From Hypoxylon rubiginosum (lineage: Eukaryota > Ascomycota > Sordariomycetes > Xylariales > Hypoxylaceae): a stretch of 64,000 bases of DNA. The stretch is taken from assembly GCA_902806565.1 (NCBI GenBank), contig CADCXA010000059.1, positions 62,001 through 126,000 on the forward strand, read 5' to 3'. Shown in pieces: positions 1 to 64,000 of this stretch. Below the pieces are notes generated by a model. The model saw only the letters and a program-made list of their open reading frames with translations. It had not been told where the DNA came from and made no database searches. The stretch's first letter is position 1. The number at the start of each line of letters is the position of its first letter. Made by a program: the position numbers and the translations under genes.

Positions 1-615
1 CTTCCGCAACCGTGGACACCGGCGACTGAGCCCATACCCCTTGTTATATACGGTGCTGCTTCAGCTGTGGGTGCCTACGCTATCCAGCTCGCCCGGCAGA
101 GCAACATCCATCCCCTGATTTGCGTAGCTGGAAAGTCTCAAGCTCACGTAGAGAAATTAATCGATCGTAGCCAGGGGGATGTCATCATCGACTACCGCAA
201 TGGAGACGACGCCGTCGTCGAAGCCTTGAAAGATGCCGCGGGGGGGTCGAAGCTTTTGTACGCGCTAGATGCCGTGTCGGAGAGTAACAGCTATGTCAAT
301 CTGAGCAGAGTCCTAGCTGAAGGCTCAAAGATAACACTCGTGTTGCCGCCTTCGGAGGAACACCAAATTCCTCCTCATATTATACAGTCGATTACTCTTG
401 TGGGGTCGGTACATTCGGATATTAAGGACTTTGGTTTTGTTTACTTTCGATATATCACTCGAGGTTTGCAGGAAGGATGGTTCAGACCACAGCCTCAGGT
501 AGTTGTGCCAGGAGGATTGAGAGGTATCCAAACAGGATTGGCAAACCTGAAAGATGGTAAAGCGAACGCCATAAAATACGTCTTCAGAATTGGAGAGACA
601 GAGGGACTTCAGTAA
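1..615 (+). CDS. MDR-superfamily oxidoreductase, 3' part (partial at left edge)
   Basis: The reading frame is open from base 1, so the gene begins outside the window; the first in-window GTG at 67 is not a start. The visible part opens just before the Rossmann motif (VIYGAASAVGAYAIQLA), the nucleotide-binding glycine loop of medium-chain dehydrogenase/reductases. It continues through a conserved PQVVVPGGLRGIQTGL segment and a C-terminal helix to a TAA stop. The zinc-binding and substrate half is missing. The family includes quinone reductases and trans-acting enoyl reductases (ToxD-like) that reduce C=C bonds with NADPH. The substrate cannot be told from this fragment. A second member of the same superfamily lies at 8101-9129. 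No intron is needed in the visible part. Confidence 0.85.
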   Translation, partial: LPQPWTPATEPIPLVIYGAASAVGAYAIQLARQSNIHPLICVAGKSQAHVEKLIDRSQGDVIIDYRNGDDAVVEALKDAAGGSKLLYALDAVSESNSYVNLSRVLAEGSKITLVLPPSEEHQIPPHIIQSITLVGSVHSDIKDFGFVYFRYITRGLQEGWFRPQPQVVVPGGLRGIQTGLANLKDGKANAIKYVFRIGETEGLQ

Positions 616-938
616 TCCGTCTCAGGTTTTGATCGATATCTACCTCCTAGGAGAGCCTACAAAAGGTTATCTTAGGTAGTTTTTCGCTTGGGGATTCTGC
701 TTCGTTTCGTGTCACATGTCTAATAACTTGACATCAACCCCAATTGAAATCAAAGAACGGAGATGTAGTAGAAGACTGAAAGGTCTTTGAGAGATTGAAT
801 TCTATAGGATAAAGAAAATGATGGTGATGATATCCTAGCCTGACTAGGAGAAACGTTATCCATTACAAGTCCCAATTTGAAGAGAAAAATGGTGTCCCGA
901 AATTTCGACATAGATGTCCACCTTGAAGTTAGGAGGTC
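616..938. other. Intergenic, no gene seen
   Basis: 3' flanks of two convergent genes (the MDR gene on plus, GH16 on minus). No ORF with recognisable content and no repeat was seen. Confidence 0.6.
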
Positions 939-1947
939 TTAGTTGCTTTGGTAGCAGGCGACATACTTGACCTGAAGACCACTGCCCAAGCCGGTAGTCG
1001 TCTTGTCGTCGGGTTGACCGCCGCCTTTTTGCATATTAGTAGGTGCTCCATGAAATAGTTACCTGTCGTAAGGAGGATGGTTTGCGGATTCTTACCGGGG
1101 AAGTTGCTGCCGACAGCAACGTTGAGGATTGGATAAAAGCTCTTATGGGCTACGCGGCCCCATAGCTCACCATCTCCAATATCGCTACCCTTGACCTGGA
1201 AAAACTTGTTCCCGTCGAGCCACCACTCCAAGGTCTCGTCCTGCCAGTTAGAGGGCCCGCGGTTGACCTTGATGGCCCAGGTGTGGAAGCTTTCGACCTG
1301 GAACGTCTGTCTAGCACTTCCTTTGCTAAGATGATCGGTACCTCCGCGTCCGTAGTGAAGAGTTCCAAGCGAGAAATCAGCACCGTGGGCATTTTCGAAG
1401 ACTATGAAGTATGCCGAATTAGAAACGAACTGATACACCAAACCTCTCTGCCAATATTCTTGATAGACCCCGGGTCTGTCTAGATGGGAGAAACCAAAGG
1501 GATGGGCGGAAAAGACCAAATTGTTCACTCACTATCCCACTCTCCACATTGAGGCCAGCTGACATTTTTCCCGTTACGAATGTCGTTGCCGAGAGCCCAG
1601 AACGCAGGCCAGATGCCGGACTGCTGGTTTGCCGGGAAGGTTCCGGATCGCAGCTCGGCCTGCAACAACATGCGGTGCCCGTCTGGACAGTTGAAGGCCT
1701 CCTTACACTCGAGGCGGGCAGAGGTCCACTGGCCATTGTTGTGCTGCGGGGTGATCTGTAGCAGGCCAGAGCCACTGAGAGAGGAGTTGGAGTTGCTCTG
1801 AGTGTAATGCTGAACCTCCTGGTTGCCTTGGTTAGGCCCGCTTGACACTATGTTCCATTTCGACTGGTTAGGGAGAGATCCCGCTGAGCCCGAAAAGTCG
1901 TCGGACCAGGCGAGGCTGTATCCCGACTCTGCTGGCGGAGGAGACAT
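939..1947 (-). CDS. Glycoside hydrolase family 16 protein (endo-beta-1,3-glucanase-like), three exons
   Basis: Reconstructed as complement(939..1024, 1096..1401, 1533..1947), 268 aa. Joining exon 1 and exon 2 across the 131-bp intron 1402-1532 creates GEWDIFEN, the GH16 catalytic motif ExDxxE (nucleophile and acid/base glutamates), followed by the conserved GTLHYG. Intron 2 (1025-1095, with a TACTAAT branch site) joins SNFPG to GGQPDDK and gives the usual C-terminal strand ending VKYVACYQSN. The family hydrolyses beta-1,3(4)-glucans of fungal or plant walls or of storage laminarin. The start was chosen at the ATG giving MSPPPAESGYSL, right before the conserved WSDDFSG. An in-frame ATG exists at 2025, but the extra residues look unlike coding sequence. 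No signal peptide is visible with either start, so an unseen 5' exon ending near the TTTAG just upstream of 1947 is possible. Confidence 0.85.
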
Positions 1948-4900
1948 TGCTAAAGTGAAATCTGCCTGATGTATGAGTGTGCGAGTTACTCGAAGAAGAC
2001 TGGTATTCAAACTGGAGTGGGACAATTCACGATGAATCGAATATAGAATAGGTCGTAATACCTACTTCCTTATATACTTGACGCGAATAAACCGATGCTA
2101 TCTTGACCAGAGGAATATGTTAAAGCCATAGCCTATTTTAAACTCAATTCTGACATTAGACATGGGTGGCTATTACGAAGCATGACAGTATTAGCTATTA
2201 ACTTACGGGCTAACAGACCTCCTTTCTGGCCTTGGAGATGATTTCCCGCTTGGCCATTAAGAGGCAAAGTGTTGTAAGTATCTGTTTTCAGCTTATATCG
2301 TAGCCATACGTCTGACTATTTATTGATGATGTCAGCATGTTTAGTCGTCAATAGTGTTAACATTGGGTGAGGTATGATCTAATGATCTAGGCTCTTTCCG
2401 TATGGGGGTAAGTCATCCTATGTAAGACACTCTAGTACAATAGAAAGTTGCCTGCGTAACATAAAAGAAACGGCCATGTGAGTGTAACGTAACCTATGCT
2501 AATATTCAGGGCTATTGGCCTGTTCGTATTTTTGATGTTATGCGCGTGAGAGCTATTGTCAACCTTCATACCTACCTAGCCAACCATGTCTTAGTCTTAT
2601 TCTTTACCACTGGGTCTGTCACCTAGGGCTCCGCGGTGTGACATCAATATAATTGGAATTGTCAGTATTACTATCAAATATAATGATCTTGGCCAATAGG
2701 GTCGAGATCTTTTAGTAATATTTGATTAAAATCTGATGTTATCTGAGAGGATGACAGCGAGTTCTAGATCTGTGTACAGAGTTGTAACTCGAATCCAGAT
2801 CTTCGTTAGGCACTCCGGTCAACGAGTTAAGGCGAGTCTACCAAAAATAACTTCAAATGTACCTGGGTGATTTGTAGTTTTGCAAATGTAGCAGGATATT
2901 TACCTACCTACCTATTCATGATTGCATTATTTCGCCTATGAGTATTTGAGTACTCTAGAAACCTGACACTGTGATTGATATATATACCTCATAGGTGCCT
3001 AGCGTGCTACTATTATATGCCTAGGTATCCATCCCTTTCATCGTGCGGTATCGCGGTTTGTGTGATAGGTTATCAAGTAATGACGATAATTGTGCTCGCA
3101 CCCACCTGGGGTATCGTAGTCTTGAAAGTATCACTGGTTAAAATCATGAATTACGATTGCCAGGTTTTACTTAAACGGTAGGTCTCTTCATCTGCTGGGG
3201 CACGTGAGATGGGTTGGCAGAAGGGCTGGTGTTGGTTGTTTGGCCTTAATGCCATATTAAGCAAACAACTTCCCACTTTGCCGGCCGTGGCCCTATTTAT
3301 CATCATTATACACTGAAATCTTCGTGCCTCCCCTAGGATATTACGCGTCCCGTTTCGTAAATGACAGCCTTGACTCTACGTGAAACGGCGGACATTTTTC
3401 GGCATGTGCCTGGATCAGTGGATACGACGAAATGCTTGAGGCGTTGAGATCATGGCGAAACTCGAAGTAGGCTGATTTCTAAGTCTCTGACGGCTTCTTC
3501 TGTTCTCCTGTCTTCTTTTTGAGGTGCCTATGAGAGTTTCGTCTCGAGACATTCCTCCCTAGTATAAGGCCTCATAGCAGGGTGAGGACCAGGGTTGTGT
3601 TGTGCCCATATTGTACTATTGAACACATGCGGCATCGGGTTACGGCAAGTGGAAGTAGCAAGACCACGCGTCGTGAACGGCATAGGGCAGAAAGTTCTTG
3701 TAGATTTCGATTCTGGTTCCCTGGCCAATAGCTCCAACTCAGCTTGAGAAATCTAGGTTGTTGGATCATCATATACTGGCATACAAACCTACTGCTATGC
3801 GCGCAAATGTGCTATAGGTAACTGGTATATGTAGCCTTATCCTTTTCCTCCATACTAAGGTTATGGGATCCATTGTCACTATTGCGGATACGTACCTAGA
3901 CTCAATAGGTCCATCGGGGTTGTTTACAAATGGGGGAAAGGAACGGTCTTATCGAATCTCCGACGAGCATGGGAACCCCTTTATAAAATATGGTCTCGTA
4001 GATTATGTAGGGAATTTTAATCTAATTCGACTCATTTACTATACTCTTTCTAACAAACAAGCGCCGATATGCAGAGCATGAAAAGATGAATTTCGTACAA
4101 CATTGAGACAGTCTCTAATCGTGAGGTCTTTTTCCCCCTTCTGCAAACCATCTCCAATGGGACTGAAGCGCTAACTGAGTCTTGTTATGCCTTGGCAATG
4201 GTAAGGTACTCGTGTTTAGCGTACCAGCCCCTGACCAGGTCCCAATAAGTGCTGGAGAAGAAAAGGTCGACTCGAACCGCAAACAATCATAACCTATGGG
4301 CATCATGATTCATTTATTAAAAGGTAGTAGGCAGGTAGACACTCGATGCTGTGGCAACGAATTCATGCTGCCTTCTGTCCGTATTGGGATTTGATCGCCC
4401 TGGCTGTTCGTCATTGGTGCATAAACATTCTGAAACGGCCACTATGGGCCAACAATAGCACCACCGTCCGATATCAGCAGACCATAGCATCATAATTGAC
4501 ACAGGCCAAACCGCTTCAAGATCAAATAGCAAGGGGTTTCTCAGGAGTCGAGTGCCTCATATCTTTCCTACTACCTAGGCTAGGTATGTAGAATGTAGAA
4601 GGACAGAACGGTGCTTTTAATTACCGCGATATCCACAGTAGAAACGTCTTGGCCCGAGATCTGGCACAAGGGTTGAAACGTGGGAGGATCAACGCTAACC
4701 GGCAGATCATAAGCGATCCTTTTTTTTCCCCTTTCCTTTTTCTTTCTTTAGGGGCTTAGAACATATGGAAATTTGAGCGCCTCACAGTCACATTCCTTGC
4801 GGATCGCCATCCCGCTCAAGCCACTGTCGGCTCGAGCCGAGTTACCGCTATTAACTGGTACAGCAACGCGCAATATCAACACTCAGTTCCGATAAAGGGG

Positions 4901-5825
4901 TTTTTGTTATCTATCTGCATTACAATTTCCGGAGGTATGAGTAAATATTGCACTTGTTGAGTGCTATCTCATCTAACCCTCAAGATTTCGTAAATAGTTG
5001 TAACCTTGGTCTGTTTGGCCCCCGTATGGTGAGTTTAAACCTCGCGAGACATTATCCTTACCTTAGGTCGCAGCGCCGGCGCCGGCGCCAGCACCAATAC
5101 GGACAGCACGTATCTCCCTTTGCCCAATTTTGGGCATCTCTACAAAGTCCCACTATGTGTACCTAGGTAGGTTAGGACCAACGCTAGATGGTTCTGGAGC
5201 TAGATTCTTTAAGCCTCAATAATTCTGGCTAATCCTGCCAACCTGGACGACGTTTCCTTCTCGACCCTGTCGGGACATTTCAACGGTAACCGGGGTTGTC
5301 GTCCATTTTCTACTAGGCGCCCCAGTGGGGATCAGCTTCGAATCCACTCACAGGTCACAATGGAAACTCGAAACGGCTCTCCTTCGCGTCACTACCACGT
5401 ACCTAATATATACATGACCAAAGAAAAGGGTTAAAGAAGAGAGGCTCCACTCGGAGGAGGCTCCTCTGGCTGCTCGAAACCCACCAGCATGACACAGATC
5501 GCGTTGGATATTGGCTCATGCAACCATTCTAGGGGTCTTCTATTCGGCAGGCACTTCGGTTTGGGTTAATTCGTAATGAATTACCAGCCTGCGAACATGG
5601 AACAAGGTCGCCAGTGGCTATTATATAGCCAAGTGATGCTCGCCAAAGATCATCATCTCTCACTTTGCTCTGCAGGCCGGTTTCCTTTTACCATTAAACT
5701 TCTCTTTGGTGTTGACGATCCCGTGGATCTGTTCTATTCTTAATTCATTCCCTTTTCAGCTTCCTTGTACCCTATCATTCATTCGTCGGCCCGGTGCTGC
5801 TCATCTTTTCATACCTATACACAAG
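1948..5825. other. Long intergenic stretch without recognisable gene
   Basis: Nearly 3.9 kb with only short ORFs (up to 83 codons) that show no family signature or plausible splice pattern. It holds several copies of the TACCTACCTA/TAGGTAGGTA motif (for example 2569-2582, 2901-2916, 4570-4590, 5158-5176), a pyrimidine-rich run near 4720-4750, and a GC-only tract (GCGCCGGCGCCGGCGCC) near 5073-5089. A TATA-like ATTATATAG occurs about 200 bp before the next gene. The composition is moderately AT-rich but far from the RIP-block level at 20-26 kb. Confidence 0.5.
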
Positions 5826-7202
5826 ATGCCGTCCTTCTATTCGTCTATTCTTTCCTTTGCATCTGTGCTGGCTGTAGCACAGGCACACGGCGTTGTGATA
5901 GCTGTTCAGGGTATTGATGGCTCGCCACAAGGTGTTGGCTTCAAAGGTAAAGACTGATCGGCTATGTAAACAAAGCCTTGATAGCTGACAATCTTGCTAG
6001 TCGAGGCTGAATTGGCAAGGAATTGCACGTCCATCAGCCCCTGCCAACAGGATACGACTATCATTCGAGATGCCGAGATCGCGGCCAACGTCGTAAACGA
6101 ATGCGGCCGGACGGAGCTGGCGGGCAACATTGATATCGGAGAGAACACGGAGAACGCGCTTGCTTCAGGCACTGTTACCCAAGTCCAGAGCGGAACACAA
6201 CTCAAAGTTACTATCCGTAAGGAGCCCTATTTAGACTTGCATCGCGCTTTGACTCTCGACTGACACATAACTTTAGATCAAGTTAACGCTGATGGAGCTG
6301 GACCTTATGCATGTGATCTGGTAAGTCTGCTGTCGACGGTACCTGTTGCAATGATGCAGGCTAATTCATACATCATTTAGGTCGAAGCCGGTAACAACGG
6401 TGTCATCACTCAAAACCTCACTGTCCAGAACAACGTTCCCGGTGTCAACGGTTTCTCCCAAGCCAAGACACAGGACTTCGATATCCTCGTGGATATGCCC
6501 GATTCTTTTGCATGCACCGGATGTGAGTAGAGCCGCCCCACTCGTAGGAATAGCATCATGCTGACAGCCGTGCGTAGCATCCGCAGGCAACGTCTGCACC
6601 GTCAGATGCAGGAACAATGCTCTGGCCGGTCCCTTTGGTAAGAACCCTTTTCTGGGAATTTCCCAGGACGCCTTCTCCATGGGGAGTTCTGGACCCCTTA
6701 ACATGACTCGGAACCTTTGAGAAGTTGATCGCTGACGATAAACGCTGCAGGTGGATGCTTCCCTGTCCAGCAGGTAGATGTAGACCCTAGCCAGAACACG
6801 GCGGCCGGCGTGACAACGAACCTGTCATTGGACAAGGTGTTCAAGCAGGTTGCTCAGGACCAGGCCGATCTTCCCGCCGCCGTAGCTGCTATCCAAGACG
6901 CCGGTACAGACGAGGCGCTGCAGAATGCGGCGGCGGTCAGCGACCTACTGGGACAGACAGTCACTAGCCTGCCTGCCTCCACGCAGATCCTTGATATTGT
7001 CACGGGCGTAGCGGCAACTGCCACATCAGCAGCCGCGGATGCTACCACTACTGCTGCTGCGAGCGCTTCGGCGAGCGCAACAGGCTCTAGCAAGAAGAAC
7101 GGCAACGGGCGTGGAAACAACAATAACAACAACAGCAACGCTGCTAACAGCGGAAACAACCGAGGTAACAACAAGAAGAGAGCTGAGGTGTTCTTCGCCT
7201 AG
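5826..7202 (+). CDS. EGH16/GAS1-like (MAS-type) secreted protein, six exons
   Basis: Reconstructed as join(5826..5946, 6001..6216, 6277..6320, 6381..6522, 6578..6637, 6751..7202), 344 aa. A signal peptide (about residues 1-20, ending AVAQA) is followed by HGVVIAVQGIDGSPQGVGFK. The mature part carries hallmarks of the Egh16/GAS1/MAS family: NCTSISPCQQDTTIIRDAEI, NVVNECGRTELAGNIDIGEN, HQVNADGAGPYACDL, NNVPGVNGFSQAKTQDFDI and CTVRCRNNALAGPFGGCFPVQQ. This family was described from powdery mildew haustoria and Magnaporthe appressoria and is secreted or surface-associated; its biochemical activity is not settled. The C-terminal 130 residues are Ala/Ser/Thr-rich and then an Asn/Gly/Lys run (GNGRGNNNNNN), a likely disordered tail. 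Five introns of 54-113 bp are unusually dense for this window. Every junction restores family sequence, so the model is firm. Confidence 0.93.
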
Positions 7203-8100
7203 ATGCGCAGACCTAAGTCTAAAGATACTGATGGAGGGCCTCGGGGCACTTCAGAAAGTGGGTGGCGAAGGGCTGCGCCTGTTAGCAGTGCTTGCCAGGA
7301 GTTTGGACGCACCGGGTAGAGGAACTTGGATAGGGGCACTTTTTATTGTACCAAAGATTTGTCTGTCTGTATATATATATCTGACCACGTAGATTACGAA
7401 ATTACAGATTTATTTCGCTGTAAGTGGCGTGGGTCGGAAGCGTGTGACAACTTGCTGGTGAATAAATCGTGAGTGGCCTACTATGACGCTCGGGTTTAGC
7501 ATTCCCGAATCCTGTCGGCAATTCATCTATCCCGTATGGCTGATGGAATAATGTCCTCGGGGTTTGTCAAAGAAATACATGTAAGTAAGCCCCGATGTTA
7601 CACACGACTGTTGGTTCTAGCAGAGAGATTACTAATTTTGACAGATGATAATGATGGTGATGATGAATTTGGTTACACGAAACTTGTCTTGGATGGTAGG
7701 ATCTCGGAGATAAACGGACAATCCCAGCCAATAAGCCCAATAGGGTTATGTCGGCATCCAGTAGGATAACGCCCGGTGCTCTTAGTCGGATCATCTGGCA
7801 ATCACGATTGTGTTCTTTACCCTTTTTGGTAATCACTTAAATCCGAGGTATCTCAAGCCCGAATCGCGCTCTCCGTCCAGTCGTCTAGCAACATGAAAGA
7901 GCAAACACCATTTAACTAGCCATGGCCAAAGATCCGTCCTCTTTCTGTTTTGCAGCTACAGCTCTACAGCTCTACATCTCTCCGCACACCTGCTACCAAA
8001 CACCAACCCGTCTGTCCCACCTCATTCCTTTGATCCACTCCTAAACTTCTCTACCACTTTCTCAAATATTTAGGTCCATACTTTACATACCTTACGCACA
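7203..8100. other. Intergenic with a pyrimidine-rich upstream stretch
   Basis: 3' flank of the EGH16-like gene, then the promoter side of the reductase at 8101. Bases 7953-7985 carry a short tandem repeat of CTACAGCT inside a pyrimidine-rich stretch (about 7950-8080), common upstream of well-expressed fungal genes. ORFs here have no recognisable content. Confidence 0.45.
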
Positions 8101-9129
8101 ATGGCAACGCACTTGGCAGCCATGGCCACTGGGAAGGCTCAGCCGCTAGAGGTTCGAGAACGGCAGACGCCTAAGCCTGGACCTGGTGAGCTACTCCTCC
8201 AAGTCAAATCGCTCGCCCTGAATCCCCTTGATTACAAGTGCCGCGACTTCGGCTTCATGGTCGCCAGCTACCCCGCCGTCTTGGGCTCAGACATCGGCGG
8301 CGTAGTCCTCGAGGCCGGATCCAACGTCCCCAGTACCTTCAAGCCAGGCACCCGTATTGCCGCTTTCGCACCGACCTTCTTCGTTAGATGCGCACCCGAC
8401 TACGGCGCTTTCCAGCAGAAGGTCATCATCCCGGCAAGGAACGCCACCCCCATCCCGGACACCATATCCTTCAACGAAGCTGCCATCTTACCCATGGCCG
8501 TCGTGACAACCTGGTCGGGATGGTGGACAATTGGCCTCCCGCGAAACATCTCTTTCTCACCTAATGCCAAGCAGGGGATCTTGGTCTGGGGCGCTTCGTC
8601 TAGCGTCGGCAGTATGGTCGTACAGAGCGCCAAGCTGCTAGGTTTCACCGTCTACGCTACAGCGAGCGCAAAGCACCACGAATACGTCAAGTCGCTAGGC
8701 GCGACTAGAGTTTTTGATTATAAGGATCCTGGCGTAGAGAAATCCATAATCGAAGCTGCCAAGGGAGATGGGCTGGCGGTCAAGTATGGATACGACGCCG
8801 TCGGAGCCCTCCAGTCTTGCCTGAACATTCTGAAAGCGTTGAAAGGAAGCGAGACCGCCCACTTAGCCTCCGCGCCTCCCTTAATGCCGGATGGGCCTAC
8901 TGCGGAAGGCGTCGAGACCAAGTTTGTCGTTGCTTCGCTTGAGGAGGAGGAACAGGCTGAGCAATTTTCGTTCTGGATGAATGCCTGGTTGAAGGAAAAG
9001 CTGGAGAAGAACGAAATAGTTCCGAGCCCCAAGATACAAGTGGTCGAAGGAGGTCTACATGGCATTAACAAGGGCCTAGATATTCTGAAGGCGGGAGTCA
9101 GCTGCACTAAGCTGGTCCTCGAGATTTGA
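8101..9129 (+). CDS. Zinc-independent MDR oxidoreductase (ToxD/enoyl-reductase-like)
   Basis: A single exon of 342 aa starting at an ATG in good context. The N-terminal GroES-like half contains TPKPGPGELLLQVKSLALNPLDYK and the conserved VLGSDIGGVV. The Rossmann half contains ILVWGASSSVGSMVVQSAK and GYDAVGA, and the protein ends with the usual GLHGINKGLDILKAG segment. The Cys/His/Cys ligands of zinc alcohol dehydrogenases are absent, which places it with quinone reductases and trans-acting enoyl reductases of fungal secondary metabolism. It probably reduces an activated C=C bond with NADPH in the cytosol. No polyketide synthase lies in the window, so a biosynthetic role cannot be claimed. It belongs to the same superfamily as the partial gene at 1-615. 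Confidence 0.9.
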   Translation: MATHLAAMATGKAQPLEVRERQTPKPGPGELLLQVKSLALNPLDYKCRDFGFMVASYPAVLGSDIGGVVLEAGSNVPSTFKPGTRIAAFAPTFFVRCAPDYGAFQQKVIIPARNATPIPDTISFNEAAILPMAVVTTWSGWWTIGLPRNISFSPNAKQGILVWGASSSVGSMVVQSAKLLGFTVYATASAKHHEYVKSLGATRVFDYKDPGVEKSIIEAAKGDGLAVKYGYDAVGALQSCLNILKALKGSETAHLASAPPLMPDGPTAEGVETKFVVASLEEEEQAEQFSFWMNAWLKEKLEKNEIVPSPKIQVVEGGLHGINKGLDILKAGVSCTKLVLEI

Positions 9130-9340
9130 TGGTCGGTACCTGGGTCTAGGGAGGAAAAAAGACGGCTTTATGAAAGAAAGTCCATAGGAATGAATATACT
9201 ATACGGATTCTACAAAACGTGCTGAAGGAGCTTGTCGGTCGGTAGCTGTCGCTCCTGTGGTGTGTATTTCCCCTAAGCGTGGAGTGCATGCTTCCCGACT
9301 CTGCCGGTCTCTGAAAGAAAAGCCTAGAAAAGGGGCTTTA

Positions 9341-9948
9341 TTACAACTTGACATCCAGCCGTAACGCCAGTTTCCAACCCCACCAGATCATTGCGCCTAT
9401 TGAGATCAAATTTATATGAATGCTCATCGCATGGGTACGCGAGAAGGCTCTATTTAGGTTGGTCATATCCTCACTCAGCTGCTCGGCCGGGTCATTTGCC
9501 TTTCGTCCGTCTCGTGTTTCTATCACTCGATCAGTAAATGTTACTCTTAGTCCATCCCGACACATAAGCTCCTACCTTGGTGAATCCGATCAATCATGAC
9601 CTGGCGCGTCCGTGGTCCATAGATGGCTAAGTTTAGCAGGGCCGTAACTCCCGCAACTGTGAATGGAATCCAGTTGCTCTTGCTCTCTCGTAGCGTTAGA
9701 GGCCCGTACGGAGGAATCGTCGCGGCTGTTAAGAAGACTAGCAAGGTCTGAATACGGAAGTAGATGGGAAAGACGCGCTTCTGAAGGGTCGTGAAGGCAG
9801 ATCTAGGCAATGCTTGATAGCACACCTTTACCATGACAAACGATTGGTACAGCTCCGTACCGAGTAGCGTGGAGAAGGATAGGATGTGGAGAGGTGCCAA
9901 GAAGCTGGCCGGGAGCCAACCTGATTCTACGAGAGCCATGGAGACCAT
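9341..9948 (-). CDS. TMEM205-like (DUF4149) membrane protein, two exons
   Basis: complement(9341..9519, 9576..9948), 183 aa. The 56-bp intron 9520-9575 joins DRIHQ to ETRDGRKANDP. Four hydrophobic segments are visible: one near residues 15-35 (FLAPLHILSFSTLLGTELYQSF), one near 70-85, one near 95-110, and a C-terminal one (INLISIGAMIWWGWKLAL). The order, the short length and the polar linker with AFSRTHAMSIHINL match the fungal TMEM205-like/DUF4149 family of small four-helix proteins. Their molecular role is poorly known; human TMEM205 is linked to cisplatin resistance. Start at ATG 9948; an upstream out-of-frame ATG was ignored. Confidence 0.85.
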
Positions 9949-10252
9949 AGTTAATTTTATGGGAGGTTGAGAATTGAGTAGATAGTTCCAACTTCCCAGA
10001 GAGAAATTAGAATTCGAATAGGTATTTATACCTTGGTACTGGAGGTAGGACTGCTGCTATCACCGGCGGAAGACGGGATTTGAATGTTGAAGACTTTCTG
10101 TCATCAAGCTAAAGCTCCGAAGGGGGTCGGAGATAGTGTAGATGCCATCCCAATCCCCATCCCCCTAAAGGTGGATCACCACCACCACCACCACCTTTAG
10201 TAAATATATTTCCATCTGAGCAACATCCTCTAGAGACAGGCGAATGTGAATA
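9949..10252. other. Intergenic with a (CAC)n-loop inverted repeat
   Basis: Between the TMEM205-like start and the SDR stop. Apart from the hairpin at 10165-10200, listed separately, nothing else stands out. Confidence 0.5.
10165..10200. repeat. Perfect 10-bp inverted repeat around a CAC microsatellite
   Basis: CTAAAGGTGG (10165-10174) is the exact reverse complement of CCACCTTTAG (10191-10200). The 16-base loop consists of GAT plus CAC repeats. It sits about 50 bp after the stop of the minus-strand SDR gene, measured toward higher coordinates on the other side, so it is not its terminator; function unknown. Confidence 0.6.
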
Positions 10253-11362
10253 TCAAAAGGTCATCTTCATCTTCAGGGAGTCTTTCTTGACTATCTCATC
10301 CTTCTTATCGAAGAACTCAGCCATGTCCCACATAGCCGAGAGATAACGGCCGGCTAGCCACTCCTGTCTCTGGCTTGTGAGAAACGCAATGGTGTCGCCG
10401 CTCAACGCCGGTGTACACTTGAGCCAACCTGCGCCATCCTTGAATCAGTCTACAATGTTCGATTTTACGGCAGTTACATAAGAGCAACGTACCTTGGGTC
10501 TGCTCCGGTAGTCCCCGGGCGAGGTCTGTGGCTACGCTATCATAGTCCGTTAGCGGGATTGGCCGCAGCCATATCGACGAAAGATGATCTAGTTTACGTA
10601 CCCGCCTGGATGGAACGAGTAACTCAGCAAACCCTAAGACAGCGTTAGAGGAACGACGAACCACCCTTTATGGCGCGAGGATATTAGTACCTGATCCGCA
10701 TACTCGGCCATGAGATATTCCGTGAGCCTCAAGAGAGCGAACTTGCTTATCTGATAGCTACTTCCACCCGTAAGGAAGTGCATGGCCCCAGTCGACGACA
10801 TGTTGATGATGGTTTTATCGCCGCCCTTCAGCATTAAGGGGAGGAACGATTTGGCAACGAGGTAACTTCCGAACACGTTGACCTCAAAGCTCCGCCACCA
10901 CGCATCCTCGTCTCCGTCCAAGATCTTGTCGTACTTTGCTAGGAAGCCCGCGTTGCCAATCAAGATATCAAGTCGACCCCACGCGGCCTCCAAGCTTTGA
11001 GCTGCACTCTTGACGCTCGACGAGACGGAAACGTCCATCCGTAGCAAGCGTACTACCGGCTTCTCTCTGCCGACATCGGTCGCGGCCTTCTCAATTTCTG
11101 CCACGACTTCGGGAGCATCTGAACGGCAGGTGATGGCGATACGCGAAGCGCCAGCCATGGCATAGGACAGGGCGACACCCTTTCCAATGCCTTTATTTCC
11201 GCCGGTTACTAGGACATACTTTCCGGTGCAATTGGACTTGGTTAGGGGATTGATAAAGTCGTAAGTGTCATATCGACTTGTGGTTGTGAAATTGCCGCCC
11301 CAAGCCGGAGCCACGGGAGGGTAAGGAAGCGACGCAAGTTCCTTTTGCAATACGTTAGTCAT
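10253..11362 (-). CDS. Short-chain dehydrogenase/reductase (SDR), four exons
   Basis: complement(10253..10428, 10493..10536, 10602..10633, 10691..11362), 307 aa. The cofactor motif VLVTGGNKGIGKG (TGxxxGxG) lies near residue 50, the structural motif is LIGNAG, and the catalytic Ser and YxxxK are in INMSSTGAM...SSYQISKFA. Removing the introns of 64, 65 and 57 bp restores GLLSYSFHPGG, VATDLARGLPEQTQ and GWLKCTPALSGDTIAFLTS, the classical SDR C-terminal half. It is an NAD(P)-dependent oxidoreductase of unknown substrate. The ATG at 11362 (MTNVLQKELASLPYPP) was preferred over 11539, because the upstream part is a translated GGCT microsatellite (SQPASQQTSQQTSQ) that looks like 5' leader. Confidence 0.9.
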
Positions 11363-12023
11363 CTTTGCGACATTCGTAGGTAACTCGGTTTGGTGGTCAA
11401 GGCAGATTGTCAGCAAGTTAACGAACGAGATATGTGTCTTGGGCTGGCTGGTCTGCTGGCTGGTCTGCTGGCTGGCTGGCTGGCTGGTTGGAAGCTTCGC
11501 GGTAATAAGGTCCGCTAAAGATCGGAACCTACTTGGCATTCCGAAGATTAAATAGTACCTACCTACCTAGGTAGGTACATACCCTAGTATTTTGCTGTGT
11601 AGGGTACCCAGCGCTAGGGTATCCCTTGCGTTGCTGACACCGCTGACGCCAGGATAAAGAGGTACGAGAGCGGGGGGCCACATCCGATGAGAATATCTGG
11701 ATATCTACTTGTCTTACCCGTCCTGCCCGTCTCACCTGTCTTACCAAACACGAAAATTTTCAGCGCCACAAAAATTACACGTAGATATGTACGTGGGGTA
11801 GGTAGTGGCTATCCCTTACGTCTCTGAGGAGGTATTAGGAGGTATAAGTAGGTAGGTAATTTCAATGCCCCTGAAAGTACTCGTCTTTCTGCGTGCGTTG
11901 TGATTTCGCGGCCTTCGGGCGCTACTATAACAGCAAATCATAGCTTCCTTACTTGTCCATTGCGGATACTGATTCATGGCTATGCATCTATGGTATCTAT
12001 AAACATCGGATCAACCCCACAGC
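11363..12023. other. Intergenic with GGCT microsatellite and TAGGTA palindromes
   Basis: It holds a GGCTGGTCT/GGCTGGCT repeat (about 11442-11490) in the SDR leader, the palindrome-like ACCTACCTACCTAGGTAGGTA at about 11556-11577, and another GTAGGTAGGTA near 11842-11852. No gene is seen. Confidence 0.55.
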
Positions 12024-12730
12024 TCAAACAGGCGCGGTGTTCTTTGCGGATATGGTGTGGCGTCGAAGGTGTCTAGCTACACCCTCCGCCAGCGTGCAGA
12101 CTTTGCCACAACCGGGCCAGTTGCAAGTTAAAGGCCTATTATCCCCCGAGCCGGAGGCGTCGTTGTGCGCCTTTAAGTGCTTGTTCAAATCCGCCTCAGA
12201 GGAGACATTGGCGGCGCATCCCGGCCATTGGCAGATCGTGCCAATGTGCACCTCGCCCAGGTGCTGGCGCATCGTACGCGTAGACTTGAACACCTTTCTA
12301 CACTGCGTGCATGTGAGCTGCTCGGGTGGGGCTACGTTGTTGGGGTTCGTTGTTGTCGCCTCCTCGCTGTCGCCAACTGAAGTTCTTGTTAGCAGTCTTC
12401 CCGGTAGAGACTAGATAACATAACAGAGTAGAATTATTGTCAATGAGGAGTGCTGTTATATAAGGAATAGAGACCCAAGGGGCTTTTCGTGATTGGGGCA
12501 AAACTCTTCGGAGCGATATTGTAACTTGACATACCTGTAGCAGGAGCCCCGAAGATCCTTTCGTAGTTGTTTAAAAATCTCTCGATACACTTAGCCTCTC
12601 GATTAGTTAGAGGGGAAGGCGGGTCGGACGTCGAGTCGGACGTCGAGTCGGACGTGTAGTCGGACGTGTAGTCTTCTCCCGGAGGATCTGGCACTTCTGC
12701 TTCGTGCGTCGAAGCAGAGATAGAGGCCAT
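12024..12730 (-). CDS. Three-finger C2H2 zinc-finger protein, paralogue 1
   Basis: complement(12024..12376, 12535..12730), 182 aa. Exon 1 encodes an acidic, repetitive N-terminus (YTSD/STSD tetrapeptides) followed by DPPSPLTNREAK. The 158-bp intron 12377-12534 joins FGAPAT to VGDSEEATTT. Exon 2 holds three C2H2 fingers: CTQC-x12-HLGEVH, CQWPGC-x12-HLKAH and CNWPGCGKV...HLRRH. The last two have the C-x4-C spacing of GLI/Zic-type fingers. It is probably a nuclear DNA-binding protein. The gene at 14470-15118 has the same architecture and exon break and about half its finger residues identical. The two genes are divergent, so they look like a local inverted duplication. Confidence 0.85.
12623..12673 (-). 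repeat. Four in-frame 12-bp tandem units in the zinc-finger gene
   Basis: On the plus strand, GTCGGACGTCGA occurs twice (12623-12634, 12635-12646) and GTCGGACGTGTA twice (12647-12658, 12659-12670), then a partial unit. On the coding strand each unit gives a four-residue Ser/Tyr-Thr-Ser-Asp block, so copy-number change would keep the frame. Paralogue 2 lacks it. Confidence 0.85.
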
Positions 12731-14469
12731 GTCGATTATTGGTATGTTTACGTCTTTTTCTTGAAGGGGATAGGATTTTCAGTGTTTCTGCTGCAAAGTT
12801 CGATTTTCTTGAGAGAAGATGGGTGGCAAAGTAGGTGTATTTGGTCTGCAGGCCAAACAGTAGTTGATGTGCGTCTTCAGCAACAAAAAAAAAAAGAAAG
12901 GGAAAAAGGTTGAAGGCACATGCGTACCTCAGGTTATGCAGGTACCTAGAGAAAACAGAGGAAGATTTCCGCGGTTACGATGCTGAAGACGCCTGTCGAT
13001 TATATAATAAGTTACCTACCTGCCTGGTAGTCTAGACGATATAGATTAAGTATGAACAGGACGAGGATTCCCGTTCGCATGTGTCAGTTGCGGTTAATCA
13101 AACTACACTGTTTCTTTCCACGGATGCTCGTCTTATTGTTTTATAAGAACTCGCCATGATATGCGTTCTAAAGGCTCTTTGCTGCGCATAAATTTCACCA
13201 ACTCACGTCCATGTTGTCTTTTTTTTTTGGTATACCATAGTAGCTGAAATACCCTAGACAACTTAGTTTGCCCTTCCAAATTGATTATCAAACCCCATCC
13301 AAATGCGTATAATATCTTAGCCGGTTTCGCCGGTGACTCGTTCGATGGTATCTACATCGTACCTATATCGAAACCGTATTTGGTAAAAATAAGAGCATAC
13401 TTCTACCAATCTCTCCTAGGGCTTGATGGTCGGCTAGAGAGGCGCAACAAAAGGCTAACTGGCCGTCTATGGTGTCACAAGACCGTCCAAGCAACGAGAG
13501 AAACTAAGACGTTGTTGCACGAGGAGCTATATACCTAACAGCTACGAACGTCTTCGTATATACGAGAATGGCAGACAAAGAAGCCTGTCGGGCAAGGGAA
13601 CTCATCGTCCGCCTCCGATACCCCTGGTGGTATAAGCACCCAATACCGCCATTCTAGGGGCCACGATACCTCCCGGATAGTAAGGGCTAGGTTTGTGTGA
13701 CAAGACCTAAGTCCTGACATATGGTATTGTAGTGTTTATAAGTACCTGAAATAAGAACTCTTTGCGTAGCTAGATTATGTAGTCAGACATAGGATCTAAA
13801 GGCTTTGTCACATAAACCACGTGTGATTATAACGTACAGCCATTCCTAGATTATCCCAGTATTATTTCTTCAATTTATACCCACGAGTCAGTTTGTCATT
13901 TGTGTAACCGTAATAAAGGGGTAGGTTTATCCGTTACCTTTTTAGGAGACAGGGAGGAGGGATTGATGCCTAAAAGGGCCAACTGCTATGTGGTATTTTG
14001 GAGGCATATTATATTTCAACTATTTGTTCTCTTATATGTTAGTACCTTTGGCACTTATTGAAAGGGGATGGGTCTATCTCATGTTTTGAACCAACCCTAA
14101 TAAACTTGCAGCTACTAAAATACCAACTTGCCACTCTATTACTGTAGATAAAATGACTCTGAGATCAAGACGAGAATAGGTTCTTACCTAAATTGGTCTT
14201 GTACATTAATCGTTGTCATTATATACTTGGCAATAAATGAGCCAGCTGGATTCTGTACATTAATTGCAATCACGCGATACAATACGCTCGCAACTCATCT
14301 AGGCTGAGGCTCTGACATCGACCCGATTTTGTAATCGCTTATTATAAGGTAAACGCAATTTCCCGAGGAGGAGCTCCCAATGTTTATGCCATAAATAAGC
14401 TTGTAGCTTGTGATCTTCTTCTTTTGCTGTCTCGTTTTCGTCGACGAACACGATCCTTGCCTAATCAAC
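12731..14469. other. Divergent intergenic region of the zinc-finger pair, with a solo LTR
   Basis: Shared upstream region of the two divergent C2H2 genes. Apart from the LTR-like element at 13473-13719, placed about 745-750 bp from both start codons, it holds the motif TACCTACCTGCCTGGTA near 13013 and homopolymer runs near 12885 and 13220. No other gene is seen. Confidence 0.5.
13473..13719 (-). mobile_element. Solo-LTR-like element, copy A (247 bp)
   Basis: Ends are TGTCAC...CCTGACA (TG...CA termini with a TGTCA/TGACA inverted repeat). It is flanked by the 5-bp direct repeat TATGG at 13468-13472 and 13720-13724, as expected of a target-site duplication. The reverse complement aligns along its whole length with 16203-16423, which has its own different target duplication. 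TG/CA ends, 5-bp duplication and no coding content match a solo LTR left by recombination of an LTR retrotransposon. A non-autonomous DNA element with TGTCA ends is the alternative. The strand given is arbitrary, set opposite to copy B. Confidence 0.75.
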
Positions 14470-15118
14470 ATGAGTTCGCCAACGATACCACCAAAGCCTA
14501 CCAGAGGCAACTCCCTGATTACCCTGATGTGTGAGATAGAAGGAATCCAGCCACCGGGAGAAGATGCGTATCAATCGAATCCGCCGTCACCCCTTACGGA
14601 CAAGCAGGTCGGTGTCATTCTAAAAATCATTCGGAACAGAGAGGCGATCGCAGAAAGTTGCGCACCTAAAGGTACGTTGGGGGCTTTCGAGGCCATTAAT
14701 TCACGTTTAATAACTATCCCAGATTCATCCCATCCTACTTTCTATGACATGCCGTATGGATCCTTCAGCTAACATCCCACATCAACAATTAGATGAGCCA
14801 GCCTTGGGTAGCAAGGGTAAACCACTCGTGTGCCCGCAGTGCAACTTAAGACTCAAGACAATCAGAACTTTTAAACAACATGTCGGTGATGTTCATATCG
14901 GAACCCAATGCTTTTGGCCTGGCTGCGATACGACTGTCAGTACGGAGGTTGAGTTAAATGAGCACCTCAAAGGACACAACAACAACGCCGCTAGTGGCAT
15001 CGAGAACGGGCGAATGACTTGCAATTGGCCTCGATGCGGAAAGATATACAAGAATACTGACAGCGTCGCTCGACATCTGCGGAAGCATACAATCCTGGCT
15101 CGAGGAGCAGCCTCGTAA
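14470..15118 (+). CDS. Three-finger C2H2 zinc-finger protein, paralogue 2
   Basis: join(14470..14671, 14793..15118), 175 aa. Exon 1 encodes MSSPTIPPKP..., then IQPPGEDAYQSNPPSPLTDKQ, matching the PPGED...PPSPLT block of paralogue 1. The 121-bp intron 14672-14792 joins CAPK to DEPALGSKGKP at the same relative place as in the paralogue. Three C2H2 fingers follow: CPQC-x12-HVGDVH, CFWPGC-x12-HLKGH and CNWPRCGK...HLRKH. It is probably a DNA-binding regulator. It diverges from paralogue 1 and is flanked on both sides by solo-LTR-like elements. Several AG acceptors are possible (near 14727, 14768, 14792); only the last gives the paralogue-like join. Confidence 0.82.
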
Positions 15119-16792
15119 TATGGCAATCTTCAGCATTCGGAGCTGAGGTTTTCCTAACAGCGCCGCATAAACCTATTGAGCGCCTCCAGGGAGGTGTCTT
15201 TACGACGATTGTTATTACACTACGGTTGAACGAAGTAATGGATGACTGTGTTTTCCATTCGCCTAATATCACCACGCTTGCGTGAGATAGGCACCACTTT
15301 GCTCCTACCAGTAGACCGTAAGTCTACAGCGTTCATTACGAGGCCGTCGAGGTTCTAGCCTTTCAGCTTCAGACCCCCTGGACGGGGAGTGAACCGTGAT
15401 GGCGCCGGAGTTTGTTAGGGGGTGGGGGTTCGGAGGACAAAGGGCACCAGTGCCTGCCTAGGTATATATGCCCACAGACATTTGCTGTGAGGTTGATAGC
15501 TCACCGTGCAATGACGTCGTCGTTTCTGCGCTTTTTGGTTGCGTCTTGATAGGAGTGTTTCATGCTGTGATATGCTGCCGATGTCATGACTAGGGTTTCA
15601 AGACGAAAATTGCCATTATTTCCACAGTGAAGCTTGGATACATCTCTCTTGTTCGTCAGGTGCATACTAGCAGTCGATACAGTATGGCCACAGGCAATCC
15701 TTCAGAAACGTTGTACAGATGATGATTGGAAATGTTGAAAGTCGGATCACGAACTCGAGCTGTAAATTTATTACTTCTTTTGCCCTTAATCTACTTCTAA
15801 TAAGTGACATGGGGACTGAAAAACTGTTGAAGGAGTTTGCGTCTTGTCTTGGGCGACATAATTAGTTTTGTCTTGGCTAGGCTCGTAATTTGGATACTAT
15901 TAATCAGACCAGACGGGATTAAGCAAAAAGAGCTTTGTCACGATACCGAGTGTCTTGAATTCGTAGTCTTCACTTGTCTTCGTCTCTAATCCTTCAGGTT
16001 CTAGGGCTTGTTAGCAACTGACACAGTACACGGCGGGGTGTCATGCGGTGGTACTGAATAGGAGTACTGAAGTTTCACTCGACGGTCAACAAGGCATCTA
16101 AAGAGGATTTCATGGGATTCGATATGCTCGTTACACCAGAAATCCGTGACTTTCTTAGAGGACGCGCTGTAGATATGTAGGACAGCGCATTTAAACAGTA
16201 AGTGTCAGGACTTGGGTCTTGTTACACAGGAGGTATCGTGACCCCTGGAATAGCGATATCGGGTGCTTATACCACCAGGGATATCGGAGGCGAAGTTCCC
16301 TTGCCTGATGGGCTTCTTTGTCCGTCATTCCTGTATATACAAAGACGCTCGTAGCTGTTAGGTATATAGCTCCTCGTGCAACAACGTCTTAGTTACCCTC
16401 ATCGCTTGGACGGTCTCGTGACAGTAAGATTCATTGTCTTGTAAGGTCGTGAGGACCGAGTAATTGAGTCGACTGGTTCTGTGACGGAATGGAATCCCGA
16501 TGCCACACCGCTACACCACCAAAAGTGGAACGTTGTCAAGTCGGAGAATTAACTTCAAGCCACTTCGTCATGTAGTCATGTAGTCATGTACCTTAGAAAT
16601 GCGAGAGTTGCATAGAGAAAGGGAACACACGGCGCCATCTATGTGGGATTACGGAAGTCCGAAATCCATATGACTTGTTGAGTATTTGGTATTTGGAGTC
16701 GCATCTGATAAATGGTAAATGTAACCTTCTATATCCCCCTCACACATGCTACCTACGCGCTAATTCTTTGAAAGGTACATACATCAAACATC
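15119..16792. other. Intergenic with a solo LTR
   Basis: It holds the LTR-like copy B (16203-16423) and a threefold GTCATGTA tandem near 16567-16590. The rest shows no gene. Confidence 0.5.
16203..16423 (+). mobile_element. Solo-LTR-like element, copy B (221 bp)
   Basis: It starts TGTCAGGACTT and ends CTCGTGACA, flanked by the 5-bp direct repeat GTAAG at 16198-16202 and 16424-16428. It is inverted relative to copy A (13473-13719). By hand alignment it differs from copy A by two deletions (about 18 and 6 bp) and roughly 22 substitutions, nearly all C/T or G/A transitions, which fits RIP or CpG decay. No internal retrotransposon genes lie between the two copies, so these are separate insertions rather than one element. 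Confidence 0.75.
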
Positions 16793-18258
16793 ATGCTGCT
16801 CTACACGCCCACGATGATAGCTTTGCTGGCCGGGGCTTGGTCTTTAGCGGCGGCGGCGAAGGCTGTCGCCGAGTCCCCGAATCATCTAAGGGAGCGCCAG
16901 CAGAGCTATGGGAAAATATCGCCAAAAGTCGTCATCGTCAGTATGGTGAGTTTTGAATCATCATCCCCTGACAACTATCTTCCTCGCCTCAGATCGAAAA
17001 AACGGTTCCTATGTCAATGCGATTACTTACCTCGTAGTAAATAAAAACAGTTCTCTCCAGAAGCAGAGGTCTGGTACGAGAATTCACTAAACAGCTCTGT
17101 GGGCGATCTTCTCGCAAACAACATCACCGTTCGCGGCCTTTCTCCTTTGTACCCACATGTGCACTGCAACGAGCAAGGCGAGGTTTGCCAGCTCACCATG
17201 GGCGAGGCCGAGATCAATGCTGCTACGTCGATGGCGGCGTTCGTATTCTCGGGCCTCTTCGATCTGACCAGGACGTATTTCTTATTAGCGGGGATTGCCG
17301 GTGTCAACCCGAAGCTCGGCACACTAGGTAGCGTCGCGCTCTCCAAGTACTCAGTGCAGGTGGCGCTGCAATACGAGATCGACGCGCGCGAGATGCCTAT
17401 TAACTTTAGCACAGGCTACCTGCCGTATGGTGCATACGCGCCCAACGAATACCCATCCATCATCTACGGCACCGAGGTAATGGAGCTAAGCGAGAACCTG
17501 AGGGATGTCGCCGCCGAACTGGCCCAGCAAGCAGAGCTCGTCGACTCGGCCGACAGTGCCGACTACTGCACTAGGTACGTGACCAGCAGTGGGGTGTACG
17601 CGGCCGCTACGGCCAGTCCTAGTGTCATCAAATGTGATTCTGCCACCAGCGACGTATATTACTCCGGTACGTTCTTGAGCGAAGCGTTCGAGAACACGAC
17701 GAAACTTTGGACCAACCAGAGTACCGTAACCTATTGCATGAGTGCACAGGAGGACAGCGCCGTCCTGGAAGTATTGATGCGAGCTACCGTCTGGGGGCTT
17801 GTCGACTTCTCGAGAGCTATCGCGATGAGAACTGGTGCGAAATGAATTCCTATTTCAACTCTATTCCGTGCAAATAGCTATGTCGTAGGTATAAAGGCTG
17901 ACTAGATAACTTGGAAGGCTCCGACTTTGATCGCCCGCCACCGTCAGTTGGAGCTTTTCAGCATCTTCGTCTTCTCGACCAAAATGGCTTTGAAATTGCG
18001 ATACGGAATCTCTACCTAGCTGGAGTGGAGATCGTAACAGGCATTGTCGCAGAGTGGGACTCTGTATTCTACGAAGGAATTATACCAACAAATTATATCG
18101 GAGATATCATCGGCACATTAGGCGGCGAGCCGGATTTTGGTCCAGGAAGCTTGTTTGATGGAAAGGGGTTCTCAGTGGAACCAAGCGGAGAAACTAGCCT
18201 TACAAAGAGGAGGATCTTAACAAGGAGAAAAGGGAGAAAAACGGGTGGGTGGATGTAG
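16793..18258 (+). CDS. Secreted purine nucleoside permease (NUP) family protein, three exons
   Basis: join(16793..16945, 17051..17834, 17918..18258), 425 aa. A signal peptide (about residues 1-26, MLLYTPTMIALLAGAWSLAAAA) precedes ISPKVVIVSM, the start of the NUP domain. Intron 1 (105 bp) joins it to FSPEAEVWYENSL. The body has LYPHVHCNEQGEVCQLTMGE, the conserved TYFLLAGIAGVNPKLGTLGSVA, and CMSAQEDSA near the ligand pocket. Intron 2 (83 bp) joins AMRTG to SDFDRPPPS. The family (PF06516) is related to nucleoside phosphorylases. Yeast members take part in nucleoside uptake, and fungal secreted members probably bind or process nucleosides outside the cell. A basic C-terminus (KRRILTRRKGRK) is unusual. 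A second in-frame ATG at 16814 would shorten the signal peptide. Confidence 0.88.
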
Positions 18259-18650
18259 CTGGCTGCTTAAATGATGGGGATGGTTACTAGCAATAAGACT
18301 TTACTGAGGGTTTGGGTATGCGGAAATTGGCTTTAGGGTAATGGATAATAGTCGTATTGATATTTAGGAACTGCTACTGTACACTATTGCTTTTTTTGCA
18401 CTGCCGTCCTCGTGCTTAGTGGGTAGGGTGACCAGTTGCAGCTACTTCGCCGGCTATTCGTAAGCCAAGGGAGAGAGAAGACGCAGACATTTTCCTCGCA
18501 GATGCGGAATTAAAAGTAAGATGGTGGTAGCAAGTTGAAGTCGAGGCCATGGACTCTGACACCTGAAACATCCATATGCCAAATAAGGCAGATAGGGGCT
18601 TCGTGCAGTCGCATTGAAGTATTAGGCAGGGAATTCCGAGTGACGACAGC
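18259..18650. other. Convergent intergenic region
   Basis: 3' flanks of the NUP gene and the opsin gene. No other feature seen. Confidence 0.5.
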
Positions 18651-19586
18651 TTAAACATTAGTATGGGTCGCATGACCAGTGGTGGTAGCAGGATGGCTAC
18701 CGACGTTTGCTCCAGGGCCCTCGGGATGAACGCCGTATTGCTGAGTGTTGCCGTGGTTATACTTCTCGCTAGTAATTTGGCTACGATCTCGGATTCGGAG
18801 GCCCACGGACGATGAACTGATCTTGCGATGCCCCCAAATGAGGAGGAAGCCGAAGACAGGCTTCGACAAGACGTCAAGGACACCGTAGAATACAGCCTCT
18901 CCGTCGGGGTGAATGACGTTTCCCCCCTCGCTTAAACCCCAGGCAACGGGGTAGAGAAACCAGATGGAAATGAGGAAAACACCACACAACATGAACGTTT
19001 TCTTCGCATCTCCCCCGAGCGTTTGAGCGTGACGCCGTGCGTCGAACAGCAACTCGTACGCAATGAAGAAGAGTGCTGCCATGCCAAATGTCCAGAAGCC
19101 CCATTTGTATCTGGTACGGGTCAGAGCACCGATCAGGCCAGTAGCGATCATGATCTCGTCGGCGAGGATGGTTGCTAAAATCGTAGGTGTAGGGACCCCA
19201 GCAGTGAGGAGAAGGTCGAGGAGAAGCAACGGGGTAGTGATAACCCAATCGATATAACGAGCATAGAAGACTTCCCGAGTACCAGCTGATCGAACCCATT
19301 TGTTACCGGGGCGAATGAATTCAGCTTGAATGGGGACTTGCCCGAGGTTCGAACCCATCGCAAAATAGGCGATACATGCAACGGCTGTGATGCTCGCTGT
19401 GATATAATGGAAGACACGGTCATTCTGCGGCTTCCTGAAGGCGAGTGCCATAAAAATAAGTGTCGAAGCACCCATTGCAGCGCAGACGGCATAATACCAA
19501 TCTGAGGCATGGCTGGTGATTTCTAAATTTGCATGCTGTCCAACAACGTTGTTGTCGCTGAGTGCTTGATTGCCTGATCCGATCAT
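18651..19586 (-). CDS. Microbial (fungal) rhodopsin, CarO-like proton-pump type
   Basis: A single exon, 311 aa from the first true ATG (19586). Seven hydrophobic helices are visible. Helix C reads ARYIDWVITTPLLLLDL, with the bacteriorhodopsin D85 equivalent (D113 here), T89 (T117) and the internal proton donor D96 (D124), plus R82 (R110). Helix G has LDVLSKPVFGF, with the retinal Schiff-base lysine (K242) and the D212 equivalent (D238). All residues for light-driven proton pumping are present, unlike ORP-type opsin-related proteins, which lack the lysine. Fusarium CarO and Leptosphaeria rhodopsin are proven homologues. The tail is hydrophilic. A CarX-like retinal-forming enzyme lies divergently at 26.8-28.8 kb. 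A TATATA element sits about 100 bp upstream of the ATG. Confidence 0.95.
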   Translation of the reverse strand: MIGSGNQALSDNNVVGQHANLEITSHASDWYYAVCAAMGASTLIFMALAFRKPQNDRVFHYITASITAVACIAYFAMGSNLGQVPIQAEFIRPGNKWVRSAGTREVFYARYIDWVITTPLLLLDLLLTAGVPTPTILATILADEIMIATGLIGALTRTRYKWGFWTFGMAALFFIAYELLFDARRHAQTLGGDAKKTFMLCGVFLISIWFLYPVAWGLSEGGNVIHPDGEAVFYGVLDVLSKPVFGFLLIWGHRKISSSSVGLRIRDRSQITSEKYNHGNTQQYGVHPEGPGANVGSHPATTTGHATHTNV

Positions 19587-20194
19587 GTTGAGAATAAGCA
19601 GTGGCAAATCAGGGTGGTTTCGAGTAGCCGTTGCGGAGCGATATTGACAAGAGAAATTTCATAAAATGATTATTAGCTCTCGACGATATATAGAGAAAAT
19701 GGATACACGGATTGGCATTTCCACGGACAGACGTCAGGTTATTTGAACTCCTAAGATACCGAAAGTTCGAACGGCTGCGTGATGACGACTTCGTTATCTC
19801 ATGAAGCGCTTCGAACTTGGACTAAGAGCATAATAATGTCATACCACTGACATCAGAAACAAGGAATAAGACGAGAGATGCCTGTCGACCGCTTCTAGCT
19901 ATATGGTATCTATATAACAAGCTCCCAGCTCAAAGGACCATCCGACTAAGTGCAGCCCCTTAGGTTGTAGATGCTCAACGGGGTTTGAAAGGTAATAATA
20001 GCCTGGATCCTTTCGCTCTCAGTGCAGTATGCCACATCTTAAACGTATAGAAACCACGTAGAGACCAATGGCCTTATGCTAGTAGGATTAGACTTTTACC
20101 TTTCCTGTTATTTTTCATCCATATACTTGTAATTGTTAGTGTATAAGCGTGTATCACACCTAAAACCTTAACGTTTGGCGTTTCGCCACGCTAA
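19587..20194. other. Opsin promoter side, before the AT-rich block
   Basis: Normal-composition DNA upstream of the opsin (TATATA near 19685-19691 on either strand). A short GTTTGGCG...CGCCACGC imperfect inverted repeat near 20173-20191 lies right at the edge of the AT block. Confidence 0.5.
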
Positions 20195-23100
20195 AAGCCT
20201 TAAAATATTAAAACTTTATTTTTGAAATATTTACTTTTTATATATAAAAAGAATATAAATATTATTAAAAATAAAAATATTATATACTTTTTTATAACTT
20301 ATAATTATTATTAATTATATTTAATATATTAATTTATTATAATTTATTATTTTATTTAATTTAATAAAATAAAATAAAAAAAAAGTTTATAAATATATAG
20401 TTTTTTTTAGTTATTAATTTTATTAAAAAAGATATTTTAAAATATAAAAATAATATTATTTTAATAGTTATTATATTTTATTTTAATAAAATAAATTAAT
20501 TAATTTATATAAATAAATAAATTTTAAATAATTTAATTAAAATTTAAATATTTTTATAAGCTTTTATAAAAAAGATTATTTATTTAAATATAAAATTTAA
20601 ATAAGATTTTTTATAAAAATATTAATAAGTTATTTTAATATAATAATATTTTTAATTATAAATAAGTTATTATATATATTAATATAAATTTAAAGTTTTT
20701 AATTAATTATATTATTTAAATAATTAAAAAATAATTTAAATAAATAAGTTTTATAAATTAAAATAATATAAATAAGTTATTAAAATAAAAATAATATAAA
20801 TTATAATTTTTATAATAAAGTTTTAATAAAAAAAACCTTAATTAAAATAAGTTTTTTAATTTTTAATAATTTTAATATTATAATAAAAAATAATATAAGG
20901 TTTTTAATATATTTTTTAATTAAATATAAATTTAATAAGAAGTTATTTTTTATTTTATATATAATTTTTTATAAAAAATTTAAAAATTTAAAATTATAAT
21001 TATTAAATATATTTAATATAATATTTATAATTATTAAATAAATAATATAAGTTTTAATTAAATAACTTTATTAATAACTTTTTAAGTTTAAAAATAAATT
21101 ATATATTAATAAAATAATAAATATAAATTTTATTAATATTTTAAAAATATAATATAATTATATTATAATAAATATTTTTTATAATTTCTTTTTATATATT
21201 AAATTAAATATAATTATTTTAATTAAATAAATTATTTAAAATAAAATTAAAATTTAAATAAAATAATATTTTATTAATTATTAGTTGTTTTATAAAAAAC
21301 TAAACCTAGTTATTAATAAAAAAACTTAAATTATTTTTTTTTTTATATTTATAAAATCCTTTTAGTTTTTTAATAATAATTATTTTTTTAAGCTATTAAA
21401 GAAAAAATTTATTATTAAAAAATATAACTTTAAATATTAAAATTATTATAATATTAAATATTATAATAAATAATTTTATTATATTTATTATAATAAAAAA
21501 ATAAATTTATATAAATTAAATTTATATATAAATTTAATATAATATGTTAATTATTATAAGTTTTTTTTAATAAATTATAATAATTATTTTATTACTTTTA
21601 AAAAAAAAAAAATTAGATTATTTAACTTAATAAATAATAATTTTAATTAGTTTAATAAATAAAAGTTAAATAATATTAAAACAAGTATATTTAATTTAAT
21701 AATTAAAATAATTAAAATTTTAATAATAATAATATTATAATAATATTATAAATTAAAAAAATATTTTTATAAAAAATTAAAATAAGTAAAAAAAAAACTA
21801 AAAATAAAAGTTATATATTCTAAATAATTAAATTAGATATTATTTTTATTATATATAATAATAAAAACAAGTTTTTATTTTTTAATATTAATTTAAATTT
21901 TAATATTAAAATTAATAAAAATAAAAAAAAAGATATATAAATAAACCTTATTTTAATTATTAATAATATTATAAAATATAAAATTTATTTAATTATTATT
22001 ATAATTAAAGTAAATTAAAATAAACCCTTTTTATAAATAAATTAATATTAAAATATAGCTTAATAAAATAAAATAATTATATAAAAAACCGTTAAAAAAA
22101 AAAAACGCTGGTAAAATATATTAATTATTTAATATAATATAAATTATAATAATATTATATATAATATATTTTTAACATTTTATTATAATAATAATATAAA
22201 TATAATATAAAAATAATATTAAAATAAAAAATTATTAAATTTATATTTTATATTTTTTAGTTAATAAATAAAATATTAAAAAAAAGTAACTTAAAATAAT
22301 ATTTTATATTAAAAAAAAGATTTTTTAATAAATATAATTAAAATATTTTATTTTTATATAAAAAATATTTTAAATAAATATTAATAAATACGTGATATTT
22401 AATATTTATTAAAAAGCTAGGAAAAATAAAATTATTAATTATATTATTAATTTAAAATTACTTTTTAATTATTTAATTAATAAAAACTTTAATATATATT
22501 ATTTAAATTTTAAACTTAATTATAAAAACCGAAATAAAAAATATAATTTAATAAACTAATTAATAACTAGTAATATAATTTTTATAAATATATTAAAATA
22601 AGTTATTTAATATTTAAACTTAATAATAAATATAGTATTTTTTAATATTTTATTTATAAAAATAATAGTTACTAATAAGTTTTAAAATAAGATTAATTAT
22701 TATTTTTTTTTAATTATAATTTTTAAATAACTTATAAAATTATTATAAAAGTTATAATATAAAATAAATAATAATAATTAAAAGCGTTTTATAAAATTAA
22801 TATAAATAAATATTAAAATTTTATTAAAAATATATAATATAAATTTTAATAAAAAACTTAATAATTATATAAAAAAGTTTATAAAAATCTTTAAAAAAAC
22901 TATATAAACTATAAGTAAATTAAAATAACTTTTTTATAAATAAATAAATTAATAAACTAAGAAATATAAAATAATTTAAATAAAATTTAAAAAAATAAAA
23001 ATATAAAAAAACCTAAAAAAAAAAAGGTATATTTTAAAATAATAACATTTTTATTTAATAGTTTAAAAAGTTAAAAAAGCTTATTAATATAATATTATAA

Positions 23101-26100
23101 ATAAAGTTTATATAAGTTTTAAGTTTTATAAAATAATAAATTAATATAAATTTATATTTAAAATAACTTTTTTTTTTTTAAAATAAATAACAAAATTATT
23201 AAAAATAATATAAAAAAAATAAAAATATTAAAAAAAAAAATCTTTAAGCGTTTTAATATTAATAATAATCTAGATTATAACCTGTTAATTAATTAAAATT
23301 TAAAGAAATAAAAACTATTATAAACCGAAACTTTTATTATAAAAAAAATAAAAAAATATATAATAAAAATCTTTAATATTTTTTTAAGTATAAATTAAAT
23401 TATAATTTAATTTTTATAAGTTTATTAAAAATATATTAAATATTATATATATAAAATTTTCTTATAATATTTATAAAAAATATATTTCCTTATAAAATAA
23501 TATTAAATAAAAATAATTATAATATTTAAATTAAATAAAAAAAATAAATTCTTATTATATTTATAATATTTTATAATATTATTATTTTATTTAAATAAAA
23601 GTTTAAAAAGGTTTTTTATAAAAAAAATAATATAAATAACTTTAATATATAATATAATAAATTTATAATATTATAATATTTTTTTTTAAAAATTAATTAT
23701 AAATTTTATAATATTTTTTATTTATAATATAAAACACATATTAACTAATAAATATAAAATATTTATAATTATATTTAATATATAAAAAGCTTTTAATATT
23801 TTTTTAAAAAAACGTTTTTTAATATAAATATATTAATAAAACTAGTTAATATAATATTTAAACTTAATATAATTTTTTTTAAAAACTTAAAAAGTAAAAA
23901 TACGTTTTAAAAATATAGTTATTAAATATATTATTATTAAATATAATATATTTTAAGGTTTATTTTTATTATTTATTTTTTATATTTTTTATTTAATAAA
24001 AGTTTTAAAATAAAATATAAAATTAAAATTTAATTATATAAATAATATTTATTTTTATAAAGTATTATATATTTTATAAAAAAACATAAAATTATTAATA
24101 AATAATATAAAAAGTTTAAAAAAATAAGGTTTTATATATAAAATATATTTTATTTTTAAAAAATATAAGTTATTTTATTTAATAAAAACTAAAAATATTA
24201 AGAATTTATTTATTATAATTAATAAAATATATATTATAAAATTTATATTTTTATTTATATTAAAAAAAAAAGCACTAGTATTTAAATAATTAAATATATA
24301 ATTTAATAAAAAATTTAATTTTAAAAAATATATAATAAAATAAATTAATAAAAATATATTATTAGTTTAATATATATATAATTTAATTAATATAATTTAT
24401 AAGTTTTTAATAAATAAACTATAAAAAATAAATTAAATTTATAAAAAACCTAATATAATTTAATAAAAAAATAATTAATATTAAAATAAATAAATATATT
24501 ATTAAAATTAATAAAGTAATTAAAATAATTATTAAAATTATATTATTAGTTTAAAAGATTATTTTAATTTTTATATTATATAAAAATTTAAAGTTTTTAA
24601 TAATATAAAAAATTTTAAATATAACGTTAAAATGTTTTATATATTAATTATATATAATAAATTATAAATATTTTTTTATTTTTAAAATAAAACTAAAAAT
24701 AATAAATAAAAATAAAAATATTAAAAGCTTTTAAAAATTTAAAATTAAAATATAAATTATAAATAAATTTTTATTATTAATAAAAAAACCATTATTAATA
24801 TTATTATAATATTTTTTAAAGTTTAAAAAAAACCTTATAAAAAGATTATTAAAAGTAAAAATAATTAAGGTTTTTAAAAAATAACTTATTATTTTTTTAA
24901 AAATAAATATTATAATATATATAAATAAATTAAAAAAATAATTAAATATTAATTATAAAATAATTATTTTTTAAGGTAATAAATTAATAATAAAAAATAA
25001 AAAAAAGTTTTATTTTTATTTTATAATTTTTAATATAAAAGTAATAAAAGCTTAAAAAAACTTAAAATATATTTTAATAAAATTTTAATATTTTTATTAA
25101 TATAAAATATAAATATATTTTAATAATATAAAAGTTATTTAAAGGTTAAAAAATAATATTATAATATTTTTATAATAAATATATTATAAATTTTATAAAA
25201 TTATTAATATTTATAATATTAAAATTAAATAATATTTTAATTATTATAAAATAAATAAAAATAAATTTATAAATTAGCTAATTAAAAAAAATATAAAACT
25301 TAATAAAATTAATATAAATTATTTATAAATAATATATAATATTAAGTTTATAATATATAAAATTATTAAATATTATTAAAAAAACTAATAAAAAAAAATT
25401 AAAATTAATTTATTTATAAGATATAAAAACTAGAACTTTAATTATTAATTAAATTATTTTAAAAAACTATAAAAGTTTTTTAAATTAATATTTTATTAGT
25501 ATTTTATTATAAAAATTAAATATAAAAATTTTATTTAATATTATAAAAAGTTTAAATATTAAAATATTAATTTAAATTATTTTTATAAAAAAGTAAAAAC
25601 TTTAAACTATATATTATTTTATAAAAAAATATAAACGTTTTTTTAAAAATAATTAAAAAAATTATATAAATTTTTTAAAAATTAAAATAAAGTTTTATAT
25701 TTAAATTTTTTTATAAAAAATTATAAGGTTTTTAAAAAGTTTTTATATATAATAAATTATTTTAAATAAATTTATATTTATTAAAAGTTTATATTAAAAT
25801 TTTTTTTTTAATTATATATTTAAAGTTATTTTTAAAAAATATTAAAATATATTAAAAAAATAAAATAAAACTAAAAAATATAAAATTATAAAATATTATA
25901 TTTTTTTTTTATTATATTAATAATATTTAAGCTATTTAAATTATAATAAATAAATTTTTTATAAATTAACTTATAAAATTAATAAATTTAAAAATTTATA
26001 AAATTATTAATAAAATATAATTTTAATAATAAAAATAATAATTAAAAATTACTTTTAATTAATAAAAAAAAATATAATATGAGACATTTTTTAGTAACAC

Positions 26101-26155
26101 GTTTCTAGATAAAATTTGTTAAATAAATTATTATATATAATAATATAAAATAATC
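20195..26155. repeat. AT-rich block, RIP-type (about 6 kb)
   Basis: Almost only A and T: 2 G/C bases in 20281-20340 and 5 in 22021-22080, against roughly balanced composition on both sides with sharp borders. No ORF of 60 codons exists in any frame. The remaining C is mostly before T, C or G, and CpA and TpG are rare, which is the footprint of repeat-induced point mutation (C to T at CpA). The original repeat is erased, most likely one or more nested transposons. It lies in the shared upstream region of the opsin and carotenoid oxygenase genes. Confidence 0.9.
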
Positions 26156-26817
26156 CTAGCTTAGTACGCTTACTATGCCCTAAGGGAGGCTTTGGGATAA
26201 TTATAACGTAGCGATCCCCTGGCGGTTAATAATCACTACTACTACTACTACTATACCAGTAGGATCGCTATCTAGCGCGACGTGTTTGAGGAAAGCTGCC
26301 GGTAATCATAATCGTGAGGTTGGACCTCCGGCGGCCATTCGACATCCCCTTCAGTTCCCGAATTAGCAGGCCGCGAAGTTGATAATATCATTCAAATGGA
26401 TGACGACTACAACTCTTGTAAGGTAAGCGACCATGCTTTTAGGGCCCCTTTAAGGTTTTCCTATAGGCATGTTACGGCATTTCGACATAAGGCTCTTACT
26501 GAACCTAAGAGTCGACAAGGACTTCTCCGTAGACGATTATCGAGGTGCCTTTTGTCATTGTACCTTTCCAATGAACCCGCAAGACCCACCATTGCTGGCA
26601 AATGCGTAAAACAACCCTGGTGTTACGAAGTCGACGACAGTGGAGACCAAGGAACCAGTGCTGTTGATGATAAGAACTGGGGATATTCGTGGGTAATGGT
26701 CCCGACACCCTAAGATATTCAGAGCAAAACTAAAACTTAAGTCGGTAGAGGGCTGCTTCAGTAAGAGGCCATTGTTTGTTTTGCAAGTTATCATAACTTG
26801 AGGACTCTTCGCCTGAA
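26156..26817. other. 5' region of the carotenoid oxygenase gene
   Basis: It holds an (ACT)5-type microsatellite near 26233-26253. There is also an ATG at 26396 followed after 22-27 bases by overlapping donor-like GTAAGGTAAG, which may be a short first exon of the carotenoid oxygenase. No separate gene is supported. Confidence 0.4.
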
Positions 26818-28795
26818 ATGGTCAAACTGGCAGCAGTATGGAGCGAAAAAGTCGAATTCGCCATCCGTAAGTGTTCGGACGGAAGTACAAAGCTCAGCAG
26901 GACTTAAAGACCAATACAGATACTTATCTGGGAACTTCGCGCCCATCAAGCAAACCCGACCACTCACGAGGTGCACTCACGTTGGGCGCATTCCAAAAGA
27001 ACTTGCGGGTGGACAATATGTTCGTAATGGCGCGAACCCGATTACCAACGATGATTTAGGAAGAGACGCGCATTGGTTCGACGGCGACGGTATGCTAGCC
27101 GGCGTCTTGTTTCGACGCGGGGAGAAGAGCGGAGGAATCGAGCCTGAGTTTGTGAACCAATACATCCTAACCGATGTCTTCTTAAACGCGAAGGACAATT
27201 ATAACTTGAAGAGGCCTCTGCTGCCTAGCATCGCAACTTTAATTAGGGCTTCACTGATCACTGTCGCCGTGGTGGTTTTTAGGACGTTGATTCTCGTATT
27301 CTTATCAAGGCTACCGGGATCTAGAAAGGCCATCAGGAGGATCAGCGTCGCCAACACCAGTGTGGTATACCACGACGGAAGAGCTTTAGCAACGTGTGAA
27401 AGTGGCCCGCCTATAAGATTTCAATTACCCGGCCTAGACACAGTGGGTTGGTATAATGGGAGAAGGGCGGAGAATGAGAGTAGTCCGGATGACAGATCAG
27501 GATTCGGTGGAGGCGGTGCAATGCCATTCATGAAAGAATGGACGACGGGTCATCCGCGTGTGGACCCTATCACAAAAGAGCTCATCTCATTCCATGCCGT
27601 CTTCGTCAAGCCATTCGTCTATTACTCGATCGTGTCACCGGACACGGCTTTGGCGAAAGAGAGCAGCCGCAATTCGAGATTTGATGTGCCGATCCCGGGG
27701 ATGAGCTCGCCGAAGATGATGCACGACTTTGGTGTGTCGGCACGCTATACGGTTATCATGGATCTCCCTCTATCCTTAAATCCTATGAATAGCATCAGGG
27801 GGCGACCAGTTATTTCGTACGAGTCCGCCGCACGATCGCGCTACGGCGTCTTTCCACGATATGAGCCAGATAAAATCCAATGGTTTGAAACAAACCCGTG
27901 TGTCATCTTCCACACAGCAAACTGTTGGGAGACAACGTCGACCATGCCAGGAGCCGAGACATGCGTTCATCTTGTCGCTTGCCGTCTCACCTCGGCCGCT
28001 GTGGTGTTCGGCGCCGGCGCACTCCTGCCGCCTGTGCCTAAGCCAGCGCCCCCAGAATACACGGAAGAGGAGCAGTGCCGACTTTACTATTACAGCTTCC
28101 CACTCGTGGGAGAGGAATCGGATGAGGGACCTATGATCCGAAACCAATGGGCGCTGTCGGCCATCCCCTTCGAATTCCCGACTCTATCGTCGACGCATGC
28201 CATGAGAGAAGCTCGCTATATCTACGGTTGTAGTACAGGGGTATCGTCTTTCTCTACAGCACTTGGCAAATCGGTCAAAATAGATTGCATCGCAAAAGTC
28301 GACGCGTCAACGCTGATTAGTCGAGGGATCGCCAACCCGCCGCAACAGATCAAGGGCTGTGTTGATACTCGAACCATTGATGAGGTGATGAAGAGCACTG
28401 ACGCAGATGACCCGGTCAAACTATTCCAGCTACCCAAAGGTTGGTTTGCACAAGAACCGCGGTTCGTATCGCGCGGGAACCCGAAGACAGAGGATGATGG
28501 CTGGTTACTTACCTACGTCTTCGACGAGTCACAATTGAACGACGACGGCGAATGTGGCGATGGCGCAGCCAGCGAGCTCTGGATTATCGACGCAAGAAAT
28601 ATGAGAGATATCGCGGCGAGAGTCAAGCTTCCTCAACGGGTGCCTTATGGATTACACGGTGCTTGGTTTTCGGAAGATGATATCGCTTCGCAGAGACCGT
28701 ACGAGACGGTCAGACGGGAAGCGTCGAAGGCGGATATCGACACGTCGAATATTCTTTCTACGGCTAGGGATATCATTGAGAAATGGATTGGATGA
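26818..28795 (+). CDS. carX: Carotenoid cleavage oxygenase, CarX-like (retinal-forming); 5' end unresolved
   Basis: The frame is open from 26765 to a TGA at 28795 and recognisable from YRYLSGNFAPIKQT (26910 on), about 630 aa. The family's Fe(II) histidines are in TTGHPRVDP, MMHDFGVS, IFHTANCWE and YGLHGAWF. Other family blocks are GGQYVRNGANP, HWFDGDGML, ISVANTSVVYHDGRALATCESGPP and LPKGWFAQEPRFV. Segment order and similarity to Fusarium CarX point to the enzyme that splits beta-carotene or torulene to retinal; CarT-like torulene cleavage is less likely but not excluded. The 5' end is uncertain. An ATG at 26818 would need a 34-bp intron, and an ATG at 26396 would need a roughly 480-bp intron; no in-frame ATG lies right before the conserved part. 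It is divergent to the opsin, which needs retinal. Confidence 0.9.
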
Positions 28796-29328
28796 ATGAA
28801 AGAATGAATGAATAACTGATTATGGAATGAATAAATGGTCTAGACAGCTGTACTGACACCAAAGATCAGATCAACCCGCGCAAGTATACAAGAGGAAGAG
28901 GAGGATAACTCGTAATGATAATGATAAAAGTTGCCCTTCTCTAACCGCTAAGCCTCAACTGAGCTATAGGGGGTCGAAGCCACCTGGGAGGTATCACCTG
29001 GGAGGTACCTAAGAGGGGCGAGGCTAGAGGGACAGGAGGGGCAGGAGGGGCAAAAGGGGCCATTAGCATATTCCGGGGTAACGCAGTCGACGCTGATTGG
29101 AATGCGTCACATCGCCCCATTGCCCAAACAAAATAATAAAAAATCATTCAAAGAAAACAGAAACGTTGCTCCCGTGTACTCCTTTATCCACGCCACTTCA
29201 TTGTAGCCTTGTCCCTTGTCCTTTTATATACATGTACATGTAGTATACGATGCGTTGTCACAAATACATCTTTTCATGACCCTCGTTTCTGTTCGGCTCA
29301 TCCGTCGCTGGATGGTAGCTATCGCGCA
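28796..29328. other. Intergenic, simple repeats only
   Basis: Just after the carX-like stop comes a GAAT-type tetranucleotide repeat (about 28792-28840). A purine-rich GGCAGGAGG/GGGGCAAAAGGGGC stretch lies near 29030-29060. No gene is seen. Confidence 0.5.
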
Positions 29329-31696
29329 ATGGAGTTGATTCCGTACTCATCTCGAGATGGTCGTGAAATCGTATTGTACGTCATCGTCATTCTTCCCCTC
29401 CACCCTAGCCTGCGTTTAAAGGTCTTGTTAGCCTGGAGGAAAAGAAGCTCGAGCTTAGACTCGGTCCCGTTTATGTGTCAACGCGTTTCACTCTTACCTA
29501 CTGCCTACATGTAGGTACCCATGCTAAGACAAATAATAACCTAGGCGTCATCATAATGCTATCGTGGTCCGTGATCCTGCCTCGCAACGTCTCGAGATCA
29601 GGGGCGTTCCCTTGACAGAGTGCCCTACTTGTCACCAGCCTCTACGCCCACCCTCCCCAGCGCGACATTTCGATGGCCCGCCGCCGCACGAATCCTATGT
29701 CGACCCCAACTACTTTCGTATGCTCCAAGCTGGGCATGACGAGGATGAACACGCTCAGCGCCAACCTCCTCCGAGTCCCATCCGCCGACTAACCCAGCCC
29801 ACACTACCCGGCGGCGGCCTCAGACCTCAGAACGTCGACAATGCCGAATTCATTTCCAGTTCGCCTGCTCCCCAGGAAGGAGCCCGAATAAGGAAAGATG
29901 CATTTAGTCCCAACTATTTCGGGAGATTCTTCGTCGAAGAGCGAGAGCTCGGCCGAGGTGGGAAGGGCGTCGTCCTTCTAGTACGCCACGAGATTGATGG
30001 ATGCGCCCTTGGCCACTTCGCTTGCAAGCGGGTCCCTGTCGGAGACGATCACGCGTGGCTGGAAAAAGTCTTGATAGAGGTTGAACTGCTGGCCAAGCTC
30101 TCGCACCCCAACCTAGTGTCCTATCGACACGTCTGGCTCGAGGATGTCAAGCTGAATCGCTTTGGGCCAAGCGTCGCTTGTGCCTTCATTCTCCAACAGT
30201 ATTGTAACGGCGGGGACTTGTTGCGCTACGTCGTGGGAGACCAGCCTCAGCAAGTCACAAAGGAGCAATTGAAAGCTCAAATGCGTCGCAGGTCAAAAGG
30301 TACCGGCGAGCGGCCGCAGGATATATTCGCCTCTCAACGTCGCCTCTCGTTCGAGGAGATATATTCCCTCTTCAAGGACGTCACATCTGGCCTCGCGTAC
30401 CTTCACGGCGCCAACTATATCCACCGTGATCTGAAGCCGAGCAACTGTCTTCTGCACCGTGAGAATGGCAAGCTCACGTGCTTGATTAGCGACTTTGGTG
30501 AAGTGCAGCCTGGAAACGCGGTTCGAAACTCAACGGGGACGACGGGCACCATTTCTTACTGCGCCCCCGAGGTCTTAAAGAGAGACGCAGGAGGCCGGCT
30601 TGGTAACTTCACGACTAAGTCTGATGTGTTTTCATTGGGCATGATTCTTTACTTCTTATGCTTCGGCCGGCTGCCTTATGTAAACGCAAATTCCGTTCAA
30701 GAGGAACTTGAAGACATTGATCTCCTTCGAGCGGAAATTGCCGATTGGAAAGGCTTTCTGGACGAGAGGCGAGTGAGACCTGACCTCCCTTCCCAGTTGT
30801 ACCAGCTGTTGAAGAAGATGCTGGCTCTCAGCCCCAGCGAACGGCCTAGCGCTACTGAAGTTTTGAGTGTGATGAACCATGAGTCGTACCACGGAGGGTT
30901 ACGAGGAAGGAGTACTAGTCCCCCGTCCGTTGGGCTACATGGTCGACGTATTCAGAGCCTCGACTCGCCTATACCTCCCGGCACACCGGTCCCAGATCCT
31001 CAAAAGCATCGCGGCGGTATTATAACACCCGTGGTGTCTGAGGATGGATTCACATCTCCTGGTAGCGAAAACTCGCCACCTATGAATCATTTGTCTGAAA
31101 CAAACATCCACAATAGCCTCCAGAAGTATGACAACCCTGGCACGCCTCGACACCGTGCCCAAGCCATGACTTTGTCCCGAAGTCATGATGGCTTCCGTTC
31201 ATCTCCGGAGCGCAGTCGTACCCCGGTGGCCCCCCACTCGCAGCCACCCCCTACGATTCATACGCCGCTGCTAATGGCACCCCCCACTGGCCGACTCGGA
31301 AGGATAAGGCAGCGAGCAACGCTTGCCCAGCATCGCCTAATCTATTTCGCCCGTACTCACACCGACTCCATCATGTTCGCTTTCCGTCTTCTTTTGTTCC
31401 TGGTGAAGATGCTGTCGCTCGCCAGATCATGTTTCCCTTTCATGGTCGGCCTTGGTGTCGGTGTGCCGCTAATCGGAATCGCCGGGATTGACTTGGGCAT
31501 GCCACTTCACAGAAACACGTTCATATTCAACCACGAAGGAAGCTCACGCAGCCGTGTCTCTTCGGGCTTCTCTCGATGGAAATGGGATTGGAGAGGAAGT
31601 CTCGTCTCACTCGCTTTTCATTTTCTGGCGTTGTGGGCATTCTCGCGATGGAACGTATTGTGTGTCACATTTAAAGATAACTGGACGGTATGGTAA
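29329..31696 (+). CDS. IKS1-type serine/threonine protein kinase with C-terminal membrane segment, two exons
   Basis: join(29329..29375, 29545..31696), 732 aa. Exon 1 encodes MELIPYSSRDGREIV. The 169-bp intron 29376-29544 continues as LRHHNAIVVRDPASQRLEIR, then TECPTCHQPLRPP, the N-terminal signature of fungal IKS1-like kinases; the first in-frame codon after an upstream stop is a GTG, so this short first exon is needed. Kinase motifs are LGRGGKGVVLLVRH, ATP lysine K177 in FACKRV, HRDLKPSN (catalytic D311), SDFGE (D333) and TGTISYCAPEV. An insert of about 40 residues (QPQQVTKEQLKAQMRRRSKG) separates the lobes. The Pro/Ser-rich C-terminal part is followed by hydrophobic stretches (ARSCFPFMVGLGVGVPLIGI and LVSLAFHFLALWAF), suggesting membrane anchoring. 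The yeast homologue is a poorly studied kinase; substrate unknown. Confidence 0.92.
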
Positions 31697-32615
31697 CGTG
31701 CATGCCATCTGGAACCGTCCCAAACACATTCACCGTGGTTTATGGACTTGTCCTCGATTCTTCATAGTCAAGATGCCTTCGCTATGGAGACTTAGTAGAC
31801 TTGGTCCTTAATAACACAAGCACAAACTCTATCGTATAGTCCTTACAGGAGGATATATGTTATTTCGAGAGAAAAAAAATCGAAACGCCGACCTGCAGGC
31901 TGAGATAGGATGGTTTACTTAAATTACGGTCGGGATTACTTGCGTCTTTGCAGGAAGCAATACGAGGTCAGTTCTACCTATGCAAGCCACCAGTGCGCTG
32001 CGATCAAGTCGTCCTCGCGCACGGCACGTTCAGACCGCTACACATTTACATAATTTACTAATTATTCTTAGCACAGTGTCTGAAGAATATCACAGGTCTC
32101 TCATCGTCGAATACTTGGGACTGTCGACTGCCTCATTGGCATTTGTGTCGCTAGGTTGTAGGTAAAGGTCTTGTTGCAATGCTATTGCAGGTGTAGTTGT
32201 ACCCTATATATCCGTGTGTTATTAATAGGAGGCGTTGAGATGCACTCTTATGTTCGAGCCTCTCAGGGAAGACTTGGTCAACTTTGATAATGAGAATGAG
32301 TATATCAAGCCAAAACGCTGTGGCATAGGAAACCTGGGATATCCTATTCGGGAATTGCGAACGTACAGATAACCCAGTGTTGATGCGAGTATAAGATGCC
32401 ACCTACCGGTTCGGTTGACCTCGCCTTATCCCACAGTGTAACGGTAGTTGACTTAACCATTTTCTCACGACATATTCAATTCGTCCTTACAGCCCAACCG
32501 ACGATGAGAGCTTTCTCGTAGCTCCATCTCTACCTTTGATCACCTGTCTATTCGGTCTCGCTGCAAATGCCGAAAAGCAATCCCTTCCTGGGTTTGACGA
32601 GCCAAGAATAGTAGA
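31697..32615. other. Convergent intergenic region
   Basis: 3' flanks of the kinase and the epimerase. The small ORFs here have no recognisable content. Confidence 0.5.
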
Positions 32616-33680
32616 CTATTTCCCCACATTTGCCAGAGAGCCTCCGATCCGCTCCTTGACTCTCAGCACTCCCTCATGTCCTCTCCTAGCCGCCTCCTCA
32701 TACGCGATGCGGTACACGTGCAAATTCTCCGAGAGCAGCATCCGCTTGTCGGTCCAACCCGTCAGCCGTCGGATCTTAGTACTATCAACCCATTGGCTAT
32801 AGCCGAGCGCCAGGTCGGCACCATTTGCCGACCTGTCGCCAGCAGAAGCCGGCACCACGCCTCCACGCAGGCGGTACTCGGCCGTCAGCGCCTCGGCCAG
32901 TTCCGCGAGCGTCTCGTAGCGGCGCGCCGAGATGTTGAAACACTGCCCCGCGACGGCCGCCCGGTCAGGGTGCTCGGCTAGTGCCAAGTAAGCCTCCGCG
33001 CAGTCGTCAACGTGACAGCTGTGCAGGATCGTGTTAAAGTCCAAGTGGAGCCTGAGCGTCGATTCAGGCGTCTTCGCGGCGGCGGCCGTGAGCTCGAACG
33101 CGAAGCCGTAGTAGCTGCTGTCGTAGCCGAACAGGGGCGTGGGTCGCAGCACAACGGCGTCGAACAGGCTGTCATGCTCGAAGAGGGTGAGCGAGCGGTA
33201 AGTGCGATCATGGAGGATCTCCATGGGCTGCAGCGGTGACTCTTCAGTATGTGGCGCTAGCCCGGGAGTCCCGTGGACCCCCGTTGTGCCGTAGTCCTTA
33301 CAACCAGAACTAGCTATGACGAGCGGTCTAACGCCATTCTGGTTAGAAGTAGTAGATAGCTTCTGGATGAAACTAGCGACGCCCTCGAAGTGCTCTCCGA
33401 ACGGTATCTGTTCTGTGCACGAGACGATCACGTCGATAGTCTTGGTGTATTCATATAGATCGTCTAGGAAAGTTGCATCTTTGGAGATGGAGCCGATGAT
33501 GGGTATGACCTCTTCAGCGATCAGGTTATTAGCTGACCCGGGACGCCGGACCAGGCCGAATGTTCGATAGCCGGCGCGGACGAAAGCCCGGCATACTGCG
33601 GAGCCAATGTAGCCGTTAGCGCCCGTAACGAACGCCGTCTTCGGCTGTGGACGCGTAACAGGGGTTGTTAAATCGGCCAT
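32616..33680 (-). CDS. NAD-dependent epimerase/dehydratase family protein
   Basis: A single exon of 354 aa starting at the ATG at 33680; the longer open frame to 33752 begins with TTG and was not used. The extended-SDR cofactor motif KTAFVTGANGYIGSAVCRAF (GxxGxxG) is at the N-terminus, followed by GLVRRPG, IDVIVSCTEQIPF, VIASSGCKDYG, VVLRPTPLFGYDSSYYG and SCHVDDCAEAYLALAEHP, the usual order in this family. The catalytic YxxxK is not in canonical form. A DYGTTGVHG segment sits where it would be, so the reaction may differ from sugar epimerisation. It is probably a cytosolic NAD(P)-dependent reductase or isomerase of unknown substrate. No pathway partner is adjacent. Confidence 0.85.
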   Translation of the reverse strand: MADLTTPVTRPQPKTAFVTGANGYIGSAVCRAFVRAGYRTFGLVRRPGSANNLIAEEVIPIIGSISKDATFLDDLYEYTKTIDVIVSCTEQIPFGEHFEGVASFIQKLSTTSNQNGVRPLVIASSGCKDYGTTGVHGTPGLAPHTEESPLQPMEILHDRTYRSLTLFEHDSLFDAVVLRPTPLFGYDSSYYGFAFELTAAAAKTPESTLRLHLDFNTILHSCHVDDCAEAYLALAEHPDRAAVAGQCFNISARRYETLAELAEALTAEYRLRGGVVPASAGDRSANGADLALGYSQWVDSTKIRRLTGWTDKRMLLSENLHVYRIAYEEAARRGHEGVLRVKERIGGSLANVGK

Positions 33681-34093
33681 TTTATCACCGATGTGATAGA
33701 CTCCGAGTCGTGTCTTTTTGCTCCTGACTGTGCCATCGTCGATTAGGATCAAGGGAATTCAACGTCGATTTATACAAGTTCGGAAACAGAGCTACCCTTT
33801 TTGTTTGTATCACGGCGAACTGTTAAGACGAAGACAGGATTTGTCATCTCCAGGTTGCGGGCAGCCATAAGTGGCACCAATGCAGATTCATGATCCGACT
33901 CGGAGTAATAATGGCTCCGCCCATACCCATATAGCTAAACCCCCATAAAATATTATGTCATGCCTGAATGTTTAGCTAATGCCTCTGTATAGGCGTTACA
34001 GGTATGTACATTATGTAGTTAATTTGGTGGATACACTTTCAAGAAGCTTTAGGTACACGAAATATTCGCGGCTGGGTTACGTGGGAGGTTGAG

Positions 34094-34126
<33 letters not shown>

Positions 34127-34277
34127 AGATATAGCTGGGTATCTTAGAGGAGGCATATGCGAACCGACAAAGCCAGGGAACAACGCCAGACCGACGTTGA
34201 CGCACGACTAACTGAGCAAACAATAAACGAGGGAGGAACCTTCACCAATAACCGCCGGCCAACTGGTTGATATTTGC
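33681..34277. other. Intergenic with a hexanucleotide microsatellite
   Basis: It includes a five-unit ATATAC repeat (34094-34125). No gene is seen. Confidence 0.55.
34094..34125. repeat. (ATATAC)5 microsatellite
   Basis: Perfect hexanucleotide repeat, a little over five units. Confidence 0.9.
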
Positions 34278-35375
34278 CTACCGACCAGCCATGTCCCGGT
34301 CGTGAAGCATTTGCCACTTAGTATGGGATGCGTTGATATGATCCCTCAAATCTTCCACCTTGGCATAGATTTCAGTTCTCCCACTCGAGGTGCATAACAC
34401 ACAACCGAACCCGCCCTCGCAGTGCGATTTACCCAGGAACCTGGGCGTTATCTGGAAACCCTCATTTACCGTCAGGGATTCCTGGTTTTCGGTGTGCGTC
34501 CTATTCCACTCATATCCGCACCTGCAGTTCCCGCGCTCTGGCATGGTCTTCTGTAGGTTGACTTGGTATTTCATCGCCTCCGGACAAAACATACTAAAGA
34601 CACTGTTCTTTGGTCGGAGGCCGTAGCCTGATCCGGATGTAGCGGATGTGCAGGTTGATTGGAGATCATCGGAAATGAGCTTGGGAGTTAATGGTGGCGA
34701 CGGGGGTTCGGATTGTGAGTAAGGCGACTTGCTAGAGCTAGCTCGAACTATTCGCGCATCTTCAGCCGCGTCGGCGTCGGCGACACCATCGTCAACTTGT
34801 TCGATGGTGTCTTCTTCACATATCGTGAGAGTGAGTTTTGGTCGTCGCTGCTGTGACCTGGGCAGAACTTGGGGCAATAGGCGGCCCACTGCGACGCGTC
34901 TATATTGGTCGGCCAGGGCAGCCAAGCAGGAGATGCGCACACTTTCCGAGACACGGATGGCGTCGAAAAGCTCGAGCGAGCCGTTCTCTGTTCGTGTCGC
35001 TTTGTATAAGGCATATATGTGCACCTGGAGACATTCGAGGCTGTGCCGTAGTTTTTTTCGGCACGTTTCTATTTGATCGGGTTAGGAGGACTAGATGAGC
35101 CAAACAGGGGTCCAAGAATGCTCACCGTCTCCGACTACGAATCCGTCGCCTAGTATATCGGCCCCGTCGTCGAAAGTCTCTCTAATTTTACGGCTTGAGA
35201 ACTTCAAAGACGTGCTCAAAGCATCGGCGCTACCAACATATATTTTGTCTCTGCAGTTGGTCTGATAGTGATTCTCCCGGCATTTCCGTTGCTGCCACTT
35301 GGTGTAGTATTCTAGGCCGGCTGTGTAGGTTGCCGCTAGAGCCTCAACGATGCTGCTCACAGTGTCGAGATGCAT
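34278..35375 (-). CDS. Uncharacterised fungal protein with a C-terminal C2H2-like motif, two exons
   Basis: complement(34278..35068, 35126..35375), 346 aa. The 57-bp intron 35069-35125 joins GDGFVVGD to ETCRKKLRHSLECLQVHIYALYK without breaking the frame. I do not recognise the family. The N-terminus is helical (VEALAATYTAGLEYYTKWQQRK). The middle has an acidic patch and a Ser/Pro linker (SKSPYSQSEPPSPPLTPKL). The C-terminus has CRCGYEWNRTHTENQESL and then GCVLCTSSGRT...DLRDHINASH, a possible C-x2-C...H-x4-H finger with an extended loop. A nuclear or regulatory role is a guess. Start at the ATG at 35375, in reasonable context. Confidence 0.7.
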
Positions 35376-36447
35376 TGAAAACGATTGGCTTGCCCTAAGC
35401 CGAAACCCCGCAATATATCACGTTGCAACGTCGCTGCACTCTAACTTGGTGTATTCGATCGAGTACGGTACGGAGATGCGGGTAGGTGTAGTGATAAATT
35501 GTTTTATCATGTACGAAGTAGGTGGGAGGGTGAAATATGAGAAAAGACAGAAGATAGAGCGATAGAGCGATAGAGCGACAGAGCGACAGAGCGGAAGAGA
35601 GGTCTAGGAGATAAGAAAGACCCGCGCGAGACATTCTGCAAGCGGCGGGATTAGATGCCTATCGCCTTCGCCCTGTGGCCATGCTGCCATGTAGGTACCA
35701 ATATCTACTAGATTTGATTCACTCACCCCGTATCCCGTATTGGCTCATTGGCGATGCACGGCGCGTGGCGCTCGTCAGCAGGTCCGTCCTGTTTGCTCGA
35801 CGGCTGCAATGCACAATGTAGGTGTAGGTACGTAGGTAATTGACACGTGTGATAGGTGAGACAGCTGGAACAGCTGAGATAAACAATAGATGCGAAGCGA
35901 CAAGAAAGGGGGAGAGAAAGGGGGGAGGGTTTTTGTTCCACGGGGTTGTTGCGTGCATGAGATATCATTACTACTGTATGTAACTGTATGTATTATGTAT
36001 ATCGATTGATATCCAGTGCCCAATCTTTAAATTTTGTAGATCCAATGAATCGGGATATCCGACATATCATTGGTTCGATCCCGAAGTATTTTTACCTTGC
36101 AAGGTCGGCTGTCGGAGCACCTAACCTGCTAGCCCCCTAACTTACCTACCACACAGTACGTAGTGAGGATCGTCTTCATGTAGTATCTCCTCACCCCCTC
36201 CAGCTCCAGCTCCTCCAACCCCTCCCCCGCGGTAGTAAGTAGCTCGTTTTTATTGGCGGGCTACCGAATAGAGGAGAAAGATTATACACTGTCAGGCATC
36301 AGCTTCGTCACTATCACAATCAAATTAAATACTGCATTCAGCCCCGACTTGATTTAGACCTACCACATACTACGACGACCGAGCTATCAGTTCGGCCACC
36401 AAGTAAGTAAATCTAAGCGAGGCGGCAGGGAGATACGACATCAGATC
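35376..36447. other. Intergenic with tandem repeats and TAGGTA motifs
   Basis: It holds a five-unit 8-bp tandem (35553-35592), TAGGTACCAAT near 35692, GTAGGTACGTAGGTAAT near 35824-35840 and TTACCTACC near 36143. The last 300 bp are the upstream side of the Zn2Cys6 gene. No gene is supported. Confidence 0.5.
35553..35592. repeat. Five tandem 8-bp units (GATAGAGC/GACAGAGC)
   Basis: Three GATAGAGC units (35553-35576) followed by two GACAGAGC units (35577-35592). Confidence 0.9.
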
Positions 36448-37518
36448 ATGCCGCGCCCCCTGCGATCGAGTTGTGACAGATGCCACTCGCAAAAGCTCAA
36501 ATGTCCGAAGCAGCCTGGACTCCCAACCTGCACGAGATGTTTGAAAGCTGGCACCACCTGCGTCTTCAGCCCGGCCGCGCTAGCTGCTCGACGCGCCATG
36601 CCTACCCCTCCTGCTTGCCCGAACGTGGACGACGACCTGAGCATGCATCTCGACTGGCCATCCCTAGACTGGGAGAATGCTCTAGGGCCCCCTACAGAAG
36701 CTGCGCCAGAGCCAGAGTTCCACCCCGACGAGGCTCGGCCGATCGGGCAAGCAGAGGCAGCCGAGCAAGACCGACGAGCAAGCTCCGTTCGCCAGCTTAC
36801 CGCTCTGGCTGCTGAGATTGATCAAGTATCACTAGACATGTCCTCGGTAGCACTCGTTCATGTGTCCAAGCATCGACCAGTCGAGGACGTTCATTCTTCA
36901 TTCATCGATTACTTCGCCGCTCATCGTTGCGTTGAGCAACTCTTCACCTTAGCCCAGCGTCTCACAGATATTTACCCACAGGCCTTAAAAATTCTATTCG
37001 ACGGACCCGAATCTTCGGAATGCAAAGATCCTGACTGCTTTCATACGGTCGAGTTGCCCAGCGATTTAGAAGACTTCTTCTCAACTACGGATGAGGATCG
37101 GAACGACCTTGACACCTTTCTCTTTAACCTACTGGTGCTTTGTCATACTAAAGTCCTCGACGTGATGGGATTCCTGATGATAAGTGCCAGAACATGCACC
37201 CAGATTACCTTCAGCTCCCCTGATCTTCGCGAGCCACAAGTGCATATCCCCGAAGTCCGTGTAGGAAGCTTCGTCGCTACTAATGCAGCCGCATCGTCGA
37301 TGCAGGTCGCTCTCCTTATTCATATCGCCTCGGTTCTCCTAGATTATGCCCGGCAGCTCAGCAAAGAGGTCACGACGATCGTGGACCGTAATGAACATAG
37401 CAAACAAAATCGAATGCTGAAACTCCAATGCGAGCTGCTAGAGGAAAAGGCTGTATCAAAGATGAACCTACTCGCGAATATCAAAGGTGTATTGACGAGG
37501 CTAGGTTTCATGAAATAG
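36448..37518 (+). CDS. Zn2Cys6 (Gal4-type) transcription factor
   Basis: A single exon of 356 aa starting at ATG 36448. The binuclear cluster is at residues 9-36: CDRCHSQKLKC then CTRC and C, with spacing C-x2-C-x6-C-x8-C-x2-C-x6-C, the typical fungal zinc cluster that binds CGG-type half-sites. The linker has acidic/aromatic residues (LDWPSLDWENALGPP), which may activate transcription. The C-terminal half is helical and leucine-rich, with DTFLFNLLVLCHTKVLDVMGF and a final LLEEKAVSKMNLLANIKGVL coiled-coil-like segment. The overall layout resembles AflR-like secondary-metabolism regulators, but no biosynthetic cluster is adjacent, so its targets are unknown. Confidence 0.9.
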   Translation: MPRPLRSSCDRCHSQKLKCPKQPGLPTCTRCLKAGTTCVFSPAALAARRAMPTPPACPNVDDDLSMHLDWPSLDWENALGPPTEAAPEPEFHPDEARPIGQAEAAEQDRRASSVRQLTALAAEIDQVSLDMSSVALVHVSKHRPVEDVHSSFIDYFAAHRCVEQLFTLAQRLTDIYPQALKILFDGPESSECKDPDCFHTVELPSDLEDFFSTTDEDRNDLDTFLFNLLVLCHTKVLDVMGFLMISARTCTQITFSSPDLREPQVHIPEVRVGSFVATNAAASSMQVALLIHIASVLLDYARQLSKEVTTIVDRNEHSKQNRMLKLQCELLEEKAVSKMNLLANIKGVLTRLGFMK

Positions 37519-38401
37519 TCCTCAGGAGCTGATAGATTGATCTATCTCGGCTTTTACCCAAGTATTCGTCAATCAGGCCTAGGGCCATCGTAGTCCGGGC
37601 CCCTAGAACTGAGGTGCTGAATGATGTCGCCGTCACGAGGCCAACCATGCGATAAAGGAAGCAACTATGTTGTTGCGCGAAGAGCTACGGACCCAACCGC
37701 CGCCAGCTCTAGGTATACAGAAGAGCTATGAACAGAGATGCCTCTCCTACTTCTTTTCTCTCCCTTAGCGACCTATCCTGTCTTCCACCTCCTGGCAGGC
37801 CTACAGTTCCACCCAGGTGGCCAAGGACTAAGACCCTAAGACGACAGCAGGTATGCGGCCCACGCTGAATTCGGGGACCAGCAATTAGCATATGCAATAT
37901 CGAGACCACTCATGACATTCTCATATGAGACTTACCTCTCTGGGCGCGATGATAAGGATACAACCAGTTAAATCAAGCTGGTGGTGTCCCGAGTACCTAG
38001 TGACACTTCGTTACCTAAGGTATGGAAGTGGAACTAAACAATCCTTCAAAAGACAGGGCCAATACTTTACTCTTTGCTCCAGTGGCAGATACTGAGAGGT
38101 ACTTGGCGATAAAAATAGGAATTCTTTGTGTTCGCCGTATACAATATTGTCAAATCCAATGCGCTTTGTTTCATCGCATTGTGTAAGCACTCGACGGCTA
38201 AGCGAGGCAAGCAGTGTCTTTGTCTCTATAGCTAAGAGGAAAGACAATAGAAGGAACTCGTGTTGCTTTGAATGAAAGTAGCTACAGACATTATATTAAT
38301 ATGATTAATATGCCGGTGTTTTTCGTGTCGTCCTTTCTTGTATAGCAAGTGCGTGTCTAAGACACCCATTTTATACACACAAAACTACCTGCCTAGAAGG
38401 T
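37519..38401. other. Intergenic, with a possible degenerate LTR fragment
   Basis: Bases about 37628-37690 (GTCACGAGGCC...TGTTGTTGCGCGAAGAGCTA) resemble the first 65 bases of LTR copy A (13474 on), but the match fades afterwards and no target duplication was found. The rest shows no gene. Confidence 0.4.
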
Positions 38402-39121
38402 ATGTATCGAGCGTCAAGCTTGCGAAAAGAGATATACGGTGGCACTCGGGGCAAGGTTTTTCAGAACCAGTCCCACAGGCGATCTCGCTCATTACCAACG
38501 CTTAAGAGTGATATTTGGATTTCGGAACAGAAGTATGTAGCGGGTGAAGAACCGCAACGTAATTGCTCGATAAAAAGCAAAGTCAAACAACTACCCGACG
38601 CCATCCGCCAAGTGCCATGTGTTGGTGACATAGACTACGATAGCGACGAAGAAGACCGCAGAAATGGCGTCCCTATTACATTTTCCGAGAGAAGAGGCTG
38701 CCCGTTAAGTCCGTCTCTTATCGAGAAAGTATCTCAAAATCTTCAAGAGAGCTTAGAGGAGAAGCGCTGTCTCGTGGAACTACTTTCAGTAACAAAAAGG
38801 AGATACTTCAAAGTCTGCAACTGGTTCTCTGACGGCCCTGGCTTCCACTGGAACGCATCTACAAGACACTACGTTTTCGCGCTAGAAGATAGATACTACC
38901 AACTGACCAGTGAAAAGCACCAGTTGGACTCCGAGATAAGTCACCTCGAAACGATGCTCATCAGCTTTGGGAGTCATAAGGGCATTTCGAAATCTGGTGT
39001 TATGAGGGATTATAATGCGGGTAACGGTTGGGTTTGGCGCTCATCGAATGCTTACGATAAATTGCAAGCCGGTAAAATATTACCCCTAGAGTACGAGGGT
39101 AAAGATTATAATATGATATAG
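38402..39121 (+). CDS. Uncharacterised protein with a C-terminal coiled coil
   Basis: A single exon of 239 aa starting at ATG 38402. No known domain is recognised. The N-terminal third is basic and Ser-rich (QNQSHRRSRSLPTLKSD), followed by an acidic DIDYDSDEEDRR patch. From residue about 108 to 190 the sequence is helical with heptad-like leucines (VSQNLQESLEEKRCLVELLS and YQLTSEKHQLDSEISHLETM), flanking an aromatic stretch (VCNWFSDGPGFHWN). It is unusually long for a chance ORF here and has codon use like its neighbours. Function unknown. Confidence 0.65.
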   Translation: MYRASSLRKEIYGGTRGKVFQNQSHRRSRSLPTLKSDIWISEQKYVAGEEPQRNCSIKSKVKQLPDAIRQVPCVGDIDYDSDEEDRRNGVPITFSERRGCPLSPSLIEKVSQNLQESLEEKRCLVELLSVTKRRYFKVCNWFSDGPGFHWNASTRHYVFALEDRYYQLTSEKHQLDSEISHLETMLISFGSHKGISKSGVMRDYNAGNGWVWRSSNAYDKLQAGKILPLEYEGKDYNMI

Positions 39122-39769
39122 TTATACTACTTGAATCAAACGGCATATGTATTCTCTCTACTTAAATCAAACGACGTATTCTTTCTACTTTATCCTTATG
39201 ACCTTGTTCCAACATTTTAATGTTAAGTGAAATGAAATTCAATGATAAGCTGTGAACTATGTTACCAATCCCATCAGATGTATACCTTGCCAAATACAAG
39301 AAGATGAGGCGATTAAATTGATGTCATTGCGTCCGAGCTTATGAGAAACGAAAGTAACAAGCTATGGCACACAACATTGATTAATCCATCTTGGAAATTA
39401 CTGCCGTAGCGAGATATTAGGGAAAAAAAACATTCAAGGTCTTACTTGTTTAATTCGCAGTAATTTGTAATTACACAGTATTCCAAAGCAGTTAAGATTA
39501 ATTCAAGGCTACACGATAAAACGACATGGAAACATTCAACAAAACATAGCACTAAGTCAAGGACTATATTGATTGCAATTATGATGAACTTGTATTATAT
39601 TGATTAGAGTATTATGTTCAACTCACCTTCAAGCTTCACCTTCAAGCTTTTTGACCCCGTCGTTCAACGATAGGGGAAAGGAAGGTCCTGACCCTCCGGC
39701 TACACTTACTCGAGAACTAACTCCGGATCTTCGGATTACTGAAGCATGGTAGATACCTTACCTCGGCTC
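39122..39769. other. Intergenic with short tandem duplications
   Basis: An imperfect 30-bp duplication (CTACTTGAATCAAACG / CTACTTAAATCAAACG, 39127-39185) and a perfect one (CACCTTCAAGCTT twice, about 39627-39652). No gene is seen. Confidence 0.5.
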
Positions 39770-39952
39770 TCACTTTCGTCTGCATGTGTTGCATTTACCG
39801 CCCACTACGATCGTATGCTCTGGGCTCGCGTCGCCGAGTCCCACCAATGGACACCGGCCATAGACGGGAACCAATGGGCATTGGATGATCTCGCTAGAGC
39901 AGTCTTCGCGATGATCACATACGCTGTAGTAACGCTGCGGGTGGAAACACAT
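39770..39952 (-). CDS. Possible small Cys-rich protein
   Basis: A 60-aa ORF beginning MCFHPQRYYSVCDHREDCSS and ending GGKCNTCRRK, with seven cysteines and two to three histidines in CxxH-like spacing. Short fungal proteins of this shape occur widely in Sordariomycetes as uncharacterised genes. An upstream in-frame extension to 40324 looks non-coding. A GTGAGA just before the stop could be a splice donor, so a longer protein is possible. Intracellular (no signal peptide). Low certainty. Confidence 0.4.
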   Translation of the reverse strand: MCFHPQRYYSVCDHREDCSSEIIQCPLVPVYGRCPLVGLGDASPEHTIVVGGKCNTCRRK

Positions 39953-41170
39953 GGTGAAGTGTGAGATATATGTAGATCGGTTGTGGAGAAGAGTTGTCTG
40001 GTCTGTTCTTGTCGAGAGTAAGCGTGTGAAGATTTGGTCAGCCAATTCAGAATATTTCTTCTTGACTGAGCAATGTGAAACTTGGTGGTGAGTTGATGAA
40101 TATGAGGAATTGACGGAGGACTCACGTCCTCTCTTATACTTGTGTTTACACCGACTCGGGACAATGCTTATTGTTATCTCAATATGAAAGGGTATTGTCT
40201 CAGTTCCCTTTAAGCAAGTTTCATACAGTGAGAGTATGAGATTAATATTCATTGTTTTTTCCCGGACTTTCTTTGGTACCTTTTTGTCGTAATAACCCGA
40301 CCACAACGGATTGTTGTCAAACAATGGTCTTGGATTATTAGTCCTCTAAGGACCCAGCTGCTTCTAAAGTTTCACATCAGTCTAACTAAGCGTTAGGTAC
40401 ATGCAATAGCAAACCAGGTAGAAGTTCAAGTGACTGCCTAGGTAGTTCCGTTCTGGGGTTGAAACTTCTAGGCTCTCTTCGCGGAAGTACGAAGTGTCTT
40501 AGTCCATCGAAGCTCTCGCTAACCCATAAATAGTATACATTGAAAGGTATCGTCTTGCTGGAACCACTGAGGCTCCGGCCTAACCCATAAGGTATCGGTC
40601 CGTTCAACGCCACCACTCTGGCCAATACCAGGTTACCCCGTCTCTTGTATGTTCAATCTAGCCCTCACAGCCGGAAAGCTGATCCGACTTTTAAGCTTGA
40701 GTTGCAATCTGCCCCTTAACTGTGAGGTCGCAGATACGCCCTCCCGGATTTCCGGCCTCGTGGCCACTACCCCACAAACACGGTAGGCACAAACGTACCC
40801 AATGGCTCAGGCCTTCATTTACGCCTTCGAATTCAATTTGTAAAAGATGATTGATTGGCTGCGAGGAGGTATATACAGGGATAAAGCACAGTTTAACCGG
40901 AGTCTCTTTAACCGCTCGGTAGACATCTCGCCGCGTCCAAAGATGTTAGGTCGTCATTAAGCATAGCTCGGACTGTCGGCAATGTAAACATTTAATTATT
41001 TTATTCTCTGTGCTTATTTTGGAATCGCATGGAAGGATAAGATGAACTATAAGAATTGCGTTGTAGACGTGTCTGAGGTTTCCTCCTAGCTTCTACAATG
41101 CTGAGACTAGCCGGAACTTCAAGCTCACCCATATAATCAACACCTTACAGCCAAGCATATCCTTATCAAA
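39953..41170. other. Intergenic, no gene seen
   Basis: Promoter side of the AA9 gene. ORFs on both strands lack family signatures. A TGCCTAGGTAG motif is near 40436. Confidence 0.45.
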
Positions 41171-42099
41171 ATGAAGGCCGTTGCAGCTTTCCTTGCACTT
41201 GTGTCGGCCGTCCAGGCCCACTGTCAGTAGAAAGACTTCGGCATGTTGGTGACTGTATGGCTAATGACAAATCTCTAGACACTTTCCCTGCCCTGGTTGC
41301 GAACGGCGCGGCTACGACTAAATGGGAGTACGTTCGGAAGACGACCAACTATCAGAGCAATGGACCAGTGACCGATGGTATGTACGAAAATATGTCATGT
41401 TTCCATTTTTAACCCCAGGTTCCTGAACCCCCTTTTCATGTCTATCTTTAGTATAAATGCGTCAAAAAGCTTCGAGAAATAATTCACCTCGGAAATACTC
41501 GAGGGTTCTCAAGTACCAAGGGAAAAATGCTAACGCGACATGTTTCCATACACGCAGTCACCTCAGATCAGTTCAGGTGCTATCAGCTCGCCCCCGGAAG
41601 CGAGGGCGCTAAGACCATGAGCGTAGCTGCGGGCTCAACCGTCGGATTCACAGCTGATGCCTCTGTTTCCCATCCGGGCACTTTGCAGTTTTATATGGCC
41701 AAGGTTCCGACCGGCCAAAAGGCCGACTCGTGGGACGGCTCGGGTGCCGTGTGGTTCAAGATCTTCTCCCAAGGCCCCAACATCTCGCCTAGTGGCTTGA
41801 CTTGGCCCAGCCAGGGCGCGAGCACTGTCTCGACCAAGATTCCCTCGTGCATTCCCTCGGGCGACTACCTACTGAGAGTCGAGCACATCGCCCTCCATTC
41901 TGCTGGGTCTGTTGGAGGTGCGCAAACATACATCTCCTGCGCTCAGCTCACCGTTACAGGCGGAGGCAGCAAGACGCCTACCAACCTCGTCTCGTTTCCA
42001 GGTGCCTACAAGGCTACCGACCCCGGTCTCCTCATCAATATCTACTACCCGGTACCTACCACTTACACCGCCCCCGGACCGGCTGTTTTCACCTGCTAG
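41171..42099 (+). CDS. AA9 lytic polysaccharide monooxygenase, three exons
   Basis: join(41171..41222, 41279..41377, 41558..42099), 230 aa. The signal peptide MKAVAAFLALVSAVQA is followed directly by His17, the N-terminal histidine of the copper histidine brace. The second brace histidine is H89 in SVSHPGTLQFYMAKVP, and the axial tyrosine is Y175 in GGAQTYISCAQLTV with the conserved H164 and Q173. The family cleaves cellulose or related glucans oxidatively outside the cell, using O2 or H2O2 and an electron donor such as cellobiose dehydrogenase. There is no carbohydrate-binding module; the protein ends soon after the core. Intron 1 (56 bp) is ordinary. Intron 2 (41378-41557) is the repeated 180-bp introner-like element also found in the gene at 45176. 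Confidence 0.95.
41378..41557 (+). mobile_element. Introner-like element, copy 1 (intron 2 of the AA9 gene)
   Basis: A 180-bp intron with GTATGT donor, CTAAC branch site (AATGCTAACGCGACA) and CACGCAG acceptor, phase 1 after G. It aligns end to end with the 180-bp intron 45672-45851 of an unrelated gene: 135 of 160 positions are identical outside a 20-base segment with an indel, and AACCCCAGGT and GGAAAAATGCTAACGCGACA are identical. Exon sequences on either side are unrelated. This is the defining behaviour of introner-like elements known from other ascomycetes. GTATG at the 5' end can pair with CATAC near the 3' end, and GGTTCCTGAACC is a short hairpin. Confidence 0.88.
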
Positions 42100-42524
42100 T
42101 TTGTCATGGCTGGTTGGCAGGCTCCATATCGGGAGCAGGTACGAAGTAGTAGTGATAGGCTATAAGAATAAATAAGTTCTGCAAAGTCTTGGTTAAGTCA
42201 TAGTTCTGGTCGTGAATCGCGATATGTCTAGCATCTAGTAGTTATTACATGCTCCGTCAAGATTTCACTGGCTTGAGTCACTAACTGTTAAACTAATCCC
42301 ATCCAAGGACCAGACCATTGGCATGCTGTCACATTTCAAAGATGAGACGGCAAACTGAAAAGTTTGTTTCTTTTTATTCGATCACCATCAGTAAAATTAT
42401 AAGACCATACTCGAATCCATCTATCCTACTCCTGCCTCGTCTATGAAGCAGTCAAGTGGTATCGCTCAGCCCATTAACATAAATCGAATCACCTCCCCTT
42501 CTCGGTATCCCTTCATGAACTACC
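42100..42524. other. Convergent intergenic region
   Basis: 3' flanks of the AA9 gene and the small secreted protein gene. Nothing else seen. Confidence 0.5.
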
Positions 42525-43007
42525 TTAAGCGGTAGTAGCGTCAAATGACAGGAAGGTCGACTCGTTTCCGGCCTCGTCCTCGTCCTGCTGAATGTTGTTC
42601 TGGAGCTTCTTAGACTCGGTAGCCATGTCATCCGAAACATCCTCTCCCTGCGCCTGTTGGATCATGAGACGGATGATGGTCGCTTCAAGCTTAAGAACCT
42701 TGTTCTTTATCTTGCCACGCTGGATGGCGTCGGCCTCGTCGCCACTAGCCGCGTCGATGGCGGGGTTAAATGCCTCGTCCTCAGCGTCGTTGCAGATGCT
42801 GTTGACTGACTTGAGGAAGTCAATGTCGTCTTCGTCGGCGCTGGCTAGGTCGTTCATGTCTAGAGCGCTGAAGACGGCAAGAGCCTCCTGTTCTGCGTTA
42901 CCGGCGACACCGCCTGAGATGGAAATGTCGTCGTAGTTCTTCTGGGTGAAGACACCAGCCTGAACGGCGGCGGCGGAAGCAGCAATGAGAGCAATGGAGA
43001 AACGCAT
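42525..43007 (-). CDS. Small secreted protein of unknown function
   Basis: A single exon of 160 aa. The signal peptide MRFSIALIAASAAAVQA is followed by GVFTQKNYDDISISGGVAGNAEQEALAVFSAL. The mature protein is acidic and Ala/Asp-rich, with one cysteine (NSICNDAEDEAF). A helical middle (KIKNKVLKLEATIIRLMIQQ) precedes a final ESTFLSFDATTA. The SGG-AGNA-EALAVF pattern recurs in small secreted proteins of plant-associated ascomycetes, but no function is established to my knowledge. It is convergent with the AA9 gene, so both end in the same short spacer. Confidence 0.8.
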   Translation of the reverse strand: MRFSIALIAASAAAVQAGVFTQKNYDDISISGGVAGNAEQEALAVFSALDMNDLASADEDDIDFLKSVNSICNDAEDEAFNPAIDAASGDEADAIQRGKIKNKVLKLEATIIRLMIQQAQGEDVSDDMATESKKLQNNIQQDEDEAGNESTFLSFDATTA

Positions 43008-45175
43008 GATGGCGGAGTGGAGGTGGGTTTGTGAGGGTTTATATTTGTATATTGCTGTGCTGTTAACGACTGGCTGGCTTGGTTCGAGCTAGCGAAGCGA
43101 AGCAGAAAAGAAAGAATCCGAGTAATGGCAAGAAGCGAAAGAACAGCACAGCTGTACGAAATGAAAGGAAGACAGGAGGCTGTTGGGGAGAAGGTTTTTG
43201 CGATGGGATGAAGTGAGAAGATATTCGCGAATACGGGAACGGGAAGCCGTAGATCTTATACGACATGATTTTCATAAGAACCAGAAAATCATCTCAACAA
43301 TCCCCGGGTCCTCCGCCATCTGTCGGCAAGCGTAACCGAGGCATGAAGCATCGTGGTGAGCCGCGTATGGCACACTTGTGCTAGTCCAGTTGGTGTGCAA
43401 CGCATTTTGCGTGAAGAATCTCTTGGCTGAAACCACGCTCCTCTCCTACGTCGACATTTACGTACTATGTAGTAGCATCACAGGCCCGGCCAGCGGAGTA
43501 TTAGCCGATAGAATCAAAGAGCCTAAGAGGCGAACACCTGGAAATGGTCGGACGTGTCCATGGGACCCTGGGGGATCCTTCATTTACGGAAGGCAGCATG
43601 GTGGAGTGAACCCGCGCCCTGAAGATACCGACCAGTTTTGAAGTCGCTCTTGGCGCTATCATGAGGCTCCCGGGCACCCTGGTATCTTGGATTCGACGAA
43701 TACCTTGCTCCGTCCTTATTACCTACCTCCCAAGGTACACATTAGCGGTCAGCATGCACGCCATTCGTAAGAGTTGAACGTAGGTAAGCACTTAGTGAGA
43801 GAACAGACATCTCGAAGAGTTTTTACTTTTATCGTACTTTCTACAGAAGACAATGAGAGACTGCATGGCAGAAAAGAGGGAAGGAAAAGGGATTTCGTCG
43901 CGTCGTCTGAAGTAGAACCAGGGACAAGAAGTTGAATCAGGAACAAATAGAATCAGGGACAAGTACCTACCTAAGAATCGGGGACAAGGGGGGACGGTCA
44001 GCGGCTAGTCTAAGCGAAAGAGGTCTGGCTCCACTATCCCGGTGGCTAGCGAAACTGCAGGGCAGCCCCTGCCCTGTTACTGTTAGCTGTTAGCCCCTTG
44101 TTTGCCCCTTAGAAGAAAACCAACCCTTCTAGATTATCTACGTAGCACTGGCTAGCAGCCTGGCAGCCTAGGCACGAGCAGAGTACCCATTTCGAAGGGT
44201 TGAGAATCTTGGTATCTACTAACTACCTCATGGGCTTTACATCAAGGGGTTACCCCCGTTTTGGAGCATGGATTTCGAGACGTCCGAATAGAAAACAACG
44301 AGGTCGTATCGTATCGTAGCTCCGACATACCACCTCAGTAGCTAACGATGCTGAATTTACGTAGTCGATATCCATTCTGCTTATCTTAGCTGGTAGCTAC
44401 AGATTTATTGCCAACCTTAGCTAGGTACCTACCTAGGTACCTAATTGCACCGTGAAGCTGAGCTCTATCGCGGAGAGGTAGATGAAGCAAGCTTACGGGA
44501 CTTATCTTTTTCTCAAGTTTCATTTCGCCCGCCCTCGTTTGATTACAAGAGGTGTACTAAGAAGACCAACGCAACACGCCATCCGGTAGCTTTCCTACGT
44601 TGTCGCGTCGTGTTAGCCACCTTAGTATGAAAAAGGTTACGTAGCAGCACATCATTCTGTAGGCACCGATGAGTACCTACCTGGGGATTTTTCCTCTTCA
44701 ATCCAATAACTGGCCGGATTGGAAATAGAAATTGCTATGTCAGCAAATATTAGTGTCGACACTTTCACACGTATTACCTTTAAGTGCAGCTTCGGCGACT
44801 TGATTAATTCGATCCGAGAACTGCTCACAGTCAACTAGACTGTAAGCAAGATCATAACGACTAACTGTAAGCAGATCATAACGAATGGAAAGTCGCCGAG
44901 ACGGCGCTTGTGGGGATACCGGCGTATCTCGTTGATTTATAAGGCACTACTGATATCAGAGGCATGGTTAACACCGATTGCTATCGGGTCCTCGGGGTTG
45001 GCTTCTCGGATCTATCGTCATACCCCTCATCAATGGCGACATCGCCATCTGTACAAGCCATAGTAAGTTGATCCGGGCGACACGGCGCACCTCATGGGGG
45101 CATACAAGAAGGATGCTATGCTCCGCCTTAGAGCGTAGAGGGACATAGCTGAGAAGACAAGATACCCTAGCAGCC
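43008..45175. other. Long intergenic stretch
   Basis: No recognisable gene. It holds several TAGGTA/TACCTA palindromes, the clearest CTAGGTACCTACCTAGGTAC near 44421-44440, further copies near 43720, 43961 and 44673, and a 20-bp imperfect tandem (CTGTAAGCAAGATCATAACGA, 44840-44860 and 44865-44884). The last part is the upstream side of the monooxygenase gene. Confidence 0.5.
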
Positions 45176-46696
45176 ATGGCCGAACAACAGCAAAAGAAGA
45201 AGCAGCTCCATCTGGGCGCTTTCATGCGTCCCGTGTCCCTTCACACTGGCGCATGGCGATATCCCGGCGCCTACCCGGATGCCAACTTCAACTTCCAGCA
45301 CATCAAGTCGTTCGCGCAGAAGCTGGAAGCTGCCAAGTTTGATGCATTCTTCATGGCTGACCACCTAGCCGTATTGAACATGCCCGTAGAGGCTTTGCGA
45401 CGAAGTCACACCGTCACCTCGTTCGAGCCCTTCACTCTGCTATCAAGTCTAGCGGCCGTGACAGACCGCATAGGTCTTGTAGCCACCGCTTCAACAACCT
45501 ACGATGAGCCTTACCACATCGCGAGGCGCTTTGCAAGTCTCGACCACCTAAGCGGGGGGCGCGCAGGTTGGAACATTGTGACAACGGCCAACCCAGATTC
45601 CGCTCGCAATTTTGGCAAGGACGAACACAAGGAGCACGGCGAACGCTATGCTCGGGCCCGCGAGTTTTACGGTATGTACGAAAATATATCGTGTTTGTAT
45701 TTTTAACCCCAGGTTCCCAAACCTCCTTTCCATGTCTGTTTTAGCAAAGAATGCGTCAAACCCCTTCGGGAAATGATTCACCTTGTGAATACTTCAGGAT
45801 TCTTAAGTATTAAAGGAAAAATGCTAACGCGACATATTTCCATACACACAGACGTGGTAACAGGGTTGTGGGATAGCTTCGCCGACGACGCCTTCATTCG
45901 CGACGTCGAGAGCGGTATCTTCTTCGACCCCGCGAAGATGCACGTGCTTGATCACCACGGCGCAGAGCTTCACGTCAGGGGACCGTTAAATATTGCTCGG
46001 CCGCCGCAGGGATGGCCGGTCATTGTCCAAGCCGGACAGAGCGAGCCTGGGCGTCAGCTAGCTGCGGAGACGGCCGAAGTAGTCTTTTGCGCGCCGCGCA
46101 CTCTCGAGGCAGGGAAGGAGTTCTTCAAAGACGTCAAGGGGCGGCTCGCGGCGGTGGGCCGTGACCGCGACGACATGAAACTGCTACCCGCAGCCTTCAT
46201 AGTCATCGGAGATACCGTCGAAGAAGCCCAAGCGAAGCGACTTAAGCTAGATAGTCTCGTGCACTATGAGAGCTCCATCGCTTCGCTCTCTATTGCACTC
46301 GGACACGATGCTTCTACTTTAGACCCGGATGGTCCTCTGCCGACCGATCTTCCCGAGACCAACGCGAGCAAATCGGGCCGTGAAGGGGTCCTCAAGCTCG
46401 CGGCAACCGAGGGTCTAACCGTTCGCCAACTTGCCCAGAGATACGGCGGGTATTCGGGTCTCGCGTTTGTCGGTACGGTGGAGACTGTCGCTGACGAGAT
46501 GGAGCAGTGGATCGTCCAAGAAGGCTCAGACGGGTTCAACGTCGTCTTCCCTTTCCTTCCGCAGGGCCTTGATGACGTGGCTGAGCACCTGATACCCGAA
46601 TTGCAACGGCGAGGCCTCTTCCGTCAGGACTATGAAGGGACAACTTTGCGTGATCACCTAGGGCTCAAGCGTCCAAGCAATAAGTTCTTTTCTTGA
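45176..46696 (+). CDS. FMN-dependent luciferase-like monooxygenase (NtaA/SnaA/DszA type), two exons
   Basis: join(45176..45671, 45852..46696), 446 aa. The TIM-barrel flavin monooxygenase family is recognised from LGAFMRPVSLHTGAWRYP, FDAFFMADHLAVLN, TSFEPFTLLSSLAAVTDRIG, the hallmark SGGRAGWNIVTT and ARNFG. After the intron come DVVTGLWDSFADDAF, HHGAELHVRGPLNIARPPQG, PVIVQAGQS and GGYSGLAFVGTVETVADEME. These enzymes oxidise organic substrates such as nitrilotriacetate or organosulfur compounds using FMNH2 from a partner reductase. No reductase gene is seen here. The protein is probably cytosolic. The one intron (45672-45851) is the second copy of the 180-bp introner-like element; reading through it gives an immediate stop, so splicing is required. 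Confidence 0.92.
45672..45851 (+). mobile_element. Introner-like element, copy 2 (intron of the monooxygenase gene)
   Basis: A 180-bp intron with GTATGT donor, AATGCTAACGCGACA branch region and CACACAG acceptor, phase 1 after G (TTTTACG|GTATG). It matches intron 2 of the AA9 gene (41378-41557) in length, phase, orientation and sequence. By hand count, 19 of the 25 substitutions outside the indel segment are transitions. Both copies lie in the coding direction of their host gene. At 180 bp they are the longest introns in the window; others run from 54 to 169 bp. Confidence 0.88.
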
Positions 46697-48987
46697 ACCT
46701 GTAAGGTCGTATCTTCCAGACACGGCTGTAAATATTGCGTATGGCAGAAGTAACAGTATAGTGCCGTGATGCTAGCTAAGAGGATTAGAGGATCAGGTGC
46801 TTCTACTGGAGACGTTTCCCAAGTGTCTAATGATAAGGACCTCTCCATATCCAACACAGTGAGACTTGGTATTAAGGGGCTCTATAAAATTTGACCAAGC
46901 ATAAATTTAGGTTGGGTTGGTTGGAATAATATCTTGGGAGGGACATAGGAGGCAACTTAGCGCAAACGGGCGTATGGTATATCCGCGTCACATAAGTTAA
47001 ACCGAAAGAAATTGACCTAGACATCTAGGTATTCGCCACGAACATCATGTCACGTAGTATGAGTTATGGACGAAATACGCAGCGTAGGAAGGCAGGCTTG
47101 AACTTGGCTTGCTTATACCTTAGGTAAGGAGCCCTCTTAAAGATTACAATATAGAAAAATCCGACGTCTAAACTCTCATAGTGAACTAGTTAAAAAGTAT
47201 CCCCCCCCTTACCCCCGACAACGACTGGTTACACCCCAGTTACATGATTATATCCTAACTTAGGTCCAAACTGAAGCCTACGAAACCGGTTTGTGACATC
47301 TTCGTAGGTCCTAATCGAGACGCTGAGTTTTTATTTCCCGCAAGCTAGGTAGTCTGTTAGTCAATGCTGTCTGGTTGGAATTCCGGGCTAATACGCACAG
47401 GGATCGATTGGCTGTGGTGGCTGAGAGTCAGAACCATCCCCGTTCTTGTAGCAGCTCATCTCTGTCTTGAAGGATGCCATTTTCGAATATGTTAGGAGAA
47501 AGGTGAATTATCACGAGTGATCAGATCGTTCTTGTAACTTGTAGGGGCTGCGTCGGAGAAGAAAGTTGTTTGCTTTGGTTTGTAGTATTCAGGAAGCGCT
47601 CTACCAAGGGGACGAGTCTCAATATATAGCCCGTTCAGACACAGCGAAATTCACCTTACCGAACGCTGCGCAGATGAGTTCATTCCGGTGTCCTCAGGGA
47701 TCCTCACGTAGGCGCGGACAGTCAACAGCAAACCCTTCCAAGTTCTGCGCAAATGCGGAATTTGGCCCCTGCTCAGGACATCGCAAGCGTATTTTTACAA
47801 TTACAATTCCACCTAGTTGAACACGCTAGAAATCCGATAATTTGTAAATGCGACTAACTCGATAGCTTCTAGCATTCTGTACGGCAGGTAGAACTTCTCT
47901 ACCGAGTAGATATAGATAGGGGCACCTACATAACTCATCCAAAGTCGTGGAAATCACAGTACGATAAGCTAATAATCATCTCACTGAAGTATATTTGTCC
48001 TGTATTTCTAATACCTGTACGTTTATAAACATTTAATGATATTTCCCCGGATATTCTAATTAATACAAGCTCTATGAGAATATTTCGAAATAGCGGCGCT
48101 ACCCTTTTGCCACAACAGATCACTTAAGGAGGACATTCCATTACCTGTAGCCTAGGTAGTAAAGGTGATTATGATCATATGATTTAAACTAGACAAGTTT
48201 TTCTGCTTATACTACAATAATTTTGCAGTCTCGGAATTGTGTATCTCGACAACTCGTGGTAGCCCGAAGTCATGCTTCTGGCTGACTGCTCTCGGTAGGC
48301 GCATATGCGAGGCTTTTCTGCACTTCACCGACATGTGCTGACGGGAGGGCTGAGCAGGCCACTGTACTACTTGCAACTTGGCATGAATCGCCCCGTAATT
48401 GTCACCTGAGCATATTCCTCGTTACATTCCCGTTGCACCGAAAAGGACTTTCCCGTGCCGGAGACAGGCTCTCTAAGGGACGCCTACGTGGCTGTACACA
48501 CTCGGATGTTCCATATTTGTTGCATGTTGGCGAGCGGGATTGTCGTTGGATTTCATACCTGTCGAAATTATCAGAGTATTGCTAATTTGACGCCGAATAC
48601 TGCGCATTTGCGTTGGAAAGCAATGTGGCTTCACGATTGCGACCCTCCATGTCTTTCGCGAGACTCGCAAACCAAGCCTATTGGTGGACATTATCAGCCA
48701 TCGGAGGAGAAAATTGCACTTTCTACGTAGGACCTTGTCATTATTTGCGCAGTGAATGTGTATTGTGCGCATCTGCGCGAATCTCACCTGTCCTAGCCAT
48801 AGATTCGTACTGGACTTCAATCTATTGTTGCCGGTTCACTGGAATGGTGATCTGCTCCTCGCAACATACGAGAGCTACGCGTGATAATAGACGTGAATCA
48901 GCATAGGGCAGCCCCCTATTTGATCGCCACCCTCCCTAGTGTCGTCAACCTCAATCCTCATTAACTACAAAACTCGACCAAGCCAAC
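46697..48987. other. Long intergenic stretch
   Basis: No gene with recognisable content; the longest ORFs (up to 115 codons near 48473-48820) lack any family pattern. TAGCCTAGGTAG is near 48148 and a C/T-rich run near 47200. The last 400 bp are upstream of the C2H2 gene. Confidence 0.45.
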
Positions 48988-51201
48988 ATGTCGTGGGATT
49001 ATTGTCGGCAGAGATCTATAGGGACTGTTTACTCACTGGCAGATATTGGCAGTCATAGCTCAATGGCGCAAATGAAGCCGGAGGTTCTTGAAAACCGATT
49101 CCTCAAAAATGCCACCATTAGCCCATCATCGACGAGATCAAATAGTCCAAGCACATGCGCGAGTGAAGTGTTCGATAATTCTACAACTACGGGCTCAGTG
49201 GCTAGCCCAGCCACGGTTAACACATATCCTATGTCCGAGCTGCACATAGCCGAGCCGTTTGAAAAGCCTTCCGACAGCAACGATCAGTTTGGCAATGAGC
49301 ATTCCTGTCCACACAGATTTCCCATTCCAAAGCCAAGGTTGGTAAACTATATACCCTTCCATTCCGCTACCTTCATTAGCTTCTTTACAAGCCTCCCAGG
49401 GCACTGGATACTTACTGTTGTGATGTATAGAAATATCCCCGGCTCTTCGCTTTCCGATGTCGTTGACGCCGTACAAGGACAGTTGCCCACTGCGGGAGAT
49501 CCTGCTAGTAATGATGCACCTAGGGGCCAAACCAAGGACTTTATAAGACTGCCAGGTGATGGCAGACTCGAAGAGACCGAAAGTGATTTTGATGATGACG
49601 ACTTGGATTCTGATGGCGAAGAGTTCTACAACGACGAATGGAGTGGCGAGCCAGACAAAATAGAAGCCGCTGTGTTGGCGAATGTGGAAGACCTAGAGTT
49701 TGCCGCGTGGCTCATCATGGAGCTTCATAGAGATCAGGCCCATAACGAAGCGCAGAGGATTGGAGGCTGGCAGAAGGGGGTTGTCAACTGCCGAGGGTCA
49801 CCTGGATCAGGGGAGAGCCAAGGACAGACATCTGTGAGCTCTTACGAAGGTCGCGCATCTTCCAACTCCCGCAAGAGACGACGGGTCTCCGAGTCGGATG
49901 ATCGATACTCTGATGATGGAGACGGGGAGGAAAGAGATGATGGCGAAGGCAATGGTTCACCGGTGAACCAGGACGATAGTCTAACATCGGGAAACGTCCC
50001 ACGTAAATATGCTTGCCCCTTCAACAAGTTGGATCCGTCTCGATTCCGCGGCAATTCAATCTCCGACAACGAATTCAGGATCTGTGAATCAGGTTGCAAA
50101 AATATTCAGCGTGTAAAGTACGAGTCCACGACGAGATTGAATGGTACAGTGCTAATATTTCCCAGGGAGCACATCAAGAGGAAACACGTGGTCATACAAT
50201 GTGAGCGCTGCTTTAGAAATTTCTCGGAGAAAGGTAGGAAGAAGGAGGACAGCGTTGCCGAATTGGCAAAACACCGCCGAGAGCCAGAGCCATGTGCTTT
50301 GGGAAACCCCAGAGAAGCGAATCTAGGGATCAACATGGATCAAGAGTCCCTGCTGAACGAGAGCCGAGGCAAGAAAAGGCAAAAGATATCGGACGTGGAC
50401 AAATGGTTCAACATATGGAAAGTTCTTTTCCCCAATAAACCTCAGCCTTCACATCCCTGTGAGTTCTCTAGACGCTAGAATTAGGAGACTCGATACTGTA
50501 CGAATACTTACCTAGTCTCACCATCAGGGGTTGAAAAGACTACTTTAGGAAGAATACGACGGCCAGCATCAGACAATGCTCAAGGCTACTTCAACATGGT
50601 CCAGCGGTCACTACAGCGCTATACTAATTCAGGCATCATCCAATTCTTGCCAGGGCAAGAAGTAGAAATGATTGGTCGTGTAATCTCGCTAGTACAATCG
50701 CTGTATAATATCCATGTGGATAGAAACGGCGAGCCGTCCTTGGTAAACACTTCATCCGGGGACCAGACAGAGACGCAAACTATCATGCCTACGACGCCTT
50801 CGATGGAAGTCCAGGACGTGAACATGACACGCCAACAGGTCCCAGGCCCGAAAATCAATGAACATAGAAGCCGACCAATGATCATACCAGACCTTCATGC
50901 CAGAAGCTCACCCATGAACCTCGATTCGCAGTCGCCATTCAGTATGCTTCAGCCGCAAAATGCAGTCAACATGGCCTACGCATCGCAGACCTTTCCTATA
51001 TATGGGACCCAATTATCAAGAGTGTCTACAGGACACGTACCCGGACCGTCCGGGGCCCTCGCCGGCCTCACCTTGGAGCAAGCAGGGTTGGAATGGGCTT
51101 ATGAAAATATGAGCAACGACTGGCCTAGCTTCCAATATCCCACACAGGTAGACCCCGAGAACCTTGAAATGCCGTTCATGCAGCCGGACGAACAGAACTA
51201 G
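48988..51201 (+). CDS. Large fungal C2H2-like zinc-finger protein, at least two exons
   Basis: join(48988..50458, 50528..51201), 714 aa. The central part has an acidic stretch (DFDDDDLDSDGEEFYNDE) and a basic RKRRRVSES. The recognisable block is PRKYACPFNKLDPSRF...RVKYESTTRLN...EHIKRKHVVIQCERCFRNF...AELAKHRREPEPC, then DKWFNIWKVLFPNKPQPSHP. This is the common fungal family with degenerate C2H2 units before a FPN/FPD segment. The 69-bp intron 50459-50527 joins SHPW to VEKTTLGRIRRPASDNAQGYF, which continues the family pattern. A second intron may exist at 49338-49430 (93 bp, a multiple of three, open, coding an unusually hydrophobic LVNYIPFHSATFISFFTSLP). It is probably nuclear; target unknown. 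Confidence 0.82.
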
Positions 51202-51672
51202 ATGGCGAACTACGCCTCGGAATGGACTCCTCCTTTCAACACATTCAAGGTTATAGAAGCTTTCTATCTAACATCTTTCATCTTAACATGAATTATATCG
51301 CGAATGAGCAACGTCTAAGACTAGGAAGATAAGATAACTATTCGAGGCCCAAACATCTTGAAAAAGGAAAAGAAAAAAAAAGAAAAAAGAAAAAAGAAAG
51401 GGGTCAAACGTCACGGGTTGGAAATCTTTTGTTTCTTTCATCGATTCCCCTCTATACTTAGATCTCCTATGCTGTTACGTTTCAAAATTTCGGCGGAATT
51501 TTAACATTTTCATTTTATTTTCAAAGAAAATCCTACTCGGTTACGGCCTCTTCAAGGAGCAATTAGGTCTAGTTTACATTAAAAATAATCAATGTCTGTA
51601 CATGTCTGAAGAAGATAGATCATAATTCCTCATTTTACGAAGAAACCAAAGCACCTGATGGCTTTCATGATA
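51202..51672. other. Intergenic with a purine microsatellite
   Basis: 3' flank of the C2H2 gene with an A/G-only run (51361-51404). No gene is seen. Confidence 0.5.
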
Positions 51673-52260
51673 TCAACTCTTCCGCTTTATCTTATGGAGC
51701 ATTTCATCCCAGAAGCTCCGAGTCTCGGGTTTATGTCTGCTGCTCTCATCTTTCGGAGCACCATCGTCTTTTGTAGGCTCATATTCAAAATATACTCTTA
51801 CTACCCGCTCTGGCTGGTCCTCGATCCAAAATTCCATAGCCGGCACTGTCAGCGTCTCTGTTTTTACTTCAACCGAATCCGAGAGCGCTTTCTGCTTATT
51901 TTCTTCCGGTTTCTTACCCTGCTGGTACCTTGCTTTCTTTCCCCATGTTAGTATTCCACTGCTACACGTGCTTTCCTTGCGCTCAATCTCAGGGGGCACA
52001 AATACAACCTCTGCATATGCCTTTTCACATCTGCCCTTCCCGGACTCTGTAGAATTGGTGCACTGAAATACGATTTCGCGGCGGAGAAGGCAACACGAGT
52101 GGAGCGGACATTTCTTACCCTCACCCTCCTTGCGTGTTAGAACTCCGTGCTCACAGGTGTGGCTTTTCTGCTGTAGGAGATCGAAGTTTAGGAGTTCGTG
52201 ATGAGAGGCGGCGTGAATATCCTGATAATGGCACATGGTCTGCGAACTCGGGGTAGGCAT
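51673..52260 (-). CDS. Uncharacterised protein, 195 aa
   Basis: A single exon starting at ATG 52260. No family is recognised. The N-terminal half has a Cys/His-rich pattern (LLQQKSHTCEHGVLTR, KKCPLHSCCLLRREIVFQC, GRCEKAYAEVVF) that could bind zinc. The second half is charged, ending in SFWDEMLHKIKRKS with a possible amphipathic helix. It has no signal peptide. It lies convergent to the C2H2 gene. Another exon upstream cannot be excluded, because the frame of the next 200 bases is open on this strand in another phase. Confidence 0.6.
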   Translation of the reverse strand: MPTPSSQTMCHYQDIHAASHHELLNFDLLQQKSHTCEHGVLTRKEGEGKKCPLHSCCLLRREIVFQCTNSTESGKGRCEKAYAEVVFVPPEIERKESTCSSGILTWGKKARYQQGKKPEENKQKALSDSVEVKTETLTVPAMEFWIEDQPERVVRVYFEYEPTKDDGAPKDESSRHKPETRSFWDEMLHKIKRKS

Positions 52261-52776
52261 GTACCTAGGCTATCTAAAGCGTCGCACCGAATTTGCTCGC
52301 TGTCGCCCTTGATGGGACATGAAATATCCATGGCTGTAAGATAAGGGTGGTCCGAGTACAGATCAGAAAAATAGTGTTTTGAAACAAAGGGATACATAAA
52401 GAACACAATGAAATATTGAATGCTTGTTAATGCGTCTTGATTTGCAACTGTTACACCAGGACCAACGAACAAAGCACCTACGAGTGAGTTTTAGGCAAAC
52501 GTGAGAACTGACCAAAACAAGTTGTTTATCATAAAGCATAGCACATTAGGTGGGCAAAAATACGGGTATGGAATGAGAATTACAGATGACGGTTGGGAAA
52601 AGGGACGCAATTAGCCTCAATTGAAATTATCAACTGGGGGATCGACCACGTTGGTTCTAAAGTAACAGAGTACACTGGGGGGATAGCCCCATCTCAAAAG
52701 CAATATGACGACAACTCCCTATCACTCCGTAGCCTGTGCCTTGCCTTTCCCTTTTAATACCCTTTCTAAACCACTA
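52261..52776. other. Intergenic, no gene seen
   Basis: 3' side of SPT5 and upstream side of the 195-aa gene. TACCTAGGCTA is near 52261. Confidence 0.45.
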
Positions 52777-55700
52777 TTATTCGTCATCGGTGTATCGGGG
52801 TCCCGCGGCGGGTGTCTCGGCGTTGTAGGCTCCCGGCGTGGGCGCTCCGTAATAGCCGCTCGACGAGGCAAAGCCACTCGCAGCGGGCGTAGGGGCAGCA
52901 GCAGCGGGTGTTGGCGCCGAATCCGCCCCCCATCCCCCTTGCCAACCAGCACCCGGAGTCGGGGCATTCATCGCACCGGGTGTGGGTGCATTGTAAGCAC
53001 CGGGTGTTGGTGCATTCATGGCTCCTGGCGTAGGAGCACCTAGGAGACCAGCGCCAGGAGTTGGCGCATCGTAAGCGTTCGATGATCCACTCGCGCCCGG
53101 CGTGTAGCCCCAGGTATCGTTACCGCTCGATCCCGGAGTGGCTGCGGAGGCACCGTAAGGTGTCTTCGAACCCCAAGCGTCGCCACCGCTACCACTATAA
53201 GCAGGTGTCTTGGATCCGTGACTTGGATGATCGGGAGCTGGAGTCTTGGCCCCCGAAGATGCTTGCCAAGCAGGCGTGCGGCTACCGGAACCGTAAGCGG
53301 TTCTGCTTCCATCGTAAGGATTGACCGTGCGAGAACCATCGCCAGCCCAGGCCGGTGTTCGACCTCCGTCAGTGCCTTTGTTCCATGCCGGAGTACGTCC
53401 GCCATTTGCTCCCGCGGATGGAGTCTTCCAGGAAGGAGTTCGAGATGAAGCAGAACCGGCGGGTGTGCGACTTCCATTCCAGTCCGAATTCCCTTGAGAC
53501 GGTCTTCCGGGAAATCCACCTTGGTTGGGACGGCGGTTGTCGTAATTCTTGATTTCACGCCCCGTAACGCTATCACGAACCGTCAGATCAGACTTGGCAA
53601 TGCTAATAACTTTGCCTTTGCTGTGCAACTCTATACGAGCGTGAGTATCCGTGGTGTCCTTGACACGACCAAGAGCGCCTTTGTGACCACCCTTCCTGAT
53701 TGTGACAGTCTGGCCAATTAACTTATCACGTCCAAATGAGGCCTTGGGGGGGGCCATATTGCCGGTCCCACCTGGGTTCAATTTCCTGGCAGGATTCATA
53801 ACCGACAGGTCGGGACCTGCGTTGGCATTGAGACGGCCGCCTTTTGCTGAGATGGTAGTCACGTTGCTAACTTTCGACACGAAGATTCCGGCGTTCTCGT
53901 TGGTCGTGTTTGTGTGGCAGAACACGTACGTGCGATGGATATGGACGATTTTGCCCTGGCGGCTCATGCCACCGTATTCCTTGACCACATCATCAGGTCT
54001 GATCTCGGCTCCGTTTCGGTCAGCAGCGACGGCAAGTTTGCGTTTCGGTAGTTTGTTGGCGATCTGAGAAGGCATGACCTGTCTCGCATCGCCGTTCTGG
54101 TCTAGCACTACTAGTGTTTCTCGGTCAACCTTGACGATGCAACCGACAGTCATGGGATCGAGCTGAACTAGATCGAGCAGCGAGAATTGACCAAGCGAGC
54201 CTTGCCCGCCAATGTCGCTGGCTTCACGGAGATCTTTGCTGAATACGGTGATCTCGGTATTGGTTTGGTCGGTGAGGAGGGTAACGCGATCCTCCGAGAT
54301 GTTCACGACCATGCCGACTTCGTCACGATAACGGCTACCGCCGATGACCTTAACGTGGTCACCTGTATGGAATCGCTTGCGAAGACCCTTCGTGGGAACC
54401 TCGATGGTCTGACCCACAAGATCGCCTTCAGTGACTTCAATTGTGACGATGTCTGCCTGGACGTTTGTAGCTTTGCCGACCACGCCTCTCTGCTCGCCTT
54501 CGTAAACTTCCACCACGTCGCCTGGCAGATAAGCGACATTGGCATTGCTGTCTTTCAGACTGGCTGCGAGCGACTTGAGGTCGATGTTCTCAACGCCGTC
54601 TTCGCCTCCAGACGCAAACTTCGTAACCTCTTCTAGCGTCGGGTTTACATCTTCGACGGCCAGGTGTTGGATTTTGATGTCTTTGACCTGGAAGCCTCTT
54701 TCGAACTCGTCACCGTTGTAGTTCCAGACGCCACTGGTAGTACTCTGCGTAGGTGTTCGGTGGCTTCTCTTGGCTTCATCTGGGTTGAACAGCCGCTGCG
54801 GAGGCCTGGGGCCAGGCATAGGACGCTTTCGTTTTCCAACGGCGTTCGCATTGAAAGACTCGTCCCGTACTCCGTAATCGAGTCTAGGGATAAAGCGCAC
54901 CCTTGCGTCCAGACCATTCTCTGTGATGTCGAGCACTTGCGCGAGATCTCCGGCATGTTTGGCGGGTTTTCGCAGTCGTACCCATGCGCCAGGTTCGAGG
55001 GTAGGCGTCTTTTGAACTCTCATGAGGTCGGGCCTCTCTTTGATGTCGACCAGGATAAGTTTGGAACGGGGATATACATTCATCATATCCTGGAGTGCTG
55101 CTAGGACATCGGACTGTCGGGGTGCTTCGATATAGATGAGACCCTTCATGACCGAATTGGGACCGCCTCGCTCAAAAGCACCGGTAATAGCTAGCTGGTC
55201 TCTCGTTCTTCGCCGCTCGATTACTCTCTTCATGATGGCCTGGACGATTTCGCGCTCCTTGCCTTCCTTGCATCGCACACCCCAAATACTTGGATCATCC
55301 ACACTAGGGAGAAGTAGTCTCTGAGGGACAACAGTCGGGTCGCCCATTCCCCTAGCGGCGCGTCGGTTTCCATATTTGCGTACGTAACCTTCGGCGGCGC
55401 GCTCAAGATCTTCCTGTGTGATGGCGTCGCGTTGTCGGTCAAGTTCTCGATGTCGCCTATCGTCGAGTCGACTTTGCTCGTTAAAATCACCAGGCTCTTC
55501 GGGCTCGATAAATCCTTCGTTTTCCTCGGCGGCTTCTTCGTCATCTTCGCCCTCATCCTCATCGTCGACTTCGGCTTCGATATCGAAGAAGGCATTTCGT
55601 CTGTCGCGGCGGCGTTTCTGACGATGGCCCTATACGTAGCAATGCAATCAGACATAGCCCAAACGGATGAAGGTAGCAGTGGTAGAGAGCAGGAAATGAT

Positions 55701-55971
55701 TGGGGAAATGACTCACCTGGATCTCGTCCTCTTCATCATCCTCGTCTTCGTCTTCGTCTTCGTCGCCATTCCCGCCACCTACATCGGCGTCGGCATCTTC
55801 GTCCTCGTCATCTCCGTCATCGTTACCTCCCCCGTTGCGAGCAGGCGAAGCTTTTCTAGACTGCTGCGTTGGCTGGTCGTCCTGTTCGTCTCCACTAAGG
55901 TCGGCAGGCGGCGGGTTGAAGTCCTCTTCATCCTCGGACTCGAGCCGATCGTGATCGCGACGGTTGCTCAT
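52777..55971 (-). CDS. SPT5: Transcription elongation factor SPT5, two exons
   Basis: complement(52777..55629, 55717..55971), 1035 aa. Exon 1 encodes a very acidic N-terminus ([16 protein letters not shown]). The 87-bp intron 55630-55716 joins it to [25 protein letters not shown]. The NGN domain follows at about residues 190-290 ([37 protein letters not shown]). After it come several KOW repeats ([71 protein letters not shown]). From about residue 790 a long CTR is made of TPAW/TPAY and [15 protein letters not shown] repeats, the sites phosphorylated by Bur1/Cdk9-type kinases. With Spt4 it forms the DSIF complex that closes the RNA polymerase II clamp and supports elongation in the nucleus. 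The start was taken at 55971, before the acidic tract. Confidence 0.95.
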
Positions 55972-57347
55972 TGTGCCGAATGGTGTGTAGTTTGCAGGCA
56001 ATGTGAAAAAAGTGGTAGTAGGAACTGGAAGGGAAAGAAAATTAAAAGAGAAAGAGGGGAATGAAGTTGAAAAAGGAATAGAGTTGAAGGAGATAATGGA
56101 CGCGGTTGATGGGTTCTTTATGATCAACGGGCATCAGCAACGTGCATCAGCAACGTGCTAAATCCTAAAATCTCTAGCACGATTCGAGAGAATGCAAGCT
56201 CCAGGTACGCTAGAGCCAAACTTAGTTTAGAGTGGTAGGTTGGTGCCAACCTTCAATTGATTTGATGGATTTAAATGGTTGGTATTAGGTAATGTGTGGC
56301 GGTGGACACGTAGGTACATAGGTACCTAAAATAGAGTGTGGCTGGTTGGCTAGGAAGTCGCGTCGCATTAAACCCACCAGGCAGCCTGTCCAACTTTCAC
56401 TTGGCTGAAGGTACTGTACCTGATTTGCCTAAACGATGCCCAGGTGGTGTTAGGTAGTGAGTACTTTGCTTTTTGCACCAAAGCGTCAGTAACATTTAGA
56501 GGTTAGAGAAGTAAACGAATCGATTTTTACCCAATATTCCTGACCGGTGGAGAAGGGGGGACGAAGAGAAAACAGTCGAGCTTGGGATATTCATTTTTGA
56601 TAAAAGTACATACCTACATACCTTGTAAGCATATCACTATCTTTGCATGTGAATATTCCTAGACTCGATATGTAGTATCAAATATATGATTGATTAAGCG
56701 CTACTCGCACCAGTATTAGGTCACGATTCGATGAATACCGTATCTATCCACCTTCAAGAATATAGCAAGTCTGCAAACTCACAAGGCGGAGTGAAGCAAA
56801 TATAAAAGTCGCGGCTCAAAATCCGTGTTTTCACCATGTACCATGTATTGTTCTCCTATTGCTGAAGCACGCCTCAGCTTACCACGGTCCGCTAAGCATC
56901 GCCACAGCCAACACGACACGGCGTTAACCCATTGACTCATTAAGTCCTTCGCCTGCCTTCCCATACGATGCTTGCTAATATACAAGTAAAATTCTCGAGC
57001 GTGAAGCTCCTCTCGACAATCGATAGTTTGTAGGAGCATGACTACTCCCACTTCCTTTGCACCAGATAAGTCAACTCCCCTCTTCGCAAGGGGGCTGCTC
57101 TAACCGGTAATCGATGCCCACCTACCGAGTCGTACCCATCATTCCCTCTCGTCAGCAACTCTACAAGCTTGTCCAAGGTACCCAGAACGCGACGTAGGCC
57201 CAAAACGCCTTGCTTCGTAAATGCATATAGCAGTCTGAAGGGCAGTGCCAACCTATAGATCTTGCAGAGCCCTATGTCTGGCATAAGAGTTTTGCTTCGT
57301 GGTCCTGTACCGATCTATGGCAACCGTTTGACGCTAGGAGCGATGCT
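55972..57347. other. Intergenic between SPT5 and the WD40 gene
   Basis: It contains a 13-bp direct duplication (GCATCAGCAACGT at 56131-56143 and 56144-56156), GTAGGTACATAGGTACCTA near 56310-56329 and TACATACCTACATACC near 56607. ORFs between 56779 and 57300 have no recognisable content. Confidence 0.5.
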
Positions 57348-59288
57348 TTATATCTTTACGCTCCAAACACCTCGGCCGCCACTGACGCCGAGCCAGTCAC
57401 CAACGCCATCGCTGTTAGGGAGCGGGGGAGCCCAGCCAAGGTTGCCGACTTCGTAGTCGCATTGCCAGCTAGCGACCGGGTTGAGGTGCTTATCTGCTGA
57501 TCCGGTACCATTGGAGCCCGAGCCTGTACTGGGAGTGCTGTTCATGAGATCCCACAGCAAAACTTGGCAATCGTCCCCTCCAGATGCCAGCAGCCCTCTC
57601 CTCCCGGGCGACCATTCCACCGAGCTTACGGATCCGCCATGACCTCGCAGCTCAAGCAACGCCTGGCCCGGCTGTCGCACATCGAGTATGCGGATGACAT
57701 TCGAGTCTTGCGCGAACGTAGCTAACAACTGAGTATCATGGGGAGAGGTTGCCAGCCGCAGTAAAGGTGGCGCATGTGACATGGTTTGCTGGGCTAGGGT
57801 AGGGCTTATCCTTCCACCATTCGCATCTATTGGAACCTGTCAGTGGGTACTAGTTACTGGGGTGGATATCAGAAATATCATACCTCGATCGTCCTTGGCA
57901 GTTGGCTCATAGATAATGGTACTATGCTCCAGGCTACGAAGATCAAACATCCGTACGCTTCCGTCTTGTCCACAGCTGACGAACACGTCCACACTATTGG
58001 CACAAAATCGAACATCGTACACTTCCTTATCGTGAGCAATCAGCTGCGTCTTGGCCGTGAGGGACGGGATATCCCAAATCGTGCACGTCGTATCGATGCT
58101 CGAGGTGATGATTAGGCTTGGTGAAACGGTGTTCCAATCCAGCGACGTGAGAGGTGCCGTATGGTCCGGCGTCTTCGAATTGGATAGCAGCGCCAATGGC
58201 GTCAGTTTTGTTATGGGCGCACCCAGACTAGACTTGTTTATATTATTCGAGTGCGCGGTCTGCGCATCCGATGGTAGAGACCACAGTCGAAGATGGTCAC
58301 CCGAAGTAGCTAAGAGGTCGGTAGACTGTTTTTGTGACGACGGAGGCTCCCACAGGAGGCGCGTCACGGGGTACGAATGCGTTGCTTCCGCAATCCTGGT
58401 AAACTCCATGCTATACTTGGAAGAACCGGGGGTATATAAATCAGAAGGGGTATTGACGACTTGGGAATCGAGAATTTGTATCTGTGAGTCCATTGCCGGT
58501 TAGTAATGATACGACGCTGAGATCGGGTATAAATACGAGCGTACAAAGTTGTGTCCGTCTTCTAGGTAGCTCCCGATAGCCACCTTGCCGGCTCCTCTAC
58601 CCTGGGTCGGCCACTTGCACCAGTCGAATGCGTAAAGTGCCCACGGGGCCAGGTAATTGCTCGTGGACGGTTGAGTATTGACGAGCTCGTATCCGAGAGT
58701 ACCCGACGGGCCGCCGTCGGACAAGCTGGAGTCGGCTCGCGGCCTGATGTCTGCGAGGCCGAGTGGCGTATTGGAAATGTTTCGCTGGGAGCCGGTACCA
58801 TACTTGGGATCTTGCGGCGACATGTATTGGGACGGGCCACCGCCAGATCCTCCAGGCGTGGTAGGGGTGTACGGGGAGTAAGACGTAGAGGGCGTGTCGA
58901 AGGGCGCGGCGGGACTAGAACGGGAGTAGGCGTGCGACGACAGACTCAAGGTCGGCGGCTTCGACGGCGAGGCGTACTCGCTCGGAGAGTGCTGTATCGA
59001 CATGGTGGGCAAGGTGGGTGCGGTATTAGCACTCATAACGGACGGACGGCCGGGACCCAATCCTCCAGGCTGCAGAACGTTAGGCACGCCCGAGTTTTGG
59101 TAAGGCGGGTTCACAGGTTGCGATGCGGGTTGTTCGAGCTTGATGTGCGGGCCGGAGGCGGTGGTGAAGTCTCGCGGGGATATTTGTCCGCTGTGGCTCA
59201 TGGTGGGAGAAATATGGAGTTCGTCGTGCTGAGAGCCATAGGTATTAGTTCGTCTCGGGGCGGCTCCGTACTGGCCTGGCTGGTTCAT
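57348..59288 (-). CDS. WD40-repeat protein, WDR68/DCAF7-like, three exons
   Basis: complement(57348..57826, 57884..58481, 58545..59288), 606 aa. Exon 1 encodes about 200 residues of Pro/Ser/Gln-rich low-complexity sequence, then LAPWALYAFDWCKWP and KVAIGSYLEDGHNF. A 63-bp intron joins this to IQILDSQVV, and a 57-bp intron joins AKDDR to DANGGRISPTLAQQT. WD repeats include APLTSLDWNTVSPSLIITSS, IDTTCTIWDIPS, VFVSCGQDGSVRMFDLRSLE, SNVIRILDVRQPG, SVSSVEWSPGRRGLLASGGD and DCQVLLWDL. The order APW-YAFDW...VSCGQDGSVRMFDLR...LATFAQDSN fits the WDR68/DCAF7/TTG1 family, scaffolds for DYRK kinases and ubiquitin ligases. The long N-terminal extension is absent from animal homologues. It is co-directional with SPT5. 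Confidence 0.9.
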
Positions 59289-61484
59289 GTTGGATCCGCT
59301 AGCAGTCGCGATGAGGATGCGATACGGGCGGGTCGACCGCTAGGTGCTAGCTCAGGTAACGAAGGAGTGCGAGGAGTGCGAGCAGGATGGGGATGGCGAT
59401 GGCTTCGAGGGGAGGGAAGAGGAAGGGACAAAAGGGAGAGGTTTCTCGACTTATCGACGTTGACGTCGATGTCGCTGATGAGGTGGACGTCGCAAGCGGC
59501 GTAATAAAAAAAAGGCGACGCAGTCAAAAGTTGGATATGCCCCTGCAGAATTCGCGACGTCGGGCGGGAGGATCTGTGGTTGGGCTCTGCGGCTGTTGCT
59601 TTCGGTGGCTCCCTACCTAAACCTCTATGCTAGGTATTCTGGTTATTGTATTGTACAATACAAGATTGTAAACCGTACTAGGTTCCTGTTCCTGATATGT
59701 ACCTATCGCTATAACATACCTAAGCTATAGCAGTACTGATATTGGTGCTGACGATGTCGATTATGATTATGATGACCAGCCCAGATCAGATCCAGTCGCC
59801 AGCTGACAGGAATTAGAATTGGCACTTCTAACCAAGTTCTCTCTGATTGCCTCCATTAACTGCGTGTGCTGAACTGCACGTGCTGGAAAAGAATTGGAAA
59901 TTAATGCTCTGGAAGTTCAATGTTCTGGCGAGGATTGAATAGCGCACGTAGGTACCTACGGTATCGAGCTGTGGAGATGGTTAGGCGGTTTAGATTGGGC
60001 AGGATAGGTGGTAATTGTACTTGGTACCCCTCTGTAGGTCTTGTTTTCCCCCTCATTGGCCGGGTTCCGTCTCACCCTCGCTTTGTTACCGCGGTCGAGG
60101 TTCCTTACCTCCTATCAGGTATCAACTTCTCTTTATTTCATTAGTACTGCCACAATTTCACTGGCCAATCAGACACTTAGAATCGCCCCGCACTTTTTGA
60201 CCTTTTCCTTTGCGATTCTATCGCTCCAAGTCTGGGAATAATGCAAATATGATAGAAAGGTCACGCAAAACGAGCTCTATCAGACCATACTAATTATTAA
60301 TCTTTTTAAGAGGTAGTGGAAAAGATTAATTGATTTTACGAAGAATTCAAAGGACGTGCGTCGAGGTGTGGCTAGCCAATCAGAGCCTTCAAAAGCTCAG
60401 ACTCATCTGTGGCGTAAAGGAAGCTCGGTGAAATCCCCCCCCCCCCCCCTTTTCCCGGCCGAAGGACGGGTCACGCAGCTAGTCTATCTATATGTGCCTA
60501 GGTAGGTAGGTTCGTATACGAGATATTGAAAGGGATAAGTCAATCTTTGAAAGCTTTGTTAAAAATTGATTTAATTTAGGTATTTTCTTGAAGAGAATAC
60601 GTATGGTGACATATTGAAGGATTTAAAGGTTTGGGAATTGTCGAGGCCAATGGCAAAGGGCAAAAGAATCGTCTGAGCCATTACTTGCATGTGGTAAAAC
60701 AAACCAAATATCCTCCTACATTCTAAACTCAAATACCTACCCCTTATGTATGTACTCTTGTGAGATGCCTACCTGATATTTTCTAAATGGCCATGAAATC
60801 TCTTGCTATTGATGTCCGTAGTTTTTATCTTTTTTATTTATTTATAGAGGCCCTCTACCTCCGAATGCCTGAGTGCCCAGGCTGTTCATCCATGTAGATT
60901 TGGCTAAGAGAGATGGCCCTAAAAGAAATGCTCCGACAACTCCCTTACTGCCAGCTGCCGAGCTTGCGCTCCACTCGCAACCTCAAAACATTAATAATAA
61001 TGGTGGAGTTTGGGGCTTCTTCTAGCCAACCTCACTAGAAATTAGCACATGCATCAACTACCACAAGGGCACTCCGGCGCTACATAGTAAGGTATGAGTG
61101 ACATCTCTCTACCTACTGCCCTACATGCAGGTAGATATTTTATAATCACCTGCATAATAGCGCCTCTCATTCTTTCTTGTATAGTCTTACTTCTACTCTA
61201 CCAATACTACCCAAGATACCAGAAACAGCCTATTCCTTCAGGTCTCCGGATCTCATCAATTCGAGCAGGATAAAAGAATTACCTCAGACCCCTTCCAAGC
61301 TCGTCACGCCACCGGCATCCTACGAAGAACCATCATTAGCACGAAAGACATCTACGGAATAGAAAGTTCGAACATTCATGTCTATATCCTCTCTGAACGC
61401 ATAAAAACACCATTCCTATACTACCGTTAACCCTCAACCCCCATTTCTGTCAAACCCTGCAACTGAATCGCCCAGTTCGACGTC
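59289..61484. other. Long intergenic stretch between divergent genes
   Basis: Shared upstream region of the WD40 gene (minus) and the PPAT gene (plus), with no recognisable gene. It includes the palindrome CGTAGGTACCTACGG near 59946, CCTAGGTAGGTAGG near 60498, CTACCTACTGCCCTACATGCAGGTAG near 61108, and a run of 14 C (60435-60448). Confidence 0.5.
60435..60448. repeat. Poly-C run (14)
   Basis: Homopolymer of 14 C followed by TTTTCCC; its length may be affected by sequencing error. Confidence 0.8.
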
Positions 61485-62729
61485 ATGCCACCACGTACCG
61501 CTGCAGCCGGAGATCATCTTCCCTCGCTCCTGTTATTGCCCCCGCCTCCGCATCCCGCAACCCGGCTTGCTCTCAACACCGCATATGAGCCTTCTCTCAG
61601 AGCCGCCATTTCAAGGCTCAAAGATGACAAAAGCGATATCGAGGAAGATGGGTCCGTGCTCATTGTCGCTCTCACATCATCTATTCTCACAGGCAGTTTC
61701 ATTCGACAAAAGACACTCTCCTGGCCCTACGTACAATCTATCCTAGCTGATATATACAGCATTATATCCGTCATTTGTGCTCAGCTATCTATTCCTACTG
61801 ATATTCATGCCGGCCCCGGGTCGGTAGATGTCCGTGTTGTTCTAGTCCATCATGACCCATCTAAGCCAGCCCTGGCGGATTCGAAGCCGGCAATAGAACC
61901 AAATAACACGGCCGTAGTCGAGCTCGCTACCTTTGCGGCCGCCTACCATCCCTGGAAATATATATTTCATCCAAATAACGAGCCCGGATATCAACTGCTC
62001 TCCACCTATCTCAAACTCTTCGAGGGTATTCAATCGTTGAGACAATCTCAGATAGTTGTCGTCGAGGGTGGGCTGGCAGTATCTGTTGCGCCGTTGGCCT
62101 CCCCACAGCTATCTCCTCAAACCACATCTCATTCCGTCGTGTGTTTAGGGGGCACGTTCGATCACCTACACCCTGGCCACAAACTGCTTCTGACCGCTGC
62201 CGCTCTGTTGCTGAAGGTACCCGAAAATGGCACGTCAAATCCGTGCCAGCTGGTCATCGGAATCACCGGCGATGAGTTATTAAAGAGGAAGAAGTATGCG
62301 GAACTCGTCCAGTCTTGGGACGAGCGAGCTGAGAATACTATCGAATTCTTATCTTCTATACTCGAGTTGTCCAAAGACGGCTGGAAAAAGCGCCAGTCTC
62401 CTCTGATCGAAAAGGGCAACGACTTCGTTGCCCGATTCCGAGACGGCACCATCGAGATTCACTGCGTGGTCATCCAAGATGCCTATGGTCCCACTATCAC
62501 GACTGAAGACATGGATGCTCTCGTCGTTTCTGGGGAGACGAGAGGTGGAGGAAATGCGGTGAATGATCGGCGGAAAGAACTCGGCTGGCGACGGCTAGAG
62601 ACGTTTGAGGTCGACGTCCTCGATGCCGAGGGGATAGTCCACAAGTCATCAGAGACGCAAGATTTTGCGTCCAAGATAAGCAGCACAGCTATTCGGAAGC
62701 TAAAGGCCGAATCCCAGTCTCGTATTTAG
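61485..62729 (+). CDS. Phosphopantetheine adenylyltransferase (coenzyme A synthesis, Cab4-like)
   Basis: A single exon of 414 aa starting at ATG 61485. The C-terminal half is a nucleotidyltransferase of the CoaD/Cab4 type: VVCLGGTFDHLHPGHKLLLT contains the HxGH motif (H229, H232), VIGITGDELLKRKKYAELVQ binds phosphopantetheine, DAYGPTITTEDMDALVVSGE is conserved, and KISSTAIRKL is the ISSTxIR signature that contacts ATP. The enzyme transfers AMP from ATP to 4'-phosphopantetheine, the fourth step of CoA synthesis, in the cytosol. The N-terminal 200 residues are the fungal extension (Pro-rich start, PYVQSILADIYSIISVIC), whose role is unclear. It should be an essential single-copy gene. Confidence 0.95.
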   Translation: MPPRTAAAGDHLPSLLLLPPPPHPATRLALNTAYEPSLRAAISRLKDDKSDIEEDGSVLIVALTSSILTGSFIRQKTLSWPYVQSILADIYSIISVICAQLSIPTDIHAGPGSVDVRVVLVHHDPSKPALADSKPAIEPNNTAVVELATFAAAYHPWKYIFHPNNEPGYQLLSTYLKLFEGIQSLRQSQIVVVEGGLAVSVAPLASPQLSPQTTSHSVVCLGGTFDHLHPGHKLLLTAAALLLKVPENGTSNPCQLVIGITGDELLKRKKYAELVQSWDERAENTIEFLSSILELSKDGWKKRQSPLIEKGNDFVARFRDGTIEIHCVVIQDAYGPTITTEDMDALVVSGETRGGGNAVNDRRKELGWRRLETFEVDVLDAEGIVHKSSETQDFASKISSTAIRKLKAESQSRI

Positions 62730-62789
62730 TCTAAAGGTCTACTTACTACCTATAGTCTTCATATTCAGAAATCGCCGACGGCATGCTAC

Positions 62790-63692
62790 CTACATGAATA
62801 GAGTCTGTCCCCCATCTATCAGAAGGTCCGAGCCGTTGAAATAGCTTCCAGCACGACTCGCAAGCATCACGACGGCTCCGCAGAGCTCATCTGGTTGGCC
62901 CATCCTTCCCAATGGGTGCCGACCCAGCCACATTTTTTTCGCCTCCTCTATACCGTCACCTTCATTCAGGATAGTATCCATATATCCGGGGGAAATACTA
63001 TTCACTCTGATTCCGTACCTTGCCCATTCTCCAGCTAGTGATTTCACCATAGACACCACTCCGGCTTTGGAAACGTTATAAGACACCTGGGGCTGGGGAA
63101 AGTTGACTCTATGTGCCGATATGCTAGCCACAAAAGTCATGCTTCCTCCGATGTCGCGTTCTATCATCGAACGGGCAACGGCACGGGCGACAAGGAAACC
63201 TCCGACCGTGTTAACGTTTATGACTCGGTTCCAATCCTTTGCCGACCAGTCGAGCGCATGCCCACAGGCAACCATGCCAGCAAAGCTCAACAGGATATTT
63301 ATGCTACCCAAGGACTTGAGTGTCTCGTCAACCGCAGCATTGACGCCATCCTCGTCTGTCACGTCGACCTTCAAAAATTGGACCTTGGCGCCAGGAAACT
63401 CGGACTTGAGTATGTCGACCTTGGCCTGACCTTCGGTTGGATTCATATCGAATATCATCAAGCCTTCAAGTCCATGTTCGAGAAGGGCCCTGGAGGCCGC
63501 GAAGCCGAGATCGCCGGCGCCTCCGGTGACAACGGCGTTGCCTCGTATGCGAAAACGCTCTTGAGCTCGAGTTTCTGCTGGGATCTCTCGAGATATGGGT
63601 GGAGGTGGGGCCGTTAGAGAGCCGGAGGAGGCATCTCCCAACGATATCTGGGGTAAGACCCTAGCCGTGAGATCCGATCTCTCAGTTGCCAT
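62790..63692 (-). CDS. Short-chain dehydrogenase/reductase (polyol-dehydrogenase-like)
   Basis: A single exon of 300 aa starting at ATG 63692. After about 50 N-terminal residues come AVVTGGAGDLGFAASRALLE (cofactor loop), MIFDMNP (acidic residue at the adenine ribose, suggesting NAD), VDVTDEDG, LLSFAGM (NAG variant SFAG) and the catalytic set in VASISAHRVNFPQPQVSYNVSKAG (S, Y, K). It ends RVNSISPGYMDT and SDLLIDGGQTLFM. This resembles fungal D-arabinitol, mannitol or sorbose reductases of the classical SDR family. The substrate cannot be fixed from sequence. It lies convergent to the PPAT gene with only 60 bp between stops. Confidence 0.9.
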   Translation of the reverse strand: MATERSDLTARVLPQISLGDASSGSLTAPPPPISREIPAETRAQERFRIRGNAVVTGGAGDLGFAASRALLEHGLEGLMIFDMNPTEGQAKVDILKSEFPGAKVQFLKVDVTDEDGVNAAVDETLKSLGSINILLSFAGMVACGHALDWSAKDWNRVINVNTVGGFLVARAVARSMIERDIGGSMTFVASISAHRVNFPQPQVSYNVSKAGVVSMVKSLAGEWARYGIRVNSISPGYMDTILNEGDGIEEAKKMWLGRHPLGRMGQPDELCGAVVMLASRAGSYFNGSDLLIDGGQTLFM

Positions 63693-64000
63693 CTTGGAGT
63701 ATTAAGAAGACAAAGACAAGTTTGATGAAAGTAACTCTCCATTGACGATTTCCCGAGCCAGCCCACGGCCTTTATAGTTACGTCGGAGAGATTGCGGGGT
63801 CTGCATTACAGCTAGCCGTGCAGCTCCTAGACTTACAGGATGGCATTTCTCCGCTCCGATCATCATCCTGTGATTTGCGACACCGGCACCACGATCCATT
63901 CTATCTTGACGCACGACCATTCGCAGTGCATTTTGACAACGAACCTTGGTCTGCAGAAGCCGATGCCGTAATTGTCGGAGCGACTACTGGGATTGGCTAT
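63693..64000. other. Upstream region of the SDR gene, up to the window edge
   Basis: 5' side of the minus-strand SDR, possibly shared with a divergent gene entering from the right edge. Confidence 0.4.
63839..64000 (+). CDS. Possible exon of an oxidoreductase (partial at right edge)
   Basis: A plus-strand frame is open from a CTTACAG acceptor-like site (63832-63838) to the window end. It reads HHDPFYLDARPFAVHFDNEP, then WSAEADAVIVGATTGIGY. The last part is a beta strand plus glycine loop (GATTGIG) as found at the NAD(P) site of SDRs or, less exactly, at the FAD site of monooxygenases. No start codon fits, so an upstream exon would be needed. Only 54 codons are visible, so this is tentative. 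Confidence 0.3.

Follow-up and report, generated by a model that had tools for sequence, protein, structure and literature searches.

The closest described systems to the introns analysed here are the [D1,2] sister stwintrons of Hypoxylaceae and Xylariaceae (Fekete et al.; PMC8469720, PMC12403724, PMC9024468), which come from the same order as our fungus and, from the parts of those papers considered here, perhaps include the same species. They are described as having imperfect terminal inverted repeats and a branch site that lies some 20 nt away from the acceptor, and as being inserted seamlessly in the absence of a target-site duplication, all of which resembles what we see; terminal repeats of about 45–55 nt, a further trait of theirs, are matched here in the predicted fold of the AA9 intron. 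Unlike them, our families A and C consist of single introns without nesting, with interiors that differ from those of our family B, and modules occur here in both orientations. Type-2 cropped sister introns of Hypoxylon sp. CO27-5 are described in PMC8469720 as canonical, about 93 nt long and made of inverted repeats; one copy here (L013) is similar at 89 nt, and a SIR2-like gene is the host both in CO27-5 and for L013. Family A differs from these in having an interior of about 100 nt in most copies and no central palindrome TTTCTAGAAA, which is absent from its consensus.

The introner-like elements of Dothideomycetes (Collemare et al., 2015, PMC4457414) are reported as highly similar canonical introns in unrelated genes and of recent gain; they belong to a different fungal class from the present host and are likened to ours by description, and the Hypoxylon set is described as having no primary similarity to the Capnodiales elements (PMC8469720). 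Introners derived from DNA transposons (Gozashti et al., 2022, PMC9860276) have inverted repeats in common with family A, but here neither target-site duplication nor splice-site co-option was detected. The same 2022 survey allowed for insertion in opposite orientation, and two-way insertion is described for algal introners (Huff et al., 2016, via the review PMC10228655). The ascomycete introner families are listed in the survey sections considered here as being without inverted repeats or target duplications (PMC9860276), which is part of the reason why reverse splicing of sense RNA has served as the explanation for introner-like elements in fungi. Mirror-image modules or two-way insertion in ascomycete introners were found in none of the literature portions searched.

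The window, that is, the whole stretch of DNA analysed, comprises 64,000 nt of Hypoxylon rubiginosum (contig CADCXA010000059.1, positions 62,001–126,000). Two of its genes contain introns that we assign to family A:

41171–42099, + strand: host gene 1, AA9 lytic polysaccharide monooxygenase (exons 41171–41222, 41279–41377 and 41558–42099)
41378–41557, + strand: family A intron of the AA9 gene, very probably introner-like, 180 nt, phase 1 (alignments, genome search)
41378–41405, + strand: left terminal inverted-repeat arm of the AA9 intron, imperfect, donor GTATGT first, pairing with the right arm in the predicted fold; inner limit (41405) set by eye
41529–41557, + strand: right terminal arm of the AA9 intron, with probable branch site GCTAAC (41529–41534) and acceptor CAG (41555–41557)
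45176–46696, + strand: host gene 2, nitrilotriacetate (NTA)-monooxygenase-family, luciferase-like (exons 45176–45671 and 45852–46696)
45672–45851, + strand: family A intron of the luciferase-like (NTA) monooxygenase gene, very probably introner-like, 180 nt, phase 1
45672–45699, + strand: left terminal arm of the monooxygenase intron, donor GTATGT first
45823–45851, + strand: right terminal arm of the monooxygenase intron, with probable branch site GCTAAC (45823–45828) and acceptor CAG (45849–45851)

The two introns lie exactly where an earlier note on this DNA had placed them, and, as it had stated, both are 180 nt long and break the frame in phase 1 after a G. The note had put their identity at about 84%; we measured 82% over 181 nt in a pairwise alignment and 83% (E 1.8e-46) in the whole-genome search. 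The 20-mer GGAAAAATGCTAACGCGACA, reported as common to both, is indeed the same in the two introns, and it holds GCTAAC, the probable branch site. Folding predicts that the arms of the AA9 intron pair along some 50 nt, with breaks, and those of the monooxygenase intron less far. That the hosts are unrelated also holds (AA9, PF03443, and Bac_luciferase, PF00296). Removal of the intron from the AA9 gene, which has a further intron at 41223–41278, leaves a single AA9 domain (E 4e-62, residues 17–220) with the junction after residue 50, and the intron site is read through at eight AA9 paralogous loci. In the luciferase-like gene the family A copy is the sole intron; the spliced protein is 84% identical to the Rhizobiales homologue P0046 with no gap at the junction, and Rhizobiales homologues read through the site. 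One outcome named in the earlier note as speaking against it was a lone pair of copies filling the same sites in distant orthologues; filled sites were not seen in AA9 paralogues or bacterial homologues, as far as this could be tested. An NTA-monooxygenase gene is also an intron host among the sister stwintrons of CO27-5 (P0008, named C153A protein, 93% identical). Pattern and profile scans of the window gave no third family A copy beside the AA9 and monooxygenase introns. Their spacing is 4.1 kb, and 16 copies in 48.3 Mb would by chance give 0.02 such close pairs, a figure to be read with the fact that the window itself drew attention by having such a pair.

A genome search gave 14 matches at 13 places (E 1e-88 to 3e-8), and additional copies were found by pattern and further queries. 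The earlier note had expected many copies genome-wide from an active or recently active family. There are copies beyond the two, at least 16 of family A in the 48.3-Mb genome, which is a modest number; they lie in different hosts wherever these can be named, and a family therefore exists. The word active is not supported for family A, since even the closest pair is just 92% identical (closest-pair identities among the 16 copies are 77–92%), and by its sequences the family looks old. Neither the lone pair nor the other outcome listed as adverse, copies mostly outside introns, was observed, as the search gave more than two and no copy was shown to be intergenic.

Most family A introns are about 180 nt long. 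GTAYG at the start and CAG at the end are present in all 16 copies, with boundaries set by us, and the right arm has GCTAAC in 13; column conservation is 0.97 at the donor and branch site and 0.86 in the interior. A single-arm pattern gave 28 matches (15 A arms, eight B, one C and four unclassified, L031, L033, L034 and L040), and its reversed control gave one. Two of the unclassified matches, L031 and L033, resemble ordinary intron 3′ ends. A search of Rfam returned one miRNA match, below threshold (25 bits against a gathering score of 83). Near full-length likeness between introns of unrelated genes is seen among the 16 A copies, the five copies of family B and the six canonical introns of family C, and we are highly confident that this is an introner-like family.

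The family A, B and C introns, the last with ADH, GH30 and SDR genes among their hosts, are predicted to be spliced. Of the 26 hosts scanned (L045 left out), 18 have a Pfam domain that runs across the splice junction; no Pfam domain was found in hosts L005, L008, L012, L046, L051, L052 and L054, in the L010 host the domain stops short of the junction, and for L003 an acceptor lying 43 nt downstream has to be assumed. The A and C hosts that have a Pfam domain join in frame as single, not nested, introns. No target-site duplication was detected among 27 copies, with flank repeats of mean 2.48 as against 2.45 in shuffled pairs (p 0.47). A one-nucleotide duplication of G may be present, because a G precedes 14 of the 16 A copies; this preference may reflect splicing efficiency instead of target choice. 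Donor and acceptor are both inside the conserved element, so neither is taken from the target.

Family B, in which the frame supports four of the five copies and the closest identity reaches 98%, is of the [D1,2] class, its internal intron splitting the external donor between G1 and U2. Removal of the extra G opens a long frame in L043 and L044 and a longer upstream frame in L046 and L047, L045 being ambiguous, and only G-removed versions were scanned with Pfam. No such split of an external donor was found in families A and C. Upstream of copy L013, in the SIR2-like gene, lies a stwintron whose downstream frame of 196 aa appears only with the extra G removed; its left inner half matches the left half of family A in forward orientation (z 20.6, 9 of 16 A copies). 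The outer ends of family A also match those of family B. We suggest that the [D1,2] sister stwintrons of Hypoxylaceae have in family A a relative without nesting, a kinship drawn through family B and the SIR2-gene stwintron within this genome, published copies being compared by description. The imperfect inverted repeats, this kinship and the mirror relation to family C described below were not part of the earlier note.

The interiors of families A and C are related as mirror images. In a comparison of half against half (9 of the 16 A copies, four of the five from B and four of the six from C; 60 shuffles; only pairs above z 2.5 considered), the right half of A aligns with the left half of C once the latter is reverse-complemented, with z 23.1, a value which, like all z values here, overstates certainty because copies within a family are not independent. 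With shuffles that, as in the half-against-half, profile and fold comparisons, permuted blocks of two bases and so kept the dinucleotide content only roughly, the C consensus resembles reversed A (z 7.2, reached by 0 of 500 shuffles) and not forward A (z 0.6, 142 of 500), and the aligned stretch extends beyond the centre of both elements. A profile of the C interior ranked 10 of 15 A interiors higher than any of 3000 decoys, these ten matches being collinear and on the minus strand, with an eleventh (L008) falling under the best decoy; the A profile placed 3 of 6 C interiors above the decoys, again all minus. Family B resembles A better when reversed: its profile matches the AA9 intron on the minus strand nearly end to end (E 3.7e-9, 32.9 bits, against 19.0 on plus), and its consensus gives z 2.8 with reversed A (4 of 500) and z 0.9 with forward A (102 of 500). 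B interiors gave no profile match above decoys to A or C, and the B and C consensus interiors show no likeness in the same orientation (z 0.2) and little when reversed (z 1.6).

When the whole 62-nt arms are compared, C and A are more alike unflipped (left–left 9.8, right–right 18.3) than flipped (15.1 and 6.8), whereas the arms of B are closer to those of A when flipped (19.9 and 20.1) than in the same orientation (17.5 and 17.1). With full-length profiles the plus strand scores higher in 7 of 16 A copies for the C profile and in 5 of 16 for the B profile, and the outer right end is common to C and A without any flip. We think that a real inversion of intron modules during the spread is probable. 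Some tests favour inversion of a half over a flip of the whole element, namely the whole-arm and full-profile results for C and A, the shared outer right end, and the forward A-type half in the SIR2-gene stwintron. A tree of the arms (11 of 16 A, five B and 4 of 6 C copies) had few columns and weak forks, the arms being too short to settle orientation. The counts of G·U against A·C arm mismatches (A 35/45, B 14/8, C 19/10), small and non-independent, lean to the mirror reading. Selection on sense-strand RNA structure was considered and rejected, as fold energies gave no clear strand preference: when all 27 copies were folded on both strands, z favoured plus in 7 of 16 A, three of five B and four of six C, and raw energy was lower on minus in 14 of the 16 A copies.

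We suggest that canonical U2 introns carrying donor GTATGT, branch site GCTAAC and acceptor CAG within imperfect terminal inverted repeats form the family, and that those of family A would have been copied into coding exons with the protein unchanged. An account in which A is an introner-like family, kin to the stwintrons and with a half mirrored in family C, appears likely, setting aside how copies are made. For the copying we propose, tentatively and with somewhat more doubt than belief, that fold-back intron sequence (RNA, cDNA or DNA) could be captured at breaks in transcribed exons; during copying, half or the whole of the near-palindromic element would become inverted by strand switching or by arm-to-arm recombination. 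We find it rather unlikely that these were two-way introns, whose palindromic ancestor had branch sites in both arms, went into genes in either orientation and was spliced from the transcribed strand. The branch site of the unused arm would then have decayed later, A and C would be descendants that became fixed facing opposite ways, and spreading would involve a step that is double-stranded or switches strands. The mirror site in the left arm, GTTAGC if intact, was intact in none of the A, B and C copies: six of the 16 A copies have GTTTCC there and the others a variant or a gap; GTCGGC occurs in three of the five B copies and three of the six C copies. Half-inversion, which is favoured when C is compared with A over whole arms and full profiles, lowers the odds of this reading.

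Reverse splicing has been proposed for other fungal introner-like elements. Here, spliced intron RNA of sense strand would be reverse-spliced into RNA or DNA and copied back, which fits the seamless in-frame junctions and splicing orientation seen where the host domain is known, and the lack of a detected target-site duplication. Alone, however, it yields no reverse-complemented modules and leaves the inverted repeats with no role, and we regard it as unlikely. About as doubtful, and if anything a little more so, is a history with no inversion, where A, B and C kept different halves of a fully palindromic ancestor and the reverse likeness is inherited symmetry. The published sister stwintrons are, as described in PMC8469720, symmetrical; the left and right halves of A retain a residual symmetry (z 4.7), and the right half of B resembles both A halves (z 6.5 and 4.3). 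This history would also accommodate the forward A-type left half in the stwintron and the better same-orientation agreement of whole C and A arms. Yet even decay of such an ancestor predicts equal likeness in both directions, and the C consensus is like reversed A only, in an alignment passing the centre of both elements. A miniature inverted-repeat DNA transposon of the algal type, moved by a transposase in either orientation with splice sites partly from target duplication, would suit the inverted repeats and the two orientations of the modules; we hold this to be improbable, as flank repeats do not exceed those of shuffled pairs, both splice sites are in the element and no copy was shown to be intergenic. 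Ordinary old introns, alike through gene duplication or conserved splice signals, can be dismissed almost entirely, for although L031 and L033 look like ordinary 3′ ends, the hosts differ and the likeness runs over the intron length. Chance similarity was set aside on the pairwise and genome-search alignments across unrelated hosts.

How new introns originate has been asked for a long time without a settled answer. The genome of H. rubiginosum contains, as judged from sequence kinship, a number of canonical relatives of the sister stwintrons that are not nested, and such relatives in this species are unreported in the portions of main text of the stwintron papers considered here. Inversion of modules during the spread, which we favour, would make the mirror-image halves a clue to how new introns form. 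Modules in both orientations together with inverted repeats call for a strand-switching or double-stranded step, and models of intron copying may in this way become separable by experiment.

Two unrelated genes of the window carry nearly the same intron, and the positions, length and phase that the earlier note had claimed for the two copies are borne out, as is their close likeness (82% identity over 181 ungapped positions in a pairwise alignment).

Window 41378-41557: family A intron of the AA9 gene, 180 nt, phase 1 after G
Window 45672-45851: family A intron of the luciferase-like monooxygenase gene, 180 nt, phase 1 after G

The 20-mer common to both includes GCTAAC, which is likely the branch site. 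After splicing, Pfam finds a single AA9 domain (PF03443, residues 17-220) in one protein and a single Bac_luciferase domain (PF00296, residues 31-296) in the other, each running across the junction.

The genome searched is the one from which the window comes (48.27 Mb in 70 contigs), and all copy counts in it are lower bounds. The AA9 intron as query gave 14 matches at 13 places, a 22-base pattern from the right arm gave 28 matches with up to three mismatches (the reversed pattern gave one), and one more copy came from an additional DNA query, so that family A comprises at least 16 copies (L001-L013, L075 at the place of L027, L036 and L077), of which L001 and L006 are the two in the window. 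With boundaries set by us, all 16 start with GTAYG and finish with CAG, and an exact GCTAAC occurs in the right arm of 13; lengths range from 89 to 200 nt, the majority being 166-200 nt. Column conservation is 0.97 at the donor and branch site and 0.86 in the interior. The closest pair (L001 and L002) is only 92% identical, gaps excluded, and the family thus shows no sign of the current or recent activity that had been proposed for it.

Comparison with related genes is compatible with intron gain. The AA9 protein finds 37 matches in the genome, and at eight paralogous loci one unbroken match covers both sides of junction residue 50, the genomic lengths leaving no space for a further 180 nt. 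A Hypoxylon texense protein matches the monooxygenase at 98% identity, and one from Pararhizobium arenae (P0046) matches it at 84% without a gap at the junction; the intron interrupts a GAC codon after its G, and the encoded Asp is present in both proteins. Because the protein is so close to bacterial ones, this suggests that the gene was transferred from bacteria and gained its intron later. Two GH30 paralogues carry, by eye, an A copy (L036) and a copy of a second family, C (L055), at different sites, each lacking the other's intron.

Elsewhere in the window, a block of about 6 kb (20200-26100), flanked by ordinary DNA of about 50% GC, has a GC content of merely 4-6% in five consecutive 1-kb steps (21000-25999), a composition typical of RIP-mutated repeats; introns of 180 nt are shorter than the usual RIP targets. 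An inverted repeat lies at 13473-13684 and 16218-16423 and is perhaps a TIR transposon; its arms, each about 210 nt long and 85-87% complementary, are separated by 2.5 kb of DNA with short frames, in one of which C2H2 zinc-finger-like motifs can be read by eye.

Two further families share their ends with A, the left arms resembling ACATGTCGTG and the right arms GCTAAC-CGACATGTTT. Family C has six copies (L051-L056), canonical introns of 116-160 nt. Family B has five (L043-L047), laid out as [D1,2] stwintrons: L043 and L044, 98% identical to each other, give a long frame only if an extra G is taken out, its removal lengthens the upstream frame in L046 and L047, and in L047 it yields the TTRYWDCCKPSC of GH45. 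At L045 (G000:C29:707477-707679) the B copy comes straight after an apparent intron end, read by eye between TATATACGTAG and TACGTATG (upstream in match L037), and three introns may be nested in this polygalacturonase-like gene. An exonic G precedes the donor in 14 of 16 A copies vs none of six C copies (Fisher p 0.0004), and the donors are GTAYG in A and GTGAG or GTAAG in C; because the families differ in these respects, whether an insertion persists may depend on the strength of its donor.

Another stwintron, of 226 nt (227 with its leading G), lies upstream of the 89-nt A copy L013 in a SIR2-like gene (G000:C38, minus strand), where a frame with 196 aa downstream opens under the stwintron option only. 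A SIR2-like gene of Hypoxylon sp. CO27-5 is listed with one stwintron and one cropped intron, and the NTA-monooxygenase gene of that strain with the cropped sister intron HCOc153A (both PMC8469720); here the NTA-monooxygenase gene (window 45176-46696), 84% identical to Rhizobiales, carries an A intron. The likeness of the SIR2-like genes would be explained either by shared insertions or by a preference for this host.

In most A, B and C copies the frame stays open across the junction once the intron is removed. Pfam was run on 26 of the 27 hosts, leaving out the nested case L045 and using the G-removed versions for B, and a domain spans the junction in 18 (12 A, three C and three B): AA9, DUF1996, MFS (twice), 2OG-FeII oxygenase, DUF726, isocitrate/isopropylmalate dehydrogenase, SIR2-like, fungal transcription factor, P450, alcohol dehydrogenase, GH30 (twice), short-chain dehydrogenase, sugar transporter, AMP-binding enzyme, GH45 and luciferase. 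For L003, among the 12, this holds only with an acceptor 43 nt past the element. Pfam found no domain in the putative hosts of L005, L008, L012, L046, L051, L052 and L054, and the domain in the putative L010 host stops short of the junction. An intergenic location was shown for none of the 27 A, B and C copies; the pattern search also gave four unclassified single-arm matches.

In their inner modules A and C are mirror images of each other, and the outer arms look unflipped. The C consensus matches the A consensus in reverse complement with z 7.2 (none of 500 interior shuffles as good) vs z 0.6 for forward A (142 of 500). A C-interior profile placed 10 of 15 A interiors above all 3000 decoys, all on the minus strand at about the same place, and an A-interior profile placed three of six C interiors above decoys, again all minus; compared over their full 62 nt, the arms of C fit those of A better unreversed than flipped. 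Among the halves, A right and C left score highest (z 23.1), ahead of A left and the left inner half of the SIR2 stwintron (z 20.6), the clearest link of A to stwintrons; A left with B right follows (z 6.5). On the AA9 intron the B profile matches the minus strand nearly end to end (E 3.7e-9; 32.9 bits vs 19.0 on plus). B interiors alone gave no profile match above decoys, the B and C consensus interiors show no similarity (z 0.2 the same way, z 1.6 reversed), and with full-length profiles plus scores higher in five of 16 A copies with B and seven of 16 with C. An interior inverted between its arms, or one half replaced by a mirror copy, would fit C and A best; B and A would be somewhat better explained by turning round the entire element. 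We think it rather unlikely that a palindromic ancestor inserted either way and was spliced from whichever strand was transcribed, A and C being fixed oppositely. Algal introners are described in a review as inserting in both orientations (PMC10228655).

As to how the copies arose, we favor a model in which fold-back intron sequence would be captured at breaks in transcribed exons, with an added step of strand switching or arm recombination; Fekete et al. propose a close capture model for stwintrons (PMC8469720). Reverse splicing of sense RNA is less favored, for it would yield seamless introns within genes but not mirror modules. Selection on the sense-strand RNA is not clearly favored by the fold energies of the two strands. 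Insertion by a transposase of the usual type is spoken against by flanks without excess repeats (2.48 vs 2.45 in shuffled pairs, p 0.47, 27 copies) and by a donor and an acceptor that both lie inside the element. Gozashti et al. describe the introner families of ascomycetes as being without TIRs and TSDs (PMC9860276), and our literature searches met with no description of mirrored modules in introns of ascomycetes.

In the one protein compared (database matches P0001 and P0004), identity is 98% to H. texense vs 95% to a record named 'Hypoxylon rub...'. A published table lists five sister stwintrons for H. rubiginosum MUCL 52887 (PMC12403724), the same number as the B copies found here. If the present genome is that of MUCL 52887, the strains that bear this name may belong to more than one species.
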